Shown here: piece after piece, positions 1-64,000 of the stretch | Numbering within the stretch: the stretch's first letter is position 1 | Layout: each line of letters begins with the position of its first letter | Source: a virus | DNA length: 64,000 bases | Virus record (IMG/VR): IMGVR_UViG_3300009506_000001 | Location: 62,001-126,000 of that record | Strand: one strand, 5' to 3' | The notes under the pieces: model-generated | Databases searched by the model: none | Seen by the model: the letters and a program-made list of their open reading frames with translations, nothing else | Told to the model about the DNA's origin: nothing | Position numbers and translations under genes: made by a program

Positions 1-491
1 CGCTCTTGGTTCAAATACTGTATGAATGAATTCTTGACGCACTGAGTAAAGAAGGCAAACGCATTTGTGCTCCGTTCAGGATTAAATGACTTCCAAGTTT
101 TCACCAATGACATTAGAGCATATGCCTGCATGTCATCATTGTAAGTGTAGTTTGCAAAGTTCCCCTTTTTACCATAACGGGCAACCAACGTCAAAAGCAT
201 ATGGGCAAGTTTGTCGGTCATCTTGTCCTGTTCCTTGCTTTTCACAGCCTCTGCAAGAAGGTCAGCATTGTTTAGATAATTGGTTTTACGCTTCTTTTTA
301 GGTGCAACGACAGGGGGCTTGCTTGAAGTTTTCTTGGCAGCAGCCTTCTTCTTGGCTACTTTCTTTTTAGCAACCTTCTTCTTTGTGACCGCTTTCTTTT
401 TGGTAACGGCCTGCTTCTTGGTAGGAGCCTTTTTGGTAACGGCTTTCTTTTTGGTGACTTTTTTCTTCGTGGTCTTTGTTGTTTTCGCCAT
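1..491 (-). CDS. 55: Late-transcription sigma factor gp55 (partial, C-terminus off window)
   Basis: Only the first 163 codons are present; the gene runs off the left edge. Family knowledge: T4 gp55 is a minimal sigma factor that binds host core RNA polymerase and recognises the TATAAATA late promoter. Seen here: residues from about 70 follow gp55 closely (KTNYLNNADLL, KGNFANYTYNDDM, NAFAFFTQC, FIQYLNQE). The first 69 residues are an unusual tail of KKKAVT/KKKVA-type repeats containing about 31 lysines, like histone H1 or bacterial Hc1 tails. The ATG is preceded by AGGAAA and by a good host-type promoter. It is transcribed divergently from the late structural block. The C-terminal clamp-binding peptide cannot be seen. 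Confidence 0.9.
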   Translation of the reverse strand, partial: MAKTTKTTKKKVTKKKAVTKKAPTKKQAVTKKKAVTKKKVAKKKVAKKKAAAKKTSSKPPVVAPKKKRKTNYLNNADLLAEAVKSKEQDKMTDKLAHMLLTLVARYGKKGNFANYTYNDDMQAYALMSLVKTWKSFNPERSTNAFAFFTQCVKNSFIQYLNQE

Positions 492-525
492 TGTGTTTCC
501 TATACACTTATTGTTATTATGCCAG

Positions 526-553
526 CGTATACTTTGAATGGTCCAAGTATACG
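526..553. repeat. Inverted repeat overlapping the gp55 promoter -10
   Basis: CGTATACTT (526-534) and AAGTATACG (545-553) form a perfect 9-bp inverted repeat with a 10-base centre. The right arm contains the -10 element of the gp55 promoter, so the site could be an operator. No binding protein can be named. Confidence 0.5.
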
Positions 554-574
554 GTGGATTTTACTTCATGTCAA
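546..574 (-). promoter_or_regulatory. Host-type sigma70 promoter for gp55
   Basis: On the minus strand TTGACA (569-574) and TATACT (546-551) are separated by exactly 17 bases. Predicted +1 is near 539, giving a leader of about 48 bases before gp55. Confidence 0.7.
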
Positions 575-578
575 CAGA

Positions 579-586
579 CATAAATA
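579..586 (+). promoter_or_regulatory. T4-type late promoter (CATAAATA)
   Basis: CATAAATA is one base from the T4 late consensus. Predicted +1 at 592 leaves a 21-base leader containing GAGGAGAA before the GTG start of the nucleotidyltransferase. It likely starts the late baseplate operon. Confidence 0.65.
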
Positions 587-612
587 TCTCAACAGGATAC
601 GAGGAGAACTCC

Positions 613-1221
613 GTGTTAAAGTTTAAAGCATACGCAAACATCAACGAGGCAACCAAAGAAAAGCTAGACACAAGCAACGATCAGCCTGTTGTAATTGCAC
701 CAGGACGATTTAATCCGCCTACACGAGGACATCAGCTGATGATCCGTGAGCTGATTGCTTTGGGGCAGAAGCTGAATGCTAAGCCAGTTGTTATTGTGGT
801 TGATTCGGGAAAGTATGATGAGCGTAATCCTCTCACAGGCGAAGTCCGCAAAGAGTATATACTAAAAATGTTCCCTGGGGTGACCATTCACGTCGCCAAA
901 AATCCTTATGAAGCAGTTTTTGATCTGCATGATAAGCACGGTGAAGTTCCTGTTGGTGGTGTGACGGGTGCGGATCGTGCCAAGAACTACAAGAACATGA
1001 TCGGCCGAATATTTGGTCCTAAAGAGGAAGAACAGTACGAAGCGGTTATTCTCAATAGAGACCCTGATGCGGTGGACGATGTGGCAGGAGTTAGTGGAAC
1101 GAAAGCTCGTGAGGCAGCAGTCGCAAACGATGAAGGTGCTTTTCGGGCAATGACAGGTCTAGGGCATGAAGATGCAATGCAGCTCATGTCACAAATACGC
1201 AAGGGAATGGGAATTAGTTAA
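613..1221 (+). CDS. Nucleotidyltransferase (HxGH-type, cytidylyl/adenylyltransferase-like)
   Basis: The 202-residue product has the nucleotidylyltransferase fold signature APGRFNPPTRGH near residues 29-40, where T-x-G-H is the nucleotide-binding motif, and a C-terminal SGTKAREAA motif matching the ISxTxxR element of NMN adenylyl-, pantetheine adenylyl- and cytidylyltransferases. The substrate cannot be read from sequence. A GTG start at 613 is chosen over the upstream ATG at 538 because GAGGAGAA lies 4 bases before it and a late promoter sits between the two. The N-terminus MLKFKAYANINEATKEKL resembles T4 capsid-targeting sequences and contains INE-A, a match to the T4 prohead protease site. 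Related genes are common next to baseplate genes in marine T4-like phages. It abuts the tube-cap gene (TAATG). Confidence 0.75.
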   Translation: MLKFKAYANINEATKEKLDTSNDQPVVIAPGRFNPPTRGHQLMIRELIALGQKLNAKPVVIVVDSGKYDERNPLTGEVRKEYILKMFPGVTIHVAKNPYEAVFDLHDKHGEVPVGGVTGADRAKNYKNMIGRIFGPKEEEQYEAVILNRDPDAVDDVAGVSGTKAREAAVANDEGAFRAMTGLGHEDAMQLMSQIRKGMGIS

Positions 1222-1979
1222 TGGCAACAATTTCGAGAGCATCTGACGTTGAAAACCAATATAAGGTCCGACTAGGAGTAGCAACCAAATACACCGGAAT
1301 GGCTACGGATATCCAAGAGCTCCGTAGGCGTCAAGTTACGTTTAATGTGACTCCAGAAGTAACGGAAAACCGAAACGTCAACTATAAGTCACTGGAACCA
1401 CTGCACATGCCAGGCCAGATATTGGTATATGGTGGCACATCATCACGAACTTTCGCTTTGAACAACGTTCGGCTAATTTCTCGAACCACAAGAGAAGCGA
1501 CAGAAAACATGCGAACGCTACACTTGCTACGAAGTTGGGCAATGCCTTATTTTGGCAATTCATCTACGCTGTCCCCTAAACAGAAGCAAAATCGTGTCGA
1601 TCAAAACTATCAAGGCGGAAATGTACCACAAGCCAACGCAAACCCGGACTCCCGCACAGGAGTTGGTATGGAGCTTTTAGGTGCTCCACCCGACGTCTTG
1701 CTTCTCTCGGCATATTCGGCAGAGGGTGAGTATGTGACGCAGGGTAACAATTCAAAGCGTACAAGAATGGTTGCAACAAACATTCACAATGTCCCTGTTG
1801 TTATTACAAACCTAACAATTCCATATCCATCAGATGTTGACTACATTCCAGCTGAGGATGGTCAGCCAATGCCAAGAATGATGACGATTGATTTGCAGCT
1901 AACGGAAACACATTCACCACAAGAATATAATCAGTTCTCGTTGCAAGATTTTCGTAAGGGAATACTCTCAAACTTTTAA
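1221..1979 (+). CDS. 48: Baseplate tail-tube cap protein, gp48-like
   Basis: The 252-residue protein fits the short gp48/gp54-type tube-cap proteins of cyanophages by position (before gp53) and by features such as LVYGGTSSRTFALNNVRL and a C-terminal TETHSPQEYNQFSL segment. In T4, gp48 caps the hub and starts tube polymerisation. No membrane segment or signal is present. The assignment rests partly on gene order; T4 gp48 itself is longer (364 residues). Start and upstream stop overlap by one base, indicating translational coupling. Confidence 0.65.
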   Translation: MATISRASDVENQYKVRLGVATKYTGMATDIQELRRRQVTFNVTPEVTENRNVNYKSLEPLHMPGQILVYGGTSSRTFALNNVRLISRTTREATENMRTLHLLRSWAMPYFGNSSTLSPKQKQNRVDQNYQGGNVPQANANPDSRTGVGMELLGAPPDVLLLSAYSAEGEYVTQGNNSKRTRMVATNIHNVPVVITNLTIPYPSDVDYIPAEDGQPMPRMMTIDLQLTETHSPQEYNQFSLQDFRKGILSNF

Positions 1980-1988
1980 GGAACCAGT

Positions 1989-2336
1989 ATGGCATCAAGA
2001 ACATCAGTGCAAAATAGAGAATCTCGTTACACACAGGGTGGAGAGACCGAGACCTATGAAAAGCGGTTGGGGTGGTGGGAGCGTGACATTGACACATTCC
2101 AACCAGATGTTTCCGACATAATTGTGACCATAGCTCCTCAATATGACCGGCGACCAGATAAGATGGCATTTGACTTCTATGGTCGTTCTGGCCTGATGTG
2201 GTTGGTCCTTCAGTATAATAGCATTGTAGACATCAATGAAGAGTTCATTGCAGGCAAGAAAATTCGGTTGCCTGAGCCTTCTCGTGCATCTCTCACCCTC
2301 CTAAATAAGAGAACGGGTGGAGTTCCAGCCGAGTAA
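1989..2336 (+). CDS. 53: Baseplate wedge protein gp53
   Basis: The 115-residue protein shows the gp53 core: a DIIVTIAPQYDRRPDKMA segment, then FYGRSGLMWLVLQYNSI and a LysM-like INEEFIAGKKIRLPEP end. In T4, gp53 is the last wedge subunit to be added and links wedges around the hub. T4 gp53 is longer (196 residues), so this is a reduced form common in marine relatives. Spacing to the neighbours is about 10 bases, with AAGGAA before the start. Confidence 0.8.
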   Translation: MASRTSVQNRESRYTQGGETETYEKRLGWWERDIDTFQPDVSDIIVTIAPQYDRRPDKMAFDFYGRSGLMWLVLQYNSIVDINEEFIAGKKIRLPEPSRASLTLLNKRTGGVPAE

Positions 2337-2346
2337 GGAAAAATGA

Positions 2347-4464
2347 ATGTCAACGCCTACTAACCCTTTATCCAAATATCGCTCCTATGCCTACCAGCAA
2401 ATTTTAATTGCTTGCGATACTACTGAGACCGCTGAGAAATTGGCAGCGAACAATCAGTTTCTGGAATTTCTTCGGGTTAAGGATGCCGAACGTCTTAACA
2501 CCCCTCAGTTCCCCTACGCCAAATACAAGCCATATGACATTGCCCTAGATAAAGGACGAACCGGAAAGTATTGCATTATCATTAATGGTATGCAGGATGC
2601 AGAGTTTGTTATCAACAGCGTTCAGTGGTATAGCACTGTTGTTGCTGATGCAGGTGGTATAGGTAATGAATACTCCACACTAGATGTGGCAGGTGAAATG
2701 GAAATTCAGGAACCACAGGGCGTTCGTTTTATGAACGTGCTCGCTGAAATTGCAGACCAGCTTGACAGCAATGCAAGCGGATTGGTCTTTATGCTGAAGA
2801 CTGTATTTGTTGGACACTCTACTCCAAATTATCAAGATGATGGCTTTCCGGATCCAATCACTAACGTCCGTCCAATACTTTTTTGGATGTCAGATATTAC
2901 TGGTTCGTTTGCTGTAACAGGCGGATCGTACAAGATAGAGTTTGCTGCGATCAATCATGGTGTCTCTAAGCAAAAACACATTCTACATGGAGCGGACCGT
3001 ATCACAATCGACACTGCAAAGGGCAGTGATGGGTGTGAAGCGAATACGTTATCAGGAGCACTGTGTCAGCTTCAGTCTAAAATCAAAGTCATTTACGACA
3101 AATATTATCAGCAAGTTAAGTCGGACGTAGAAAATACAGTTGGTCCAGACGGCAAAAAGTTAATGTTTGAAGGGCGGCAAGTTGAGTATGTAATCGAAGC
3201 GGAAGAACCATTAGATGGCCCAGATTACTTGGTGACTGATTTTAAAGACTCTGCTACTAACACAGCTGAATCAAACAAAGGTGGCATAATTGTTCTGTCT
3301 GGTGAGCCAACGGTTGAGGCTGCTATCCTAGCTATTGCAAAGCGTTGTCCAAAACTCCAAGAGGACTTGGTGGTTGGTGATGGACAAAATACAAAGAGAG
3401 TGAAGTACGTTCCAAAAGTAGCAACAACCATTGAATCAACGGATACAAGCTATAAGATCATTTACAAGCTACGTCGTGTTATTGAATCTCGAAATGATAT
3501 CCTTACCGTTCTAGCAAAACGCAAGACAGATGATCTATCGGACCTGGATAGAAAAATTTTGCAGAATACTCTGGTCCTAGATTACATGTACACTGGTAAG
3601 AATATTGATATCCTGGATTTTGATATCAAGATGGAGATGGGTTTAACTTTGTTCCAGAACATGACAACATCGGAGAACCTACCCTCTACGGGTGAAACTA
3701 CCGATGGTGGTGTAATTGATTCCTCATTAGCAGTTGCAAAACCAATTGACGTTACGGCAACAAAGTCGGGTCGTATACGAAAGAAGACACCAATTTTCCT
3801 TAGCACACGAGCAAAAGAACTTGCTATCAAACATACAAGAAATCCAAAGCGAGCTTTGGACTTTCAGGAAGCATTGAATCGTCATGCCGCAATTGAAAAC
3901 ATTGAGTCTGTTGTAAAGATTCATGGAAATCCTGGCCTGCTAAATTCAGTTAATAGAATGCCTTCTGATATCACGAGTATCAAAAAGGATACTGATACAA
4001 AAGCAACTGTGGATAAAAACCTGCAAACGTCAGATGGAGTGCCACAGGATCAAGATGTTTTTCCATACTGGGAAACAATTCCTGCTATTGTAAAGATCAA
4101 TATCAAGATGCCATCGACATATTTCAGTGGAGCTCAGAATTCAGGTGACTACAGCGAGCCATTTTGGTACGAAGGTTATTATTATTGCTATGCAATAGAA
4201 CAGATGTTTGACAATGGTGAGTTTGTGCAGAAGTTGCATATGGTTAGTATCCCAAAAAGTTCAGCAGAAGAGAACCAACAAACCGACAAGTCGAAGACAG
4301 AACAGACAACTCAAACACAAACAGAAAACCAGGTAACGAAGACGTCGGGTTCTGGTACAAGTGCTGGTACATCTGGACAGGCGGCACCACTTGTGATTGT
4401 CATAGATAAAGATGCATCTTACTATACTTCAAAAGAATACCAAGAGGCTAATACCGATCAATGA
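2347..4464 (+). CDS. Putative baseplate hub protein (gp27-like position)
   Basis: This 705-residue soluble protein sits between gp53 and gp5, where the hub that carries the spike is expected. The N-terminal 250 residues are beta-rich (FVINSVQWYSTVVADAGG, then FWMSDITGSFAVTGGSYKIEF), consistent with a hub domain. The middle is helical and charged, and residues near 505-600 return to beta structure (PYWETIPAIVKINIKMPSTYF). A Gln/Thr-rich linker (about residues 640-680) precedes the C-terminus. The hub role is inferred from order and shape; no lysozyme or protease motif is seen. It overlaps gp5 by ATGA. Confidence 0.5.
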   Translation: MSTPTNPLSKYRSYAYQQILIACDTTETAEKLAANNQFLEFLRVKDAERLNTPQFPYAKYKPYDIALDKGRTGKYCIIINGMQDAEFVINSVQWYSTVVADAGGIGNEYSTLDVAGEMEIQEPQGVRFMNVLAEIADQLDSNASGLVFMLKTVFVGHSTPNYQDDGFPDPITNVRPILFWMSDITGSFAVTGGSYKIEFAAINHGVSKQKHILHGADRITIDTAKGSDGCEANTLSGALCQLQSKIKVIYDKYYQQVKSDVENTVGPDGKKLMFEGRQVEYVIEAEEPLDGPDYLVTDFKDSATNTAESNKGGIIVLSGEPTVEAAILAIAKRCPKLQEDLVVGDGQNTKRVKYVPKVATTIESTDTSYKIIYKLRRVIESRNDILTVLAKRKTDDLSDLDRKILQNTLVLDYMYTGKNIDILDFDIKMEMGLTLFQNMTTSENLPSTGETTDGGVIDSSLAVAKPIDVTATKSGRIRKKTPIFLSTRAKELAIKHTRNPKRALDFQEALNRHAAIENIESVVKIHGNPGLLNSVNRMPSDITSIKKDTDTKATVDKNLQTSDGVPQDQDVFPYWETIPAIVKINIKMPSTYFSGAQNSGDYSEPFWYEGYYYCYAIEQMFDNGEFVQKLHMVSIPKSSAEENQQTDKSKTEQTTQTQTENQVTKTSGSGTSAGTSGQAAPLVIVIDKDASYYTSKEYQEANTDQ

Positions 4465-5915
4465 ACGCTGAAGAATTTCCACTCATAACCGTTGGCACTG
4501 TTGTCGATACAAATGATCCACAACAGAATGGCCGCCTACGTGTCAATTGTCCTAGATGGGGTGATACCCCTGACACGAAAGTTACGGATATGGCGTGGGC
4601 CGCATATGTTTCACCGTTTGGTGGTATTCTAACACGTGGTTATCGGGGACCTGAGAATGTAACAACAGGTGGTCCAGTTGCTTATGGTATGTGGGCTATT
4701 CCAAAAGTTGGCTCCCTTGTTCTTTGTATGCTAGTAGATGGCGATCCAAACCACCGTGTGTGGATTGGATGCTTGCAAGCGGATCACATGATGCATACGC
4801 TTCCAATGGGACGATATCTGGATGGTGGTGAAACGGGCCCTGTATCTTCCACAGAGCAGCCAATAGAACCCCTTGCATCTAATATGGATGAGGCATTTGG
4901 AACTGCATCGGGAAATTACGAGCGTTTAACACGAGGTACAGAAGGACAGGCTGCATCTATTAGTAATACGATAATTGATAAAGTTGTCAGTGCAAAGGCT
5001 GATTATCGTCAGAGTATTTTTGATCGTACGGGTTACCAGCACACTCGCATTCGCCCTGATATTGGATTTGCAGAAACAGAAGGTGGGAACTTTGATCCAC
5101 AGACGTATAGTTTGACAACACCAGGGCTGCACTCGTTCGTTATGGATGATAGTTTGAAGAATGGAAAGATTCGTATTCGCTCAACATCTGGCAACCAAGT
5201 CATTCTGGATGATACAAATGAACGTATCTACATCAGTACAGCAGAGGGTAAAAGCTGGGTTGAGCTAGATCAGGCTGGCAACATTGATGTCTATTCTGAT
5301 CGACGCATTTCGATGCATGCCTTGAAAGGATTCAACTTCACAACAGAGGGTGAGTTTAGAGTATCAGCGGGCTCAATTCACCTTCGAACACAAACAGGAA
5401 CTCGCATCGAGGCTGATACAACAATCGATATTCGCTCAGGAACAACATTGAATGCAAATGTGGGTTCAACAATGAGCCTGAGTGTTGCCTCTAACCTTGA
5501 TATTCAGACTGGAGGGTATTTCAATACCACATCAGGTGGTGCATATAATGTGACGTCTGGTTTGACATTGAGACTAACCTCAAGTGGTGTAATGGATTTC
5601 CAAGCAGGCGGCAATCTGAACCAAGATGCACCAGAAATTCATTTGAATGACGGATTATCATCTGCAGCAACCGGAGCAAGCACGACTGCAGCCACCCATG
5701 CATATACAACAAGCCGTGTGCCAATTCATGAACCTTGGGGTCGAATTTCAAATAATTCGGCACTAACGGATCAAGACGTATCCACGAATGCAATTGCATC
5801 TGTGTTGAATATGACAAACACTTCAGGCACACTGGAGCTTTCATACACAAGTGCAGATGCAAACAAAGTAGATTTGGGTGATAATTTGGGTCGAAATGAC
5901 AATTGGCGACGTTAA
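4461..5915 (+). CDS. 5: Baseplate hub/spike protein gp5-like, without a visible lysozyme domain
   Basis: Residues about 10-115 form the gp5 N-terminal OB-fold (VGTVVDTNDPQQNGRLRVNC, YGMWAIPKVGSLVLCML, HRVWIGCL). Residues about 230-400 are a repetitive beta-helix of the gp5/VgrG needle type (KIRIRSTSGNQVILDDT, GKSWVELDQAGNIDVYS, followed by short Thr/Ser/Gly strands). T4 gp5 carries a T4-type lysozyme between these parts; here the intervening stretch of about 110 residues has no recognisable lysozyme and the protein is shorter (484 against 575). The spike probably relies on a separate peptidase, for which the PAAR-M15 protein at 26690-27922 is the best candidate. Confidence 0.8.
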   Translation: MNAEEFPLITVGTVVDTNDPQQNGRLRVNCPRWGDTPDTKVTDMAWAAYVSPFGGILTRGYRGPENVTTGGPVAYGMWAIPKVGSLVLCMLVDGDPNHRVWIGCLQADHMMHTLPMGRYLDGGETGPVSSTEQPIEPLASNMDEAFGTASGNYERLTRGTEGQAASISNTIIDKVVSAKADYRQSIFDRTGYQHTRIRPDIGFAETEGGNFDPQTYSLTTPGLHSFVMDDSLKNGKIRIRSTSGNQVILDDTNERIYISTAEGKSWVELDQAGNIDVYSDRRISMHALKGFNFTTEGEFRVSAGSIHLRTQTGTRIEADTTIDIRSGTTLNANVGSTMSLSVASNLDIQTGGYFNTTSGGAYNVTSGLTLRLTSSGVMDFQAGGNLNQDAPEIHLNDGLSSAATGASTTAATHAYTTSRVPIHEPWGRISNNSALTDQDVSTNAIASVLNMTNTSGTLELSYTSADANKVDLGDNLGRNDNWRR

Positions 5916-5922
5916 ATAAATA
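5915..5922 (+). promoter_or_regulatory. Late promoter (AATAAATA) before gp25
   Basis: AATAAATA predicts +1 at 5928, an 18-base leader with AGGGAAA before the gp25 ATG. Confidence 0.65.
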
Positions 5923-5945
5923 CGTAACAACCTAGGGAAACTTAC

Positions 5946-6317
5946 ATGGCACTCTACAAAGGCTACAGCACATTTGAGTATGAACGCAATAAGTCGCTCA
6001 AAATCACTGACCTCGAACTGGTAAAGTTGGATATCCTGAACCAAATCTTTACCCGTAAAGGCGAGCGTGTTATGATGCCTAATTTTGGGTCAATAGTCCC
6101 TGATATTGTTTTTGAGCCGTTAGACGACGTAACTCTTGCAATTCTGGAAGAAGATTTGAATGCGGTGGTAAATTTTGATCCTCGTGTCGATCTGTTAGAA
6201 TTCAGTTTGCAGCCTGATTATGACAATAGTTTGGTCACGGTTCACATGAAATTACTTTTTGTCGAGTTCGATCTTGTAGACGATGTCGACCTGAATATAC
6301 TCTTTGAGGGTTCATAA
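5946..6317 (+). CDS. 25: Baseplate wedge protein gp25
   Basis: The 123-residue protein matches the gp25/IraD-type family, which is conserved from T4 to type VI secretion (TssE). Visible motifs are DLELVKLDILNQIFTRKGER and MMPNFGSIVPDIVFEPLDD, then a compact alpha/beta end. T4 gp25 is 132 residues. It acts in the wedge together with gp6, whose gene follows with a TAATG overlap. Confidence 0.9.
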   Translation: MALYKGYSTFEYERNKSLKITDLELVKLDILNQIFTRKGERVMMPNFGSIVPDIVFEPLDDVTLAILEEDLNAVVNFDPRVDLLEFSLQPDYDNSLVTVHMKLLFVEFDLVDDVDLNILFEGS

Positions 6318-9300
6318 TGAGCAGAATTATAAGCAGAGCAGAAGCCTGGGAACGTGCGTATGATGTGTTTCAGGAAGTAAACTTCAACGCATTTGACTAC
6401 AACTCAATCAAACAGTCGCTGATTGACTACATGAAGTTGTACTTCCCTGAGGACTTCAACGATTTCATCGAATCCAGTGAATTTGTTGCAATCATGGAAC
6501 TGTTTGCTTATGTTGGGGAACTGTTGTCCTATCGTCTTGACTTAAATGCTCACGAGAACTTCATCACACAGGCACAACGTAAAGAATCTGTTCTACGCCT
6601 AGCCAAACTGATTTCTTATACAGCAGCCCGTAACATTCCAGCTCGTGGTCTCACGAAGATGACATCCATCCAGACCACAGAGGCTGTCTATGATTCGAAT
6701 AGTGTTAATCTAGCTAACACAAAGATCAATTGGAACGACACAAATAATTCCAACTGGAAAGAGCAGTTTGTTCTTATTTTGAACCGTGTGTTGCGTCAGA
6801 GCTTTGGTTCTGTATCTCCAACTGAGCGTGTTCAGGTTGACGATGTCATTTTTGAACTTTACCAGCTTAATAATAACCCAATCACCAATGGCGTCTTCCC
6901 TTATACAGCAAATGTGTCAGGTAAGTCATACCCAATGGAGTTGGTGCCATCTTCCTTGGACTCCAATGGTCCATTAGAACGTCGTCCAGATAATACATCG
7001 GCATTTAGTATCCTTTATGGCTCTGATGGTCTTGGTGATGGTTCCGATACAACTGGTTTCTTCTTCTTTACAAAGCAGGGCTCACTTGCAAATCTCACCA
7101 CAACATTTGATGGTGTAACACCAAACCAGACCTTCGATATTACGGTCAACAACATCAACGACGCTGACGTTTGGTTTAACAACATCGACCCAGACACAGG
7201 TGAGACGATCGATGATGGCACGGTTGCAGATGGTGTTTCAGGTGAGTGGCAGGAAGTTGATCTTGCAAATGCTCAGAACATTATCTTCAACACAAACAGC
7301 CGTCGTCAGAAGTATGAGATCGAAACTCTAGCCAATGACCAGATTCGTTTAGTCTTTGGTGATGGTGAGTTCTCGGATATTCCTTCTGGTACGTTTCAGG
7401 CTTGGTACCGTACCTCTGCAAATGAAGACCTAGTTATTCCACAAAATACCGTTGTCAACAAAACATCAAGTTTCACATATGTTGACATTAGTGGTAACGT
7501 CCAGACGCTCACATTTACGTTCTCTCTGATCAACTCTCTGCAGAACGCTTCTCCATCGGAAGACATTGATCACATTCGTCGTGTGGCACCATCTGTTTAC
7601 TATACACAGGATCGTATGGTCAATGCTCGTGACTATAACGTCTTTATGCTCCAAGATCCTTCGATTTTAAAACTCCGAGCAGTCAATAGAACATTTGCAG
7701 GTGACTCGGCATATCTTGCATGGCACGACCCAACTACCACATACGAAAGTGCAAAACTAATTGGTGTGGATGGTGCATTGTATGTGGATCAACGAACGAA
7801 CACGGTTCAAACTGCAACGACAGATTTAACGGAGTTGGTTGATTCATACATCCAACCAATCCTTTCTACTACAGATTTCTTTACCATACTTGAGTCACAC
7901 AACCCTGCTGTGCCACTCAGAAAGACGTTCACACCTACACAGCGTACCAATCTAATTGATACGTTACAGGACATTGTTGATGGTATTCAGTTCTCACCTC
8001 TATATATTTACGTTGATGGTACAACCTTTGATTGGGAATTTGTATCAGGGGGTGGTTCAGTATCAGTGTCCCCACCAGGCCTAACGGATCCACTTATGGA
8101 CTTCGATACGCCAATCATCGAAGTTGTATATGATCCAGGTGCATCAAATGGTTTGATCTGGACAGTTAACTACCAAGGTGAGAGATATATTATCCAAAGT
8201 AATGGTACTCGCTTCTGGAACGTGAACCAGGGTAGCGTTATCGATTATGACACACTTAACACCGTTTCAGATACAATTACCTTGCTTCGGGCCAACTTGG
8301 ATGACACGTGGCAGGGTATACTAACACAGGATTGGGCATTCGACGTTGTTGGCCAAGAACTCAATGTTGACCAGACAACAGACATCAACCGTCTGAATGT
8401 TCTTCCTGTGGACGTAAATGGGGATAATATTCCTGACAACATGAGTTTGGACTATTTGTTCGATGGTGACTTGACACTCACGGTGTCCGCTGGTCAGGTC
8501 CAGTTACCGTTTACAGTTCTCTATAATGACTTTGTTGGAACGGGTTCACCAACAAGTGCGTTGCTTAGTGTATTGGGCGACGTGAGTGGCCCAATGCAGA
8601 TCGGTGTGGACTTTACGTTGCTTGAGCCAGATGGCACGACTGCAATTAGTGGTGAGTCGGGTAGTATCCTTTCTGTTCCAGCAGATGCAACAATCGTGCT
8701 TTCGAACAAAGACTTTGTTTACTTCACTCGAGCCGATTCAAGTAGCGACTGGGAACTTGCTGCCCCTGCTTCAACCACAGTGATCAACGGTTGGTACACG
8801 GAAACTGCAACAGCAGGAACCTATCCGGACAACTGGGACAACACAAGTGCCGTGTATCGTCGCCTTCGTGGTCGTACAGATTACAATTTCTCGTGGTTCC
8901 ATAGTGCAGAACGCTTCTCACTTATTGACCCTTCACAGTCAAACATCATTGACATGTTTGTCATTCCACGTGGATACTATACGGAGTTGACAGAATGGTT
9001 AAGTGGTGAAACGTCAGTTGAACCTGACGCACCAACTCCACTTGATCTACGTACAACGTATGGATATCTTCTTGATAGTAAGATGATTTCTGATACGGTT
9101 GTGTTACATCCCGGCCAGTTCAAAATTTTGTTTGGGTCTAAGGCTCCTTCAGGTCTCCGAGCAACGTTCAAGGTCATTCGTTCGTCAACAGCAAAACTCA
9201 CAGACAATGAAGTTAAGACCCGAATTGTTGGTGTGGTTGAAGAGTTCTTTGATATTAACTTGTGGGAATTTGGGGAGACTTTCTATTTCACAGAGTTGGC

Positions 9301-9493
9301 CGCAGCTGTTCACGACAATCTAAAGTCTGAGATTGATTCCATCGTCATAGTGCCTCTTTCTGCAGGAAACCAGTTTGGTGACATGTTTGAGGTGGTTGCT
9401 CGTGAAGACGAAATTCTGCAAGCTGACATTGGGGTCGAGGATATCGAAGTCGTCACGTCCTATACGTCACAAAATCTTCGTCAAGATATTTAA
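6317..9493 (+). CDS. 6: Baseplate wedge protein gp6
   Basis: The N-terminus has the gp6/baseplate J-like signature: FNAFDYNSIKQSLIDYMK, ELFAYVGELLSYRLDLNAHENF, and ARNIPARG. The C-terminus returns to gp6 character (SDTVVLHPGQFKILFGSKAP, DINLWEFGETFYFTELAAAVHD). Family role: gp6 dimers form the inner baseplate ring that connects wedges. At 1058 residues it is far longer than T4 gp6 (660). The extra beta-rich sequence lies roughly at residues 540-880 and contains FFTRADSSSDWELA-type fibre-like motifs and one GSP tripeptide. Confidence 0.85.
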   Translation: MSRIISRAEAWERAYDVFQEVNFNAFDYNSIKQSLIDYMKLYFPEDFNDFIESSEFVAIMELFAYVGELLSYRLDLNAHENFITQAQRKESVLRLAKLISYTAARNIPARGLTKMTSIQTTEAVYDSNSVNLANTKINWNDTNNSNWKEQFVLILNRVLRQSFGSVSPTERVQVDDVIFELYQLNNNPITNGVFPYTANVSGKSYPMELVPSSLDSNGPLERRPDNTSAFSILYGSDGLGDGSDTTGFFFFTKQGSLANLTTTFDGVTPNQTFDITVNNINDADVWFNNIDPDTGETIDDGTVADGVSGEWQEVDLANAQNIIFNTNSRRQKYEIETLANDQIRLVFGDGEFSDIPSGTFQAWYRTSANEDLVIPQNTVVNKTSSFTYVDISGNVQTLTFTFSLINSLQNASPSEDIDHIRRVAPSVYYTQDRMVNARDYNVFMLQDPSILKLRAVNRTFAGDSAYLAWHDPTTTYESAKLIGVDGALYVDQRTNTVQTATTDLTELVDSYIQPILSTTDFFTILESHNPAVPLRKTFTPTQRTNLIDTLQDIVDGIQFSPLYIYVDGTTFDWEFVSGGGSVSVSPPGLTDPLMDFDTPIIEVVYDPGASNGLIWTVNYQGERYIIQSNGTRFWNVNQGSVIDYDTLNTVSDTITLLRANLDDTWQGILTQDWAFDVVGQELNVDQTTDINRLNVLPVDVNGDNIPDNMSLDYLFDGDLTLTVSAGQVQLPFTVLYNDFVGTGSPTSALLSVLGDVSGPMQIGVDFTLLEPDGTTAISGESGSILSVPADATIVLSNKDFVYFTRADSSSDWELAAPASTTVINGWYTETATAGTYPDNWDNTSAVYRRLRGRTDYNFSWFHSAERFSLIDPSQSNIIDMFVIPRGYYTELTEWLSGETSVEPDAPTPLDLRTTYGYLLDSKMISDTVVLHPGQFKILFGSKAPSGLRATFKVIRSSTAKLTDNEVKTRIVGVVEEFFDINLWEFGETFYFTELAAAVHDNLKSEIDSIVIVPLSAGNQFGDMFEVVAREDEILQADIGVEDIEVVTSYTSQNLRQDI

Positions 9494-9521
9494 ACCACGA
9501 TTTTAACTGTTGGTTCCTTCT

Positions 9522-9529
9522 AATAAATA
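9522..9529 (+). promoter_or_regulatory. Late promoter (AATAAATA) before the giant wedge gene
   Basis: AATAAATA predicts +1 at 9535 and a 23-base leader with GGAG before the GTG at 9558. Confidence 0.65.
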
Positions 9530-9557
9530 CTTGGAACATCGTGGAGTATAAGAAACT

Positions 9558-12500
9558 GTGACCGACAATTCAGATTACACAAAGCCTAGAACCAATCTCT
9601 ATGACCTATTACCAGAAGTTTATAAATCTGGTGTCAATCGTAGTGTTCTAGAGGCATCCATTAACCGTTTCCTAACAAAGAGTCAGACAGACCGAGTTAT
9701 AGGATATATTGGGCAGGGTAATCCAAACGCTGCAATCAATCGTCAGATTGCGGAGCCAACTCCACAGCGTCAAGCATATCAGTTGCAACCAATGATCTAC
9801 AGCAAGATTGGCACTGTAGAACATATGGCATCCTTTAAAGACATTGAGAACGAATTAACACGCCTTGGTGTGGATCCGCTGCTAATGCAGGAGTGGGGTG
9901 ATGCACTTGCATTTAACTGGGCTCCCCCAATTGACTTTGATAAGCTAATCAACTACCGAAATTACTATTGGTACAATGAAGAAGACCCAACGGAAGATCC
10001 ACAGTACCTAACAATTCGTAGTGACTGTGTTCGTGCACAGGCAGCACTTGATGAATATAATCTTCTTCTTGATACAATTGGTGCTTTGCATGCAATAGTT
10101 GGTCTGGATGCAATGAATCACACTATCAGTATTGCAACAGACTTAACAGGTACATTTACGGAAGGTTTTATCTTCTATGTAAAGAATTCAACCAACAGCA
10201 CCATCAATGCTGAATTCTATACGGTTGTATCATCTGCGTACAATGCTGGTTCAGACGCAACAGTCATAACAGTTAATGTGAGTGGTTCACCTGTATTTGA
10301 TGATTCAATCATTGATGGTGATGTTTCGCTTGAAGAAGGTGTGAACATTTATGAAGCTGCACGGGACTGCTTCTGTGCTGGGGAAGTTGGTTGGTCTGGT
10401 GGGCTTTGGGATGATAACCAAGTTGGTACAGTGATATGGAATACACAGCTTATTCTAAGTATCAGCTATCCTAATGAGGCAGCTTGGTTGGCTGCTCACT
10501 GCCCGGGTTCACCAACGTGTCCAGAAGAAACAAATCTATGGTATGATACGAGTACAGATGAATTGAAGCAGTACAACGGCAGTGCATGGGTTGTTGTTCA
10601 GCGTAACTTTGGCAGTATCCTTGCAGTAACTACAGGTGGTAACACTTGGGATTACTCTAAGCAGTGTCACTTTGCATCCAATGATTGGATTACACAGAAC
10701 AAGTGGCTTCACCAAAACCAGGTACCTAACTTTTCAATTGCAAAGCAAGCTCAGATTCCTATTATTGAGTTTATTTCAACCATTGAGCTAAATGCGTGGA
10801 CAAAGATCACCTATATCTGGCAGTATCGTCCAGCATCAACGGAGCCTTGGGAAAGTGCGGCGGTTGCTCGTCCAAATCTTTTTGAGCTAATTGGTGTTGA
10901 TACTTATACGATTGATGTGGGTCTTCAAGAGATAGTGTTCGATGCTCGTTATGGTGATTTAACACCATTCCTTGAAGCTGGCACAGAAATTATTCTTGAT
11001 GGTACTACCGATAATGATGGCACATACACAATTGATTACTCGTTCTTCTGTGAAGAGGTAGCAGGACAAAAATATCAGACTCGAATTCGTTTAGTTGAAA
11101 CATTAACATCGACAACCGCTGATGGTATTATTACACCAGCATACACTTCACGTGGTGATGCATATGAAGGTGTGCATGTTCATTGGTCTTTTGTACAAGA
11201 GGACGAAGCCTTCCCAACCGTGTATATTCCGTTGAACCCAATGTTAGAACTTCCAACCAATCCTCCACTGCCAGCAGTAGCGGATACGTATTGGCAGTAT
11301 ACGCTAGGCTTATTTGCAGAGGAAATTCTTGCCACGACGAAGAGCCTTGGTACTCTAACTATTATAGGAGCCTCTTCGGGTTCCCCAACATATTGGGAGA
11401 TTGCAGGAGACCATACAGCAGCATTTTCCGATCCAAACCTAATCGGTGTTGGTGGAACTATAACTGTTAGTGGAAACCTGGGTGGTGGTAATACTGATTA
11501 CACTATAACAAGTGTATCGCTGGTTGGTGGAAATACTCGCATTGGTGTTGCAGGTTCGATTCCAGCAGCCGCAGTTGCAGCTACAACAAAGGGTGAGCTT
11601 TTTGCTCATTGGACATTCACTTTTGATTCATCGCTACGAGATGAAACATTAGAAGGTACAAACGACCTCCGTGTTTATATTGAGGATACTCGTCAGTATG
11701 GTAACTATGATGAGATCGCTGTTACAGGTTCGCCAACCCCCGATTGTTCATATGTGGGTGGAATCCTTATCCGTGCACCTCTAGAACAGTATCAGATGCT
11801 GCGTGTAGAGGTAGGTGCAGCCGCATGTTGTGATATTGGTTACAATTGGGTTGGTGTACGTACAAATACCGATGATGGTTCCTTTAACCCAGCCACCGAT
11901 CTTGAATGTGTCAGCTTGGTTCAGTTTAAGAAACTGGAACAGGTCAAGTCCGAAACAAACCAATATCCATTGTTTGACTTGTTTGATGTAGAAGGAAATC
12001 CTCTTAATGTTGCATCACGTATTTTTGCATTCCAAGAGTCGCAGTCCTATCCAGTCAATACACTTGTCAATAAGCGTATTGTTACAAGTAGTGATGGTCG
12101 AGATTATTACTTCGAGCAGTACCTAACACCAGAAGATAATGGTGTACTTTATGCCTACCGTGAAGCATCTAACTCTTTCTGGTATGACTCTGATAATGAA
12201 ATTTTGTATCAGTGGAAGAATGGTACTTGGAATCCAAAGATTGTTACAACAGATTTTAGTACTAGTTCTACAACTGCATGTTATGTTGCACCGGTTGTAA
12301 GTAATATGGTGCCAGGCTCACCATACATTGATGTTGATGGTATGCTTTGGTTTAATACTAACAACAATTCTGTATACGTTAGCGATGGTTCCAGTTGGAC
12401 ACTAAATTCACTGATAACTGCGGATGTTGTTATTAGTGATGCTGATCCAGGGCTAAACTCTATTTGGAGAACAGGACCAACAGATACAAGCTGTGCAGAT

Positions 12501-15500
12501 AGTGAAACTTATGTTCCAGAGTGGGTCGATGGTGATCGTAATCCATTAACTGTGGGTGATCCAAACGGTGACTGGGAAATTCCTGATCAGTTATACTTCA
12601 ACCCACTACATGAAAATCGCAAGGTCCTTTCCTACACCGATCTATACACCCATTTCACAAGCGTGATCAATGCTCAGGATGTGCCACCAGGATTCCTAGG
12701 TACACCAGCTGAAATGTTCCATGCTATTTTGGATGTTAACTATGGTGCGGGTGGCACCATGAAGGAATATAATAACAGCTACGATACCTTCTTGTCATCA
12801 ATCTTTAACCAGACCGTAAACCCAGTTGAGCTGTATGAGTTTGCTCATGATGCGTACGAAAATGCCATCAGTCAGTTGAAGGAATACTTCCGTCGAGATG
12901 CTTCCGTAACAATGGTTGATACTACACCTTCCACTGTCGCTGATCTGTCCACTGCCCTTACAGATGCAATTTTGTTCCTTTATGAATCAAATGATATTGC
13001 AAGTTTGGTGTATGGTGATACGACAGCTTATAATGCAACAACGGGGCTCGGTGTTAAAAACTGGCCTGCAACCTTACCATTCTTTGATATGGTTTACAAG
13101 GTTGAACCACAACAGATTTATGATCCAACAATCGGTTTGAATGAAATACTTCACCATGATGGTCATTACTCCCACATTGAGTTCAATCCAACAACAATTG
13201 AAACGGCTAACCGTAGAATTATTAGCACCACTGATACACGATCATCCAATCCAACTGGGAAGATGGGTGCTGCGGTTGCTTCGACTCCCCCAGATTCATT
13301 CCTTGCTTATCAAACTATGTTTGGTAACACATCGGCCCTTTATTGGTATGATACCTCCAATTCAAGAAACCGTATCATGTATCGTATGTCGGCCGTGGCA
13401 GTGGGTGAGATTGCTCCTGCTATAGATCTAGCGGAAGGTGCATTCTGGTATGACACAGCAGTTAACCAGCTAAAGATTCTTCAGTCTGGTAGTTGGGTAA
13501 ATGATCCAAGTGTTGGTCCAGGATATTTGAGTGATATCAGTAATGGATACTACGGTGCTTGGGAATTGATTGATTTTAACAAGTTGTTCTCGGATGTCAT
13601 TTACAACACAGAGACACGACTATGGGAAGCTGCTCCCGAAGATCCTACTTTGGTATTTGATTTTGATACTACATTTGCAGAGGATCCTGTGCTAACCGAT
13701 CAGCTATTTGAAGAGCAGTTTGCAAGTTTTGTTAGCCAGGCAGAGATTCTTGATCCTTATGCCAACGAAGAGTATATGAGTGATGATCCATATACTTGGA
13801 ATTATAAGACAGCCACTGTTAGTGGTAGCCCTCCATCATTAATGCCACAAGTGGGAGCATCTTATGTGTCCGGTGGCGATTGGCGTGATGTTTACCAGAA
13901 GCAATTAGGTACTCCGTATCCGCACTTTGAACCATGGGTACTTCAGGGGTATTACACAAAACCAGATTGGTGGGATACATCGTATCCAGCGGTTGCTGGA
14001 CGCCGTTGGTCCTCAGCAATGTGGACTAACATCGTTAGTGGTATTGTCCCTGCTGGAGAACTACTTGCTGATGGTAGTGTCAGTACAGGTGTTGCAGGAG
14101 AGGCAACACAGTACAATTACATTCCTGTCAACATGGACACAGGTGTTGTGAAGGATGGAGCTGGTAACACTTATAGCCCAGATGCTCTACTACCTCCAGT
14201 AACGATCCTCCCTATAACAAAGGGTGGTATCCCTAGCATCTACCCTATTCGATCAATTTGGACAGCCTATGCACAGGTTCCAAATGCGGCAGATGATTAC
14301 AACTATGACGATGCTGGGACAGTGGAATGGGCTTGGGAGAATTCCTCTCAGTACTTGTACGATAGCCTTAAGGTTGCATTCAAAATTCAACCTATTCGCT
14401 TTATTCATTCTACACTTGGTATCGATTTTGTATATGTCGGCTGCCTAAATGTTGACCAAAATACACAGAAGGTATATGCACACCAGAATACTTTGTTCCA
14501 TGGTGACCTGCAGCCAGACAATACCATCTTCCGTGTGCCTGGTACACTACAGTGGTATACAAACTACAACAGAGCTAGTGGATATGACATTAGTTCATCC
14601 AACTTCCGTCGTATGTGGTCAGGATGGGATACCTATCTATCTTACCAGTTCTCAACTGTAATCGATACGACTTCGTTAATCTTGTCAAGTACAATATTCG
14701 ATGTGGTAGAGGAAGACTACCAAGTTACATTGAAGCGTTCCCCTGGTATTGAGGATCACACAGTTGATGCATTGAAGGTTTCTATTCTCAAGTCGCCTCC
14801 AACTTTAATCAATCAAGATACACAGAGCCAGTGGACATTTAATGTTAGCTCGTACTCACCAACTGGTCGTCCAATGCCTTATTATGGAAGTCAAACCTAC
14901 AACTTTACGGTTGATATTGGTACGGATGTCCTAACATTGACAGATGTGTATGGACGTACTGCACCTTGGACAGATGGACAAGCTGTCTATCTATCATCAA
15001 CAGAATTCTTGCCTTCACCACTGTTGGCAGATACACCATATTATGTAACAAAGGTAGCTGCAAATCAGTATACCCTATCAACATCCCCAGGTGGACCAAT
15101 CGTTGATATCCTGAGTGCTGGTACAGGAACACAGTCCATATTCCAAGTTCAGTCAACCTTCACAGCACTGGAAGGTGCGACAACATCGGCTAATTGGTAC
15201 CACGTTGAGCTTGATACAGACCTAGTGCTAACAGCGACTCCACCAACACAGATTAACGGATTTCAGAACCTGATCTCGTTTATTGATGGTTACGCTGCCT
15301 ATGCAGCAGAGGTTGATAACTTTAGGTTCAACCACGCGGTAACGGATATTGATGCTGCAACTGGTAAGGTTACTAACTGGCAGCTAGAAGAAGAGCGTTT
15401 GATTAATTGGGCTTACAGTTCCCGTAAAGCAGAGCGGTTCCGTCGTGATCAGTATCCGGTAACTGCATTAGCTTCTACGGATACATTTACGTATAGTGAA

Positions 15501-18500
15501 CAGGCTCCGGGTGGTTGGACAACAGGAACTGTGGTGGATGTATTCACGGAAGGAACGCTGCCACAGCCTCTAGTTCCAAATACAACCTACTATATTATTC
15601 AGGATACAAGTTCAACATTTAAGTTGGCTATCACATCACGCAATGCTCGTAATGGCATTGCAATTGATTTACTCACGGATGGTGTAGGTGACCTATATGT
15701 CCGTGCTGCGCTTTCAGCTCAAACAGCTCCAACATTTGAAGTAAATCCATTTAAGTACAACCTGTGGATTGCAACACCAGAAGGCATTGTCTCGGATCTT
15801 GTAAAGGGGCCATTTGCAGATGTACGTACTAACCAGCTGTTACTAGATCAGTATGGCACTCAGTTGCCTTCAAGTGATGTATTGCCACTACGTGAAGATC
15901 AGCTAACACGTATTAATGTTCAGGAAGGCATTGAGAATACAGTGTCTCCAATTGCTCCACCAGGGTTTGAGTTGTACAACAACCTACATCTAACCAGTGC
16001 ACACATCTACATTGATGGATATGAGCACGTTATTCTATTCCAAGATTATGCAGCAACAGGTAATGTCATCTATGATTCATTCCTAGGGTTAAATACGGCC
16101 AAGTTTGATATACAGATGGACCGTAGTACGGAATTCTCCTTCCGACCAAACCTTGGTGGTTTTGTTTTAGTAGACAACAGCAATACGACTGGTCGATCTC
16201 GTTTCTCTCGTAACATTGAAGGTCAGGTTGATGACCTACGGTATGCGTATGATACATATCGAACAGTGGAGTCCAATAGGATTGTTGCGGAGGCCCGTGC
16301 TTCTTTGGGTTACGATGGAGCAAGGGATTACCTAAATGCTATTAACATCAATCCAAAGTCGCAATTCATTTTCTGGCGCGGAATGATTCAGCAGAAAGGG
16401 TCGGTAAACAGCGTGAAAGCATTTATCAATTCTCGTCGCTTCGTCGATGCAAAAATTGATGAGTACTGGGCTCGTAAGATTGCTGACTTTGGTAATGCCA
16501 ACGAATACACACTTCCAGAAGTGCAGCTATTTGCCTCTGATGGTAACTTAACGGAACTGCGTCTAGAATTTGTAGATCCAAATGAAACAGCTTCAACGGG
16601 CTTCATTGGTATTTCAAATAATGATCAAGATCGTTGGTATGAATATCCAAACCAGAAAGAATTCTTCGATGCAAACGGTAACATGTATTTCAATGCAGAG
16701 GCAACCTCTTTAGATGATTCACCAAGTTTTGTTCTATTTGGTGGTCATTACTATTATGAAACACCAGAGATATGTGATACGGTTGTTGCTACATACTATA
16801 ATTTTGATGGAAGCCCACATACAGACCAAACAGAGCGGTTGATAGAAGGAGTTGACTATATCCGAGTGAACTCTCGATTGATTGATTTTGGAACAACCAA
16901 TCCAACTACGGTATGGCCAAACCTAAAGGTTTACACAATCAATCCTGCAGAGCAGCGACACAATCCAGCCAAGGTGCGCGATGCTGTGGATGATTTGACA
17001 CTAACGAACGTTATTATTTGGGATCCAGCTCGTGGTCATCATTATCCTCAAGCCATCCAACTTGTAGATGTTACAGGACCATCGGATCCAGCTTTGATTC
17101 AATATGGTTACAGTGACAGCATAGATCCAGCACAGACAGCAGTAGGATCACCAGCAAGTCAGTATCCTTATGGTAGCAACGCTGTGAACACAACTTGGTT
17201 GGATTCCAGTCTCCTTGCATTTGTTCCTTACTCTGACACGGCAGTATTCACAGACACGTTTGAGAGACTACGTCGCTGGGGTAAACTAGCTGACTTTGGT
17301 GACTATAAGATGTACCAGTGGACCGAATCTGATGTTCCACCAAGCGAGTATAATGCAATTGCAGAAGAACAAGAGGGTGACATTACAATTGCTGAAAGTC
17401 AGCGCGTGAATGGCCGTGTCCGTGAAGTTGTGTATGAAGGTGACGGTGGATCTCCAATTGGATGGACAGAGTATCCATTTGAAGTGGAGGAGTATGCAAG
17501 CCGTATCGTTTATGGTGCCCCTTCATTCACAATTAGCAGTGCTCATCCAGCAACGCTATATGTAAATGGTTTGCTAGTTGGAACCTTCACAAGCTCAGCA
17601 GCTATCAGTGCAGAAATATCAGGCCTCGATTATACTGATGCAGATCATATTCATGTTGCAAAGTACTATCCAACAGATGCTGATATTGATGACATAACAT
17701 GGAAGAAAGATACACCATACACAACTGAACAGAAGGTTATTGATGGTGAGCCTGTTACTAAGTATTACTTCTGGGTTGGTGAAAAGACAGTTCGTCAGAC
17801 TTATCGGAATAAGGCTGTCACAATGGTGGAAGCACAAATCCAGTTGAATAAAGTGCCAGTGCCATACGTGATTGTTCAGAACATTGATACAGCTGGTTCC
17901 CCTACGCCATCGGTTGTTATTCCTCGTCGATACACACAGGCTATCATTCGTGGATTGAGTGCATATGTAAATGCCGATGATCGATACACATTACGGTTTA
18001 CACGTGATTTCACATACCGTGACAATCTATCAACGACCGATCCTTTATACGGCCCTGATAGTATTCAGAACCGCCACCAGGAATGGTCTATCTTTAGACA
18101 GGAACAGCAGTACTCAATTGATCGTGATCTATGGAACATCCTAACCGAATCAATTATCGGACAGACTCTAGCTTCACTAGGTGGAACAGCAGTGCGTGTA
18201 CCTTCCTTGAATAAAGAGCTATATGATGACGAGAATGACACGTCAACACGAATTGGTTTTGGTGATGGTCAAGCCTTTTGTGATGGTGCTTCTGGTTGGG
18301 AGGCAATTCTATCATACCTCCAGGATGGTAGTAACGACTTTGCCCCAATAGATATTAATACGTTCTTTGATACATGGGATCCACTATCGTTGACACCACG
18401 TGACTCAACAGATGCACAGACAATTGCAGACATGATGGATGATATCTATAATACCTTTACATATGAGAACGTAAACCGCATGTGGTTCTCAGCCTTGCTA

Positions 18501-18608
18501 ACTGCGGCACTGCCATACCAGCACCGATATGCAGATTTGTTTAAGACATCTTTCATCGCATTGCATGGTATTAGAATTTTGGAAACATCAGGACTGTTTG
18601 ATGATTAA
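9558..18608 (+). CDS. Giant baseplate wedge/fibre protein (gp7 position)
   Basis: A single 3016-residue reading frame follows gp6, where T4 has gp7 (1032 residues). The start is GTG with GGAG upstream. The N-terminus (TKPRTNLYDLLPEVYKS, DPLLMQEWGDALAFNWA) has wedge-like character. Much of the rest is modular and beta-rich. Five short repeats of the fibre type W-[YF]-[DN]-T/S followed by a G-S-x-W strand occur near residues 326, 872, 928, 1260 and 1294 (for example LWYDTSTDELKQYNGSAW). Ten GSP tripeptides are scattered through it. It is probably the wedge initiator expanded with adhesive or spacer domains. The exact gp7 homology is inferred from order only. Confidence 0.6.
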   Translation: MTDNSDYTKPRTNLYDLLPEVYKSGVNRSVLEASINRFLTKSQTDRVIGYIGQGNPNAAINRQIAEPTPQRQAYQLQPMIYSKIGTVEHMASFKDIENELTRLGVDPLLMQEWGDALAFNWAPPIDFDKLINYRNYYWYNEEDPTEDPQYLTIRSDCVRAQAALDEYNLLLDTIGALHAIVGLDAMNHTISIATDLTGTFTEGFIFYVKNSTNSTINAEFYTVVSSAYNAGSDATVITVNVSGSPVFDDSIIDGDVSLEEGVNIYEAARDCFCAGEVGWSGGLWDDNQVGTVIWNTQLILSISYPNEAAWLAAHCPGSPTCPEETNLWYDTSTDELKQYNGSAWVVVQRNFGSILAVTTGGNTWDYSKQCHFASNDWITQNKWLHQNQVPNFSIAKQAQIPIIEFISTIELNAWTKITYIWQYRPASTEPWESAAVARPNLFELIGVDTYTIDVGLQEIVFDARYGDLTPFLEAGTEIILDGTTDNDGTYTIDYSFFCEEVAGQKYQTRIRLVETLTSTTADGIITPAYTSRGDAYEGVHVHWSFVQEDEAFPTVYIPLNPMLELPTNPPLPAVADTYWQYTLGLFAEEILATTKSLGTLTIIGASSGSPTYWEIAGDHTAAFSDPNLIGVGGTITVSGNLGGGNTDYTITSVSLVGGNTRIGVAGSIPAAAVAATTKGELFAHWTFTFDSSLRDETLEGTNDLRVYIEDTRQYGNYDEIAVTGSPTPDCSYVGGILIRAPLEQYQMLRVEVGAAACCDIGYNWVGVRTNTDDGSFNPATDLECVSLVQFKKLEQVKSETNQYPLFDLFDVEGNPLNVASRIFAFQESQSYPVNTLVNKRIVTSSDGRDYYFEQYLTPEDNGVLYAYREASNSFWYDSDNEILYQWKNGTWNPKIVTTDFSTSSTTACYVAPVVSNMVPGSPYIDVDGMLWFNTNNNSVYVSDGSSWTLNSLITADVVISDADPGLNSIWRTGPTDTSCADSETYVPEWVDGDRNPLTVGDPNGDWEIPDQLYFNPLHENRKVLSYTDLYTHFTSVINAQDVPPGFLGTPAEMFHAILDVNYGAGGTMKEYNNSYDTFLSSIFNQTVNPVELYEFAHDAYENAISQLKEYFRRDASVTMVDTTPSTVADLSTALTDAILFLYESNDIASLVYGDTTAYNATTGLGVKNWPATLPFFDMVYKVEPQQIYDPTIGLNEILHHDGHYSHIEFNPTTIETANRRIISTTDTRSSNPTGKMGAAVASTPPDSFLAYQTMFGNTSALYWYDTSNSRNRIMYRMSAVAVGEIAPAIDLAEGAFWYDTAVNQLKILQSGSWVNDPSVGPGYLSDISNGYYGAWELIDFNKLFSDVIYNTETRLWEAAPEDPTLVFDFDTTFAEDPVLTDQLFEEQFASFVSQAEILDPYANEEYMSDDPYTWNYKTATVSGSPPSLMPQVGASYVSGGDWRDVYQKQLGTPYPHFEPWVLQGYYTKPDWWDTSYPAVAGRRWSSAMWTNIVSGIVPAGELLADGSVSTGVAGEATQYNYIPVNMDTGVVKDGAGNTYSPDALLPPVTILPITKGGIPSIYPIRSIWTAYAQVPNAADDYNYDDAGTVEWAWENSSQYLYDSLKVAFKIQPIRFIHSTLGIDFVYVGCLNVDQNTQKVYAHQNTLFHGDLQPDNTIFRVPGTLQWYTNYNRASGYDISSSNFRRMWSGWDTYLSYQFSTVIDTTSLILSSTIFDVVEEDYQVTLKRSPGIEDHTVDALKVSILKSPPTLINQDTQSQWTFNVSSYSPTGRPMPYYGSQTYNFTVDIGTDVLTLTDVYGRTAPWTDGQAVYLSSTEFLPSPLLADTPYYVTKVAANQYTLSTSPGGPIVDILSAGTGTQSIFQVQSTFTALEGATTSANWYHVELDTDLVLTATPPTQINGFQNLISFIDGYAAYAAEVDNFRFNHAVTDIDAATGKVTNWQLEEERLINWAYSSRKAERFRRDQYPVTALASTDTFTYSEQAPGGWTTGTVVDVFTEGTLPQPLVPNTTYYIIQDTSSTFKLAITSRNARNGIAIDLLTDGVGDLYVRAALSAQTAPTFEVNPFKYNLWIATPEGIVSDLVKGPFADVRTNQLLLDQYGTQLPSSDVLPLREDQLTRINVQEGIENTVSPIAPPGFELYNNLHLTSAHIYIDGYEHVILFQDYAATGNVIYDSFLGLNTAKFDIQMDRSTEFSFRPNLGGFVLVDNSNTTGRSRFSRNIEGQVDDLRYAYDTYRTVESNRIVAEARASLGYDGARDYLNAININPKSQFIFWRGMIQQKGSVNSVKAFINSRRFVDAKIDEYWARKIADFGNANEYTLPEVQLFASDGNLTELRLEFVDPNETASTGFIGISNNDQDRWYEYPNQKEFFDANGNMYFNAEATSLDDSPSFVLFGGHYYYETPEICDTVVATYYNFDGSPHTDQTERLIEGVDYIRVNSRLIDFGTTNPTTVWPNLKVYTINPAEQRHNPAKVRDAVDDLTLTNVIIWDPARGHHYPQAIQLVDVTGPSDPALIQYGYSDSIDPAQTAVGSPASQYPYGSNAVNTTWLDSSLLAFVPYSDTAVFTDTFERLRRWGKLADFGDYKMYQWTESDVPPSEYNAIAEEQEGDITIAESQRVNGRVREVVYEGDGGSPIGWTEYPFEVEEYASRIVYGAPSFTISSAHPATLYVNGLLVGTFTSSAAISAEISGLDYTDADHIHVAKYYPTDADIDDITWKKDTPYTTEQKVIDGEPVTKYYFWVGEKTVRQTYRNKAVTMVEAQIQLNKVPVPYVIVQNIDTAGSPTPSVVIPRRYTQAIIRGLSAYVNADDRYTLRFTRDFTYRDNLSTTDPLYGPDSIQNRHQEWSIFRQEQQYSIDRDLWNILTESIIGQTLASLGGTAVRVPSLNKELYDDENDTSTRIGFGDGQAFCDGASGWEAILSYLQDGSNDFAPIDINTFFDTWDPLSLTPRDSTDAQTIADMMDDIYNTFTYENVNRMWFSALLTAALPYQHRYADLFKTSFIALHGIRILETSGLFDD

Positions 18609-18619
18609 TGGAGAGATAA

Positions 18620-19726
18620 ATGGTAACTACAATTGATCCAGTAGCCGGGTTAGTTTCTTATGTAGAAGAAATCAAACCTTACCACTCAAAAATTATTGAG
18701 GTATTAGTTGAGTACATCCACACGGACTGTATTGATGTTACTATCACTGAAGACTTTGAGTTGGCACTGGGTGTTCCAGCAGATGTCTCGGCCTGGGGTT
18801 GGACCGAAGAAGAAGCTAACCGAATGTTCAATGACAACTGGACAAACTACCAGTTATCAGGAGCAAGTTCATCCGGTGGTTATTGGGAGATTAATGGAAA
18901 GTTTGACGCTGACTTTGTGCTCGGTGACAAAATCCTAATCAAGAATGAATACGGTTTTCGTGAGTACACCGTTACTAGTGCACTAGCATTAACAGCATCG
19001 GTGAATGGTACAACGGTTTACACAACACGTATCTACGTATCTGAAACGATTCCAGCTTCTGTGGATGCCACCATTGGTTCTCCACCACAACAAGTTCCTA
19101 TTGCGGGTGCAATTTTTCATTCAACTGCATATGCCTACGACGCTAATATAAACACTTATACATTGAAAGCTGGGCTTGTGTTTCCATCCCCTGCTGGAGT
19201 CGAGGAGCATGCCAACTGTGGTGGTTTTGGTACACAATTTGAAAGCGTGCTTCAGTCTGCAGCATTGGTTCCAAATTCCATTTTGGCCATCAATGCGGGC
19301 CTACGATATTTTGAGATAAGCAACACCCTTGCCGCACCAATATCGGGTGCCAGTACATGGGCAGATATCTTGAAGTATGGTGTGAAGTTTAACGTGTCCG
19401 GCACCGCCAGTGACGGCGAGTATACGGCATTTCTATCCGTTCCAAGTGGAGGCTCTCCGGATATCCTGAGAGTGTATGTACTCGAGGCAATCGCCTCCTC
19501 TGCGGGTGCAGGTGGCACTTTAACGGTACGAGAGTGGGGCTATGACGAACCGGACGTTTGCACAAATCAGGGCCAGTCGCTTGCTTTGGAATCCCGTGTT
19601 AGCGAAGTGGCCTCCATTGAGATAAACGACGTTTATTATAACTTCCTACATGGGTGGGATATGGGTCACTGGGACCTGGGTGGGTATGATGGTGGACCGT
19701 TCACTGTTATCATAACGTCCACCTAA
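18620..19726 (+). CDS. Virion structural protein (gp8 position)
   Basis: The 368-residue protein follows the giant wedge protein after a short gap with GGAGA before the ATG. It begins VSYVEEIKPYHSKIIEVLVEY, a helix seen in marine T4-like structural proteins, then becomes beta-rich with GSPPQQVP and GGSPDILRV turns. It ends with a Gly/His/Trp-rich strand (WDMGHWDLGGYDGG). A gp8-like wedge role is possible from position; no decisive motif was found. Confidence 0.5.
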   Translation: MVTTIDPVAGLVSYVEEIKPYHSKIIEVLVEYIHTDCIDVTITEDFELALGVPADVSAWGWTEEEANRMFNDNWTNYQLSGASSSGGYWEINGKFDADFVLGDKILIKNEYGFREYTVTSALALTASVNGTTVYTTRIYVSETIPASVDATIGSPPQQVPIAGAIFHSTAYAYDANINTYTLKAGLVFPSPAGVEEHANCGGFGTQFESVLQSAALVPNSILAINAGLRYFEISNTLAAPISGASTWADILKYGVKFNVSGTASDGEYTAFLSVPSGGSPDILRVYVLEAIASSAGAGGTLTVREWGYDEPDVCTNQGQSLALESRVSEVASIEINDVYYNFLHGWDMGHWDLGGYDGGPFTVIITST

Positions 19727-19747
19727 ATATAGCGATAGGAAGGGCAC

Positions 19748-20728
19748 ATGGCACGAATCAATTTCAGACAGGGCATAGTACGAACTCATGCAACAGCGTT
19801 ACAGTTTACAGCTGGGAACACTGTTATTCTTTTGGATGGACAGACCGCCCCTGTTGTGCTTAACTTTGCTGATGGCCCAAATGATGACTACCTATGGGAA
19901 GAAGCTCTGCTAGTTGATCCAGCTTGGACCGATTTACCATCGGCAAATGAGTATTGGTTGTACATTGACATTGATAAGATGACGGCTGAGCGTACCTTTG
20001 GTACAACCATCTACCAGCCACTTGATCAGCCAAACACACCAAGCAACCCTGCTGTTGGTCAGCATTGGTTTGATACAAGATCCACCCAGACTGTGATGAA
20101 GGTCTGGGCAGGTTCAAGGTGGACAGAAAAAGTTCGTATGTTTGTGGCAAAGGTTAGTGGTTTAACTATCTTCCCATACAGCACGGGCACACAAGCAGGA
20201 TTAAATGATAGTGTTCTATCAGGTCGTATTCTCTATGACGACGAAAACAGAACACAACCTATCAAGAAATATGATAGACGAGGACAAGGAAAATTCATTA
20301 CAACTGAGTCTGTGATTTTTTCACAGTTCTCAAACATAACAGGCTTTAAGGTTGCTCAGGGACTCGTAGAAGGTCAAGCAATTGAAAACATTCCGCAATA
20401 TTACGCAGTCGCTCTTAGAGGAGGTGAATACAAGATCGGACTGGCAAAAAACGGAACGAGTGGTGGAGCACAGCCAGGACCTTATCCAGCAATTGGTATT
20501 GCTACGGAAGATTTTGTTACAGGCGAGACGCATACGTATGCGGCAAATGGTTATATCACCGACGACAATTTCAATTGGATAGAGGACCCTGGTACATATA
20601 TTTTTGTGGGACCGACGGGGCAGTTAACAACAAGTGTACCACAATCAGGATCACTTCAGCGTGTTGGGGTTGTTATCAATACGTATACGATCCAGATCGA
20701 CATACAACCAATTATAATTTACGGATAA
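19748..20728 (+). CDS. Virion structural protein, putative fibre/collar component
   Basis: The 326-residue protein has a beta-rich N-terminus (VRTHATALQFTAGNTVILL), then the fibre-type motif HWFDTRSTQTVMKVWAGSRW near residues 102-121, which is shared with the giant wedge protein. The C-terminal half (VAQGLVEGQAIENIPQYYAV, then YTIQIDIQPIIIYG) looks like a compact sandwich. It has AGGAAGGG upstream of the start. A CCTAAATA element at 19722-19729 resembles the late promoter but overlaps the previous stop and is a weaker match. Confidence 0.5.
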   Translation: MARINFRQGIVRTHATALQFTAGNTVILLDGQTAPVVLNFADGPNDDYLWEEALLVDPAWTDLPSANEYWLYIDIDKMTAERTFGTTIYQPLDQPNTPSNPAVGQHWFDTRSTQTVMKVWAGSRWTEKVRMFVAKVSGLTIFPYSTGTQAGLNDSVLSGRILYDDENRTQPIKKYDRRGQGKFITTESVIFSQFSNITGFKVAQGLVEGQAIENIPQYYAVALRGGEYKIGLAKNGTSGGAQPGPYPAIGIATEDFVTGETHTYAANGYITDDNFNWIEDPGTYIFVGPTGQLTTSVPQSGSLQRVGVVINTYTIQIDIQPIIIYG

Positions 20729-20731
20729 GCC

Positions 20732-21034
20732 ATGGCTAACTATGTAGACTTACTACTTGATAAAGACACTGGTAAAATAGTTGCCAAGGGTGGTGTCACT
20801 GGTGGTAGTGGTGGTGGTTCTGGTAAGGGATACCTCTATGAACAACTGGTAGCCGCAACGACATGGACAATAACACACGGACTTGCCTCTGACCAAGTTC
20901 TTGTGCAAGTCTACGATGAAGTTGGAGAAATGGTACTTCCCGACTCCATTGAGATCACAGATACAACAACCGTTACAATTACATTTCTTGATGCGATGGC
21001 TGGAACGGCTCATTTGATATTCTTTACGGTTTAA
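20732..21034 (+). CDS. Single-domain TWTIxHxL adhesin-like protein
   Basis: After a short N-terminus and a Gly/Ser linker (GGSGGGSGKG), the remaining 65 residues form one copy of a domain that recurs in this region: TTWTITHGL, then VQVYDEVGEMVLPDSI, then TTTVTITF and a hydrophobic end. The same domain occurs in neighbouring genes and at the C-terminus of the next protein. The function is unknown; a small beta-sandwich on the virion surface is likely. Confidence 0.6.
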   Translation: MANYVDLLLDKDTGKIVAKGGVTGGSGGGSGKGYLYEQLVAATTWTITHGLASDQVLVQVYDEVGEMVLPDSIEITDTTTVTITFLDAMAGTAHLIFFTV

Positions 21035-21036
21035 TC

Positions 21037-22848
21037 ATGCAGATTAATGGCAATCTAAAATTTAGAACATTAGGCAAAGGTGAGTTGCAAAATGCAATCA
21101 TTGAACGCCTTGCATCTGCCCCAATAGGTGAACCGGGACGAATTTACTTCAATACGACCGATAATTTCTACTACTTCTTTGGTGCAGGTTCCCCAGCCGT
21201 ATGGGAAAAGATTGCACCAGGTTCTATTGCTAGTAACTTATTATTGGCGATGGGCTACGTAAATGTCGATGGTACATTCAATGCAAGTACATTTTCAACA
21301 TTCGCCGTTATTGGTTCACCAATCTCAAACCTAGTTGACGTACTACAGGCACTCGATTCACAATTCTGCCCTGCACTTTTGGATTTCTGCACTGTGGGAG
21401 CAACAACAGCAGCAGATCAGTTCTACTACAGTACCGCAGCTGGAACACTTGCTTTAGGAACAATAACAGCCGCAGGTCGTGCACTTGTTGACGACGCTGA
21501 CGCTGCCACGCAGCGTACGACACTGGGACTTGTTGCAGGAGGTGCAGGGGACATTTGGGTTGAGAAGGCTGGTGATACAATGACTGGTGTTCTATCGATG
21601 TCAACAGGCACATATATCACCATTCCTGATTTGCCCGCAAATCCAACCGATGCAACCAACAAAAACTATGTTGACCAGATTGCTTCTAGTATTCGTTGGC
21701 GTGAACCAGTTCAAGATCCAGATCTAGTAGATATTGTTTCAGCTGAACCGGTAGCTGATGTAACCGCAGTTGGTGATACTGTTACGTATATTAAGTGGGG
21801 TGGAACACAAGGTGAAATGTGGGGAGTTGGTTCTCCAGGTTCCGTTACAAATGTTGTAAATGGAGACATCCTTACATATAAACTTACAGATGCTGGAAGC
21901 CCGTTAGCTGGCACATGGGTCCGTATAGGAACTTTGGTAGCGGGCTCCCGTTTTATTATTGCTGCGGAGCATGGTCATATTCATTCGAGCCTCGCATTGC
22001 TTGGTTTCAACAACTATGATCTTATTGAATATGTAGATGGTGGTGGCTCACCAGGAACAAATCCTTACACAGCTGGTGCATGGACTCGTCCGGAGGGACT
22101 TGCAAATGTGGGTTCACCATCTCCAATAGATGGTTCACCAAACAACGAAATTCCTAATGGTACAACCGTACTGTGTAGTAACAGTCTTTCTTACCATGCT
22201 GGACATTCGTACTCCTATGACAGAATATCGGCTTCATGGATTGAAATATCAGGCCCAGGTGCTGTTCAGGCAGGCACTGGACTATCTTACAGTGGAAATA
22301 TTTTAAATGTAAACCTTGGTGCTGGTATTATTGAGTCACCAGCAGATGAAGTTGGTATTGATCTTTATGATACCGTAACAGGTGCAATTATTTTAACGAC
22401 AGATGGGACAACACGTTCAACAGCTGCAAATTCACAACTGCAACTACTGCTAACTCCATCGGGTGGATTGGTGCAGGATGCAACAGGCCTATCAGTTGAT
22501 CTTGCACTTGGTGGTTTGAATAATGTTACCGATACAGGTGCAGCCGCAGGCAATGTTCCAGTTGTATCAGACGGTAGCCCACTAGCATACACAGCTCAAG
22601 CACTACAGTTTAACTATGACTCGACCCTACACGGCGGTGCTGCAACAAGCCACACCATAACGCATAATTTGGGTCAGCAATTTGTGAATCCAACAGTATA
22701 CCTGCAGGACAGCAGCCCTCTGACATACAGACAAATTATTCCACAGAGTGTTACGTTGGATAGTGTAAACCAGCTAACTGTTACGTTTAACAAGGCAATC
22801 AACTGTGTGGTTGTGGTAATGGGTGTTCCAGGGGTGGGCCTAGCATAG
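21037..22848 (+). CDS. Tail fibre protein
   Basis: The 603-residue protein begins MQINGNLKFRTLGKGEL, which is paralogous to the start of the protein two positions downstream (MEIYGDLNFKEVGQLV). A fibre motif (GRIYFNTTDNFYYFFGAG) and shaft-like repeats follow (DDADAATQRTTLGLV, DTMTGVLSMSTGTYITIPDLP, where the phage-fibre xDPTNKNYVD-type element reads DATNKNYVDQ). The last 80 residues are a TxTITHNLG domain. Eight GSP tripeptides occur. The role, receptor binding or distal fibre, is inferred from these motifs. Confidence 0.65.
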   Translation: MQINGNLKFRTLGKGELQNAIIERLASAPIGEPGRIYFNTTDNFYYFFGAGSPAVWEKIAPGSIASNLLLAMGYVNVDGTFNASTFSTFAVIGSPISNLVDVLQALDSQFCPALLDFCTVGATTAADQFYYSTAAGTLALGTITAAGRALVDDADAATQRTTLGLVAGGAGDIWVEKAGDTMTGVLSMSTGTYITIPDLPANPTDATNKNYVDQIASSIRWREPVQDPDLVDIVSAEPVADVTAVGDTVTYIKWGGTQGEMWGVGSPGSVTNVVNGDILTYKLTDAGSPLAGTWVRIGTLVAGSRFIIAAEHGHIHSSLALLGFNNYDLIEYVDGGGSPGTNPYTAGAWTRPEGLANVGSPSPIDGSPNNEIPNGTTVLCSNSLSYHAGHSYSYDRISASWIEISGPGAVQAGTGLSYSGNILNVNLGAGIIESPADEVGIDLYDTVTGAIILTTDGTTRSTAANSQLQLLLTPSGGLVQDATGLSVDLALGGLNNVTDTGAAAGNVPVVSDGSPLAYTAQALQFNYDSTLHGGAATSHTITHNLGQQFVNPTVYLQDSSPLTYRQIIPQSVTLDSVNQLTVTFNKAINCVVVVMGVPGVGLA

Positions 22849-22856
22849 GATAAATA
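22849..22856 (+). promoter_or_regulatory. Late-promoter-like octamer (GATAAATA) adjacent to an ATG
   Basis: With T4 late spacing, +1 would fall at 22862, exactly the A of the next ATG, giving a leaderless message. An AGGA just upstream could serve read-through transcripts. Confidence 0.4.
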
Positions 22857-22861
22857 TTAAG

Positions 22862-23524
22862 ATGGAAATATATGGTGACTTAAATTTTAAGGAGGTGGGA
22901 CAGTTAGTTGCAGCTGCACTTCAAGAAGAGAGCATGGCTCAGTTCCCAGATGCTGTTGCAAGCTTTGCTGTGGGTGCAATTAAGCAAGGTCGCCTTGCCT
23001 TCTTCAACAACCGTGTATGGATTGCAGTAATACTTACGGCAAATGGAAGTCCAGTTGAAGAAATAGCAACCTGGGTTCCAATCACCAATGAAATAAATGC
23101 ACACGTACATACACAGCCAGTAGCATCAACCCTGTGGACCGTTTCACACAATCTTATTGCTGGTACCCCTGCAGTTCAGGTCTATGACAATACTAATGAA
23201 ATGGTTATTCCAACAAACATAATTCCAATTGATAGCAACACAGTATCGATAGAATTTGATACACCTGTTTCTGGTCGTGCTATTGTGTTGAAAGGAATAT
23301 TTGATGGTAATCAACCTCAAGCACAGCTTTTTGCGTTTGAGGAAACAATCTCTGTAGCATCTAATACTTGGGTAATTGGTCATGGCCTAGGACGGTATCC
23401 AATCGTACGTGTATTCCTTGATACAAATGAAGAAATACAACCAGCATCAATTGTTCACGATAGTTTGATGCAAGTAACAATAACATTTAGCTCTGCACAA
23501 GTAGGTACAGTAAGGTTAGTATAA
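22862..23524 (+). CDS. Two-domain TWTIxHxL adhesin-like protein
   Basis: The 220-residue protein has an N-terminal module like that of the upstream fibre (MEIYGDLNF, then RLAFFNNRVWIAV), and then two tandem copies of the recurring domain: STLWTVSHNL with VQVYDNTNEMVIPTNI, and SNTWVIGHGLG with VRVFLDTNEEIQPASI. It ends at the start of the next single-domain gene (TAATG). It is probably a virion surface protein and looks like an intermediate between the long fibre and the stand-alone domains. Confidence 0.6.
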   Translation: MEIYGDLNFKEVGQLVAAALQEESMAQFPDAVASFAVGAIKQGRLAFFNNRVWIAVILTANGSPVEEIATWVPITNEINAHVHTQPVASTLWTVSHNLIAGTPAVQVYDNTNEMVIPTNIIPIDSNTVSIEFDTPVSGRAIVLKGIFDGNQPQAQLFAFEETISVASNTWVIGHGLGRYPIVRVFLDTNEEIQPASIVHDSLMQVTITFSSAQVGTVRLV

Positions 23525-23745
23525 TGCCACAGATTACTATTACAAAAGCATATACGGAAACCTTTGCAGCTTCTACAACTTGGGTTGTTCAGCATCGCCT
23601 GGGCACTATTGCTCCTGTTGTGGATTGTTGGTCAGGTGGTAGTCCAGATGAAAAGATGATGCCAGTTTCGGTTGTTGCAAATTCACCAAGCAAAGTGACG
23701 ATTACTTGGTCTGTACCAACAACAGGAAGGGTATATGTGGTTTAA
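23524..23745 (+). CDS. Single-domain TWTIxHxL protein (73 aa)
   Basis: The whole protein is one copy of the recurring domain: STTWVVQHRLG, a loop with SGGSPDEKMMPVSV, and SKVTITWSVPTTGRVYVV. Start and upstream stop overlap as TAATG. No secretion signal is present. Its position in the late block suggests a small virion decoration or fibre-tip protein. Confidence 0.55.
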   Translation: MPQITITKAYTETFAASTTWVVQHRLGTIAPVVDCWSGGSPDEKMMPVSVVANSPSKVTITWSVPTTGRVYVV

Positions 23746-23754
23746 GGATTTGAC

Positions 23755-23985
23755 ATGGTAGCAGGATACGATCATACACAGTCATCACCATCCACAACGT
23801 GGACGATTACGCACTCATTGGGGACAACTAATGTTGCAATCGATGCCATTTTGTCATACAATGGCTCGCCTGCCACAGTAGAAAAAGTTATTCCACTGCA
23901 TTTTATTGTGGTGGATGCAAATACAATTAAGGTTTTATTTTCAGCGGCTCAGAAGGGATATGCAAGAGTTGTTGGTGGGGTTTAA
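23755..23985 (+). CDS. Single-domain TWTIxHxL protein (76 aa)
   Basis: This is another complete single copy: STTWTITHSLG, then YNGSPATVEKVIPLHFI, then NTIKVLFSAAQKGYARVV. It is about as far from its neighbour copies as they are from each other, so the array looks like old duplications and not a recent repeat. The ATG follows AAGGATTTGAC. Confidence 0.55.
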   Translation: MVAGYDHTQSSPSTTWTITHSLGTTNVAIDAILSYNGSPATVEKVIPLHFIVVDANTIKVLFSAAQKGYARVVGGV

Positions 23986-23999
23986 CGGAGGAAAGGATA

Positions 24000-24437
24000 A
24001 TGCTTTTTGATACAATTACGTACATAACTGGTGCCGATCACAACTACGATCTTGCAGGTAGTACGCTGCAGACGCCAACAGCTGGTAGTACAATAATGCG
24101 AATAACAGCTATACGAGCATTCTTGTTACCACAGAATCTTGTTGGTAGCGCAATCGATGCCCAAACAGGACCATCGTCCCCTGCTGGTTCGCCAATTAGC
24201 AACCTTGCTGTTGACATTCGTGTAAATGGTATTTCACAAGGAATATTCTCATTTACGGGCGTTGTTGGTAGTCCAATTCCAGCACTGAGTTCACTAATGT
24301 CGGCCGCAGATAGCATCACAGGAACATTGGCGTCAGGAGATGTTAGTGTTGCGGTTGGTGATATTGTGGAAATGGTGCTGAATACTGTTGCTAGTGCAGA
24401 TGCGATTTCGGTCACAATCAAGACTTTAGCTGCGTAA
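24000..24437 (+). CDS. Putative virion structural protein (145 aa)
   Basis: It is a beta-rich, small-residue-rich protein in the late array with GGAGGAAAGGATA before the ATG. Strands such as NLAVDIRVNGISQGIFSF and SVAVGDIVEMVLNTV suggest a jelly-roll-like fold. Two GSP turns are present (PAGSPISN, VVGSPIPA). No family was recognised. Confidence 0.5.
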   Translation: MLFDTITYITGADHNYDLAGSTLQTPTAGSTIMRITAIRAFLLPQNLVGSAIDAQTGPSSPAGSPISNLAVDIRVNGISQGIFSFTGVVGSPIPALSSLMSAADSITGTLASGDVSVAVGDIVEMVLNTVASADAISVTIKTLAA

Positions 24438-24446
24438 ACCTCCTGG

Positions 24447-24454
24447 CATAAATA
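24447..24454 (+). promoter_or_regulatory. Late promoter (CATAAATA)
   Basis: CATAAATA predicts +1 at 24460 and a 23-base leader with TTAGGAG before the ATG at 24483. Confidence 0.65.
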
Positions 24455-24482
24455 CATAAAATACAGTTTAGGAGCTGATCAA

Positions 24483-25649
24483 ATGAAAGAAAGTTTACCG
24501 ATCGTCGTTGAGGGTCATGTTCACATCGAAGACGACCTTGGAAATGTCCTTTTGGACAAGAAGAATGCTGTGCATCCGCAGAATTTGGCCCGTGTCATAT
24601 CCCGTGCTCTTTCCAATGAAAGCAACTATTTCATCTATCGAATAGCATATGGAAATGGTGGAACCGTCGTTGATCCAACAGGTCTGGTCAACTTCAAGAC
24701 CCCAAACGATGGGCTTCCACCAGATCTTCAGGAATGGCGTTCCCGTTTGTACAATGAGACGTATTCGGAAATCATCGATGACAGCAATTCTAATATTGGT
24801 ATTGATCCAGGCTCCATTGGTACCTCTGTTTCCCGTCCAGGTGGTGGTTCAAACCCAGATGGCGATCCAGCAACAGTTACTCACGTTTCTGGCCCAGGTG
24901 TTCGTAGCCAAGAATTGGGTGTTCTATCACAGGTAGTTATTGCATCTACAATCAACCCAACAGAGCCAACAGGGCAGATTAGCTCCGACCTAGATCCAAA
25001 CCCTGGCACATCCGGTGACGCTGTTGAGAACACAGATGGTACGTTTGTGTTTGATGAACTTGGTCTATATACGACAGGTGCAGGTGCATCGGACAGTAAT
25101 GCTTACCACCAGATTGATGTTGGAGACAAAACCGCCCAAGATGATACCGGTCTCGTAAGTGGTACTACATATGACTTCCAGTATGATGCTGGTGCTGGTA
25201 CTGTTGTTACATCTGTGACACCAATAGGCACAGGTGGTGGCTCTCCAGCAGTTGTTACCTACCAAGATTTGATTGATGCATTGAATGCAGTGCTTCCATC
25301 AGGCCCTTCTGGTGTTGTTGCCTCCATCACAAACAATGAAGTTATCCCAACAGTTAACACATTTGGTTATCTACAGTTCACCACAAATGCAACTGGAGCA
25401 AGTGCAACGATAACTGTGAATAACACAGGTGCAACTCCACTATTCACGGCCCTTGGGCAGACTACACCTCTGACCAACAACGCACCAGTTGCTGGTGAAG
25501 ATGCAGGTGTTCAGAATAATGCGACGGCCCCTGCAACAGAGCGTGAGCGTTTGCTAACACACGTTATCTTCTCACCTGTTTTGAAGTCTGCAAATAGAAC
25601 ACTATCGATTACATATACACTAACTGTAAGTGTTGCTCGATCCTCATGA
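24483..25649 (+). CDS. Virion structural protein (388 aa)
   Basis: The N-terminus (VVEGHVHIEDDLGNVLLDKKNAVHP region) is a compact domain with a conserved-looking KNAVHPQNLARVISRAL helix. The middle contains a Gly/Pro/Asp-rich linker (SRPGGGSNPDGDP), and the C-terminal 180 residues are beta-rich with repeated Thr/Asn strands (YLQFTTNATGASATITVN). It is driven by its own late promoter. Probably a tail fibre or baseplate-associated protein; no named family is assigned. Confidence 0.55.
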   Translation: MKESLPIVVEGHVHIEDDLGNVLLDKKNAVHPQNLARVISRALSNESNYFIYRIAYGNGGTVVDPTGLVNFKTPNDGLPPDLQEWRSRLYNETYSEIIDDSNSNIGIDPGSIGTSVSRPGGGSNPDGDPATVTHVSGPGVRSQELGVLSQVVIASTINPTEPTGQISSDLDPNPGTSGDAVENTDGTFVFDELGLYTTGAGASDSNAYHQIDVGDKTAQDDTGLVSGTTYDFQYDAGAGTVVTSVTPIGTGGGSPAVVTYQDLIDALNAVLPSGPSGVVASITNNEVIPTVNTFGYLQFTTNATGASATITVNNTGATPLFTALGQTTPLTNNAPVAGEDAGVQNNATAPATERERLLTHVIFSPVLKSANRTLSITYTLTVSVARSS

Positions 25650-26179
25650 CAGTATTAACGCTGCCATATGATCAAGCTCGTAGCTTAATCATTGACGGTG
25701 ATATTGTTTTCATTAAGGACAGCCCGAGTTGGGTAGGCAGTGTCATTCGCTTTTTCACCAAATCTAGATATTCCCATGTTGGTATTGCCTTTTGGATTAC
25801 TACGGGTGGTATAACACGGTTAATGATGGTTGAAGCACAGGGTGGAAGTCGTCGACGTATCGTAAATCTAAGCAAGTATGCTGGTGTGGAACTGGATATA
25901 ATGAAGGCACCAAAACCTTGGCCAGATGTTGCACCTCGTGCCTTGGAACACCTAAGTGATGTTCCGTATGGATATATGGAAGCAGCTTATATTGGAATAG
26001 TAGAGGCAATGCAACAGTATTTTGATGTTACACTTCCACGAAAGAATTTTAATGGTGAAATTTGTTCTGAATTTGTAGCCCGTGTTCTGGAGCTACCTTC
26101 CCAGCATGTTAGCCCACAAGCACTGATGGATCAGTTGGTTGAAATGGGCGTCAAGCCTGGCTTACTGGTGAGAGGGTAG
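25646..26179 (+). CDS. Permuted papain-like (YiiX/NlpC-P60 type) hydrolase
   Basis: The 177-residue protein carries the order seen in permuted NlpC/P60 enzymes: a conserved GDIVFIKD strand, His in YSHVGIAF (near residue 39), Glu/Gln in MMVEAQGG, and the nucleophile Cys in EICSEFVARVL (near residue 133). Such enzymes hydrolyse amide bonds in peptidoglycan or lipids. It overlaps the upstream structural gene by ATGA, so it is co-expressed with late proteins and may be virion-associated or lytic. The substrate is not evident. No signal peptide is present. Confidence 0.7.
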   Translation: MTVLTLPYDQARSLIIDGDIVFIKDSPSWVGSVIRFFTKSRYSHVGIAFWITTGGITRLMMVEAQGGSRRRIVNLSKYAGVELDIMKAPKPWPDVAPRALEHLSDVPYGYMEAAYIGIVEAMQQYFDVTLPRKNFNGEICSEFVARVLELPSQHVSPQALMDQLVEMGVKPGLLVRG

Positions 26180-26195
26180 CCGAAACTACCCCCTC
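26170..26195. terminator. Hairpin between convergent genes
   Basis: A 10-bp stem with one mismatch and a CCGAAA loop spans the end of the hydrolase gene and the gap before the opposite-strand gene. There is no long T run, so termination is likely but not certain. Confidence 0.45.
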
Positions 26196-26217
26196 ATTTC
26201 CCTGTAACTCCCGTCCC

Positions 26218-26613
26218 TTACTTCTTCGCAGGAGCTTTCTCAGCAGCAGGAGCATTGCGTGGAGCAATACGTGGTGCAGCAGCACCAATACGACCCATCT
26301 GAGGATTCATAACCTTACCACTTGGAGTTAGAACCTTAACATACTGGTGGAAATAGTCAAGTGAGTTTGCACCATTTCCAAGAGTAACATTGCTCATCAA
26401 ATCCCATAGCTCATACATGTGAGCGTTACGGTTGGTGATGATGCGGAACAAACGCTGCTTATCGATACCATCCATCTGGTCGAGACGGATGAAGTACAAG
26501 CCCGTGTTGGATTCCTTGACAACGGCAACCTCAGTGAGAATGCCCTGGCCTTCTAGATCTACCCAGCCAACATGTGGGTATTTTCCCTTGATTACATTAA
26601 TTGCTTCTGACAT
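26218..26613 (-). CDS. Conserved-looking hypothetical protein (131 aa)
   Basis: The start MSEAINVIKG is chosen because AGGAGA lies 7 bases upstream; an in-frame ATG further upstream has no such site. The first 90 residues look folded (YPHVGWVDLEGQGILTEVAVV, LYFIRLDQMDGIDKQRLFRII). The end is an Ala/Pro/Arg/Lys-rich tail (APRIAPRNAPAAEKAPAKK). A late-type TCTAAATA element lies upstream. No family was recognised; a small virion or DNA-associated role is conceivable. Confidence 0.6.
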   Translation of the reverse strand: MSEAINVIKGKYPHVGWVDLEGQGILTEVAVVKESNTGLYFIRLDQMDGIDKQRLFRIITNRNAHMYELWDLMSNVTLGNGANSLDYFHQYVKVLTPSGKVMNPQMGRIGAAAPRIAPRNAPAAEKAPAKK

Positions 26614-26657
26614 TTTGTGTCTCCTTTGGTTGCGAATTAACAGTTTTTTGTTACCAT

Positions 26658-26665
26658 TATTTAGA
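26658..26665 (-). promoter_or_regulatory. Late-promoter-like octamer (TCTAAATA)
   Basis: The octamer differs from TATAAATA at its second base. Predicted +1 near 26652 gives a 39-base leader to the ATG at 26613. Confidence 0.4.
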
Positions 26666-26689
26666 GACCGCAAAAGGAGGGGTTACCAA

Positions 26690-27922
26690 TTACCCAAGTT
26701 TAATTAGGCCGGAGGTATAGGAATTTGAGCTAGTTTGGGTCAAAACACTATTACGTAATCCTGGCGAACTGTCCGATTTTGTGCTGATGTGTATCCAGGG
26801 GTTTCTGGCAAACCATTCGAGGATCAGCTGATCAAACTTAATGTTATCTCGAATATATTGTGCACGGGAGTAGTAGGTATCACCAGTTGAGGCTGTTCCA
26901 TGAATGTCAAGGAACTGTATATCAGCAGCCTGCCCTAGGTCGTGTTGGCTACTACCGGAACCATTTCGCCATCCAGATGTAATTACCATTGTGTGTGTTG
27001 GTGTTGGACTACCGGCATCGATAGCAGTTAAACCATACGTGGTGTCATCACTATTTCTGTAGAGTGCGTATATTGGTTCAAGTACAGTATTAGCGAGATA
27101 GCAGAGGTTTCGAAGAATCTCTTTTTGTGTTAGTCCACACGCCTGTGTAACAGAGGATGTAAACTCATAGCTACTAACAAATGCATCAACAGTTAGATCT
27201 GCTAAAGTGAAATTAGCTGAGAGCTGCACCTCAGGCCACGTTCCAGGGGTTCGAGCCCAAGTTGCAAAGGTTGGTGGTTGTGGTGAACCAGTTGGGTGCG
27301 ATGCCCAGTTAAAATTATCGGGGAGTGCCTCAATCACAGCACATGTATAAGGAGTCGGTGTATTTGAGACCGTTGTATTATCTGTGGCAAGCACCTCAAC
27401 TGGTCGAGGTGTTGTATTGGGAGGTAGGTTAGGAGGTGAGCCAACATTTAGTGGATCGTCATTGTGGACAACGACATGTGCATCTGCTCGTGTAAAGTTT
27501 TCCTTTGTTTGAATCGTGTTCACATTTAAAGGAGACCCGTAAGGAAGAGCTGTTAGACCATCGGTACTACCGTACGAGTTCATTGGTGGATTGTGGTCAG
27601 CAATTGCACCAGCACCACCAGCACACAAAAATACATTGCTTGAACCACCAACACGAGTGTGTCCGCAAGAGTCCACATTTCCAGTAAAGTTTACTTTATC
27701 AGTTACACCAGCACCACCGGCAAAGACCGTTGGACAGCCTTGTTGTGTTACCCAGTTACCTGCACAGTGGATGTTGCCATGATCACAGGCACTGTCAGAG
27801 GTGCCAACGGAACCGTCAATGGCAACAAGCAGTGTATTTGCATAAACGGTTGTATTTGGCGATACATTATTAATTGCACCACCTGCACTATTGGCATCGC
27901 CTATTCGTTGAATTGCTGGCAT
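26690..27922 (-). CDS. PAAR spike-tip protein fused to an M15 peptidoglycan peptidase
   Basis: Residues 1 to about 105 form a PAAR domain (RIGDANSAGGAINNVSP, then NTLLVAIDG, CDHGNIHC, CGHTRVGGSSNVFLCAGG), the cone that tips contractile-tail spikes. The C-terminal 120 residues hold peptidase M15 motifs: S-x-H-x-x-G-x-A-x-D in SSQHDLGQAADIQF (about residues 324-337) and WIHIS (about 376-380), which are the zinc ligands of D-Ala-D-Ala carboxypeptidase or L-Ala-D-Glu endopeptidase enzymes. Pro-rich and Asn-rich linkers with four GSP turns join them. T4 has a bare PAAR protein (gp5.4); the fusion would carry cell-wall cleavage on the spike. It has its own late promoter. Confidence 0.8.
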   Translation of the reverse strand: MPAIQRIGDANSAGGAINNVSPNTTVYANTLLVAIDGSVGTSDSACDHGNIHCAGNWVTQQGCPTVFAGGAGVTDKVNFTGNVDSCGHTRVGGSSNVFLCAGGAGAIADHNPPMNSYGSTDGLTALPYGSPLNVNTIQTKENFTRADAHVVVHNDDPLNVGSPPNLPPNTTPRPVEVLATDNTTVSNTPTPYTCAVIEALPDNFNWASHPTGSPQPPTFATWARTPGTWPEVQLSANFTLADLTVDAFVSSYEFTSSVTQACGLTQKEILRNLCYLANTVLEPIYALYRNSDDTTYGLTAIDAGSPTPTHTMVITSGWRNGSGSSQHDLGQAADIQFLDIHGTASTGDTYYSRAQYIRDNIKFDQLILEWFARNPWIHISTKSDSSPGLRNSVLTQTSSNSYTSGLIKLG

Positions 27923-27936
27923 GGTTTCTCCTGGTC

Positions 27937-27944
27937 AATAAATA
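27937..27944 (+). promoter_or_regulatory. Late promoter (AATAAATA) for the holin-like gene
   Basis: Plus-strand AATAAATA predicts +1 at 27950 and a 32-base leader with AGGAG before the ATG at 27982. Confidence 0.6.
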
Positions 27945-27952
27945 TATTTATC
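27945..27952 (-). promoter_or_regulatory. Late promoter (GATAAATA) for the PAAR-M15 gene
   Basis: Minus-strand GATAAATA predicts +1 at 27939 and a 17-base leader with AGGAGA. It directly abuts an oppositely oriented late promoter. Confidence 0.6.
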
Positions 27953-27981
27953 AGGGAAAGACACATTCAAAGGAGTTGAAT

Positions 27982-28377
27982 ATGGAAAAGGGTAATAAAA
28001 TGGCAGATATAGATTCGTGGCGGAAATTTCATCTTGCGATCGCTGAGTGGATTGATGCCTGGCGTTTGATTCCTCGTGCGGTGGTTATTTTGTTTGGGTT
28101 CGGTGCCGCTCACGTTACGAAATGGTATATGGGTTTGCATCCATATATTCTTGAGGGATGTGTTGAAGCTGGTGGGAAGGTTTCTGAGTGTATCGTCCAG
28201 GCACCCACAACACAGCATACAGCGCTGCTTTCTGCATTGTTTGCATTGGCAGCAGCTGTGTTTGCATTCTATTCAAATGCAGGTCGTAAGTGGAACGGAT
28301 TCAGTCACTGGAACAAACCAGAGAGCAAAGAACGTAAGGCACCAAAGCCACAGGATGACGAACCAAGTGGTGGTTAA
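27982..28377 (+). CDS. Holin-like small membrane protein (131 aa)
   Basis: The start MEKGNKMADID is chosen because AGGAG lies 6 bases upstream and a late promoter sits before it; upstream in-frame ATGs fall inside the divergent gene. Two hydrophobic segments are visible (AVVILFGFGAAHVTKWYMGL region and TALLSALFALAAAVFAFYS), separated by a short Cys-containing loop. A charged C-terminal tail (KPESKERKAPKPQDDEP) follows. This layout fits class II holins, and its neighbour is a peptidoglycan peptidase. Family membership is not proved. Its stop overlaps that of the convergent exonuclease gene. Confidence 0.55.
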   Translation: MEKGNKMADIDSWRKFHLAIAEWIDAWRLIPRAVVILFGFGAAHVTKWYMGLHPYILEGCVEAGGKVSECIVQAPTTQHTALLSALFALAAAVFAFYSNAGRKWNGFSHWNKPESKERKAPKPQDDEPSGG

Positions 28378-29366
28378 CGGCTAAGCAGGTCCGTGAACTG
28401 TTCTAAATTTTCGGCAATCTTGGACATTTCATATTTGCCCAAGAACTTCATGAACTGAAAGTAGTTGAACTTGCCAGGATTCTCGACTTCTTTGAGAATT
28501 TCGGTGAACATTGCTGCACGGATGTTTTCGGGCTGGTTGCGTAGATTCATCAGCAGCATGCCTTCGTTGAGCATATCCTTCACAACACGCTCTACAGGCT
28601 GTCCATCTTTTGTGTCTGTCCATGTCTCGTGGAGCAGTTTGTTCCGCTCATAATCATCTTCATACGCTTTCAGAATACGTGTCCAACGGATGCCAGGACG
28701 TGCTGACTGAACATGATCGCCAGCATCACCTTTGAGACCCTTGCACCACAGGAAGAAATCCACAGACTTGTGGTCTTCGGGAATGTTGATCTTACCAGTT
28801 TTGTCTTTGAGACAATCACGGATTGCACTTTCAATCGTGATTTGTTTGCCATCGAAAGGATCATATTGAACGACGTTCGGGAAGAACGTATCACGTCCTC
28901 GGCCAAGGTTCTGGGCAAGATCTCGGTCACGGCTGACAATGATGATCTCATCTTCGCCATCTTCGCCGTAAGCCTCTACGAAACCTGCAACCAGATCGTC
29001 CGCCTCGAGTTCGTTACCAGCAAGACAAATAACGCTGGTGTGCTTCCGCATTAGGTCTTCGAATTCGTCAACGTGTTCTTTGAAGCGTTCGAACTTCTCC
29101 TGCTCCTTTGGTGTCATGTTGAGACGACGGTTGCCCTTGTACTTTTTCGAGGTTAGAGCCTCCTCAGATGCGGTGTATGTCTTACGCCAACTGTGCCGGT
29201 CGAATGCCATCACAACACGGTCAGGACGAAACTTCTTGTAGAACTTGTTCATGCTCATTAGTCCTGTGTGGTGAGCAAGCCCAGTACTTGTGTCTACATC
29301 GTGCTGTTTGTTAGCGAAGAACGTACGGTATAGCACGTTCGAAATATCAAAAACAAGGTACTTCAT
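28374..29366 (-). CDS. rnh: 5'-3' exonuclease / flap nuclease (T4 RNase H-like)
   Basis: The 330-residue enzyme has the FEN/5'-nuclease motifs: YLVFDISNVLYR at the N-terminus, MAFDRHSWRK, LAGNELEADDLVAGF (acidic cluster near residue 120), IVSRDRDLAQNL and GLKGDAGDHVQ. These metal-binding acids remove RNA primers and flaps during lagging-strand synthesis. T4 RNase H is 305 residues. It lies downstream of the sliding clamp in one minus-strand operon and overlaps its upstream neighbour by TAATG. Its stop shares TTAA with the convergent holin-like gene. Confidence 0.85.
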   Translation of the reverse strand: MKYLVFDISNVLYRTFFANKQHDVDTSTGLAHHTGLMSMNKFYKKFRPDRVVMAFDRHSWRKTYTASEEALTSKKYKGNRRLNMTPKEQEKFERFKEHVDEFEDLMRKHTSVICLAGNELEADDLVAGFVEAYGEDGEDEIIIVSRDRDLAQNLGRGRDTFFPNVVQYDPFDGKQITIESAIRDCLKDKTGKINIPEDHKSVDFFLWCKGLKGDAGDHVQSARPGIRWTRILKAYEDDYERNKLLHETWTDTKDGQPVERVVKDMLNEGMLLMNLRNQPENIRAAMFTEILKEVENPGKFNYFQFMKFLGKYEMSKIAENLEQFTDLLSR

Positions 29367-29761
29367 TATTCGTTCTCGTTGTATTGGTCGTCAGCCATAT
29401 CTTCTGCTACCTGCTTAGCAAGCACAGCGACGTAGCGTTGGATAACGGCATTGTCATCGACGCCAGTGTATCCATTGTCACGGAGATGCTTTACAAAAGC
29501 ATCATTCCAGTCGAGGTCAATCTTGATGCCTTTTTCGGGGTCTTGGACGATACCTTTGATCTCGACCCATGGTTCCTCAGAGGCCTTCATTCGAGCAGCC
29601 TCTTCTTCACGAGCCTTTTCCTCGGCAGCTAGACGAGCACGCTCTTCTTCACGAGCCCTTTTTTCAGCTTCAGCAATTTCCTTGCGACGCCTTTCGTCCT
29701 CTTCACGAATCTCAGCGAGAAGCTCATCTTTTAGTGTTTTTCTGCTTTTCCATCCGAACAT
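29366..29761 (-). CDS. Hypothetical protein with charged coiled coil (131 aa)
   Basis: Residues about 7-66 are a Glu/Arg/Lys/Ala-rich continuous helix (EIREEDERRRKEIAEAEKR region), predicted coiled coil. The C-terminal half is a small acidic domain (DPEKGIKIDLDWNDAFVKHL). No family was recognised. It sits between the clamp and the flap exonuclease in the same operon, so a replication-related role is possible. It overlaps the exonuclease start by one base. Confidence 0.6.
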   Translation of the reverse strand: MFGWKSRKTLKDELLAEIREEDERRRKEIAEAEKRAREEERARLAAEEKAREEEAARMKASEEPWVEIKGIVQDPEKGIKIDLDWNDAFVKHLRDNGYTGVDDNAVIQRYVAVLAKQVAEDMADDQYNENE

Positions 29762-29946
29762 TGTTGGTTCCTTATATGAATCTTTTTAAGTGCTTCCAAC
29801 TGTCGTTTGGCCCTACAACATTTAAGCAGTTCCTCAGATGAGCAGGAAATAACCCCAGGACCAGAGATCCGAACTGACTTCTTGTGTGGACATTCCTTAG
29901 AAGGATCTTCCTCACAACGTGTGTTGTATAGACGTTCGTCTGACAT
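29731..29946 (-). CDS. Small Cys-rich hypothetical protein (71 aa)
   Basis: The start ATG follows the clamp stop after one base, with AAAGG just upstream, which supports translation. Five cysteines are spread through it (CEEDPSKECPH, ISCSSEELLKCC), suggesting metal binding. It overlaps the next gene by 31 bases, longer than other overlaps here, so the C-terminal part is the less certain. No homologue was recognised. Confidence 0.5.
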   Translation of the reverse strand: MSDERLYNTRCEEDPSKECPHKKSVRISGPGVISCSSEELLKCCRAKRQLEALKKIHIRNQQCSDGKAEKH

Positions 29947-29947
29947 C

Positions 29948-30652
29948 TTATACCTTTGGAAGTACGTAGACTCCTAGACCACTGACCTTGACGAGCATGG
30001 TGCCTTTTCCGCCGACGCTGAAATGATCAACAGAACTATCCTTAAACAGAGCCAGGAGTGTCTTTACAGGGTACTTATACGTAAATTTACCTTCGCTTCC
30101 CTCTGTGAGCGGTGTTGCTTTTTCAGCAAACTGGTGCTCAAACGTGTCATTGTTCACGTCAACCAGCGAGAAATGCACTCCGTCTCCGTCGCTGTGAAAC
30201 TCGACAAGGTCAGAGCCCATTGCAGCAGCACCTTTCTGGAGTAGCTTGACAGCCTCTGCTGTGACATCTACACGAGCACTTGGTTCGTCATTAATGACAC
30301 GAGGAGCACGGATCGTTGTTGGGTTGGCACACCGATAATCAACTTTGGTGCCTTTTGCTTTCAGTGTTAGGGACCGAACGAATCCTTTGTCGCTGCCATC
30401 CATCACAGCCTCGACTGCAAACCCGTCTAGGTCTTTAACAACATCCAGACGCTGTAGAAATACATCTGTACGATTCAGGCCAATCGAGCCAATTTCCAAT
30501 TCAGGGACCTCCTTTTCAAGAAGAACGACTGTGTGGTTATCGGCAAGGCCTCGTACACTTTCAGGATCGATGATGATGCTGTCAATATCAACGATACCAG
30601 CAGTGTGGACAACATTCTGAATAAAGGAAAGGGTTTCATCGGATAGTTTCAT
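29948..30652 (-). CDS. 45: DNA polymerase sliding clamp, gp45-like
   Basis: The 234-residue protein matches the T4 clamp in size (228) and shape: repeated beta-alpha units (ETLSFIQNVVHTAGIVDIDSI, FAVEAVMDGSDKGFVRSLTL, SARVDVTAEAVKLLQKGA) and a C-terminal strand ending VYVLPKV. The trimeric ring gives processivity to the polymerase and, in T4, activates gp55-dependent late transcription. It is first in its operon with a near-consensus host promoter and sits next to genes for other fork proteins. The assignment relies on fold pattern and context, since clamps diverge widely. Confidence 0.8.
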   Translation of the reverse strand: MKLSDETLSFIQNVVHTAGIVDIDSIIIDPESVRGLADNHTVVLLEKEVPELEIGSIGLNRTDVFLQRLDVVKDLDGFAVEAVMDGSDKGFVRSLTLKAKGTKVDYRCANPTTIRAPRVINDEPSARVDVTAEAVKLLQKGAAAMGSDLVEFHSDGDGVHFSLVDVNNDTFEHQFAEKATPLTEGSEGKFTYKYPVKTLLALFKDSSVDHFSVGGKGTMLVKVSGLGVYVLPKV

Positions 30653-30684
30653 TGTTATTATCTCTTATTGTTAGTTTGGTCTTA

Positions 30685-30713
30685 ACTATACTAAAATTGA
30701 AGCAAATTGTCAA
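30685..30713 (-). promoter_or_regulatory. Sigma70 promoter for the clamp operon
   Basis: TTGACA, 17 bases, TATAGT is near-perfect consensus. It lies at the 3' end of the upstream gene, with predicted +1 near 30678 and a 26-base leader. Confidence 0.8.
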
Positions 30714-31101
30714 CCACATCCTGTTGCTTTTGTTCTTCAAGCTCTTTTGGGTTTTTCCATTCTTGAATTAGAAAACCGTGCTTTCGTTTAACCCATTCAG
30801 CGAAAACGTGCCGATGACAAAAGTCGGTAGGTGTTTCATAACACAGGAAGTATGTTGGATGTGGCCAGGAGTTCAACCAGTTGAGCCATCCCATGCTGAG
30901 TTCCAGTCTGTTTAGCTGGGCTAAGTACTGCCGTGCATATTCTTCTTCGCTAATGCGACCCTCTTTCACGCCGCAGATCATGTCCCATGTTGGGGCAATA
31001 ATTTTTAGGTGTGGCCCTTTAAACCAATCAGGGGGTCTGCGGCTAATTGAAACCGCGTTTGGGTCTGTTCCCTTACGAGCGTAATTAGATGTGTAGATCA
31101 T
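30691..31101 (-). CDS. DUF488-like hypothetical protein (136 aa)
   Basis: The protein begins IYTSNYARKGTDPNAVSIS and contains CYETPTDFCHRHVFAEWV, with conserved-looking Cys and His pairs. These match the general pattern of DUF488-type proteins (YTSNY start; CxE..xxCHRH). The function of that family is unknown. It overlaps its upstream neighbour by ATGA and belongs to the polymerase operon. Confidence 0.6.
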   Translation of the reverse strand: MIYTSNYARKGTDPNAVSISRRPPDWFKGPHLKIIAPTWDMICGVKEGRISEEEYARQYLAQLNRLELSMGWLNWLNSWPHPTYFLCYETPTDFCHRHVFAEWVKRKHGFLIQEWKNPKELEEQKQQDVVDNLLQF

Positions 31102-31316
31102 TCTTTATCTCGAACAACCAGGGCAAGTGCACACATGGCACTGTAACGCATGTCCCTTATGCGAGGGTTATTGATGGCCTCTTCCATTTTTTCGACCATC
31201 ATTAGTATGCTCTTTCGAAGAAAGTCCTCATCGACGTCCTGACGTTCGGTCAGTGCACCAAGCACCTTCATGTCGTTACAAACGATCGCCGCCACTTTCT
31301 GGTATTCGTCAACCAT
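31098..31316 (-). CDS. Small helical hypothetical protein (72 aa)
   Basis: This is a mostly helical acidic protein (ERQDVDEDFLRKSILMMVEKM) directly downstream of DNA polymerase, with a TAATG overlap. No family was recognised. Its conserved position between polymerase and the next gene suggests it is translated through coupling. Confidence 0.5.
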   Translation of the reverse strand: MVDEYQKVAAIVCNDMKVLGALTERQDVDEDFLRKSILMMVEKMEEAINNPRIRDMRYSAMCALALVVRDKE

Positions 31317-33868
31317 TAGAACCCTAGTAAATCTTCTACAACAAGCGATTGTGCTGTTGGTACTTCTTTACCAATAGCCTTGATAATGTTACCCAGTGGA
31401 TTGTCAACAAGTCGTTCAATGTGCATTTGTCGATTGATTGTGAAGTTCTCCAAGAACCACTCCGGTACATCGTGCAAGTCAGTTGGAAGTGCAATGCTCT
31501 TGAACTTGCCGTACTTCTTCGTTAGGTAGAAAACCTTAATCTTCATACCAGACGTAATTGCACCGCTAACACGATCGCCGTGCTGCTCGATCATCTTGTT
31601 GTAGTGAATTGCTGCAGCAACATGCCCAGGCAAACGAGTATTCGGATCATGTTCAAGGTTGGTTGTGTATTCCTCAACCTTGTTGACGCCTTTAGGAAGA
31701 CCAATCGCCATAATGTCATCGGTGGTTTCAATGTAGTGCTTGAATTCAACAATATCGTTAGCGATATCGGCCCATTCTTCGCCCTTGAGCAACCGACCCA
31801 CGTATTCATTCAACTTTTTACCAACAGCAGGTGGAATTGTTGTTTTCTTTGTGTCCAAGCCCATAACTTTGAGCTTATCAACCTTCTCGCCTTCGTTGTC
31901 GATTACACGAAGGATGTAGCGTTTCTTTTCAACGAAGATCCCACGAGAAGCGACAACTTCTCGACCAGCCTTGATAATATCATCGAACCCTGGCTGACAC
32001 AAGAACGTCTCACGCATGAATTCCTGGAACGATGCTGTGACCTTTTCGCCAGCAGCATCAGCAATCACAACAGCCTCTTCAGCATTCTCGGCAAACAAGG
32101 CAAAGTATGTGGAGTCTGTGTCACCATATAGAACAGCCTCACCGCTAGCATCATATACACCAGTCATCACTTCGTTCGTTTTTGCACACTGATGTCGAAG
32201 GATAGCACGACCTGTGCCAGTTGTACTCTCGCCCATACGTAAGTCAGAATACCTGAAGTATGCGTTGTTGAGAGCACCGTACAAGCTGTTTAGCTTGATC
32301 TTGTATACGTATTGTAACCGGTCATAATACGACTTCTTGCCTTTGTCCTCTGCCTCTGCTTTCAGTGCCTGATATTTCTTACGAGTAGCGTACCAGTCTT
32401 CAAGTATGGCTGGAATGATGCCTTTCTTCTCCTGTGAGAAGACAGTACCGAACCCACTGATGGCCCATTTACGTTCTCGCATTACAGAACGCCACTCTTC
32501 GCCCGTGTATTCTTCTTCGGAGCCATCTTCGTAGGCAAGAACTAACGTCACCATTGTCCCTTTAGCAATGTTCTCGGCCGCCTTCGCACAGTCGTCAAAC
32601 TGACCAATGAGCGTTTCAGGACTAATATTGATAGAGCGAATAGCAGAAGGATACAGCGAATTGATGTCGATTGATCCAATCCAATCATGCATACCTGTCT
32701 TTGGTTCGAGCACAAACGCCCCTGCAATACTGCCCTGCTCGGGATCACCCATGTCAGGAAAACGCATGTCCATCTCATGCACAATGTAGTTGTTGATAGC
32801 AAGCTCAGCGAGTTTTAGTGTGCCTGTAACATGCTTCCACAACCCAGTAGAAAGGTGGTACATTTCATTTGCCAGAGCAACGTATCCTAGCTTTTCTTCA
32901 AACCCCTTTAGGACCTCCGTGTCACGAAGGTTGTATCGACAGAACCAAGCAAAGTCATTTCGATACAAATCAGCCAAGGTGCCATTGTATTCCAACTTTG
33001 GTAGGTCAGGAAGCATTTCGTCGGCAATCGATTCCAACTTGTACGAAGGACGTTCAGCCATCTCATACTTCTTGAATAGAGCAAGATAGTCACAGCTGAT
33101 ACGACCATGAAGGTCAATTGTTGTGTTAGTGCGACCGAACATCTCAACTTCACGATACTTAGGGCGTCCAGCATGTGGGAATGACAACATGTCGAAGTAC
33201 TTCATGCCAAGCGTGCGTTCAAGGCGTTTCGCTATATAAGGTACGTCGAAGAAGTCACTGTTCCAACCTGCAATGAGGTCAGCATCTTCAATCTCGCCAA
33301 TAATGCTGAGAAGCAATTCTTTTTCGTTTTCGCAGAGGTAAACTTCGATCTCTGTGTCATCTGGATACTCCTCGATCTCGTTCATCTTCTTGGAGAGAGA
33401 TTCTTCGGTCCAGGTTTGACCGTCAGGAGGAACCGCGTACAACACCATCCTATGTTCCCATTGGTGATACATAGCGATGGAGTTGATTGGAGCGTAAGGG
33501 TTATCAACGCTAGAGAACCCTATCTCGGTATTGTAATCAACCTCAATATCAAGAAAGGTGATATGGAGCTTGGGAGCTGGAACCTGATAGTACCGCTCGG
33601 AAAGAAACTTTAGTTCGGGTGGAAGATCTGACTCGAACATTTCAACACCACTGCCACGACATTCACTACGAGCGGCGTTGTATTCTTCGTTTGTTGCAAA
33701 ATCGTGACGAGTGAGTTTGTCACCGTAAATGCTTACGTGCTTACCTTTGGGATCTTTCGTGAAGAAATAGTACGGAGCACGGTGATTGTTAAGAGTTCTT
33801 TCACCGTCCTCCGTACGTTCCCAAACAATGATATCGTCGCCCTTTCGGACAGCAGATATGTAGCTCAT
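31316..33868 (-). CDS. 43: DNA polymerase, family B (gp43-like)
   Basis: The 850-residue replicative polymerase has 3'-5' exonuclease motifs (ITFLDIEVDYNTEIGF; AGWNSDFFDVPYIAKR) and polymerase motifs A (DINSLYPSAIRSINISPETL), B (KIKLNSLYGALNNAYF) and C (YGDTDSTYFA). Size and layout match T4 gp43 (898). The C-terminus ends SLVVEDLLGF, resembling the clamp-binding tail of gp43-type enzymes. It is preceded immediately by the DsbA-like gene and followed by two small genes in the same operon. There is no sign of inteins or introns. Confidence 0.95.
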   Translation of the reverse strand: MSYISAVRKGDDIIVWERTEDGERTLNNHRAPYYFFTKDPKGKHVSIYGDKLTRHDFATNEEYNAARSECRGSGVEMFESDLPPELKFLSERYYQVPAPKLHITFLDIEVDYNTEIGFSSVDNPYAPINSIAMYHQWEHRMVLYAVPPDGQTWTEESLSKKMNEIEEYPDDTEIEVYLCENEKELLLSIIGEIEDADLIAGWNSDFFDVPYIAKRLERTLGMKYFDMLSFPHAGRPKYREVEMFGRTNTTIDLHGRISCDYLALFKKYEMAERPSYKLESIADEMLPDLPKLEYNGTLADLYRNDFAWFCRYNLRDTEVLKGFEEKLGYVALANEMYHLSTGLWKHVTGTLKLAELAINNYIVHEMDMRFPDMGDPEQGSIAGAFVLEPKTGMHDWIGSIDINSLYPSAIRSINISPETLIGQFDDCAKAAENIAKGTMVTLVLAYEDGSEEEYTGEEWRSVMRERKWAISGFGTVFSQEKKGIIPAILEDWYATRKKYQALKAEAEDKGKKSYYDRLQYVYKIKLNSLYGALNNAYFRYSDLRMGESTTGTGRAILRHQCAKTNEVMTGVYDASGEAVLYGDTDSTYFALFAENAEEAVVIADAAGEKVTASFQEFMRETFLCQPGFDDIIKAGREVVASRGIFVEKKRYILRVIDNEGEKVDKLKVMGLDTKKTTIPPAVGKKLNEYVGRLLKGEEWADIANDIVEFKHYIETTDDIMAIGLPKGVNKVEEYTTNLEHDPNTRLPGHVAAAIHYNKMIEQHGDRVSGAITSGMKIKVFYLTKKYGKFKSIALPTDLHDVPEWFLENFTINRQMHIERLVDNPLGNIIKAIGKEVPTAQSLVVEDLLGF

Positions 33869-34147
33869 TTACGCAGCATCCTCGTCTTCTTTGCGGCCTT
33901 CAACAAGGGTTTCGTACAGGATCGAAAACTCTTCATTCTCTGCCTGAACATCTGCGTAGTTGTGTTTGTACATGGTGCTGGCGATCTTGCGAATCATCTT
34001 CTTGTCGACGCCATACTTGTTTGCTGCTTCGGCAAGAATTTCCTTGATAGCGTCACGCTCGGCATCGATGCGAAGGAAACAGTTGGTGATTTCGCCAATG
34101 GCCATCTTGAGCTTCTGACGATCGTTCGGACTGCTAGGTAGGGACAT
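33869..34147 (-). CDS. dsbA: Double-stranded DNA-binding protein DsbA-like
   Basis: The 92-residue helical protein resembles T4 DsbA (89 residues): an N-terminal helix, IKEILAEAANKYGVDKKMIRKI, TMYKHNYADVQAENEEFSILYETL. T4 DsbA binds double-stranded DNA and has been linked to late promoter regions. It is first in the polymerase operon, with AAGGAGAA before the ATG. The match is recalled from family pattern, not aligned. Confidence 0.7.
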   Translation of the reverse strand: MSLPSSPNDRQKLKMAIGEITNCFLRIDAERDAIKEILAEAANKYGVDKKMIRKIASTMYKHNYADVQAENEEFSILYETLVEGRKEDEDAA

Positions 34148-34182
34148 AGTTATTCTCCTTATAGTTATAATTTTGTGTTGTT

Positions 34183-34211
34183 ACTATACGACGGGGAGCC
34201 GTATTAGACAA
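34183..34211 (-). promoter_or_regulatory. Sigma70-type promoter for the DsbA-polymerase operon
   Basis: TTGTCT, 17 bases, TATAGT. Predicted +1 near 34176 gives a 29-base leader with AAGGAGAA. Confidence 0.7.
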
Positions 34212-34213
34212 CT

Positions 34214-34810
34214 TTACCTGTAAAATAGGTGGGAACCTATTTGTGCTACTTGCTTGTAATGGTTGCTCCAGTATGGGTCAACATACTTGGCATGATAGAG
34301 GTAAGCACCATTAGTGAGGTCATGGATGTACGCACCATCAGCAAACGCACTCGCTATGAGTTGGGCACGTTGCCATGCTTGAGGGTTTTTGGGTTTGTCG
34401 GAGCGACCATCTAGTGTCCATGAAAATTGGGCCACGTACTTGCCTGTACGTTTGTCTTTGTTTTTCTGCCACACAACCTCACAGACCGTGTTCGGATAAT
34501 ATTTAGACCGGACCCTATGCATGGTCACTAATCCGATGGCCAATTTCCCCTCTAGGTCTTGGTCGCGGGCCTCCCAGTATATGTTGAGTGCGAGACACTT
34601 TTCGTCCTCCGATGAGAACGTGTAAGACATTGGTATTTTCAAGTCCTTTTTCTGAGCGGGTGGGGCTTTCGGTATAGGCAGGCTTTCCTGTGGAGGCAGG
34701 ATAAGAACGGTGTGGGTCTGGGCCATGCCCACGTTCACACCGAGTTGGAAAGCAATGTAAAAGTCGATCACGAACATTGTGATCGCCACGAAAACTGATA
34801 GTGTCCTCAT
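34214..34810 (-). CDS. SleB-type cell wall hydrolase with N-terminal membrane anchor
   Basis: Residues about 5-30 are a hydrophobic signal-anchor (SVFVAITMFVIDFYIAFQLG). The C-terminal 130 residues match hydrolase family 2 (SleB/CwlJ): CLALNIYWEARDQDLEGKLAIG with the catalytic-type Glu, VTMHRVRS, YPNTVCEVVWQ, AQFSWTLDG, then HDLTNGAYLYHAKYVDPYW. This family cleaves peptidoglycan, often as a lytic transglycosylase. The anchor suggests export by the host Sec system, as in SAR endolysins. Its promoter is host-type and places +1 on the ATG. A short hairpin (34223-34242) overlaps the gene end. Confidence 0.8.
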   Translation of the reverse strand: MRTLSVFVAITMFVIDFYIAFQLGVNVGMAQTHTVLILPPQESLPIPKAPPAQKKDLKIPMSYTFSSEDEKCLALNIYWEARDQDLEGKLAIGLVTMHRVRSKYYPNTVCEVVWQKNKDKRTGKYVAQFSWTLDGRSDKPKNPQAWQRAQLIASAFADGAYIHDLTNGAYLYHAKYVDPYWSNHYKQVAQIGSHLFYR

Positions 34811-34816
34811 TTCCCC

Positions 34817-34845
34817 ATATTACTATAGAATAGGGGTTAAGTCAA
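34817..34845 (-). promoter_or_regulatory. Sigma70 promoter giving a leaderless SleB message
   Basis: TTGACT, 17 bases, TAATAT. Seven bases after the -10 lies the A of the SleB ATG, so predicted +1 is the start codon itself. Confidence 0.65.
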
Positions 34846-35466
34846 CTAGGCGATCTCCTCAAACCAAGTTGTGTAGTCACCTGGAAAATCAGCGGGATCA
34901 TACAGATAGGGCTCAGATGCAGCAATATGAAAACGCACTTGGTAGGAATCCCCTGCTAGAATAGGTGTTGTGCCATTAATAAAGTGAGGTTCACTAGGGA
35001 ACAAAACCAATGTGCTACGATTAGGATTGAAGCCAAATTGGTGCTGTGGGAATTCAACTTTGCCACCATATACTTCGAAGTCGCCATCGAATGGAACACA
35101 GTCTTGATAGTCACACAAAAATATGATACCCGTAAGGTCCCGATCTTTTGTGCGAACCCACTTCTTGCCCATATAGCTGCTGTTCTCGCAGTGAGGCTTT
35201 TCACCTTGGCAGCCTTGCGGATACCATTCGAACATCATTGTGGTGGTGCCACGATACTCAAACCCATAGTGCTCTTCGAGTTTTGGAATCAGTGGACGTA
35301 GGTGTTCAAATATTACCTCTTCGGAGCGATCATGTGATCGCATCGACTTAATAGGTACGTCCTCTACGTTTCGGTCGGGGTAATTGAAGTTGAGATCATC
35401 AACAATTTGTTCGCACAGAAGTGGTGACAGGAAATCCTGTACCACATAGAACGGTGACTTAACCAT
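34846..35466 (-). CDS. 2-oxoglutarate/Fe(II) oxygenase (prolyl-hydroxylase-like)
   Basis: The 206-residue protein has the double-stranded beta-helix pattern of P4H-type dioxygenases: MMFEWYPQGCQGEKPHCENS with a likely metal His (H-x-E instead of the usual H-x-D), LTGIIFLCDY, a loop with FNPNRSTLVLFPSEPHFINGT giving the distal His, and SYQVRFHIA giving the 2OG-binding Arg. Such enzymes hydroxylate proteins or nucleic acid bases. They are frequent in aquatic T4-like phages, where substrates are mostly unknown. It ends an apparent late operon and overlaps the protease gene by TAATG. Confidence 0.8.
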   Translation of the reverse strand: MVKSPFYVVQDFLSPLLCEQIVDDLNFNYPDRNVEDVPIKSMRSHDRSEEVIFEHLRPLIPKLEEHYGFEYRGTTTMMFEWYPQGCQGEKPHCENSSYMGKKWVRTKDRDLTGIIFLCDYQDCVPFDGDFEVYGGKVEFPQHQFGFNPNRSTLVLFPSEPHFINGTTPILAGDSYQVRFHIAASEPYLYDPADFPGDYTTWFEEIA

Positions 35467-36371
35467 TATTTCACCTGCTTTATGATTTCGTCAGCTAAAC
35501 CAAATTCCTTAACAAGGCCAAGGATCATTTGGTGTACCTTTTCGTTAGTCAGAGTTGTCTCTTCAAGTACAGTAATGTCTTTGTATAGGTCCTGGAGTGC
35601 ATCCCAATCTACATCCTCGAAACGGTTATGTTGCTTGGTAGGATCAACAAGGAAGTTTCCTCGCTCAAGGATATTCTGTCCGATAAGGATTTTATCCTGC
35701 ATCTGTGAGCGATCATTTAGATTGAATTTGGCATTCTGAATATCTTTACCGGCAATGGAAATATTCAAAGCAATGACAGGACGGTACTCCGAACCTTCCG
35801 ACGTCTTAATAGCAGCCTGATCGATGAGCTCGGTACGAATCGTGTTATTGGATAGTAGGCTAGAACGGAACTCAACCATGTTGCGCCCGGAATCAACTTT
35901 CCATTCTTCGCAGTGTAGAGAGGATAAGTTTGCACCTGTATCAACTTTACCGGTCAGCTGTTTATTGAACTGTGGGAAACGAATCGTAACACTATCAGCA
36001 ACGACAGCTTGGTTTTCACGAAGACTGTGCTCACCGGTTTCTAGGTCGGCTCTTGCTCTTGCGGCACTGTTTGTAACGGCACGGGCAGGTCGAACAGAAA
36101 GGGTGCGATCTAGTGCCCAAATAAGAATGATCCACTCCTGCAACCGCCGCTCCTCAACTGTGTTTTTCCAGTCGGGGCTGGCCTTAACGTGTGGCTCAAC
36201 GGCGTAAACAACAAACAGTTTTTTGTTTTCGTTTTTCATCTCAGGAACAGTATGGCCAACAGCAGTAGAGTAATGGTATGGAATGCCCATAACCATAATG
36301 TCGCGAGGTAGCGTGAATCGACCTAGTCGAAAGGCCTCGTTTAGCTGTTCTAAAGATTCAAATTCGTTCAT
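35466..36371 (-). CDS. Retropepsin-like aspartic protease (RimB/Zn_protease family)
   Basis: The catalytic loop is KVDTGANLSSLHC (Asp near residue 144), preceded by the paired strand VTIRFPQF and followed by RPVIALNISIAGKD and the second psi-loop element KILIGQNILERGNFLVDP. This is the pattern of the family once called ATP-dependent zinc protease, which are retropepsin-like. The first 120 residues are helical and charged and have no obvious family. The C-terminus is also helical. The role in phages is unknown; processing of head or tail proteins is possible. Confidence 0.75.
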   Translation of the reverse strand: MNEFESLEQLNEAFRLGRFTLPRDIMVMGIPYHYSTAVGHTVPEMKNENKKLFVVYAVEPHVKASPDWKNTVEERRLQEWIILIWALDRTLSVRPARAVTNSAARARADLETGEHSLRENQAVVADSVTIRFPQFNKQLTGKVDTGANLSSLHCEEWKVDSGRNMVEFRSSLLSNNTIRTELIDQAAIKTSEGSEYRPVIALNISIAGKDIQNAKFNLNDRSQMQDKILIGQNILERGNFLVDPTKQHNRFEDVDWDALQDLYKDITVLEETTLTNEKVHQMILGLVKEFGLADEIIKQVK

Positions 36372-37039
36372 GACTTCCCTTTCTGTTTCTTGTAAAACAT
36401 ATTTATGCGATCCACTAAAGGCTTGACGTAATCGTCAATTTTTCGCTTGAATAACAACGGCATCATGCCTTTTTCCACCGCTATAAGCACGACAATGTCC
36501 TCAATAAACTCACCGAACAGTTCATCATACATCAGAGCATACGCTGTACATTGGAGGAAATAATCTTCAATCATGTCTTCAGTTTTGTTGTTATTTGAGG
36601 TCTTGAAATCGATGATAGATAGCACACCGTCGTATTCGGCAACTAGATCAACACGCCCTGCTATTTTGAGCATGTCGCTGTAAAGCGGAACCTCTTGGGC
36701 ACGAATGTTGCTAACCTTATTCAAACGAAGCTTCAACTGGTTGAACAGCTTCACGTTTAATGGGTCGTGTCCCTTAGCGGGGTTCTCGACGTTATTAAGG
36801 TAATCCTCAGCCAGTTTGTGAACAGCTGTGCCACGTTCGGCACATCGCTTCATCTCCTTATCAGCCTTTTGAGGACCAAGACTGTTACGCCAATCTTCTA
36901 ACCAAGGTTTTTCTTTGGCACCAAGAACGGTGGTGACGGATGGGTATTTCACCCCCGAAGGTGTTGTGTACCAACGTTGTCCGTTTGTGATTTTGTCTGT
37001 AAGTTCCTGAATAGGTGGAACGTTTGTGTGAATAAACAT
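36368..37039 (-). CDS. PD-(D/E)XK exonuclease (RecB/MGME1-like)
   Basis: The 223-residue protein shows the core of PD-(D/E)XK nucleases: an N-terminal YPSVTTVLGAKEK segment, ERGTAVHKLAEDYL, then GRVDLVAEYDGVLSIIDFKTS with metal-binding Asp and the D-x-K signature, and QCTAYALMYDELFG with the conserved Gln-Tyr helix. This arrangement matches RecB-like and MGME1-type single-strand exonucleases. A role in DNA degradation or recombination is likely. It overlaps the protease gene by ATGA. CTAAATA lies just before its ATG but is a weak promoter candidate. Confidence 0.8.
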   Translation of the reverse strand: MFIHTNVPPIQELTDKITNGQRWYTTPSGVKYPSVTTVLGAKEKPWLEDWRNSLGPQKADKEMKRCAERGTAVHKLAEDYLNNVENPAKGHDPLNVKLFNQLKLRLNKVSNIRAQEVPLYSDMLKIAGRVDLVAEYDGVLSIIDFKTSNNNKTEDMIEDYFLQCTAYALMYDELFGEFIEDIVVLIAVEKGMMPLLFKRKIDDYVKPLVDRINMFYKKQKGKS

Positions 37040-37054
37040 GAAGTATTTAGCTTC

Positions 37055-37387
37055 TTATTTTCCTGCCAAACGTCTGTTCATCCTTGTGACTAGTTTCGAC
37101 TGTTGTTGGTGCTTAGAGATTCTGGTCTTCATGACACGTACTCCCTTGCGAGCACGGTTGACTTTCTTACCATGACGACGTTTCTTAGGGTCCTTTCTTT
37201 TCGCACACGCTTGTGGTGTAGCGACTATTTTACCTTTTTTTGGACCAGAAGTGCAACGGAATTGACGCTTTATTTGTCCACCCACCCGTTTGAACTGACG
37301 AATAGCGGCTTCAGAAAGAATGTTACCCTCTTCGTCTAGGTATACTTCCTCGCAACATTCTTCACAAATGATTTCGAAAAGTTTCAT
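37055..37387 (-). CDS. Basic protein, possible processed internal head protein (110 aa)
   Basis: The N-terminal 26 residues are acidic and hydrophobic (MKLFEIICEECCEEVYLDEE) and end in LSE-A, a match to the T4 prohead protease consensus (L/I)xE-(A/G). The remaining 84 residues are strongly basic (KRKDPKKRRHGKKVNRARKG) and include two Cys that may bind metal. The layout, acidic propeptide, cleavage site, basic DNA-binding chain, is that of T4 internal proteins. This is an inference; no homologue was recognised. It lies in the late operon begun at 38851. Confidence 0.6.
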   Translation of the reverse strand: MKLFEIICEECCEEVYLDEEGNILSEAAIRQFKRVGGQIKRQFRCTSGPKKGKIVATPQACAKRKDPKKRRHGKKVNRARKGVRVMKTRISKHQQQSKLVTRMNRRLAGK

Positions 37388-37749
37388 GCTGGTACTCCTG
37401 TTGTTCCTGGTGTAGCGGCTCCCTGCTGTTGTCCCTGTGCTTTTGTCTGGGCAGTCAACGCTTGTTCTTTGCGAGCAAGGTCCATTTTCATTCTAGCGAT
37501 TCGCTCTTCCATCTTTTTGATCTGCAGGCGTTCCGTAGCTAATGGATCATTAGCCTTGTTGGCTTGGATTGCCTTTTCTTTATTCTGTAGGTCCTGCTGC
37601 TGAGCACGAATAGCACGTTGCGGTGATGCAGTTGCAACTTTTTGTGCTTTCTTTGCCTGAGCAACAACGTCGGCCGGCGACATCGTGGCAGGGTCAAAGG
37701 AGATGGTCTGCTCAAGCTCGGACAGATATTCTTTGAATGTCCTATCCAT
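37384..37749 (-). CDS. Hypothetical coiled-coil protein (121 aa)
   Basis: It begins MDRTFKEYLSELEQ, similar to capsid-targeting N-termini of T4 internal proteins. Residues about 45-100 form a long charged coiled coil (ERLQIKKMEERIARMKMDL). The tail is Gln/Gly/Thr-rich. It is co-transcribed with two other putative head-associated proteins and overlaps the next by ATGA. The function is unknown. Confidence 0.55.
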   Translation of the reverse strand: MDRTFKEYLSELEQTISFDPATMSPADVVAQAKKAQKVATASPQRAIRAQQQDLQNKEKAIQANKANDPLATERLQIKKMEERIARMKMDLARKEQALTAQTKAQGQQQGAATPGTTGVPA

Positions 37750-37750
37750 T

Positions 37751-38851
37751 TTAACGACGCAATGCCTTCAGAAGCATGTCAGCAAGTTCCATCTTGGAGA
37801 TGGATGTGTTGCCAATTCCCTTGCCACTGACCTCTTCCATTTCAGGCTCAGCGTTGATATCAATGTCTTCGGGCTTAGCCTCAACGTTGATGTCAACGTC
37901 TTCAGCAGGGGCACTTCCAAGACCTTTGCCTTCATCGGATGCAAGATCGTGCTTATATTTTGCTAGTTTTGCGATCTGCTTAGATTCTTTCTCGGCTTCC
38001 TTCTTGTCATTGTAGTAATCTTCCATGTCAAGAATTTCTTCCTCCTGCTTCACTTTCTCAGCAGCTTGACGAGCCGTTGCCTCAGCAGCACGGGCTTCTG
38101 CTTCGGCCTTGCGGGCCTCTGCGTCAGCTTTCATCATATCGATGACCTGTGTTAGAGCAGATGCAGCAGCTTCTTCACCGGGAGGCTCAGCACCAAGGTC
38201 AGCAACCTCACCTGTGTCGGCTGTCATATCCTCACCTTCGCCCGGTACAGGGGCTTCACCTTCAGCAGGTGCCTCAGCTCCAGCATTCATGTCAACACCT
38301 TCGCCAGCACCGCCCTCAACGTTGATCTCCTCTTCCTCGTCTTCGGGAATATCTCCCCACTCAACGTTGATGATATCAAACTGCTTTCTTAGCTTCCAAA
38401 GAACCTCAGCAATTTCGATTGAATCGTTTTCGTCGTCCTCGTCCTCGTCCGCACCGGCAAGTGCAGACTGAAGTGCCTGTGCGAAACTGTCTGCCTGGTC
38501 TTCAGGAACCCAAACCTTTACCATTGACCCTTTTTCATCTTCTAGGACAAACCCTGCACTATCATCACCCTTTTCTTCGGCAGCCTTTGCAGCAGTCTTT
38601 AGTTTGGCGATAACATCATCACGGTCGAAGTCACTCTCTTCGGCCTCATTAAGGAAACTGCTGAACTGAAACCCTTCACCGACAAGATGGAAGGAATAAG
38701 GCAACCCTACTGCACGTCGGTGCACCTTTCTTTTCTTGCTCTTTTTCTTTGTTTTTGAGCCGAGAGGTTCACGAAATCCTGCGATAGCACCAGCAGATGT
38801 GACGCCTGCAGCACCACCAGCAGCCGTTTCTTTGATGAGTTCTTTTAGCAT
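37751..38851 (-). CDS. Acidic Ala/Glu-rich protein, possible head-internal or scaffold protein (366 aa)
   Basis: The N-terminus is basic (SKTKKKSKKRKVHRR). Near residue 66 is FLNE-A, again fitting the T4 prohead protease site. Residues about 70-170 look folded. From about 190 it is low complexity, with runs of Glu/Ala/Gly and a long Ala/Glu/Lys helix (DAEARKAEAEARAAEATARQ). The C-terminus ends in a short helix (SKMELADMLLKALRR). Composition resembles core or scaffold proteins. It is led by a late promoter and followed by related genes. No family was recognised. Confidence 0.55.
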   Translation of the reverse strand: MLKELIKETAAGGAAGVTSAGAIAGFREPLGSKTKKKSKKRKVHRRAVGLPYSFHLVGEGFQFSSFLNEAEESDFDRDDVIAKLKTAAKAAEEKGDDSAGFVLEDEKGSMVKVWVPEDQADSFAQALQSALAGADEDEDDENDSIEIAEVLWKLRKQFDIINVEWGDIPEDEEEEINVEGGAGEGVDMNAGAEAPAEGEAPVPGEGEDMTADTGEVADLGAEPPGEEAAASALTQVIDMMKADAEARKAEAEARAAEATARQAAEKVKQEEEILDMEDYYNDKKEAEKESKQIAKLAKYKHDLASDEGKGLGSAPAEDVDINVEAKPEDIDINAEPEMEEVSGKGIGNTSISKMELADMLLKALRR

Positions 38852-38882
38852 AGTGAGTTCCTTATATAAACCAATTCGTTTA

Positions 38883-38890
38883 TATTTATG
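38883..38890 (-). promoter_or_regulatory. Late promoter (CATAAATA) for the 38851-34846 operon
   Basis: Minus-strand CATAAATA predicts +1 at 38877 and a 26-base leader with AAGGA before the ATG. Confidence 0.65.
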
Positions 38891-38911
38891 GTTTTAGACG
38901 TTCTTACTCAC

Positions 38912-38938
38912 AAAAAGAAACCCGCAGATGCGGGTTTC
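38912..38938 (-). terminator. Rho-independent terminator
   Basis: On the minus strand a 10-bp stem (GAAACCCGCA with its complement) has a 2-base spacer at the apex and is followed by TTTTTG. It ends the two-gene unit starting at 39555, just before the late promoter of the next operon. Confidence 0.85.
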
Positions 38939-38966
38939 AGAACAGAATGCGAAATCTATGATTGCA

Positions 38967-39296
38967 TTACGATATTTGGCTAGGTTTGAAAGTTCTCCAT
39001 TTGATATCAGGAAGTTCTCGACCAGTGTGCTCGATAAAATCATCAAAAGCAAAGAGGGTTCGACGCTGCTGTTCTAGATATTCCTGATATTCATTCCAAG
39101 CGGTCAGCATTTCTTCTCGTTGTTCCTCAGAGAGATCCGTGACGTCAATCGCTTTCACATTCAGGTTCTTTGGGCTAGGAACATACGTAGGGATAACTAC
39201 ACGGTGGGTAACTTCCCCGTGAATGACCTGTTTACCTAGTACCTCGGTTTTGTGGTACGAGATGCTTTCAAGCTGATTTTCTTTCAACTTAGGCAT
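38967..39296 (-). CDS. Hypothetical protein (109 aa)
   Basis: The start MPKLKENQLESISYHK is chosen because it overlaps the upstream stop by 8 bases, the coupling style seen elsewhere here; a longer in-frame start would overlap by 83 bases. A short beta region (KQVIHGEVTHRVVIP) precedes a Glu/Gln-rich helix (SEEQREEMLTAWNEYQEYL). No family was recognised. It is followed by a terminator. Confidence 0.55.
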   Translation of the reverse strand: MPKLKENQLESISYHKTEVLGKQVIHGEVTHRVVIPTYVPSPKNLNVKAIDVTDLSEEQREEMLTAWNEYQEYLEQQRRTLFAFDDFIEHTGRELPDIKWRTFKPSQIS

Positions 39297-39555
39297 CGCC
39301 CTCGGCCTCGTTTGCGGCATCGACCCCTGCTCCAGCCTTTTCCTCTTCGGCCTGCATAACGACTGCAGCAATCTGGTTAGCGAGACCCTTCATGGCTGTC
39401 TGGGCCATCATCATGTCGGAACGGAACTCAAGCTCCTTCTGCTTCCAGTCGTCGTAGAAGGCGACCAGCTGCTGAGCTTCGGCGGGAAGGGACTCGACCA
39501 CAAGCGTCTTGCCTTCGATGGTTACAACTTTGGTTTCTTCTGCGTGTAGTTTCAT
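39289..39555 (-). CDS. Hypothetical protein (88 aa)
   Basis: It is first in a two-gene early unit with AGGAGA before the ATG and a near-consensus promoter. It is acidic and helical with an opening strand (TKVVTIEGKTLVVESLPAEA) and a hydrophobic-repeat helix (MMMAQTAMKGLANQIAAVV). No family was recognised. Confidence 0.55.
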   Translation of the reverse strand: MKLHAEETKVVTIEGKTLVVESLPAEAQQLVAFYDDWKQKELEFRSDMMMAQTAMKGLANQIAAVVMQAEEEKAGAGVDAANEAEGDA

Positions 39556-39579
39556 TATTATCTCCTGTTGCGTTTAACT

Positions 39580-39608
39580 ACTATACAATGGTTTTGTTTC
39601 TTTGTCAA
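39580..39608 (-). promoter_or_regulatory. Sigma70 promoter for the 39555 unit
   Basis: TTGACA, 17 bases, TATAGT; near-perfect consensus overlapping the end of the helicase gene. Confidence 0.8.
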
Positions 39609-40933
39609 CCGTTGATCGATGACATCAATCCTAACAAATTGTTACCACTGTTATCTATGTCAGAATCTTCTGGTGTTTCCTTTGGTTTTCCGCCCTTTGG
39701 TGGTAAGTTAAGATTATTTGGGTCTGTGATTCGTAGTGTGACTTTGTTATAGTCGAGGTAGATTGTTTGACCAACACCATCGCTGGAACGTGTTTTGAGA
39801 AACTTCAAAGCCATCTCACCCTTTGCTCTCATTGCGTCTGTCATTAGGATGCTAACGTAAACGTCAGTGGTATTGATCTTACTGATACCACCAGCAATGT
39901 GACTGTGATTGACTTCCGTTGCAGTAACAGCACCACGATTCTGCTGGGATGCTGTAATACCAACAGCGTTGTAGTCGTTTGCTATTTCACGAAGCTCTTC
40001 TGATGCTCGCTTATCTTTCTCGTGGATATTGTCGGCTGAGATCTTCTCATTTGAACCCATCAGATCGATGTAGTCGATCGCAATAACGTCCGGGATGAAT
40101 CCATTCTTCAACTCGAACTCTTTTAGGTATGCTCGAATCTGGTTGCTTGTTGCACCCTGTGACATACGCTTGATGAACAACGAGCCAGACTTATCACCCG
40201 CACAGTTAATGCGGTGTGCAACTTCGTCCTTTTGCCTCTGCCAGTCTCTCGTACCAACGCCTGCGACCATTGCAATGTAGCGTTGGTAAATCATTTCCTC
40301 AGACAACTCTAGACTAATATAGAGAGCGTTTAGTCCACGCTCGACATAGTTGAGAGCTAGGTTTGCCATAACGATCGACTTACCGCCACCTGAGTTAGCA
40401 GATAGTAGGAGCAACTGCTTACGAGCAAGACCACCACCAAGAACGTCATCAAATTCTTTCCAGCCAGTTGGCTCGTAAATTTCTGCGGTTAAAAGACGTT
40501 CAAGAGTCTTATTGACATCGTCAAATAAACTCGTACCCAAATCTTTCTGGAGGGAGATCAAGAGGGCATTCGTAACAAGGGTTTGAATGCCAGGAAACTC
40601 TTTCTCATTGCCGCTCTCATAAATTTCGGCGGCGTTCATTATAGCCTTTCTTAGGGCTTTGTCACGACAAAACCTTTCAACCTCGTTGGAACAGTAATCA
40701 ACTTTGTCTCGGGTTATATTGTCGTGGAGAGCAAACGCCTGGCCTGTTTCAGCGGCGATCTGTTGAGGTGTAGGTAGACTATTGTAGTCATTGTAGTACT
40801 CCTGAATAAACTTGACAGAGTCACGAGCCTCTGGGTCAAAGTATTCAGGTTGAATAATTGTAGTACACTTTGCGAAGACGTCGACCGACGATAGCATGTA
40901 CTCAATAAGCAAGATTTGCTTTTTCAGATTCAT
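39605..40933 (-). CDS. 41: Replicative DNA helicase, gp41-like (DnaB family)
   Basis: The 442-residue protein has the RecA-type helicase core: Walker A LLLSANSGGGKSIVMANLAL (about residues 182-201), ALYISLELSEEMIYQRYIA, Walker B IPDVIAIDYIDLMG, a glutamine sensor segment ITASQQNRGA, and an arginine-finger-like FLKTRSSDGVG. The N-terminal domain (LIEYMLSSVDVFAKC) pairs with the primase in this family. T4 gp41 is 475 residues. It unwinds DNA at the fork as a hexamer. Its own promoter overlaps the end of the upstream gene. Confidence 0.9.
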   Translation of the reverse strand: MNLKKQILLIEYMLSSVDVFAKCTTIIQPEYFDPEARDSVKFIQEYYNDYNSLPTPQQIAAETGQAFALHDNITRDKVDYCSNEVERFCRDKALRKAIMNAAEIYESGNEKEFPGIQTLVTNALLISLQKDLGTSLFDDVNKTLERLLTAEIYEPTGWKEFDDVLGGGLARKQLLLLSANSGGGKSIVMANLALNYVERGLNALYISLELSEEMIYQRYIAMVAGVGTRDWQRQKDEVAHRINCAGDKSGSLFIKRMSQGATSNQIRAYLKEFELKNGFIPDVIAIDYIDLMGSNEKISADNIHEKDKRASEELREIANDYNAVGITASQQNRGAVTATEVNHSHIAGGISKINTTDVYVSILMTDAMRAKGEMALKFLKTRSSDGVGQTIYLDYNKVTLRITDPNNLNLPPKGGKPKETPEDSDIDNSGNNLLGLMSSING

Positions 40934-40964
40934 AGCGTTCCTTATCTTATTATTGTGTGGAACA

Positions 40965-40993
40965 ACTATACTGTGCTAGGAGATGTAAATCAA
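40965..40993 (-). promoter_or_regulatory. Sigma70-type promoter for gp41
   Basis: TTGATT, 17 bases, TATAGT, with predicted +1 near 40958 and a 25-base leader with AAGGA. Confidence 0.75.
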
Positions 40994-42042
40994 CTGATTT
41001 CACGTATAGGAGGATACGTTGAATCAATAACGGTATCGAACGCAAACAGCTCACGACCCGAAACAAATAGGGACAATTCTGCGTTGGCAGCAGTAATCTT
41101 ACTTGCATCAATGACTTGGTTTTTAACCTTATCAATGTTCGTGTATGGGTCTAGTCCAAGAAGCACATACACTTCTCGAGCTCCAAGACCCCTTGGTCCT
41201 GGTGGAGTGCCTGTGCTGTCGGTGTCAAGGGAACTAAAGTAGAACGATGAACCATCAGGTAGGGTTCCATCGGTCATTTCAGGTATGAGTGCATCGAACG
41301 TTCGAACCTTGTATCGCTTACCCTGAATGAGAATGGTTCCATAATCATCCCAAGGCGAATCAACGCTCGGTAGTGTTCCAATGTTGTATGTCTGGACAAG
41401 GCTGGTTAATCCATCCGGAGACTTATAGGTAATGTCCAGCGATATGCTGTTAGGTTCAGGGATAACATCGTTGAGAGTTGCAACTGTAAGAAGCGTCCCT
41501 GTCGCAGTTAGCTGGAACTGCTCGGCAGCTGTTGTAGTTGTTGTTTCAACAACACCGGTCGATGTTGATCGGGCAATCATCTGTGCTAGACCGGACTGTG
41601 GGTCTGGGAAATGAATGATCAGGTTGTTTGCATCAACAATCTCAATGGTGAAATTTGTAGTTTCAATCTGAGTCTGAGCTTCCGTTGTGCCACGCAGTGC
41701 ACATGAGACGGTGTTGTCCGTATCAACAGATGTTGCAGCTGTGCTATTAATGAGCACCTGAACCGAAGGCACAACGCCCATGTTGTGATTGACAAACCAA
41801 TCTGTAGCAGCCACAGATTGTGTGTGGTTGTAGAGAGCACGCCGGGCTGAGTAGTCAGTCAGCCCGGGAACCCGTGCTGGTAAATCTCCACGAAGGTAGT
41901 CCTGTTTCCGGCCAATGCGATACAATTCACCACGACAGCCTTCTGTGATGGTGCAACGTTGCACTACCTCAAGGCCATACTTGTTTTCAGGAATTTCAAT
42001 TTCCCTTTTACATACGGTGCATTTGTAGTCAATGACAGCCAT
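40990..42042 (-). CDS. Putative virion protein with N-terminal zinc ribbon (350 aa)
   Basis: Residues about 8-36 form a zinc ribbon (CTVCKREIEIPE, then CTITEGCRG). Residues about 78-160 are a copy of the domain seen in the short adhesin-like proteins of the late block (ATDWFVNHNMG, PSVQVLINS, NNLIIHF). The rest is beta-rich, then helical (PYTNIDKVKNQVIDASKI). It follows a gene with a consensus late promoter, so virion association is likely. No named family was recognised. Confidence 0.5.
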   Translation of the reverse strand: MAVIDYKCTVCKREIEIPENKYGLEVVQRCTITEGCRGELYRIGRKQDYLRGDLPARVPGLTDYSARRALYNHTQSVAATDWFVNHNMGVVPSVQVLINSTAATSVDTDNTVSCALRGTTEAQTQIETTNFTIEIVDANNLIIHFPDPQSGLAQMIARSTSTGVVETTTTTAAEQFQLTATGTLLTVATLNDVIPEPNSISLDITYKSPDGLTSLVQTYNIGTLPSVDSPWDDYGTILIQGKRYKVRTFDALIPEMTDGTLPDGSSFYFSSLDTDSTGTPPGPRGLGAREVYVLLGLDPYTNIDKVKNQVIDASKITAANAELSLFVSGRELFAFDTVIDSTYPPIREIS

Positions 42043-42051
42043 TAAATATCC

Positions 42052-42339
42052 TTATTTGGCTAGAGCAATACTTGTGGTCTGCTCCAGATATGGCTTTTCA
42101 GCGTCTGTGGAAGGTTCCATTGGATCAACAGCAAGTGCAGCCTTACGAATGGTGATGTCACCATCAATGTTTGTTGCTAGGAATGGGGCCATTGCCATGC
42201 CCATCTGTTGTGGACCAGTCTGGACCATCTGGATGGCTCGGACCTTGGATAGTGTGAGGGTAAACTCATCGTCGCTCTCGATACGACCAATGATTTCTTC
42301 ACCGGAAAGTAGCTTCATGGAACGGATTTCTTGTGACAT
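42052..42339 (-). CDS. Small conserved-looking protein (95 aa), Sm-like pattern
   Basis: The opening SMKLLSGEEIIGRIESDDEFTL region resembles the first two strands of LSm-like folds, followed by ATNIDGDITIRKAAL. Similar small proteins accompany structural genes in marine T4-like phages. It has AGGAGA upstream and a consensus late promoter. The function is unknown, and the fold suggestion is tentative. Confidence 0.5.
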   Translation of the reverse strand: MSQEIRSMKLLSGEEIIGRIESDDEFTLTLSKVRAIQMVQTGPQQMGMAMAPFLATNIDGDITIRKAALAVDPMEPSTDAEKPYLEQTTSIALAK

Positions 42340-42357
42340 AATTATCTCCTGTTTGTA

Positions 42358-42365
42358 TATTTATA
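42358..42365 (-). promoter_or_regulatory. Consensus T4 late promoter (TATAAATA)
   Basis: The octamer is identical to the T4 consensus on the minus strand; predicted +1 at 42352 and a 13-base leader with AGGAGA. Confidence 0.75.
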
Positions 42366-42618
42366 TGCGGATGCCTATTGCATAAAAATCAAAAGGGAAC
42401 AAGCCAATCTGCATCCAAAGCAATGAATATTCCTTTTGATAGAAGGCGTAACCAGACCAGATGAGGTGTGTTCCTAGAAACAAACAATATGGGATTGCAC
42501 TGTGGGCAGCCATAAATGGCGACACACTAATAATACAGGCAGCCGTCAGCATCATTACGGTAGCCAAGCCCTTCAATAGACCATGTCCGTTGAATCGTTC
42601 CTTGGAAGATTGAGTCAT
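42361..42618 (-). CDS. Small membrane protein (85 aa)
   Basis: Two to three hydrophobic segments are visible (LATVMMLTAACIISVSPFMAA, AIPYCLFLGTHLIWSGYAFY, and LLWMQIGLFPFDFYAIGI), with a polar N-terminus. It is likely an inner-membrane protein. No family was recognised; a holin or superinfection-exclusion role cannot be decided from sequence. Confidence 0.55.
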   Translation of the reverse strand: MTQSSKERFNGHGLLKGLATVMMLTAACIISVSPFMAAHSAIPYCLFLGTHLIWSGYAFYQKEYSLLWMQIGLFPFDFYAIGIRI

Positions 42619-42622
42619 ATTC

Positions 42623-42991
42623 TTATTCTTTTGATTTTAGTTGTTTTCTTCTTTGTTGAGCTTTTTGACGCTGTTTCGCAATACGATCAGCGTGCTGAGA
42701 ATTATCCTTTACTTCTTTGGATGAATCAACTAGCTCGCCCTCGTGGACCACAGTAACCGACTTTTTCAGAGCACGGTCAAACACTTCTTGCTCTTTTGGG
42801 GTGAGCTCTTTGGGTGGTTTTGTTCGGAGTTGGCGACGCTGCCTTGGTCGTGGAGGATGTTCCAAAAGTTTAAATATGGTCAGTGGTTTAGTAGGAAGAC
42901 CATCCCTTTCCCGCCGGGCATTTTCTCTGCGTTCTTGGCGTGTTTTGATTTTGGCTTCTTCGGTGGTTTCTACAAAAACTACTTTACTCAT
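42623..42991 (-). CDS. Basic hypothetical protein (122 aa)
   Basis: It is rich in Arg, Lys and Gln (RQERRENARRERDGLPTK, then RIAKQRQKAQQRRKQLKSKE), with a Pro-rich centre. It is probably largely extended or helical and able to bind nucleic acid. It overlaps its upstream gene by 8 bases. No family was recognised. Confidence 0.5.
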   Translation of the reverse strand: MSKVVFVETTEEAKIKTRQERRENARRERDGLPTKPLTIFKLLEHPPRPRQRRQLRTKPPKELTPKEQEVFDRALKKSVTVVHEGELVDSSKEVKDNSQHADRIAKQRQKAQQRRKQLKSKE

Positions 42992-43559
42992 AATCCTTTA
43001 AATCCTGTAATAGTGTTTCGTAACTGGATGTGCTGTCCCTACGAATGGCATAGCAATATGGGATGTTGTAGAGAATAATCTCCGAACCGTGCTCGATTCC
43101 TTCGTGGAGATTTTCACGTGTGTATGTATATTTGAGGACCTGTTCCATCAGCTGGTTGTTGCCGTGAAATTGGGATAAGATCGCATCAAATGCTTCCATA
43201 TAATCGGTGCTAGAATTGGTCACTTCCAGGCTATACATAAACTCAAACCCATTGATTGGAAATATATAAAATGGTTCTTTGTCATTTGTTTCAGCTATGA
43301 ACGAAGTGGGTCCATTGGCAAACATTGCCCGTTGCCGTAAGTTTGGAATATCGTCAAACGCTTCGTTAAACGTCTTTGCAAACTGGTCTTTGCCCTTTTG
43401 TTTGCGGCGGCGCAACTTCACTTTTTGGAAATCTTCGTAGCGTGATGGAAGGTTTTTAAGCAGTGGAAGTCCTTCGGCCATTTTCAGATAGGCTGAACAC
43501 TCCGCAACGACCGGGTGTACCTTTTTGGATTTGCCGTGTAATACTTCGTCTAAATTCAT
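42984..43559 (-). CDS. Hypothetical protein (191 aa)
   Basis: The start MNLDEVLHGKSKKVHP is chosen because a late promoter and a purine-rich site lie just upstream; a longer start would overlap the promoter. It has a basic segment (KVKLRRRKQKGKDQF), then a mixed alpha/beta domain (FYIFPINGFEFMYSLEV) and a C-terminal acidic helix. A similar arrangement is common in marine T4-like phages without known function. Confidence 0.55.
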   Translation of the reverse strand: MNLDEVLHGKSKKVHPVVAECSAYLKMAEGLPLLKNLPSRYEDFQKVKLRRRKQKGKDQFAKTFNEAFDDIPNLRQRAMFANGPTSFIAETNDKEPFYIFPINGFEFMYSLEVTNSSTDYMEAFDAILSQFHGNNQLMEQVLKYTYTRENLHEGIEHGSEIILYNIPYCYAIRRDSTSSYETLLQDLKDYE

Positions 43560-43578
43560 TTGTTTGACCCTCAAAGGG

Positions 43579-43586
43579 TATTTATC
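43579..43586 (-). promoter_or_regulatory. Late promoter (GATAAATA), minus strand
   Basis: Predicted +1 at 43573 and a 14-base leader to the ATG at 43559. It is paired back-to-back with the plus-strand fibre promoter. Confidence 0.6.
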
Positions 43587-43591
43587 CTTTT

Positions 43592-43599
43592 CATAAATA
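43592..43599 (+). promoter_or_regulatory. Late promoter (CATAAATA) for the fibre genes
   Basis: Predicted +1 at 43605 and a 21-base leader with AGGAGA before the ATG at 43626. Confidence 0.65.
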
Positions 43600-43625
43600 C
43601 GAAGACACCAAGGAGACTGCACTCA

Positions 43626-46175
43626 ATGAAGCATTATGGAATTGTTAACCCCGAAGGATCAATTATCATCAACCCTGTTGTTCCTTCGGGAACAAGTGAC
43701 CCTACCCAACCAGACACGGGTGAGTTATTCTTTCGGACTGATTCGAGTCGTTTGCAAGTATATGGTGGGGGATCTTGGGATAGTCTAATTCCATCAACCG
43801 AACTGTCTACTTTATACGGACCGTTGGCCGCCGACAACTCGTGGGCAGGTATTAACTCATTTCTGCAACCAGTTCTGATTAACGATCCCGTTCTTTCCAT
43901 TCTTGAAATTCGAGCAACAACAGCACCCTCGGATTCCGCATTTCAAGGTATGATTACAAAGCGGTACGATGGAACGCATCGTGGATTCTTTGGTAGCGTT
44001 CCAGGTGACGTGTCCGGATATGCTTACATTGCCACTTGGGACGACACTGGCAGCCCACAGGGTTGGAATAAAATTTTTGCGGGTTATCCAAACTCTAATG
44101 AGTTGAAGCTTGGAACGGGCAATGATTTTTACTTCAATGATATTCTTGTTGCAATGGCTGGCTCCACAAATACATTTACAGCAGCTAATACGTTTTCCAC
44201 ATCCTACGCTGTCACGGATCAAAGATTCTGGGACGGCGTTGATTCTTCTGGTGGTATTGTTATTGAGCAGGAGACCTCTAACAGCTACTCAATAGCATAC
44301 AACGACGATGGCGTCGGTAGTCTTTTTAATTCAACGTTAGCAGCTGTCAAGATTAGCTTCAACTCCTCAAATGGTTTCACTATTTCTGCACGACCACCAG
44401 CTGGTTCTCCAACGAGTGTATACACACCTGTATTTTATGCAAACCATGGATCCCAACTGCTTGCACTTGGTGCGAACCTCCAGTATGGTGGTGATAACGT
44501 TGCACTTGAGTCCCGTGCAAACTTATTCAAAGTTGGACAGACACTATATCATAACAACCCATCACTCAATTGGTTTGATACAGCAACTGTAGATCAAAAC
44601 TTTACAGCATATGTCCAAAGTGGTGTGTTCAACCTTCGTGGTATGTTGGACAGTTTTGTAACAACAGCCTTTACACCACTCAAAGTAGACTACAATGCTG
44701 ATACTCTTTACATTCAAAGTGGTGATATTACATTTAATGGTACATCTTTGCTAACAGGCGGCCTGCTGAGTAATCTTGCAGATGTTGATCTAACTGGTTC
44801 ACCTCCTCCACAGGTTGATGATATTCTCTACTATGCAGATGGTTCTCCTCCAACGTGGAAATTCAAAACACCAATCAAGAATGCATTGCTTCCTTATCAG
44901 TATACCGCAACAGCAGGACAGACAACGTTCAGTGGCACCGATGATAAAGGTATCACACTTGTGTATACACCAGGCTACTTGATGGTATTCCGGAATGGTA
45001 TCTTGCTCGATCCAGATGACTACACAGCAACAGATGGCACGAGCATTGTACTTGGTGCAGCTGCAAGCCTGAATGATACTATCAACATTGTTGGCTTTGG
45101 TACTTTTGATGTTGCCAATACTTACACGAGGACAGAGGCGGATGCAACATTTGCTCCTATTGCAAGAGCAAAACCAAACCTTATTATCAATGGTGACTTT
45201 CGTGTGTGGCAACGAGGTACATCGTTCGCAGCCGCTGTTGGTGTTTATACGGCAGACCGATGGAAGCAAGGTGGAAACCACGACGGTGCTATCACTGTCC
45301 AGAAAACTTCCACATACCTTGAAGTGGATGTAACAACCGCTGACACATCCATTGGGGCAGGACAGTACTGCCAGATGTTGTACGGCATTGAGGGATATGA
45401 TGTAGAGTTCTTGGGTTGGGGTACAGCAGACGCAAAAGATGTAACTCTTTCTTTCAAGCATGCTCACACAAAGACAGGAACATACTGTGTAAAGATTGGT
45501 AACGCTGCTGCAAATAGATCCTACATTGCAGAATACACCCAGGGTGTTGCTGACACTTGGGAAACATCCACTATTACTATTCCTGGTTGCACGGATGGTA
45601 CGTGGGAGGTAACAACCTCTGCTGGTATCTATATTGTATTCACTTACGCTGCTGGTAGCAACTATCAACTTCCTGGTAGTCCTCAACCAACCAACTCCTG
45701 GGAGGTAGGCAACTACCTCGCTTCGACTAATCAAGTAAATGCTCTGGATAGTACAAGCAACTATTTGAGATTTGATAAAGTGAAACTTGAAGAAGGTTCC
45801 ATTGCAACAGATTTTGAGCCAAGACCATTTAGTGAAGAACTCACTTTGTGTCAAAGGTACTACCAGAAATCGTACGAACAGGGAACGGCTCCTGGTAGTG
45901 TCACCGCCAATGGTGCTTGGAACTTGGCTGCGGACCGTGCTGCCTTGGTCCAATACATTAGTGAACCATTTTTGGTGATGATGAGAACAACACCAACGTT
46001 TGCTGTATATGGAACAACAGGAACAAGCAATGAGATTACGGGGGTTGATTCGGCAAGCCTTACTTTTAGCACTTTTGCTGCAACCGAAAGAGGAATCCAG
46101 AATGTTGCTGCAACTGCAGCATTTACAGCCACAGACAGATACCGCTTACATTGGACAGCAAATGCTGATTACTAA
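43626..46175 (+). CDS. Tail fibre protein with C-terminal receptor-binding-type domain
   Basis: The start MKHYGIVNPEG follows AGGAGA, so the 849-residue form is preferred. Near the N-terminus is the fibre motif GELFFRTDSSRLQVYGGGSW. Around residues 420-480 is a common fibre domain (ATAGQTTFSGTDDKG, YLMVFRNGILLDPDDYTA, NIVGFGTFD). From about 520 a carbohydrate-binding-like domain begins (NLIINGDFRVWQRGTSF, YTADRWKQG, HAHTKTGTYCVKIGN, AEYTQGVADTWE, SFSEELTLCQRYYQ-like end). The last 90 residues may be a tip. Five GSP turns occur. It likely contacts the host surface. Confidence 0.7.
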   Translation: MKHYGIVNPEGSIIINPVVPSGTSDPTQPDTGELFFRTDSSRLQVYGGGSWDSLIPSTELSTLYGPLAADNSWAGINSFLQPVLINDPVLSILEIRATTAPSDSAFQGMITKRYDGTHRGFFGSVPGDVSGYAYIATWDDTGSPQGWNKIFAGYPNSNELKLGTGNDFYFNDILVAMAGSTNTFTAANTFSTSYAVTDQRFWDGVDSSGGIVIEQETSNSYSIAYNDDGVGSLFNSTLAAVKISFNSSNGFTISARPPAGSPTSVYTPVFYANHGSQLLALGANLQYGGDNVALESRANLFKVGQTLYHNNPSLNWFDTATVDQNFTAYVQSGVFNLRGMLDSFVTTAFTPLKVDYNADTLYIQSGDITFNGTSLLTGGLLSNLADVDLTGSPPPQVDDILYYADGSPPTWKFKTPIKNALLPYQYTATAGQTTFSGTDDKGITLVYTPGYLMVFRNGILLDPDDYTATDGTSIVLGAAASLNDTINIVGFGTFDVANTYTRTEADATFAPIARAKPNLIINGDFRVWQRGTSFAAAVGVYTADRWKQGGNHDGAITVQKTSTYLEVDVTTADTSIGAGQYCQMLYGIEGYDVEFLGWGTADAKDVTLSFKHAHTKTGTYCVKIGNAAANRSYIAEYTQGVADTWETSTITIPGCTDGTWEVTTSAGIYIVFTYAAGSNYQLPGSPQPTNSWEVGNYLASTNQVNALDSTSNYLRFDKVKLEEGSIATDFEPRPFSEELTLCQRYYQKSYEQGTAPGSVTANGAWNLAADRAALVQYISEPFLVMMRTTPTFAVYGTTGTSNEITGVDSASLTFSTFAATERGIQNVAATAAFTATDRYRLHWTANADY

Positions 46176-46187
46176 TAAGGAACAACA

Positions 46188-47303
46188 ATGAGTAAAAACC
46201 AAGAAGCTGCAGAAAGAGCATATAAAGAAACCTCAAATCCAAATATCATTATCAATGGCGATATGCGTGTTGCTCAACGAGGCACATCCTTTCCAGCAAT
46301 AACAAGTACGTATCACCTTGACCGCTGGACCTATGGAGCAAATAGTGATGCAGTTGTAACTATTAGCCAGGGGACAAATACTCCTGGTGGTTCACCACAG
46401 AATCTTTGTCCCTTTACCAAATACCTTGAATTGGATGTTACAACAGCGGATGGATCATTGTCAGCAGCACAATACAGCCACATATTGTATAATGTAGAAG
46501 GAAACGACGCTGAAATCCTCGCTATGGGTTCCTCCCTCGCTAAAGAGTTTACGATATCGTTCTGGCACGCCCATACGAAGACAGGTACACAATCAATAGC
46601 AGTCCGCAATAATGGTGGGTCACGGTCGTATGTTGCAGAGTACACACAGTCGGTAGCAGATACTTGGGAATATACGGAGATAACAATTCCTGGAGATACA
46701 TCTGGCGCTTGGACAACTGGAACAACTCTTGGATTGAGTCTTATTTTTACTCCTGGCACTAGTAGCACATATGCTGGAACTCCTGGTTTGTGGTTGAGTG
46801 GCAACTACATTGGATCTACCGGTCAAGTAAACAATCTGGATAGCACTAGTAACTTTTTCCGCATCACAGGTGTCAAGCTGGAAGTTGGGGGGTATGCCAC
46901 ACCTTGGGCACATCGTCCTTTTGCAGAGGAGTTGGCGTTGTGTCGTCGTTATTTTCAAACAAGCGACGCATACGGCACTGTGCCTTCAAATGGCGGACAG
47001 AATACAGTACAAAATGCCACTGTCGCTTACACAACTGTAGCAGGTCGGTGCCTAATAGTCCTACCAGTTGAGATGCGTACAAATCCAACAATGACTTACT
47101 ACCATCCCTTGAACGGATATTCGGGGTCTCCTGGGCAGGATGGTCATTGGCAGTATTATAACTCTGGTTACAATGATACAACCTCTGCCGTATCAACAGC
47201 AACAGGCAACACAAAGGTGATTTCGGTACAAATGCCTGGGTCTTACACAGTCAATGACAGTATGCTGACTATTGGCTCTTGGTCAGCATCCGCTGAACTA
47301 TAA
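46188..47303 (+). CDS. Second fibre/receptor-binding protein, paralogue of the fibre C-terminus
   Basis: The 371-residue protein consists almost wholly of the domain at the C-terminus of the upstream fibre: NIIINGDMRVAQRGTSF, YHLDRWTYG, LELDVTTADGSL, HAHTKTGTQSIAVRN, AEYTQSVADTWEY, LDSTSNFFRITGVKLE, FAEELALCRRYFQ. The first 18 residues are polar. AAGGA precedes the start, and a strong terminator follows the stop. It could be an alternative or accessory tip attached to the long fibre. Confidence 0.65.
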   Translation: MSKNQEAAERAYKETSNPNIIINGDMRVAQRGTSFPAITSTYHLDRWTYGANSDAVVTISQGTNTPGGSPQNLCPFTKYLELDVTTADGSLSAAQYSHILYNVEGNDAEILAMGSSLAKEFTISFWHAHTKTGTQSIAVRNNGGSRSYVAEYTQSVADTWEYTEITIPGDTSGAWTTGTTLGLSLIFTPGTSSTYAGTPGLWLSGNYIGSTGQVNNLDSTSNFFRITGVKLEVGGYATPWAHRPFAEELALCRRYFQTSDAYGTVPSNGGQNTVQNATVAYTTVAGRCLIVLPVEMRTNPTMTYYHPLNGYSGSPGQDGHWQYYNSGYNDTTSAVSTATGNTKVISVQMPGSYTVNDSMLTIGSWSASAEL

Positions 47304-47311
47304 GGAACATC

Positions 47312-47333
47312 AAAGGGGGCGATCGCCCCCTTT
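47312..47333. terminator. Bidirectional Rho-independent terminator
   Basis: A perfect 22-base palindrome (AAAGGGGGCGA and its complement) flanked by A and T runs lies between the fibre gene and the convergent gene at 47352. Confidence 0.9.
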
Positions 47334-47351
47334 TCGATTCCTCCGAGTAGC

Positions 47352-47606
47352 TTACTTCTCTTCAGGTTTGAAGTTCGCTACCTTCTCGATGAGCTCATTC
47401 GCAGTTGTAATCAACTTTGGTGCGAAGTATTTGGGACCACGACGAATGTCGTCGATCAGGTACATGAACTCTACCTGAAAATCATAAAGGTCGGTGCCCT
47501 TCTGATTTTTGTACCCAAGATGACGACTTGCCTTGCTAAACGAGTTAGTAAGATAAGCAATCACCTGCTCGAGATTGATTTCCTTCTTCTCTTCTCTTTT
47601 GGCCAT
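47352..47606 (-). CDS. Hypothetical protein (84 aa)
   Basis: A compact helical protein with a Lys/Glu start (AKREEKKEINLEQVIAYL) and FQVEFMYLIDDIRRGPKYF. AGGAGA lies upstream. No family was recognised. It ends at the fibre terminator and has its own host-type promoter. Confidence 0.55.
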   Translation of the reverse strand: MAKREEKKEINLEQVIAYLTNSFSKASRHLGYKNQKGTDLYDFQVEFMYLIDDIRRGPKYFAPKLITTANELIEKVANFKPEEK

Positions 47607-47665
47607 ATGATTCTCCTGACCAGAGGTTTAACACAACACCCTAATAATAGGATGCACCTACAAGT

Positions 47666-47694
47666 ATATTACTTGCCTTGCTTAGATGAGTCAA
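47666..47694 (-). promoter_or_regulatory. Sigma70-type promoter for the 47606 gene
   Basis: TTGACT, 17 bases, TAATAT, inside the 3' end of the upstream gene; predicted +1 near 47659. Confidence 0.6.
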
Positions 47695-47887
47695 CCGATG
47701 CTTCGTACAAACGATGGTTAGCAATTTCGGTGGTTAATTCATCTACAATCTCAAATGCTTTATCGAAGCACGCCGAGACGACATCTTCGTCCTTCACATG
47801 TTTGACGATTATGGGCTCGATCAATTGCTTGACGAGTAGGAACTCGAGGTATTGGCCAATGGCCTCTTTTTCAGATTCAGTAATCAT
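47669..47887 (-). CDS. Hypothetical helical protein (72 aa)
   Basis: An acidic helical protein (ESEKEAIGQYLEFLLVKQLI, then ACFDKAFEIVDELTTEIA). The length and pattern are not diagnostic. It follows the deoxyribosyltransferase gene after 7 bases, and a CTAAATA element sits just before its ATG. Confidence 0.5.
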   Translation of the reverse strand: MITESEKEAIGQYLEFLLVKQLIEPIIVKHVKDEDVVSACFDKAFEIVDELTTEIANHRLYEASVDSSKQGK

Positions 47888-47894
47888 GACCTAT

Positions 47895-48359
47895 TTAGTG
47901 TGGTACACTGACATCAAAAAGTGCGGACAGTGTGGCATACGCCTCCTCTAGTGTTTCTACACGGAAGGGACAAGCCTCACGCAGCATGGCGTGCTCATGG
48001 ATGTTACCTTCCTTCTCCATCACCAATACGATAGGTTTCCGTGCTGCCTGTGCCCAAGCAATTTCCATAACGGTACCAATGCTGACACGATCCGCACCCA
48101 AAAGATTAACAAGCAGGGCGTCGCAGCGGTGTGTGTCCCACGAGTCTCTGGCAAATATGCCACGCTGACACGAAAGCAGGCTTTCTGTGTATTGGTCTGC
48201 TACAGATGTCTCTTGGCGAAGGTATTGTTTGGAACGCATTGGAGAAAGACCTACCAAACCGGCAGGGGCATTTTGGACAAAATGTTCACGCCAGTCCGTA
48301 CAACCAGTATATGTTTTTCCGGTTATGGGCCCAGCTAAATAAATGAGTGCCTCGGTCAT
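47895..48359 (-). CDS. Nucleoside 2-deoxyribosyltransferase-like protein
   Basis: The 154-residue form starting MTEALIYLAGPITG has AAAAGGT upstream and begins at the family's first strand; a longer in-frame start adds an unrelated hydrophobic stretch. Motifs: YLAGPITGKTYTGCTDWRE, SPMRSKQYL, RCDALLVNLLGADRVSIGTVMEIAWA with the catalytic-type Glu, and KPIVLVMEKEGN. This family transfers deoxyribose between bases or hydrolyses deoxynucleotides. The context of dCMP deaminase and ribonucleotide reductase supports a nucleotide-salvage role. Confidence 0.75.
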   Translation of the reverse strand: MTEALIYLAGPITGKTYTGCTDWREHFVQNAPAGLVGLSPMRSKQYLRQETSVADQYTESLLSCQRGIFARDSWDTHRCDALLVNLLGADRVSIGTVMEIAWAQAARKPIVLVMEKEGNIHEHAMLREACPFRVETLEEAYATLSALFDVSVPH

Positions 48360-48440
48360 AATTGTACCTTTTGATTTTGTTGTTATTCGTTGTTGAGCAG
48401 CGTACAATAAAAAACCAAGCAGGGCAACACACCATAACCC

Positions 48441-48469
48441 TTGACGGTCAGTGGGGTTTGAAATATACT
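48441..48469 (+). promoter_or_regulatory. Sigma70 promoter for the dCMP deaminase-RNR operon
   Basis: TTGACG, 17 bases, TATACT, with predicted +1 near 48476 and a 33-base leader. Confidence 0.7.
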
Positions 48470-48508
48470 GCCAAACAAACATAATAATAACTAAATAGAC
48501 CTTACCTA

Positions 48509-48952
48509 ATGAAAGAAAAATTCATCACAGCCCACATGCGTGCGGCATTCGTATATGCCGAGCTATCTTCTTGCGTTCGCAGGAAGGTTGGATGTGTCAT
48601 TGTTAAGAACGGCACCCCAATTGCGATTGGGTACAATGGCACGCCGTCGGGAGAGGACAACTGTTGCGAAACGGAAGAGAATGTGACAAAACCAAATGTA
48701 ATCCACGCCGAAGACAACGCTCTTCGCAAACTCACAAAGAGTTCCGAATCCGCAGAGGGAGCGATCATGTTTGTCACAACAGCTCCATGTGAAAGCTGTG
48801 CATCCAGGATCATCGATGCTGGTATTTCAAAGGTATATTACGTAGATCTGTATCGCAACAAAGACGGTATAGACTACCTAAACGCACGCCGTCTGGAAAC
48901 GCATCAGCTCCCAGCTGAACTCTTTCCCGACCGCTACCAACCTAACAATTAA
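48509..48952 (+). CDS. cd: dCMP deaminase
   Basis: The 147-residue enzyme has the zinc deaminase motifs HAEDNAL (H-x-E, near residue 71) and APCESCASRII (P-C-x-x-C), plus a substrate-type GYNGTPSGEDNCC loop typical of dCMP deaminases. It converts dCMP to dUMP, the substrate for thymidylate synthesis. T4 Cd is 193 residues, so this is the shorter ComEB-like form. It is followed by ribonucleotide reductase after a 27-base gap. Confidence 0.9.
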   Translation: MKEKFITAHMRAAFVYAELSSCVRRKVGCVIVKNGTPIAIGYNGTPSGEDNCCETEENVTKPNVIHAEDNALRKLTKSSESAEGAIMFVTTAPCESCASRIIDAGISKVYYVDLYRNKDGIDYLNARRLETHQLPAELFPDRYQPNN

Positions 48953-48979
48953 TAATAAAAATAATAAGGAGCATTATCG

Positions 48980-51535
48980 ATGTCTAACGACACTATCTTT
49001 GAGGATTCCTTTTCGGAAGAAGTATGGAGCACTACGTATAAAGACCACAACGACAAAACGATCGATGATACATTAAGAAGGGTTGCAACAGCTGCAGCAA
49101 GTGTCGAAAAGAACAAGGCATTGAGAGAGGAATGGGCAGACAATTTCTATGACATGCTAAGTGGCTTCAAGACCACATCTGGTGGTCGCATCTATTCGAA
49201 CGCTGGTACTGAATGGAAAGGCACTACCCTAATGAATTGTTTTGTTGCCCCTCGTGGTACTCGTGACATTGACTCTCTTGAGAACATCATTAAGAACGTC
49301 CGCAATCAGTCCTTCACGTTGAAATCTGAAGGTGGTTGGGGTGAGAACTTTTCGTACATCCGGCCTCGTGGTGCATTCATTCATGGCATCGGCGTTGAGA
49401 CGCCGGGAGCTGTCAAGTACATGGAAATGTTTGACAAGTCCTCCGAGATCATCACTTCCGGTTCTGGCAAGAAGTCGAAGAACAAGAAGGCCAAAGGCAA
49501 GATTCGTAAAGGGGCAATGATGGGCGTGCTTGATGTTTGGCATCCTGACATTGTCGAGTTCATCACTGCGAAACAGCAGCCTGGACGCCTCACGAAGTTC
49601 AACGTTTCTGTTAACTGCACAGATGAATTCATGAACAAGGTCCTTCGAGTTCTTGAAATGAAAAAGGCTGGTATGTCGGAGGTTGAAATCGAAGCCGAAG
49701 ACCAGTGGTTGTTGCGTTTCCCTGATACACGTCACGAGAAGTACCGCACACAGTGGACAGGTAACCTTGCACAGTGGGAAGCCAAAGGATTCGATGTTGA
49801 AGTCTACAATACAGTTTCTGCGTTGTGGCTTTGGAATCTCATTATGGAATCCACATACAACCGTGCCGAGCCAGGCGTTCTCTTCCTCGACCGTGCAAAC
49901 CATTTTGGTCCTCTAAACTACGCCGAGACAATCGTCGCTACTAATCCTTGTGGTGAGCAGACACTTGCCGCTGGTGGGGTTTGTAATCTTGGTTCCGTTA
50001 ATCTGACACAGTTCATCAACAAGGACCGTACAGGATTCAACCTGCGAGCTATTCGAAAGACTGTCCGCTCGATGAACCGCTTCCTAGACAACATCAACGA
50101 TCTTTCCGACGCCCCGCTTCCTGAGTATGTGGACTCGATGCGTAAAAAGCGTCGTGTTGGTATTGGCATTTTGGGTTGGGGCTCTGCTCTATTCATGCTA
50201 AAGGTCCGCTTTGGTTCTGAGCGTGCAACTGAACTTCGTGAGCAGGTTATGCGAACGATTGCACGTGAAGCATATATGTCTTCCATTGACCTTGCCGAAG
50301 AGAAGGGAATGTTTGAATACTGCGAACCTGAGAAACATGCAGAAGGTGTATTTGTCAATAGCCTTGAACTCCCTGCTGAGTATATGGACAAGCTTCGTAC
50401 AACAGGCATTCGCAACAGCTCGCTGCTTTCGATTCAGCCAACAGGCAATACCTCGATTCTTGCTAATGTTGTTTCTGGTGGCCTTGAGCCAATCTTCATG
50501 CCCGAGTATGTTCGTACGGTTATTGTCAACACAATGCCCGAAGAGATCGCTGACGTCTGTCCAAAGTGGTACGAGGGCGAATGGAAGGAGACTTCCATGT
50601 TCAAGTTTACCAAAGAAGGCGATGAAGAAATCCTCAAGGGTAAGCACAACGGTATCACATACAAGATCGACAAGAATCGTGGTCTGACAAAAGAAGTTCT
50701 TTGTCAGGATTACGGAGTGCGTTGGTTGACTGCTCGTGGTGAGTGGGATCCAAACGCCGAATGGGCGGTCACAACTCTGAACATGACAGTGCAGGATCAC
50801 GTCAACGATGTGAAAGGTTTTGCTCGTTGGGTTGATAGTGCTATGTCAAAGACGGTCAACGTTCCACACGATTACTCGTTTGAGAAGTTCAAGGACATTT
50901 ATCTGGACACGTTCGCAAGTGGCTTCGTGAAGGGTGTTACTACATATCGCTCTGGTACAATGACAACCGTGCTTTCCGCTAAGGATGAGAAAGACGCAGA
51001 CGCATCTGATGAAGAGATTATCAAGGAAGATGTCAAGCTGCCTGACTCTGCACCTGCTGTTATGAAGACACTTCGTGCAGAGGGCCGCAAGTGGTATCTA
51101 ACAGTTGTGTACCATGAAGATAATCCAGATCGTCCTTTTGCTTTGTTCGTTAAGACAAACTCTCCAGAGAAGAGCATCGTATCCGATGAGGCTGTTGATC
51201 TTTTGATGGCCCTCGCACGCAAGAAGAGGATTCCAAAGCGTCACCGTGATGATGTAGAGTCCAAGATGGTTCACGACACAAACTCAAGCAAAGTTGCCCG
51301 TTTAATCAGCTTCTTGCTACGCCACGGTGTCCTGATCAAGAACATCGTCGCTACACTTGACAAGTGTGAGAGTGCGTATGTTGGTACATTCGCATTCCAA
51401 ATACGTAAGTTCTTGTCCACCTACATCAAAGACGGAGAGACGGTTGAAGATGAAAAATGTCAGGAGTGTGGTGGGCAGGTTATATATTCTGAAGGTTGTT
51501 TCAAGTGTGCAAATTGTGGAACGTCTCGCTGCTAA
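48980..51535 (+). CDS. nrdJ: Ribonucleotide reductase, class II (adenosylcobalamin-dependent)
   Basis: The 851-residue single-chain enzyme has the class II signature: GRIYSNAGTEWKGTTLMNCF, SEGGWGENFSYIRPRGAFI, TNPCGEQTLAAGGVCNLGSV with the catalytic Cys-Glu, QPTGNTSILANVVSGGLEPI, and a C-terminal zinc-ribbon tail CQECGG and CANCGTSRC carrying the redox Cys pair. There is no separate small subunit gene nearby, consistent with B12 use. It makes dNTPs for replication. Several aquatic phages carry nrdJ. AAGGAG precedes the ATG. Confidence 0.93.
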   Translation: MSNDTIFEDSFSEEVWSTTYKDHNDKTIDDTLRRVATAAASVEKNKALREEWADNFYDMLSGFKTTSGGRIYSNAGTEWKGTTLMNCFVAPRGTRDIDSLENIIKNVRNQSFTLKSEGGWGENFSYIRPRGAFIHGIGVETPGAVKYMEMFDKSSEIITSGSGKKSKNKKAKGKIRKGAMMGVLDVWHPDIVEFITAKQQPGRLTKFNVSVNCTDEFMNKVLRVLEMKKAGMSEVEIEAEDQWLLRFPDTRHEKYRTQWTGNLAQWEAKGFDVEVYNTVSALWLWNLIMESTYNRAEPGVLFLDRANHFGPLNYAETIVATNPCGEQTLAAGGVCNLGSVNLTQFINKDRTGFNLRAIRKTVRSMNRFLDNINDLSDAPLPEYVDSMRKKRRVGIGILGWGSALFMLKVRFGSERATELREQVMRTIAREAYMSSIDLAEEKGMFEYCEPEKHAEGVFVNSLELPAEYMDKLRTTGIRNSSLLSIQPTGNTSILANVVSGGLEPIFMPEYVRTVIVNTMPEEIADVCPKWYEGEWKETSMFKFTKEGDEEILKGKHNGITYKIDKNRGLTKEVLCQDYGVRWLTARGEWDPNAEWAVTTLNMTVQDHVNDVKGFARWVDSAMSKTVNVPHDYSFEKFKDIYLDTFASGFVKGVTTYRSGTMTTVLSAKDEKDADASDEEIIKEDVKLPDSAPAVMKTLRAEGRKWYLTVVYHEDNPDRPFALFVKTNSPEKSIVSDEAVDLLMALARKKRIPKRHRDDVESKMVHDTNSSKVARLISFLLRHGVLIKNIVATLDKCESAYVGTFAFQIRKFLSTYIKDGETVEDEKCQECGGQVIYSEGCFKCANCGTSRC

Positions 51536-51557
51536 ATGTAAGTTGTTAGAAACACCT

Positions 51558-51565
51558 TATAAATA
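51558..51565 (+). promoter_or_regulatory. Consensus late octamer (TATAAATA) adjacent to an ATG
   Basis: With T4 spacing, +1 falls at 51571, the A of the endonuclease ATG. There is no Shine-Dalgarno between, so a leaderless message is predicted. Confidence 0.5.
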
Positions 51566-51570
51566 GTGGT

Positions 51571-52305
51571 ATGGAAAGAAATTACTATGTATATCTGCTA
51601 TGTGACCCTCGTGTCCCTTTTCGACACGATTCGGTGAAAACAAAATTTCAACCGTTTTATGTTGGGAAGGGAAAGGGCAACAGGTACCAAAAACATCTGT
51701 ATGAAACGGAAAGCAGTCACACAAATGATTCAAAGTTTGATACAATTCAGTCTATATTACAGGAGGGGTTGTTGGTCAATTGTGAAATATTCCGTGAAAA
51801 TCTAACCGAGCATGAAGCATATGAACTGGAAGAAGAAATTATCTTTTTGCTTGGTCGTGAACGGGATGGTGGTATTCTTACAAATATAGCTTTCGGCGGT
51901 CGTTCGCCATCGGCACTTCCTGAGGTACGTAGGAAAATTGGAAATGCAAATCGAGGTAGAAAACAATCTGAGGAACATATTCAAAAACGAGTAGAAAAGA
52001 ATACAGGACAGAAAAGGACAAAAGAGCAAAGAAAGCGTATTCAACAAGCGACCGTTGGAATAAAAAGAACTAAAGAAGCTCGTAGAAATATTCAACGGGC
52101 GGCACGAAATAGAAGTCAAGAGCATAATCAACACATTTCGAACTCATTGAAGGGTAGAAGTATTCCCGAAAGTGTTAGAGAAAAAATTAGTCAAACGCTA
52201 AAAGGCAAAGCAAAGCCCAAACGTTGTTGCCCCCACTGCGGTATAGTTTGTGCCCACAATGTCCTCAAGCGATTTCATATGGATAATTGTAAGTGCAAAA
52301 AGTAA
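51571..52305 (+). CDS. GIY-YIG homing endonuclease
   Basis: The 244-residue protein has a GIY-YIG-type N-terminal domain (YYVYLLCDPR, then PFYVGKGKGNRYQKHLYE, and TEHEAYELEEEIIFLLG with the catalytic-type Glu). From about residue 115 there are NUMOD3-like DNA-binding repeats (GRKQSEEHIQKR, GQKRTKEQRKRI, GIKRTKEARRNI, KGRSIPESVREKISQTLKGK), and a C-terminal zinc finger (CCPHCG, then HMDNCKCKK). It resembles free-standing Seg-type enzymes of T4. It lies just downstream of nrdJ, a common target for such elements. Confidence 0.85.
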   Translation: MERNYYVYLLCDPRVPFRHDSVKTKFQPFYVGKGKGNRYQKHLYETESSHTNDSKFDTIQSILQEGLLVNCEIFRENLTEHEAYELEEEIIFLLGRERDGGILTNIAFGGRSPSALPEVRRKIGNANRGRKQSEEHIQKRVEKNTGQKRTKEQRKRIQQATVGIKRTKEARRNIQRAARNRSQEHNQHISNSLKGRSIPESVREKISQTLKGKAKPKRCCPHCGIVCAHNVLKRFHMDNCKCKK

Positions 52306-52352
52306 AACACGAAAGGCAAAACTTTTCTACAGATAATAAGGTCCCTCCCGTC

Positions 52353-52401
52353 AACCTCTGGTCATACCATTTATTTTTGAATGCGGTGTTGACCAGAGGT
52401 T
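52353..52401. repeat. 12-bp inverted repeat overlapping a promoter -35
   Basis: AACCTCTGGTCA (52353-52364) and its exact complement (52390-52401) are separated by 25 bases. The right arm overlaps the -35 of the following promoter. The same 12-mer also occurs at about 47618-47629. It could be an operator or the terminator of the endonuclease gene; there is no T run. Confidence 0.5.
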
Positions 52402-52418
52402 CGACTTCATTGTATAGT
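52389..52418 (+). promoter_or_regulatory. Sigma70-type promoter, near-leaderless
   Basis: TTGACC, 18 bases, TATAGT. Predicted +1 is within one base of the ATG at 52426. Confidence 0.6.
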
Positions 52419-52425
52419 ATACGTA

Positions 52426-52605
52426 ATGGATGACCTTTGTAAAGCACTGGCACTAATAACAGGAGGGTTCTTTTCTGTTACCCTTATTGCTCTTGGTGTT
52501 CAGATCTGGAAGATTCCCAACCATGTTTGGGAGAAGGCTCGTCAGGAGCTACTGGAACGACGCAAGATTGCTCGTGATATTGTGCAATTTTTTGAAAACA
52601 AGTAG
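52426..52605 (+). CDS. Small membrane protein (59 aa)
   Basis: The product begins MDDLCKALALITGGFFSVTL and has one hydrophobic segment (residues about 7-27), followed by a basic amphipathic helix (EKARQELLERRKIARDIVQ). No family was recognised. It is the first gene of a unit of five and has no Shine-Dalgarno, consistent with a leaderless start. Confidence 0.55.
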   Translation: MDDLCKALALITGGFFSVTLIALGVQIWKIPNHVWEKARQELLERRKIARDIVQFFENK

Positions 52606-52616
52606 TAAATACTTGT

Positions 52617-52853
52617 ATGCACCTTCAGGAAATCATAAATTACGAGAAGCCTTATGCTTTAATGATTGATGGTAAACTAAAAAAGACGTTTGCCGCACAA
52701 TCACAGGCTATTGACGCTGCTCCAAAGGACGGTTCATGGAAGATCGTCGACACAGTTAGGAATACTGTGGTTGCTACTGCACGAAACATGGAGTATTCCC
52801 CTGAAGACGTGCTAAAGGATCTGCAAACTCGTGCAGCCACGGCGGGGGATTAA
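52617..52853 (+). CDS. Hypothetical protein (78 aa)
   Basis: It starts MHLQEIINYEKPYALMIDG. A short sheet region (KPYALMIDGKLKKTFAA) precedes a C-terminal helix. The N-terminal MxLxEII pattern is shared with three other proteins in the window. An AGTAAATA octamer 5 bases before the ATG may act as a late promoter. No family was recognised. Confidence 0.5.
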   Translation: MHLQEIINYEKPYALMIDGKLKKTFAAQSQAIDAAPKDGSWKIVDTVRNTVVATARNMEYSPEDVLKDLQTRAATAGD

Positions 52854-53414
52854 ATGAAGCTTTCTGACATAATCAATGCCGAACTAAGTCTCTACAATTC
52901 CCTTGGTAAAAAAGGCGGCACAGCTCTGCCTTATCACGGGAAAGAGACCACTATTGATGGCATCACAGTGTGGCAACGCAAGAACCTGAAAGAGTCACTG
53001 AAACCAGGTGATTCCGTCACAGCAAGCAGTCCAGGCAAGAAAACGAAGAAAGTAATGGTTCGTAAAGTGGGCAACAGTTCGATCGAGACGATCGATGATG
53101 AAGGCAACCATAAACTATACAACAAGCAAGGTAAGTTGAAAGTTGGTGCCATTCACTACAAGAACATGCACACTGGTATACGATCTGAGGGTACTTCTGG
53201 TGTTGGCCCTGCTGGATTAGCGGGAGCAAACCAACACACCGGAACCGGTCCGTCTGAGTTGGAGTACGATCTTTCAAAGGTTGACGATGAGTTCAAGGGT
53301 AAGGATACTCGTGCAGACATAAAGAAATCAAAAGATAAACGTATAACCCTAAAACAATTTTTGGATAAGAGGACAGACCGTGAGACTGAACGAGTTACGG
53401 CCGGAGCAAGATAA
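52854..53414 (+). CDS. Hypothetical protein (186 aa)
   Basis: It begins MKLSDIINAELSL, the MxLxEII-like start. A small SH3-like beta stretch is visible (LKPGDSVTASSPGKKTKKVM, VRKVGNSSIETIDDEGNHKL). The middle is Gly/Thr-rich, and the C-terminus is a charged helix (TRADIKKSKDKRITLKQFL). It overlaps the deoxyribonucleotidase gene by 35 bases. The function is unknown. Confidence 0.55.
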   Translation: MKLSDIINAELSLYNSLGKKGGTALPYHGKETTIDGITVWQRKNLKESLKPGDSVTASSPGKKTKKVMVRKVGNSSIETIDDEGNHKLYNKQGKLKVGAIHYKNMHTGIRSEGTSGVGPAGLAGANQHTGTGPSELEYDLSKVDDEFKGKDTRADIKKSKDKRITLKQFLDKRTDRETERVTAGAR

Positions 53415-53919
53415 CGATCAACAATACAAAATTTTCGTAGACATGGATGGCGTGCTCGCTGATTTCGACAAAGGAGTCAGTGAGAAGATGGGAAAGAAGC
53501 TAGACCAACGACAGTACGATACAGATCCGAAGTATCGCAGCAAGATGTGGAGATGGGTCACAAATTACTCCAAAAGGGGTGGCAAACTTTGGTACGAATT
53601 GCCGCTAATGCCCGACGCCATGCAACTCTGGAACTATGTCAAAAAGTTCAACCCCCAAATCTTAACCGCTCAGGGTAACCCCGAATACGGCGCCGAACCG
53701 CAAAAACGCAAATGGATTGCGGAGAAAATTGGCTCGAACGTCCCTGTTTTAGTCACGCAGAAATCACGAGAGAAGGCTCAATACGCCGCTCCAAATCATA
53801 TCCTTATTGATGATCGGAAGAAGGCTATTGGACCGTGGAGAGAAGCAGGTGGTATCGGCATTTTGCATACCAGTGCTGCTGACACAATCAAGCAACTAAA
53901 GGAACTAGGAATCGAATGA
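53380..53919 (+). CDS. 5'(3')-deoxyribonucleotidase-like HAD phosphatase
   Basis: The HAD motifs are clear: FVDMDGVLADFDKG (motif I, near residues 19-32), ILTAQGNPEYG (motif II Thr), KSREKAQYAA with basic residues (motif III), and LIDDRKKAIGPWREAG (motif IV). The family dephosphorylates deoxynucleotides, here probably host dNMPs or modified dNMPs. A GTG start with AGAGGA upstream is used; no later ATG precedes motif I. The 15-residue extension MRLNELRPEQ resembles the MxLxEx starts of its neighbours. Confidence 0.8.
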   Translation: MRLNELRPEQDNDQQYKIFVDMDGVLADFDKGVSEKMGKKLDQRQYDTDPKYRSKMWRWVTNYSKRGGKLWYELPLMPDAMQLWNYVKKFNPQILTAQGNPEYGAEPQKRKWIAEKIGSNVPVLVTQKSREKAQYAAPNHILIDDRKKAIGPWREAGGIGILHTSAADTIKQLKELGIE

Positions 53920-54044
53920 TCTGTGACCAGTGTTACAAGACGATGAAATTTGTTTCGAACACAAAGAAATGGTTATGCCCTTGCTGCGGATTGACAGTTG
54001 CATCCGCACACAAGGACCCTAAACCAAAAGACCAAAAGGATTAA
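53916..54044 (+). CDS. Small zinc-ribbon protein (42 aa)
   Basis: The product begins MICDQCYKTMKF and has CPCCG after 17 residues, a four-Cys zinc ribbon, then a basic tail. It overlaps the upstream stop by ATGA. Its stop shares TTAA with the convergent gene. The length is short but coding is supported by coupling and motif. Confidence 0.6.
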   Translation: MICDQCYKTMKFVSNTKKWLCPCCGLTVASAHKDPKPKDQKD

Positions 54045-54307
54045 TACTCGTCGTCGAATATACGGCCGCTTGAGTGAGGGTGAGCCATGCCGCTCCATCC
54101 CTCTTCTTCCACCTGAGCCGCGGCCCATTCGGCCAGCGTAGCATACTCTTTCATCGCTACAGGATCATACACTCGACCCGACTTGGAGTCGGGGTCTTCG
54201 AAAAACTCAATGCCGTAAAGATCCTGCAACTCCCTTGCGGAGAGGTGCTGAATGTCGTGATCGATTGAATTGGCCTCGTGTGCCTGTACGTAATGCTGTC
54301 TACTCAT
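54041..54307 (-). CDS. Hypothetical protein (88 aa)
   Basis: A small soluble acidic protein with SARELQDLYGIEFFEDP and ATLAEWAAAQVEEEGWSGM. It is last in the long primase-topoisomerase operon. No family was recognised. Confidence 0.5.
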   Translation of the reverse strand: MSRQHYVQAHEANSIDHDIQHLSARELQDLYGIEFFEDPDSKSGRVYDPVAMKEYATLAEWAAAQVEEEGWSGMAHPHSSGRIFDDEY

Positions 54308-54311
54308 ATTG

Positions 54312-54680
54312 CTATACCTTTATTAAGAGCACTCCAAGTATGATAAGGTTTAGGGCAACCGAACCAAATAAGGCATATTTAAGAGTGTCTATGTTGCGAC
54401 GAAAACGGTTGATCGTGTTGTTCATGTTCTCGTCTGTGTTCGCTGCAAACTGCTGAAGAGCAGTGTACAGCTGATCAGTGTCTTCACGTGTCTCTTTCAG
54501 GTCACGTTCGACATCCTGTTTGTGAGTCGTGGATTGCTCAAGGATATAGTTGAGCGAATCCAGAATAACTTTCTGGCCTTCGTCCAAGTCCTCAACGGCA
54601 TTGTTCAGCTCGCCAATGATGAAGTCTTGTTGGCTCTGTAACAGCTTTTTTAATTCCGGGTCGTCACCAAAGTTTCTCAT
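54312..54680 (-). CDS. Coiled-coil protein with C-terminal membrane anchor (122 aa)
   Basis: A long helix (QDFIIGELNNAVEDLDEGQK, then TREDTDQLYTALQQFAANTD) is followed by a hydrophobic C-terminus (YALFGSVALNLIILGVLLIK). A tail-anchored membrane protein is likely. No family was recognised. It overlaps the upstream gene by ATGA. Confidence 0.55.
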   Translation of the reverse strand: MRNFGDDPELKKLLQSQQDFIIGELNNAVEDLDEGQKVILDSLNYILEQSTTHKQDVERDLKETREDTDQLYTALQQFAANTDENMNNTINRFRRNIDTLKYALFGSVALNLIILGVLLIKV

Positions 54681-54946
54681 TTGCCTTTACTCAAAAGTTT
54701 TTCAGTCGTGTCCCATTCGATGCAGGCCATGTGGTAGTCGTGCAGGGCATCGACACCAAATTTGTGTTGCGTAATGTGTTCGATAATACGATCACGTTTC
54801 GCATTCATGACCAAGGTGTGGGGAAGGTCTTCATTCAGAATCCGATACTTGCCTCTCAACGTTTTCGTGTCGAGCAAGGAAAGCTGGAACATGTAGTGAC
54901 CGATCTCACCAAATTTTTCGGCGTGGATCGAAGTTGATTCAGGCAT
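54677..54946 (-). CDS. Hypothetical protein (89 aa)
   Basis: An alpha-rich protein (KRDRIIEHITQHKFGVDAL, then HDYHMACIEWDTTEKLLSK) directly downstream of the topoisomerase medium subunit, with an 8-base overlap. No family was recognised. Confidence 0.5.
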   Translation of the reverse strand: MPESTSIHAEKFGEIGHYMFQLSLLDTKTLRGKYRILNEDLPHTLVMNAKRDRIIEHITQHKFGVDALHDYHMACIEWDTTEKLLSKGK

Positions 54947-56255
54947 AGTACCCTTTGTTGTATTTCCTCAAAATTTCTCGAAGTTCAGTAACGTATATCT
55001 TACTACGTTCGGCAGACTTTGACAACAACATTTTATAGTGCTTCATCAAGTCTTTAGCGTCAGCGAGCTTGGCCTCCGTCTTCATCTTCTCCTGTTCTGT
55101 GAACCGATAAACAGGGAGGTCAGCTATGTAATCGATGTGGACAATTCCAAACTCTTCGAGCAACGATTTCAGCTCAGCACGTGACTGGGTCTTTTTGGCC
55201 AACCCAGCAACGTTTTTCTGGATTGCCAAAAGTACGTCCAAGTACTTCTGAATGTCGATTTCGAGTAGTTTGGCAAGTCGTTCATACCGCTTCTTATACC
55301 ATGACAACCGCCAATCAGTGAAGTCCTGTACGACTTGTACATAGTCGGACGCAATAACACGCTCACCATCAAAGTCCAACAGGTTCATGTTTTCGTTTGC
55401 AGTGGCAGACAATTTTAACATGCTGAACACTTTATCTAGATTGGAGGTCAGCGCACCTCGTTTGAATTTGACAACGATGTCGTACTTGTCTTTAGAGTTG
55501 TCCTCGAAGTCAACGATAGAGCCCTTTTCTTCGAGCTTCATTAGGTGATCGACAAACTTCTCGTGGCTTGCACCATAAGGAAGCTGTGTGATACGAAGTG
55601 TCGTCGCATTGACTTGCTCAGCCTCACCAAAGAACTCCCACTTGTTCCCATCAACGTGCTCAACAATACTACTCGTTGGATAGAAAGCAGGAAACTTCTC
55701 TTGAAATTTCTTGCCTTGAAGGTGCTTGATCTGGTCTTCGATAATGTCTTCCAATGCACGTGGAAGAATATTGGAAGCAAAGCCGACGGCGATACCCTCA
55801 CTTGGGTTCAACAAAGCAACTGGAATAAGTGGCAAAAAGTGAACTGGTTCCTCAAGCGTTCCGTCATAGTTATCTTGCATCGGAACCAATTCAATATCGG
55901 CAAAGACAACGTCTTTTGTAAAATCTGATACCTTAACGGAGGTGTAACGAGAAGCACCATAAGCAGTTGGATTAAGCAGCGTGCCAAACGCTCCATCGCC
56001 ATGAAGCAATGGAATGTTGTTCCCATAAGGAGCAGCCAGAGTATTGATTGCACCCTCGGGCTGAGCGTGTGGATGAATCGGCATTGTTGCACCAGCGAGG
56101 GTAGCACTTTTATATTTCTTGCCGTCTCGTGCAATCCACAATACACGACGCTGTGCAGCCTTCAATCCATCGGCGATTGCTGGAATGGCTCGCATTTGCA
56201 ATACGTAGAGTGAATACTCTCTGCGCTGCTCATTTACATAACTACTGTTGCTCAT
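54939..56255 (-). CDS. 52: DNA topoisomerase II medium subunit, gp52-like
   Basis: The 438-residue form starting MSNSSYVNEQRREYSLYVLQ is used; it matches T4 gp52 length (442), and a longer frame upstream overlaps the zinc-ribbon gene. The GyrA/ParC pattern is clear: MRAIPAIADGLKAAQRRVLW, GATMPIHPHAQPEGAI, LHGDGAFGTLLNPTAYGASRYTS region with the catalytic Tyr, and LLNPSEGIAVGFASNILPR. It cleaves and religates DNA with gp39 to relieve fork-driven supercoiling. The C-terminal half is the helical gate. Confidence 0.9.
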   Translation of the reverse strand: MSNSSYVNEQRREYSLYVLQMRAIPAIADGLKAAQRRVLWIARDGKKYKSATLAGATMPIHPHAQPEGAINTLAAPYGNNIPLLHGDGAFGTLLNPTAYGASRYTSVKVSDFTKDVVFADIELVPMQDNYDGTLEEPVHFLPLIPVALLNPSEGIAVGFASNILPRALEDIIEDQIKHLQGKKFQEKFPAFYPTSSIVEHVDGNKWEFFGEAEQVNATTLRITQLPYGASHEKFVDHLMKLEEKGSIVDFEDNSKDKYDIVVKFKRGALTSNLDKVFSMLKLSATANENMNLLDFDGERVIASDYVQVVQDFTDWRLSWYKKRYERLAKLLEIDIQKYLDVLLAIQKNVAGLAKKTQSRAELKSLLEEFGIVHIDYIADLPVYRFTEQEKMKTEAKLADAKDLMKHYKMLLSKSAERSKIYVTELREILRKYNKGYYA

Positions 56256-56577
56256 CTTCTCTTTGCTTCCGCTTTTCTTCCCATCGATCTCGTTTTCGTT
56301 GAATCTGTGCAGCATTTCGGTCCATTTGCTCCGCCAGCGTGACTTCATGTCGACACGATCCACACAAACTGTATTCGCTAAGGACGGTGAAAGAGCCAAA
56401 TTTCGGTTCAAATGTGCGGTACGGTACTTCCACCTTACGTCGTTTTGAAATAAGTTTGCCACCAACGCACATGGGGCACAGCTGATCTGTACGCTCACGA
56501 TTTTTAGGTGCCTTTCTCGTCCTTGGCTTATTTTCTTTGAGTGGCTCGGGTCCTTTTTTTGGTTTGTCTAATAGCAT
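56242..56577 (-). CDS. Zinc-ribbon protein (111 aa)
   Basis: Two CxxC pairs (LCPMCVGGKL and LCGSCRHEV) flank a short beta segment (VEVPYRTFEPKFGSF), similar to the YgiT/MqsA-type ribbon. Basic tails lie on both sides. It overlaps the gp52 start by 14 bases. DNA or RNA binding is likely; the partner is unknown. Confidence 0.6.
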   Translation of the reverse strand: MLLDKPKKGPEPLKENKPRTRKAPKNRERTDQLCPMCVGGKLISKRRKVEVPYRTFEPKFGSFTVLSEYSLCGSCRHEVTLAEQMDRNAAQIQRKRDRWEEKRKQREDEQQ

Positions 56578-56578
56578 T

Positions 56579-56758
56579 TTACTTTCCTTTGTTATTCTCG
56601 TGCCAGATCAAACTGCACTGTGGGCTACAGTAAACGTGTTCGATCTTTTGCGTTTGTTGGTCCTTTTTATAATATTTAGGCACCATGTTCCGCATGTCAA
56701 AAAATGCACTTCCTGGTCCAAAAGTCTTCCCACATTGCTGGCACTTAAACGTCTGCAT
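56579..56758 (-). CDS. Small Cys-rich zinc-finger protein (59 aa)
   Basis: It begins MQTFKCQQCGKTF, with CQQC at residues 6-9 and a second pair CSPQC at about 44-48, forming a likely four-Cys zinc site. The ATG overlaps the upstream coding end, and the stop is one base from the next ATG. Short but well supported by coupling and motif. Confidence 0.65.
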   Translation of the reverse strand: MQTFKCQQCGKTFGPGSAFFDMRNMVPKYYKKDQQTQKIEHVYCSPQCSLIWHENNKGK

Positions 56759-57092
56759 CCTTTTCGGCCTTGGCTACCGCATCATCAAGTACTTCGCTCA
56801 TGCTTGCCCCACCGTTGTACCACGACATGAAATACTCAATGCGTCCGTCGGGATGTTTAGTGGCCTCAACGAATCCATATGGGTCAACCTCTTGATCTTG
56901 TATTTCGTAGATAGTGTCACCACGAATATACGCAGAACGGTAGCCTCTGTCCTGCAAAACCTCAACCCACGAATCATAGTCGTCCAGTTTATACCCAAGC
57001 AACCGACAAGCGTCCTGTGCTCGTTCTTCGAGCGTTGCACCTTTCAGCGACATCGGCACTAGTGTGCCTTTATGTGTTTCCATCTCACTCAT
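56745..57092 (-). CDS. Hypothetical protein (115 aa)
   Basis: The start MSEMETHKG overlaps the upstream stop by 8 bases, with AGAGG before it. It contains a helix-turn segment (LEERAQDACRLLGYKLDDYD), short strands (AYIRGDTIYEIQDQEVDPYG, FVEATKHPDGRIEYFMSWYN) and an acidic tail. No family was recognised. Confidence 0.55.
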   Translation of the reverse strand: MSEMETHKGTLVPMSLKGATLEERAQDACRLLGYKLDDYDSWVEVLQDRGYRSAYIRGDTIYEIQDQEVDPYGFVEATKHPDGRIEYFMSWYNGGASMSEVLDDAVAKAEKDADV

Positions 57093-57582
57093 TGTCTTTT
57101 GCCTCTTGGAAGCGTTCATCCTCTGGATCGTTTTCTCTTAACTCCATAAAGAGAATTGTTGCTTCTCGCTCAGTAAATTTGTAGTGAGCAAGCAGTTCAT
57201 AAGTCTCCCATGCGTCATATTCGTAACCACAGTCCGTCCAGTACTTTTCACCGAACGTCTTAGCCCCAAAAGTTAATCGATACACACCTGGCTGGCTTAC
57301 ATCCATTTCGGAGGTGTCTTGCAGGTTCAGGTGCCCAGTAACTTCGGTTGGTAGAATGTCTGACGGTGATACATTATCAACACACTCAGAAAAATAGAAG
57401 GCCGAATTCATATCACCAATCATGGTGAGATAGCTAGAATCCAAAATGTCTGGATCTTCCGGGTATCGTAGATCGACAATAAACTCGACAATGTAGTGCC
57501 ACTTGGTCTTGTTGGTAGCTGGGTTTTCCTCGGGCTCCATCTTGGATAGCCTCTTGAAGAGGTCACGTTCGGATTCACTCAT
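57085..57582 (-). CDS. Hypothetical protein (165 aa)
   Basis: It is acidic, with a central beta region (KWHYIVEFIVDLRYPEDPDI, VYRLTFGAKTFGEKYW) and a C-terminal helix. It lies between the metallophosphoesterase and the small zinc proteins in the replication operon. No family was recognised. Confidence 0.5.
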   Translation of the reverse strand: MSESERDLFKRLSKMEPEENPATNKTKWHYIVEFIVDLRYPEDPDILDSSYLTMIGDMNSAFYFSECVDNVSPSDILPTEVTGHLNLQDTSEMDVSQPGVYRLTFGAKTFGEKYWTDCGYEYDAWETYELLAHYKFTEREATILFMELRENDPEDERFQEAKDNE

Positions 57583-58255
57583 AATGATATAATCTCATCT
57601 TTGCATCTTGAATAAGTCGTTGAAGGTTAACGGGTCTGTAGTTGTGTAATTCGCAGCATACGTTAATATGCAGCGGATGTCCAGAGACAGCGTTGGGATA
57701 TGCGTGCAAGTGTCCGTGGATGTTCACCCAAGGATATGGGATGTTGTCCATTGGATAATGGGTCAACAACAATCCAACTTCGGGTGTCTCAATCGGGTAC
57801 ACGAGATGAATCTCATCAAAGTTCAGCTTCAGAGGTCTCTTTTTCCGATGGAAATCGTGGTTGCCAAGAATGAGAATCTTGTAACCATTGCATCGATCTA
57901 GTAGTTCGTTGATCTTGGTTTCACTTGCAAATCCAACATCGCCCACCCAAATGCTAATGTCATCGGGCTCAACGTACTCGTTGTGGCTAAGAATCAGCGT
58001 TTCGTTCATCTCCTCTACATTTAGAAAGGGGCGATCGCTAAAGTCAATGATATTCTTGTGGTAGAAGTGCAGGTCGCTCCAGACCCACACCTCTCTACCT
58101 GCTAACGAAACCTGATCCTCTTTCAGGTAAATGACACGATCAAGTGCCTCCCATTTCTGAGGATGTCGAACACGAGGACGAGGACCTCCACCGTAGTTCA
58201 CGATCTTGGTGAGGTCCTCGATGTACAACTGATGTAGGCAATCAATCTCGGACAT
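57575..58255 (-). CDS. Metallophosphoesterase
   Basis: The 226-residue protein has all the calcineurin-like motifs: WSDLHFYHKNII (D-x-H), IWVGDVGFAS (G-D), LILGNHDFHRK (G-N-H-D), LLLTHYPM (H) and NIHGHLHAY (G-H-x-H). It is a dimetal phosphodiesterase or phosphatase; the substrate is unknown. T4-like phages often encode such enzymes. The first 50 residues form an extra N-terminal segment. It is coupled to its neighbours by TAATG and an 8-base overlap. Confidence 0.85.
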   Translation of the reverse strand: MSEIDCLHQLYIEDLTKIVNYGGGPRPRVRHPQKWEALDRVIYLKEDQVSLAGREVWVWSDLHFYHKNIIDFSDRPFLNVEEMNETLILSHNEYVEPDDISIWVGDVGFASETKINELLDRCNGYKILILGNHDFHRKKRPLKLNFDEIHLVYPIETPEVGLLLTHYPMDNIPYPWVNIHGHLHAYPNAVSGHPLHINVCCELHNYRPVNLQRLIQDAKMRLYHYE

Positions 58256-58470
58256 TAGAATGGCCTTGGACGCTCCATTAACATTTGAGTGTTACCGGTA
58301 TTGGCAAGAGTTAGCTCGCCAATCAAAATGATCAACTCCGTAACCTGCTTTGGTGTCAAAAGGACATCTTCGTCTTCCTTTGCCGCTGCGATCATCCCAG
58401 ACAACAGCCGGGTCTTTGCCTGAATGTTGTTCAGTAATTCGAAGTGTCTCATAATATCATCGTTAATCAT
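58255..58470 (-). CDS. Small helical hypothetical protein (71 aa)
   Basis: The start MINDDIMRHFELL is chosen because AAAGGTGG lies upstream and it overlaps the gp39 stop by 8 bases. Two helices (LNNIQAKTRLLSGMIAAAKE and TPKQVTELIILIGELTLA) suggest a small bundle. No family was recognised. Confidence 0.5.
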   Translation of the reverse strand: MINDDIMRHFELLNNIQAKTRLLSGMIAAAKEDEDVLLTPKQVTELIILIGELTLANTGNTQMLMERPRPF

Positions 58471-60355
58471 CTTGTAACCACCTTTTCCGAACATCACTGT
58501 CCGGTCCGAATAGAAGTTTTAGCGTTGCTGCCATGTTACCATCATCTATAACTGGAACGAGAGTATCAGTCTTACCGGACAGAATCATCTCCCAGTCTTC
58601 CTTCACCATGCTACCAAGTCCTTTGTAGTAACGGACTTCGTAACCACGATACTTGCCCTTTTGTTTTTCATATTCTTTACGAGTGGCAAAATGAATTCGT
58701 TGTTTGCCTTTGACAAGGCACACGTTTGGAGCAACCAATCGGTACACGATTGGATCGTAATTTTTGTCGAACAGCTCAGGCCATTGATAGAATAGGTTGA
58801 CAAGCAGTGTAAAGATATCACCACCGTCAACGTCAGCGTCAGTTGCGATAACGATCTTGCCAAAACGTAGTTCACTACGCAATGCCTTCCTGCCAGGAAT
58901 GAGACCAATTGCAGCGAGTAAGTTCGTAATTTTGCCCATCTTTAGCAACTGTGCAGGAGTGCAACCATACACGTTGTTGATCTTACCAGTGAGAGGAAAC
59001 GAAGCAGTTGTCTTTGGATCTCGTGCCTCAGTGATCATGCTGGCAGCGGATAGACCTTCAGTAATGAGCAATTGTGTCAGAGCACGATTCTTGTGTGTTG
59101 CATCAGTGAGGCCCGCTACTTTCTTCTTGAGACCCTTTGAGTGTTCTTTGATTGCTTTGGCGTTCGCTTTTGAGTGGTGACGAATCATTGCACGTTCGAG
59201 CACTTGTTCAAGCCATCCCTTTTGCTGTCGGGAGAAAGAACGCCAAGCGTCTTCGACCATCTTTTGCATATCAGTGCGAAGGTTTGGGCCAGTTAGGCGA
59301 GTTTTGCTCTGTGCATCATATTCGGGATTAGCAATACGAAGGTTGCCAAATACAAGCAGCCCTTCACGTACGTCATTCTTGGTTACCTCGGCCTTCTCCT
59401 TTTTGGCCTGAGGCTGTAGGTGTTTGATAGCCTTATCAATAAAGGCATTCATGAACTGAGTGTTACACAAGCCGCCATCAAACAGAAGCGAACTGTTCAC
59501 CCAAGTGAATACCTGTTCATCCACAGAAGAGTTTACACCAAATACAACATAGAACTCCATATCGCCTGCTTGAAACTTGTAGTACGAGCCTTCACCAAGT
59601 ACGTTGTTCTTGATGATCTTCTTGACCATTTCTTCCATGCCTTTATTGTACTTGTACCTCTGTTTGTTGTATGAAACGCCTACGCCAGGATTGGTCATGG
59701 CAATTTCAACAGCACGATTCCGCATCAAGTTGTCAGGCAGAGTAATGTCACTGAATACTTCAGGGTCGAGGGTGAATGTGATTTCGGTACCAGTCTTTGC
59801 TGGTCCCTTGCGGATAGATGGCTTGCTGATCTTCGAAGCACCGTTACTGAACGACTGCTGATAACACTTGCCACTGCGGTTGATTTTAACATGGAAGTCA
59901 ACCGAACAGAAGTTTGTACAAGCTGAACCGACACCGTTCTGTCCAATGACACCAGCCTCTTTATCGTCAGAAAAGTTACGTCCTGAACGCAACGAGGCAA
60001 GTGCTACTTCTGGTGTGTACTTGCCTGTCTCGTGTTTATCAATTGGAATGCCACGGCCGTTATCGGCAATGAGATACTCACCAAGCAGCGGATTGGCTTC
60101 AATTGTGAGCTGCTTATTTTTGATATCAATGTGAGCAAACTCATCAACACTGTTGTCAAGGATCTCACCGATTGCTTTGTAGACGGCAGGGATGAAGGTT
60201 ACTTCTTCAACTCGAAACTGTCCATCCTCGAAAATGGGAATCTGATAAGGGGTGGGGTGCATGTTCCCCAAGTATATCTGAGTACGAAGTCGCACGTGCT
60301 CCTGATCGCTCAGAACCTGAATGTCTTTTCCTGTATATTCTTTTTTTCGTGCCAT
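58463..60355 (-). CDS. 39: DNA topoisomerase II large subunit, gp39-like
   Basis: The 630-residue protein has the GHKL ATPase (AIGEILDNSVDEFAH; DNGRGIPIDKHETG; GVIGQNGVGSACTNF), a transducer, and the TOPRIM domain (LITEGLSAASMITEARDP with its Glu; VIATDADVDGGDIFTLL with Asp-x-Asp). In T4 the TOPRIM part is split into gp60; here it is one gene, as in most relatives. With gp52 it forms the phage topoisomerase. It overlaps the primase stop by TAATG. Confidence 0.93.
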   Translation of the reverse strand: MARKKEYTGKDIQVLSDQEHVRLRTQIYLGNMHPTPYQIPIFEDGQFRVEEVTFIPAVYKAIGEILDNSVDEFAHIDIKNKQLTIEANPLLGEYLIADNGRGIPIDKHETGKYTPEVALASLRSGRNFSDDKEAGVIGQNGVGSACTNFCSVDFHVKINRSGKCYQQSFSNGASKISKPSIRKGPAKTGTEITFTLDPEVFSDITLPDNLMRNRAVEIAMTNPGVGVSYNKQRYKYNKGMEEMVKKIIKNNVLGEGSYYKFQAGDMEFYVVFGVNSSVDEQVFTWVNSSLLFDGGLCNTQFMNAFIDKAIKHLQPQAKKEKAEVTKNDVREGLLVFGNLRIANPEYDAQSKTRLTGPNLRTDMQKMVEDAWRSFSRQQKGWLEQVLERAMIRHHSKANAKAIKEHSKGLKKKVAGLTDATHKNRALTQLLITEGLSAASMITEARDPKTTASFPLTGKINNVYGCTPAQLLKMGKITNLLAAIGLIPGRKALRSELRFGKIVIATDADVDGGDIFTLLVNLFYQWPELFDKNYDPIVYRLVAPNVCLVKGKQRIHFATRKEYEKQKGKYRGYEVRYYKGLGSMVKEDWEMILSGKTDTLVPVIDDGNMAATLKLLFGPDSDVRKRWLQDD

Positions 60356-61215
60356 TATTTCTTTCCATCTAAGTGTTTCAGCAGCGTCTCTCGGAAGCTA
60401 CTTTTCGGAGCATCACTTTCCACAGTTGTATATGCCCGATCAACTTTTTCTTTTGCAATGATTGGGTCGAAGGCAGGTGTACATCGTTCGGCAGCAGTCA
60501 TCATAAAGCCAACAGCCAGTTCATAACTGATGCCCCGACCTTTTAGGAACCAAGCGAATTTATTCAGTTGCTCGTCACGCTGACCTTCCGTCATGCCGCT
60601 GATAACGGACTCTAAGTTTAACCGTCCGTCGTCCTTTTGTCCAACCATCTCGACAAGCTTGTATGTCCAAGGCTGCATTGGAGATATGGGTAGGTCAATA
60701 TCGTTCCAACGATACTCTAACCACTCACCGTTGATATTACGAGAGGAGGGTGCAACGATGATCTGTCCACCCGCACCACGCGTGTCGATACCAGGTAGAA
60801 TATTGGAGGTGGTCTTTACTTGGTAATCGTCATCCCATTGGAATAGCAAATGGATACCGCCAGTCGGCGTTTTGCCAGCGAGATACTTTTTAATATTGAA
60901 GACGAAATCTTCACCGAAAAAGTTAGAGAGACTCTCCAACCCATTAACTTCATCCTTTTCCTCAGTCGCATCACGCATGTCAATGTCGCAGACCCAGAAA
61001 CCACTTTCTGGTCCGGTGAGGATGCCGACGTTAGCAGACGGAAATTCCATCCACCACTTAACGATCTGTCGTTCATCGACAGATGCGTTCTTCGACCATT
61101 GTTGGATCAGAGGACGTTTGTTCTTGCTAACAGGTAAGACATGCCAACCTCTTTCGGTTGCATACATCAAAGCATGTTCAAGAGTACGTTCTTGAAACTT
61201 ATTCAATTTCGCCAT
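60355..61215 (-). CDS. Primase-polymerase (AEP superfamily)
   Basis: The 286-residue protein matches the bifunctional primase/polymerase N-terminal domain: HVLPVSKNKRPLIQQW, WWMEFPSANVGILTGPES, WVCDIDMRD (catalytic D-x-D), KTPTGGIHLLF (s-x-H), and the metal-binding end region near PGIDTRGAGGQIIVAPSS. The C-terminal 90 residues are helical. It replaces the T4 gp61-type primase; no gp61 is seen in the window. It is first in the operon that carries both topoisomerase subunits. Its ATG lies at the predicted transcription start. Confidence 0.85.
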   Translation of the reverse strand: MAKLNKFQERTLEHALMYATERGWHVLPVSKNKRPLIQQWSKNASVDERQIVKWWMEFPSANVGILTGPESGFWVCDIDMRDATEEKDEVNGLESLSNFFGEDFVFNIKKYLAGKTPTGGIHLLFQWDDDYQVKTTSNILPGIDTRGAGGQIIVAPSSRNINGEWLEYRWNDIDLPISPMQPWTYKLVEMVGQKDDGRLNLESVISGMTEGQRDEQLNKFAWFLKGRGISYELAVGFMMTAAERCTPAFDPIIAKEKVDRAYTTVESDAPKSSFRETLLKHLDGKK

Positions 61216-61221
61216 GCAGCT

Positions 61222-61250
61222 ACTATACTGAATTTAAGACTAAAAGTCAA
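61222..61250 (-). promoter_or_regulatory. Sigma70 promoter giving a leaderless primase message
   Basis: TTGACT, 17 bases, TATAGT. Seven bases after the -10 is the A of the primase ATG. Confidence 0.75.
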
Positions 61251-61260
61251 ATTCCCAATT

Positions 61261-61818
61261 TTAAAAGGGTTCGAAACTGTCTTTAAATAGGTCAAGCAGT
61301 AGGGTCATTGTGTGTTCGTTTGTGGGTACTGTGATGAACTCCTGACCCAACTCTCTCAGGCTATTCTTAATAGCCTCATCGATCGCTTGTGACTCTTCCA
61401 AGTTGTGATCACGCCCATTTGTTTCAAAGTGAGTAGGACGTTCAAGGAAGATGTTGATGTTGTCGTAGGTGTCATTGACAGCTACAACAAAATCAAGGAA
61501 AGCATCAAGAGCAGGCCAAGGACTGACACCCCTTTGCTGTTCGTTCATCTTTGGATAGATGTAGGAGAACAAGATTGGACTATCTACGATTGCGTAGTCA
61601 ACATTGTTACGCAACCGACGGATTCGCTTCTGTTGTTCTACAAAGATGTCTTCTTGTTTGTCGAGCATCTCTTGAAGACGACCTTCCCAAACAAGTTCCT
61701 TTGCGTATTCTGTCACCAAATCGACACTCTGGTGACGCATTTTCATGAAGTAGAAAAGGCCTGCGGCAGTAGTGCTTTTACCTGATCCAGGCCCACCGAA
61801 CAAATTGATTACTTTCAC
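61261..61818 (-). CDS. NadR/AAA_28-type P-loop kinase or ATPase
   Basis: The 185-residue protein has a Walker A motif NLFGGPGSGKSTTAAGLFYF, then LVTEYAKELVWEGR, an Asp in AIVDSPILFSY, and a lid-like segment FLERPTHFETNGRDH. This pattern matches the AAA_28 family that includes the ribosylnicotinamide kinase domain of NadR. Kinase activity on nicotinamide riboside or another small substrate is possible but not shown. The GTG start overlaps the ClpP-like stop (GTGA). Confidence 0.7.
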   Translation of the reverse strand: MKVINLFGGPGSGKSTTAAGLFYFMKMRHQSVDLVTEYAKELVWEGRLQEMLDKQEDIFVEQQKRIRRLRNNVDYAIVDSPILFSYIYPKMNEQQRGVSPWPALDAFLDFVVAVNDTYDNINIFLERPTHFETNGRDHNLEESQAIDEAIKNSLRELGQEFITVPTNEHTMTLLLDLFKDSFEPF

Positions 61819-62510
61819 TTGGCAGCTTTCTTTTTAGATGCTCGCTTTTTCCTTGGCTGTGGTTGTTTAGCTGCTTCCTTTTCAGCCTCTTTGGCTTTCT
61901 GCTCTGCTTCGAGATGTTTCACAAACAACTGTAGTCGTTCACGAACCTCTGACGAAGTCATCCAGAAATCTTCACCAGCCAACATACGATTGATCTCTTC
62001 TTCCGTCATGAAACCCAAATACGTATCTCTAGCCAGTTCTGCATACCACCGAGCTGTTGCGGTTGCCGAAGCAAGATACTCATGGCCTTTGCCATAAGCA
62101 CCACCACTATGGTTGTGGATCATAAACAGACAGTGGTCATTAACTACCATTTCATCACCGTGAAGGAATAGTAGTGTACCTAAAGAGCATACCTCACCTT
62201 CCAGCACTGTGACAACATGGCCTTGGCTCATCTTCATCGCACTGATGATCTGAATGCCTGTGCTAATGTAACCACCAGGAGTGTTTAAGTAGATGTAGAT
62301 GACATCATGAGGACCAGCGGCCTTGATACGCTGAATCATCTCGACGTAATCTTTTGGAGCACCAATTGAATCGCTTATATAGAAGTGGTATTGTTTCCCT
62401 GCAAGAGGAGCCTCGTAGAATTGAACCGCAGGTTCTTTCTCTGAATCATCACCACCAGATTCGTATTCGTACTCTTCTTCCTCTGTCGCAACCTTCTTCG
62501 TTTTGCTCAT
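61815..62510 (-). CDS. ClpP-like serine protease
   Basis: The core (residues about 40-200) has the ClpP fold pattern: FYISDSIG, IYIYLNTPGGYISTGIQI, the nucleophile Ser in GEVCSLGTLLFLHG (S109), and His in FMIHNHSGGAYG (H132). It lacks the long ClpP handle features needed to judge oligomerisation. Both ends are charged: an acidic N-terminus and a Lys-rich tail (PRKKRASKKKAAK). It may act with host ClpX/A or alone. A T4 gp21-type protease is not the obvious assignment. Confidence 0.75.
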   Translation of the reverse strand: MSKTKKVATEEEEYEYESGGDDSEKEPAVQFYEAPLAGKQYHFYISDSIGAPKDYVEMIQRIKAAGPHDVIYIYLNTPGGYISTGIQIISAMKMSQGHVVTVLEGEVCSLGTLLFLHGDEMVVNDHCLFMIHNHSGGAYGKGHEYLASATATARWYAELARDTYLGFMTEEEINRMLAGEDFWMTSSEVRERLQLFVKHLEAEQKAKEAEKEAAKQPQPRKKRASKKKAAK

Positions 62511-62513
62511 GTT

Positions 62514-62672
62514 TTATTTTTCTTTGTGGAGCAGTTCTGCGACTTTTGCCTTAGCAACTAGAAATAGTTCTATGGCCTTAACCTGTAGTCTCTTTGCAAG
62601 CTCAGGCTGTGGGAAGTTCCAACCAACGTAGGCACCAACAACTACACCTACGGCAAGACTTAATACGGACAT
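62514..62672 (-). CDS. Small membrane protein (52 aa)
   Basis: It begins MSVLSLAVGVVVGAYVGWNF, a single membrane segment ending at PQPE, followed by an amphipathic helix (LAKRLQVKAIELFLVAKAK). AAGGGAG lies upstream. Similar MSVLSLAVGVVxG proteins are common in marine T4-like phages. The function is unknown. Confidence 0.7.
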   Translation of the reverse strand: MSVLSLAVGVVVGAYVGWNFPQPELAKRLQVKAIELFLVAKAKVAELLHKEK

Positions 62673-62703
62673 CTCACGTTCTCCCTTATTATTGTTATAA
62701 ATG

Positions 62704-62736
62704 GGAGCCTTTATTTGGTAACAAGGAAAAGGCTCC
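62704..62736 (-). terminator. Strong hairpin downstream of the tmRNA
   Basis: A 9-bp perfect stem (GGAGCCTTT and its complement) with a 15-base loop follows the tmRNA coding piece. It lacks a T run, so it may be a terminator, a processing site or the 3' boundary of the RNA. Confidence 0.55.
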
Positions 62737-62739
62737 TCT

Positions 62740-62970
62740 ATAAAACCCCGATGAGGCTTACGCTGCTAGGCGAAGGTCCTCATAGTAGTTGTCATCGTTT
62801 GCAACTAAAGTTTTGTGCTGGTTACGCCAGTCACCTCTCGGCTATCTCCTGTCCTCTTATTCGCCCCGTCGAATGCCGTGTCATCCCCAATAACTACTTG
62901 TTTTAGTGGAGAAGATGGGAGTCGAACCCATGTCCGCAACGCTTCCAATTTCTATCATCGATAGCAGTGG
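62740..62970 (-). ncRNA. ssrA: Permuted two-piece tmRNA (ssrA)
   Basis: Transcription order is acceptor piece first. Its T arm is ATGGG with loop TTCGACT and CCCAT (62915-62931), followed by the acceptor strand CTTCTCC and discriminator A (62907). An 18-base spacer follows, then the coding piece beginning GGGGATGA (62888), with CATTCGACGGGG. Acceptor pairing GGGGATG with CTTCTCC has one U-U mismatch. The resume codon GCA is at 62802; the tag is ANDDNYYEDLRLAA with stop TAA at 62758. GATAGC/GCTATC can form helix P2 between the pieces, and ATGAGG/CCTCAT a P5-like helix. CCA is not encoded. tmRNA rescues stalled ribosomes and tags proteins for proteolysis. Outer boundaries are approximate. Confidence 0.9.
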
Positions 62971-62978
62971 TATTTATT
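62971..62978 (-). promoter_or_regulatory. Late-type octamer (AATAAATA) before the tmRNA
   Basis: Minus-strand AATAAATA lies just upstream of the acceptor piece, so the RNA may also be made late. Confidence 0.4.
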
Positions 62979-62998
62979 GTCTAAATGCCACACCTCAG

Positions 62999-63027
62999 AT
63001 TATACTGAGAGACGCTTGATAAGACAA
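62999..63027 (-). promoter_or_regulatory. Sigma70 promoter for the tmRNA
   Basis: TTGTCT, 17 bases, TATAAT, with predicted +1 near 62992. It fits a dedicated promoter for the tmRNA precursor. Confidence 0.7.
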
Positions 63028-63037
63028 CAAAAACTAA

Positions 63038-63448
63038 TTAGGGAGATGTATAGACGAAGCTACCCTGAGACATACATTCGGAGAAAAATTGCACGTAAAA
63101 ATGGTCGAGATCCATCTTGGGGTGACGATAAACCGTGTAAAACATACGGGAAAGTTCGAGATACGTCGCTTGGAGCAGGTGATGACCCTGGCTTCTGGCT
63201 GTTTCTACTGAGGCATTCAGCTCAGCCAGTGCTTCGCTACGGGTTTTGCCCTTATCACGAAGGTCAAAGGCTGTTGCTCCTGTTGCAACAACATGGTTAC
63301 ACTCATCTATCTGTTCCTTTGGGAAATCACCGACGTGGGAGTGTGCCTGTGTCCAGCGAATTGAATCGCTCAGATAGAACATCGTGTAGGCGTGGGCGGA
63401 GGTCATAAGGCCCATAGTCAAAAATGCTGCGAGAATCGATTTACGCAT
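63038..63448 (-). CDS. Secreted hypothetical protein with signal peptide (136 aa)
   Basis: The start MRKSILAAFLTMGLMTSAHA is chosen because AAGGGGA lies upstream; it is a classic Sec signal peptide ending in A-H-A. The mature part has two Cys (ECNHVVATG and FFSECMSQGSFV) that could pair in the periplasm. The protein is mostly helical. No family was recognised; an envelope or superinfection role is possible. Confidence 0.65.
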   Translation of the reverse strand: MRKSILAAFLTMGLMTSAHAYTMFYLSDSIRWTQAHSHVGDFPKEQIDECNHVVATGATAFDLRDKGKTRSEALAELNASVETARSQGHHLLQATYLELSRMFYTVYRHPKMDLDHFYVQFFSECMSQGSFVYTSP

Positions 63449-63458
63449 GATATTCCCC

Positions 63459-63947
63459 TTATTTGTTCCACTCGTCTTGCAGTTCCTCCTGATATTCCTC
63501 GACTGCATCGATTTCTTTGATGGTATCTCGGATGTCAGGGAGTTCTGCGATGTCCAAATCGCCAATGTCGTAAGACAATGTGATATGCGGTTTGTACTCG
63601 TCAAAATCATATGTAGCCTCGTGTTCATCCATGAGTTCTTTGTGACGCTTGTTCATTTCAGGGGCATCGAGCTTAACCACCAGGGCGTTCTTTTTGGACT
63701 GTGTTGGCCAGACTTCCATTTTGCCAACCTTGCATTTGATAGGCTTGTCCAGCTGACCCAATGCCTCATAATCGGGGCAAGGCTTTCTACTGTACAGAAG
63801 CGTTGTATGAACCTTTTCAGGGTCAAGTGGATTAGGAAGGTTGTTGTCTTTGGCATATTTGCTGAGCAGTGCTACGCCATCTTTGTCGTACTTGTATCCA
63901 GCGTATGTCCCTGCTTCCTTCTTTTCCATTAGTTCTTGTAACCTCAT
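63459..63947 (-). CDS. Acb1-like anti-CBASS 2H phosphoesterase (gp57B-like)
   Basis: The 162-residue protein has two H-x-T motifs of 2H phosphoesterases: VHTTLLYSRK (H47, T49) and YKPHITLSYD (H121, T123). The sequence around them (NPLDPEKVHTTLLYSRK, ATYDFDEYKPHITLSYDIGD) matches what I recall of the T4 57B/Acb1 family, which degrades cyclic nucleotide signals of the CBASS defence. T4 Acb1 has a similar length. The start MRLQELMEKKE adds a short N-terminal helix. The defence role follows from family knowledge only. Confidence 0.75.
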   Translation of the reverse strand: MRLQELMEKKEAGTYAGYKYDKDGVALLSKYAKDNNLPNPLDPEKVHTTLLYSRKPCPDYEALGQLDKPIKCKVGKMEVWPTQSKKNALVVKLDAPEMNKRHKELMDEHEATYDFDEYKPHITLSYDIGDLDIAELPDIRDTIKEIDAVEEYQEELQDEWNK

Positions 63948-64000
63948 TTTGTGGTCCTCTGATACTTCATAAACATCAGTTTTTCGTCATCGTTGGTTTT
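63944..64000 (-). CDS. C-terminal end of an upstream gene (partial)
   Basis: An open frame runs from the window edge to a TGA that overlaps the Acb1-like ATG (ATGA), the coupling style of this genome. Only 18 codons (ending MKYQRTTK) are visible, so nothing can be said of its function. Confidence 0.45.
   Translation of the reverse strand, partial: KTNDDEKLMFMKYQRTTK

What the first reader, a model, noticed from the sequence alone, without database searches (positions are those of the whole stretch)
62740..63027. Phage-encoded permuted (two-piece) tmRNA with its own promoter
On the minus strand the T arm and acceptor 3' strand precede the GGGGATGA 5' end, the conserved CGACGGG segment, the GCA resume codon and a 14-residue tag (ANDDNYYEDLRLAA). 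This is the circularly permuted gene order otherwise known from alphaproteobacteria, some betaproteobacteria and cyanobacteria. Acceptor pairing, a P2-like pairing and a P5-like pairing are visible. A sigma70 promoter precedes it. A phage copy could keep ribosome rescue active after host RNA loss, retag proteins, or reflect host origin. The tag differs from the E. coli tag but keeps AND and LAA ends.
Basis: partly seen in the sequence, partly recalled or inferred. Interest (0 to 1): 0.85.

Follow-up and report, generated by a model that had tools for sequence, protein, structure and literature searches.

The report
Phage two-piece tmRNA beside ClpP protease
A large T4-like phage carries its own two-piece "ribosome rescue and tagging" RNA, a type already known from other phages; what appears not to have been described is that it sits just upstream of a phage ClpP protease gene, and that this pairing recurs in about two dozen related phages.

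Summary
A permuted (two-piece) tmRNA gene lies on the minus strand: Rfam RF04321, 62966-62758, 114 bits, E=1.6e-21; whole gene about 62966-62698; tag ANDDNYYEDLRLAA. The record is a 155-kb T4-like myovirus. Phage-borne two-piece tmRNA is not new: a 2022 survey reported 53 such genes. (1) The next large gene downstream (61815-62510) is a ClpP-type protease with an intact Ser-His-Asp triad. Of 42 viral records encoding relatives of this ClpP, 32 have a permuted tmRNA, 31 of them 133-1156 bp upstream of clpP on the same strand; of 27 records with more distant ClpPs, none. No SmpB or ClpX was found. (2) The promoter conserved across relatives is the phage's own T4-type late promoter (TATAAATA/AATAAATA), not the sigma-70 site, which may act in addition. 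Best reading: a functional phage tmRNA that borrows host AlaRS, SmpB and ClpX/ClpA, expressed late, possibly together with a phage ClpP that helps destroy tagged proteins. Functional coupling to ClpP is inferred; the whole tmRNA-clpP-primase-topoisomerase block is syntenic, so shared descent could explain the adjacency.

The parts
62698..62966 (-). permuted (two-piece) tmRNA gene, approximate limits of the structured region
   Evidence: RF04321 62966-62758 E=1.6e-21; beta_tmRNA model 63012-62698 E=3e-21; ARAGORN
62907..62966 (-). acceptor piece: P2 5' strand, T arm (ATGGG TTCGACT CCCAT), acceptor 3' strand CTTCTCC, discriminator A, then CUA instead of CCA (limits approximate)
62888..62906 (-). 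spacer between the two pieces, presumably removed by processing (limits approximate)
   Evidence: processing inferred from known permuted tmRNAs
62698..62887 (-). coding piece: GGGGATG 5' acceptor strand (G3-U70 wobble), CGACGGG segment, tag frame, 3' stem GGAGCC...GGCTCC (limits approximate)
62758..62802 (-). tag reading frame, resume codon GCA to stop TAA: ANDDNYYEDLRLAA*
62971..62978 (-). T4-type late promoter element AATAAATA (one mismatch to TATAAATA), conserved in position in relatives
62999..63027 (-). sigma-70-like site TTGTCT-17-TATAAT
   Evidence: conservation not shown
62514..62672 (-). orf52, 52-aa micro-protein with motif GWNFPQP; relatives at the same place in four other phages
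61815..62510 (-). ClpP-type serine protease, 231 aa; triad S109, H132, D181 invariant in 29 phage sequences
   Evidence: PF00574 56.6 bits; phrog_1827 5e-60; AF2 pLDDT 88.7 and fold match to ClpP, best E=1.6e-11; alignments

Best explanation
This is a working phage tmRNA of the permuted, two-piece kind. It is transcribed late in infection from the phage's own ATAAATA-type promoter (and perhaps also from a host sigma-70 site), cut by host tRNA-processing enzymes into two pieces that pair through the acceptor stem and P2, charged with alanine by host AlaRS through the G3-U70 pair, and loaded onto stalled ribosomes by host SmpB. It frees ribosomes stalled on broken mRNAs and adds the tag ANDDNYYEDLRLAA, a typical ClpX/ClpA degron. 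The adjacent phage clpP, with no promoter-like site found between them, probably adds protease capacity for tagged and other proteins together with host ClpX or ClpA. Shown: gene, structure, tag, late-promoter motif, ClpP with intact triad, conserved adjacency, no detectable SmpB or ClpX. Inferred: transcription, processing, charging, tagging, and the functional tie to ClpP.
For: RF04321 E=1.6e-21. In 24 related phages the RNA is kept: the acceptor stem is 86% paired against 71.5% in partner shuffles (max 78%), the T stem 84.5% against 58.8%, and the third pair is G-U in 14 of 22. Tag interiors vary, yet 24 of 25 tags end in -AA. Permuted tmRNA in 32 of 42 records with related ClpP, 31 of them 133-1156 bp upstream on the same strand; 0 of 27 records with more distant ClpPs. 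No SmpB and no ClpX zinc domain. Late promoter: TATAAATA exact just upstream of 14 of 25 tmRNAs; in this phage 26 of 48 ATAAATA sites lie 10-50 nt upstream of ORF starts against 2.1% expected, the most enriched 7-mer. A separate T4 gp21-type prohead protease lies between portal and capsid genes (phrog_207 E=4.6e-59), so ClpP is probably not the capsid protease. In T4 infection host SsrA stays abundant while host tRNAs are degraded (PMC9697503), so ribosome rescue plausibly matters to this kind of phage.
Against: No expression data. The encoded 3' end is ACUA, so the CCA must be added after trimming (L073 and L084 also show ACTA, L047 and L050 ACAA). Folding energy is not better than shuffles. 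clpP, the primase gene and topoisomerase II form a syntenic block, so adjacency alone does not prove joint function. In about half of the relatives an ATAAATA site stands between tmRNA and clpP, allowing separate expression there. XacN1 carries both genes far apart, and RAS14 and CM1 have clpP but no RF04321 hit. In an unselected sample of 11 viral permuted tmRNAs only one had a related clpP in the DNA held.
Confidence: 0.7

Rival explanations
1. The tmRNA is functional for ribosome rescue only; it neighbours clpP through inherited gene order, and ClpP does something unrelated, such as turnover of host or phage proteins.
For: The tmRNA-clpP-primase-topoisomerase II block is syntenic as a whole. 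XacN1 has both genes, far apart. Most phage permuted tmRNAs sampled have no related clpP nearby. Several relatives have a late promoter between the two genes.
Against: Protein-coding genes upstream of clpP differ between relatives while the tmRNA stays; the tag is a degron of the kind that ClpXP degrades (established knowledge).
Confidence: 0.4
2. The phage RNA acts as a competitor of host tmRNA, for example by binding SmpB, and so blocks or retunes host trans-translation rather than performing it.
For: No SmpB is encoded, so host SmpB would be titrated. The tRNA-like-domain-only tmRNA of phage DS6A has been linked to inhibition of tmRNA (PMC4131195 and PMC11915505).
Against: The tag frame, its stop codon and the terminal -AA are kept in relatives while the tag interior changes, which a pure decoy would not need.
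Confidence: 0.1
3. A captured host gene that is decaying or neutral cargo.
For: Closest to the beta_tmRNA model; CCA not fully encoded.
Against: Kept at the same place in two dozen divergent phages with covarying stems, degron-like tags and a phage late promoter.
Confidence: 0.05

Closest known systems
Permuted (two-piece) tmRNA, Rfam RF04321; nearest sub-model beta_tmRNA RF01850
   Same: Gene order, T arm, acceptor pairing, G3-U70, CGACGGG segment, tag starting AND and ending LAA, 3' stem of the coding piece
   Different: In a phage; below the curated threshold of the beta model (70.2 against 84); CUA instead of CCA; phage late promoter
Two-piece tmRNA of methylophage Melnitz and other marine phages (PMC9004378)
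   Same: Phage-borne permuted tmRNA in a T4-like myophage
   Different: Melnitz: alphaproteobacterial type, reported under a glutamine riboswitch beside a transcription coactivator gene; here next to orf52 and clpP behind an ATAAATA late promoter
tmRNA and SmpB of huge phages (PMC7162821)
   Same: Translation-rescue parts carried by large phages
   Different: No SmpB found here or in the relatives searched; that paper does not mention Clp
Phage ClpP (for example KVP40 clpP; jumbo-phage survey PMC7824862)
   Same: ClpP-fold serine protease in T4-like and jumbo phages
   Different: Those reports do not link ClpP to tmRNA; KVP40 has clpP but no RF04321 hit
Xanthomonas phage XacN1
   Same: Among the nearest cultured relatives by DNA polymerase (43.8%) and with a related ClpP (41.8%); carries a permuted tmRNA, unannotated in the record
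   Different: Its tmRNA lies in a region present twice (37231 and 356026), far from clpP

Membership tests
Permuted tmRNA (RF04321) | Covariance-model score above the gathering cut-off over the whole model | tested here: met
   114.2 against 47 bits, positions 1-213
Permuted tmRNA (RF04321) | T arm and 3' acceptor strand precede the 5' acceptor strand, which pair with each other | tested here: met
   6/7 acceptor pairs here; 86% against 71.5% in shuffles across relatives
Permuted tmRNA (RF04321) | Open tag frame with resume codon, stop and degron-like end | tested here: met
   ANDDNYYEDLRLAA*
Permuted tmRNA (RF04321) | G-U at the third acceptor pair (alanine identity) | tested here: met
   GGGGATG/CTTCTCC gives G3-U70; G-U in 14 of 22 phage tmRNAs
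Permuted tmRNA (RF04321) | Precursor cleaved into two RNAs that stay paired | not testable with these tools
   needs RNA from infected cells
Betaproteobacterial tmRNA (RF01850) | Score above the gathering cut-off | tested here: not met
   70.2 against 84 bits; relatives L011 and L008 do pass
ClpP protease (PF00574) | Domain score above the cut-off and ClpP fold | tested here: met
   56.6 against 20.2 bits; Foldseek to ClpP E about 1e-11, TM-score by target length about 0.7
ClpP protease (PF00574) | Ser-His-Asp catalytic triad | tested here: met
   S109, H132, D181 invariant in 29 sequences
ClpP protease (PF00574) | Tetradecamer working with ClpX or ClpA | not testable with these tools
   only a monomer was predicted
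Phage prohead (capsid maturation) protease | Encoded in the head-gene cluster as the phage's only such protease | tested here: not met
   a gp21-type protease sits between portal and capsid genes; clpP lies in the replication block
T4-type late gene | TATAAATA-type element just upstream | tested here: met
   AATAAATA at 62978-62971; motif statistics; gp55 homologue not identified

The most novel reading that the evidence does not exclude
A clade of large T4-like phages carries a dedicated tag-and-destroy module, a two-piece tmRNA plus its own ClpP peptidase (and in some a GWNxPQP micro-protein), switched on late, that plugs into host SmpB and host ClpX/ClpA to recycle stalled ribosomes and degrade tagged proteins under phage control.
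Probability: 0.4. Interest if true: 0.7.

Novelty: new variant of a known kind. Interest (0 to 1): 0.5.

Why it matters
Phage tmRNAs have been listed but their purpose is open. A conserved genetic pairing with the peptidase that destroys tmRNA-tagged proteins gives a concrete, testable hypothesis: some phages take over the whole rescue-and-degrade pathway late in infection, not just ribosome release. It also supplies about 25 natural tag and ClpP pairs, whose fit to each other and to host ClpX/ClpA can be assayed.

Tried and rejected
blastn of the tmRNA region and megablast of 24 kb against 50,697 phage records: no match. A first tmRNA DNA pattern was badly specified (its gap excluded the window's own gene) and gave 7 stretches, little use. 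Folding energy: not informative. 'ClpP is the prohead protease': rejected, a gp21-type protease is present. 'ClpP-tmRNA pairing is general among viral permuted tmRNAs': rejected, 1 of 11 in an unselected sample. 'Adjacency is uniquely conserved': rejected, the primase and topoisomerase genes are in the same block. ClpP tree: adjacency is not one clade; at least 8 changes are forced by supported branches, and shuffled labels were as low in 139 of 500, so the tree shows no clustering and fits an old linkage with repeated loss or movement. Bacterial relatives of this ClpP, mostly Chromobacteriaceae, have no tmRNA nearby. gp55 late sigma factor: no ORF scanned matched one, in a partial scan.

Full report
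What is there. The window is bases 62001-126000 of a 155,245-base virus record. The record carries T4-type portal, prohead protease and major head protein, baseplate wedge, DNA polymerase and topoisomerase II subunits, and a tail tube protein. Among cultured phages the nearest by DNA polymerase are Xanthomonas phage XacN1 (43.8%) and Stenotrophomonas phages CM1 and RAS14 (43.3%). The host is unknown.

The RNA. Rfam's tmRNA_permuted model matches 62966-62758 (-) over its full length with E=1.6e-21; ARAGORN agrees; the beta_tmRNA model extends the match to 62698 at a score below its cut-off. Reading 5' to 3' on the minus strand: P2 strand, T arm, acceptor 3' strand CTTCTCC followed by A-CUA, a short spacer, the 5' acceptor strand GGGGATG, the CGACGGG segment, then GCA AAC GAT GAC AAC TAC TAT GAG GAC CTT CGC CTA GCA GCG TAA, that is ANDDNYYEDLRLAA-stop, and a 3' stem GGAGCC...GGCTCC.

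Selection on the RNA. Twenty-four further non-identical phage loci carry the gene. In the 22 sequences where both acceptor strands could be located automatically (the window included), they pair in 86% of positions against 71.5% when partners are shuffled between sequences (maximum of 2000 shuffles 78%); the T stem pairs in 84.5% against 58.8%. The anchoring step picks well-paired registers, which inflates the absolute percentages and may inflate the contrast, and related sequences are not independent, so this is support, not proof. The third acceptor pair is G-U in 14 of 22. Tags differ widely inside but 24 of 25 end in -AA (LAA, MAA, VAA, IAA); L057 ends AMVA. Tags for L048, L059 and L083 are less certain.

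Promoter. The 7-mer ATAAATA occurs 48 times in the 153 kb of this phage examined and 26 of these lie 10-50 nt upstream of an ORF start on the same strand, against 2.1% of positions; no other 7-mer with at least 8 copies has a higher fraction. It precedes the 3016-aa virion protein gene (9522, ORF at 9558) and the ORF at 5946. This is the T4 late-promoter type (TATAAATA; established knowledge). The tmRNA has AATAAATA at 62978-62971, and exact TATAAATA stands just upstream of 14 of the 25 tmRNAs (18 of 25 with at most one mismatch; the one in L083 is at a doubtful position). So late expression is the best-supported inference. The sigma-70-like site at 63027-62999 may add early expression. No gp55 homologue was identified, in a partial scan.

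Neighbour. Downstream, same strand: a 52-aa ORF with motif GWNFPQP (relatives at the same place in L040, L048, L060, L084), then a 231-aa ClpP. Its predicted structure (pLDDT 88.7) matches solved ClpP, including chains of a ClpXP complex bound to an ssrA-tagged substrate (6wr2), at E about 1e-11. Ser109, His132 and Asp181 are invariant in 29 phage sequences. No promoter-like site was found between tmRNA and clpP here, so one transcript is plausible.

How general. All eight first-found ClpP relatives had a permuted tmRNA upstream. In the wider set, 32 of 42 records have one, 31 of these 133-1156 bp upstream on the same strand and one (L068) about 86 kb away; of the ten without, four have less than 850 nt of upstream DNA in the contig. 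Removing near-identical copies leaves 24 adjacent, 1 distant and 6 without, plus the window. More distant ClpPs: 0 of 27. Whole-record searches found no SmpB and no ClpX zinc domain, with controls ringing in bacterial genomes; many records are fragments. Conversely, of 11 permuted tmRNAs from an unselected viral scan only one was next to a related ClpP (some loci were short), so the pairing is a trait of one phage group, not of phage tmRNAs in general. The block tmRNA-clpP-primase-(ORF)-topoisomerase II is syntenic, so vertical inheritance is a sufficient explanation of adjacency; joint function is a hypothesis.

Known or new. Phage two-piece tmRNAs were surveyed in 2022: 402 of 18,146 phage genomes encoded 133 unique tmRNAs, 53 of them two-piece (PMC9004378). 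Huge phages are reported to carry tmRNA and SmpB (PMC7162821). ClpP in jumbo phages is reported (PMC7824862). The literature searches (open-licence papers only) found no report of the tmRNA-clpP pairing; papers outside that library may hold one. The RNA itself is therefore a new member of a known kind; the paired arrangement with a late promoter is what earns 'new variant'.

Noticed in passing
window 63459-63947 (-): Acb1-type anti-CBASS phosphodiesterase (PF23474, E=1.5e-35), two genes upstream of the tmRNA.
   Followed up: no
window 62514-62672 (-); L040, L048, L060, L084: Conserved micro-protein family with motif GWN(F/I/L)PQP encoded just upstream of clpP.
   Followed up: partly
L005:6158-7006 (-) = G000:130158-131006: tRNA-His guanylyltransferase (Thg1-like) family gene, phrog_4717 E=1e-85: a possible tRNA 5'-end repair enzyme in a phage that also carries tRNAs and a tmRNA.
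   Followed up: no
L006:5521-5599 (-): ARAGORN calls a tRNA with anticodon CUA ('tRNA-Pyl'); a possible amber suppressor tRNA.
   Followed up: no
AP018399.1 (XacN1) 37231-37530 and 356026-356325: Permuted tmRNA present twice and without annotation at the copy looked at (37231).
   Followed up: partly
L240-L251, L253: Bacterial contigs, mostly Chromobacteriaceae such as Chromobacterium, Vogesella and Craterilacuibacter, encode a ClpP related to these phage proteins, without a tmRNA nearby: perhaps exchange between phage and host.
   Followed up: no
window and the rest of G000: ATAAATA is this phage's late-promoter motif, mapped genome-wide.
   Followed up: yes
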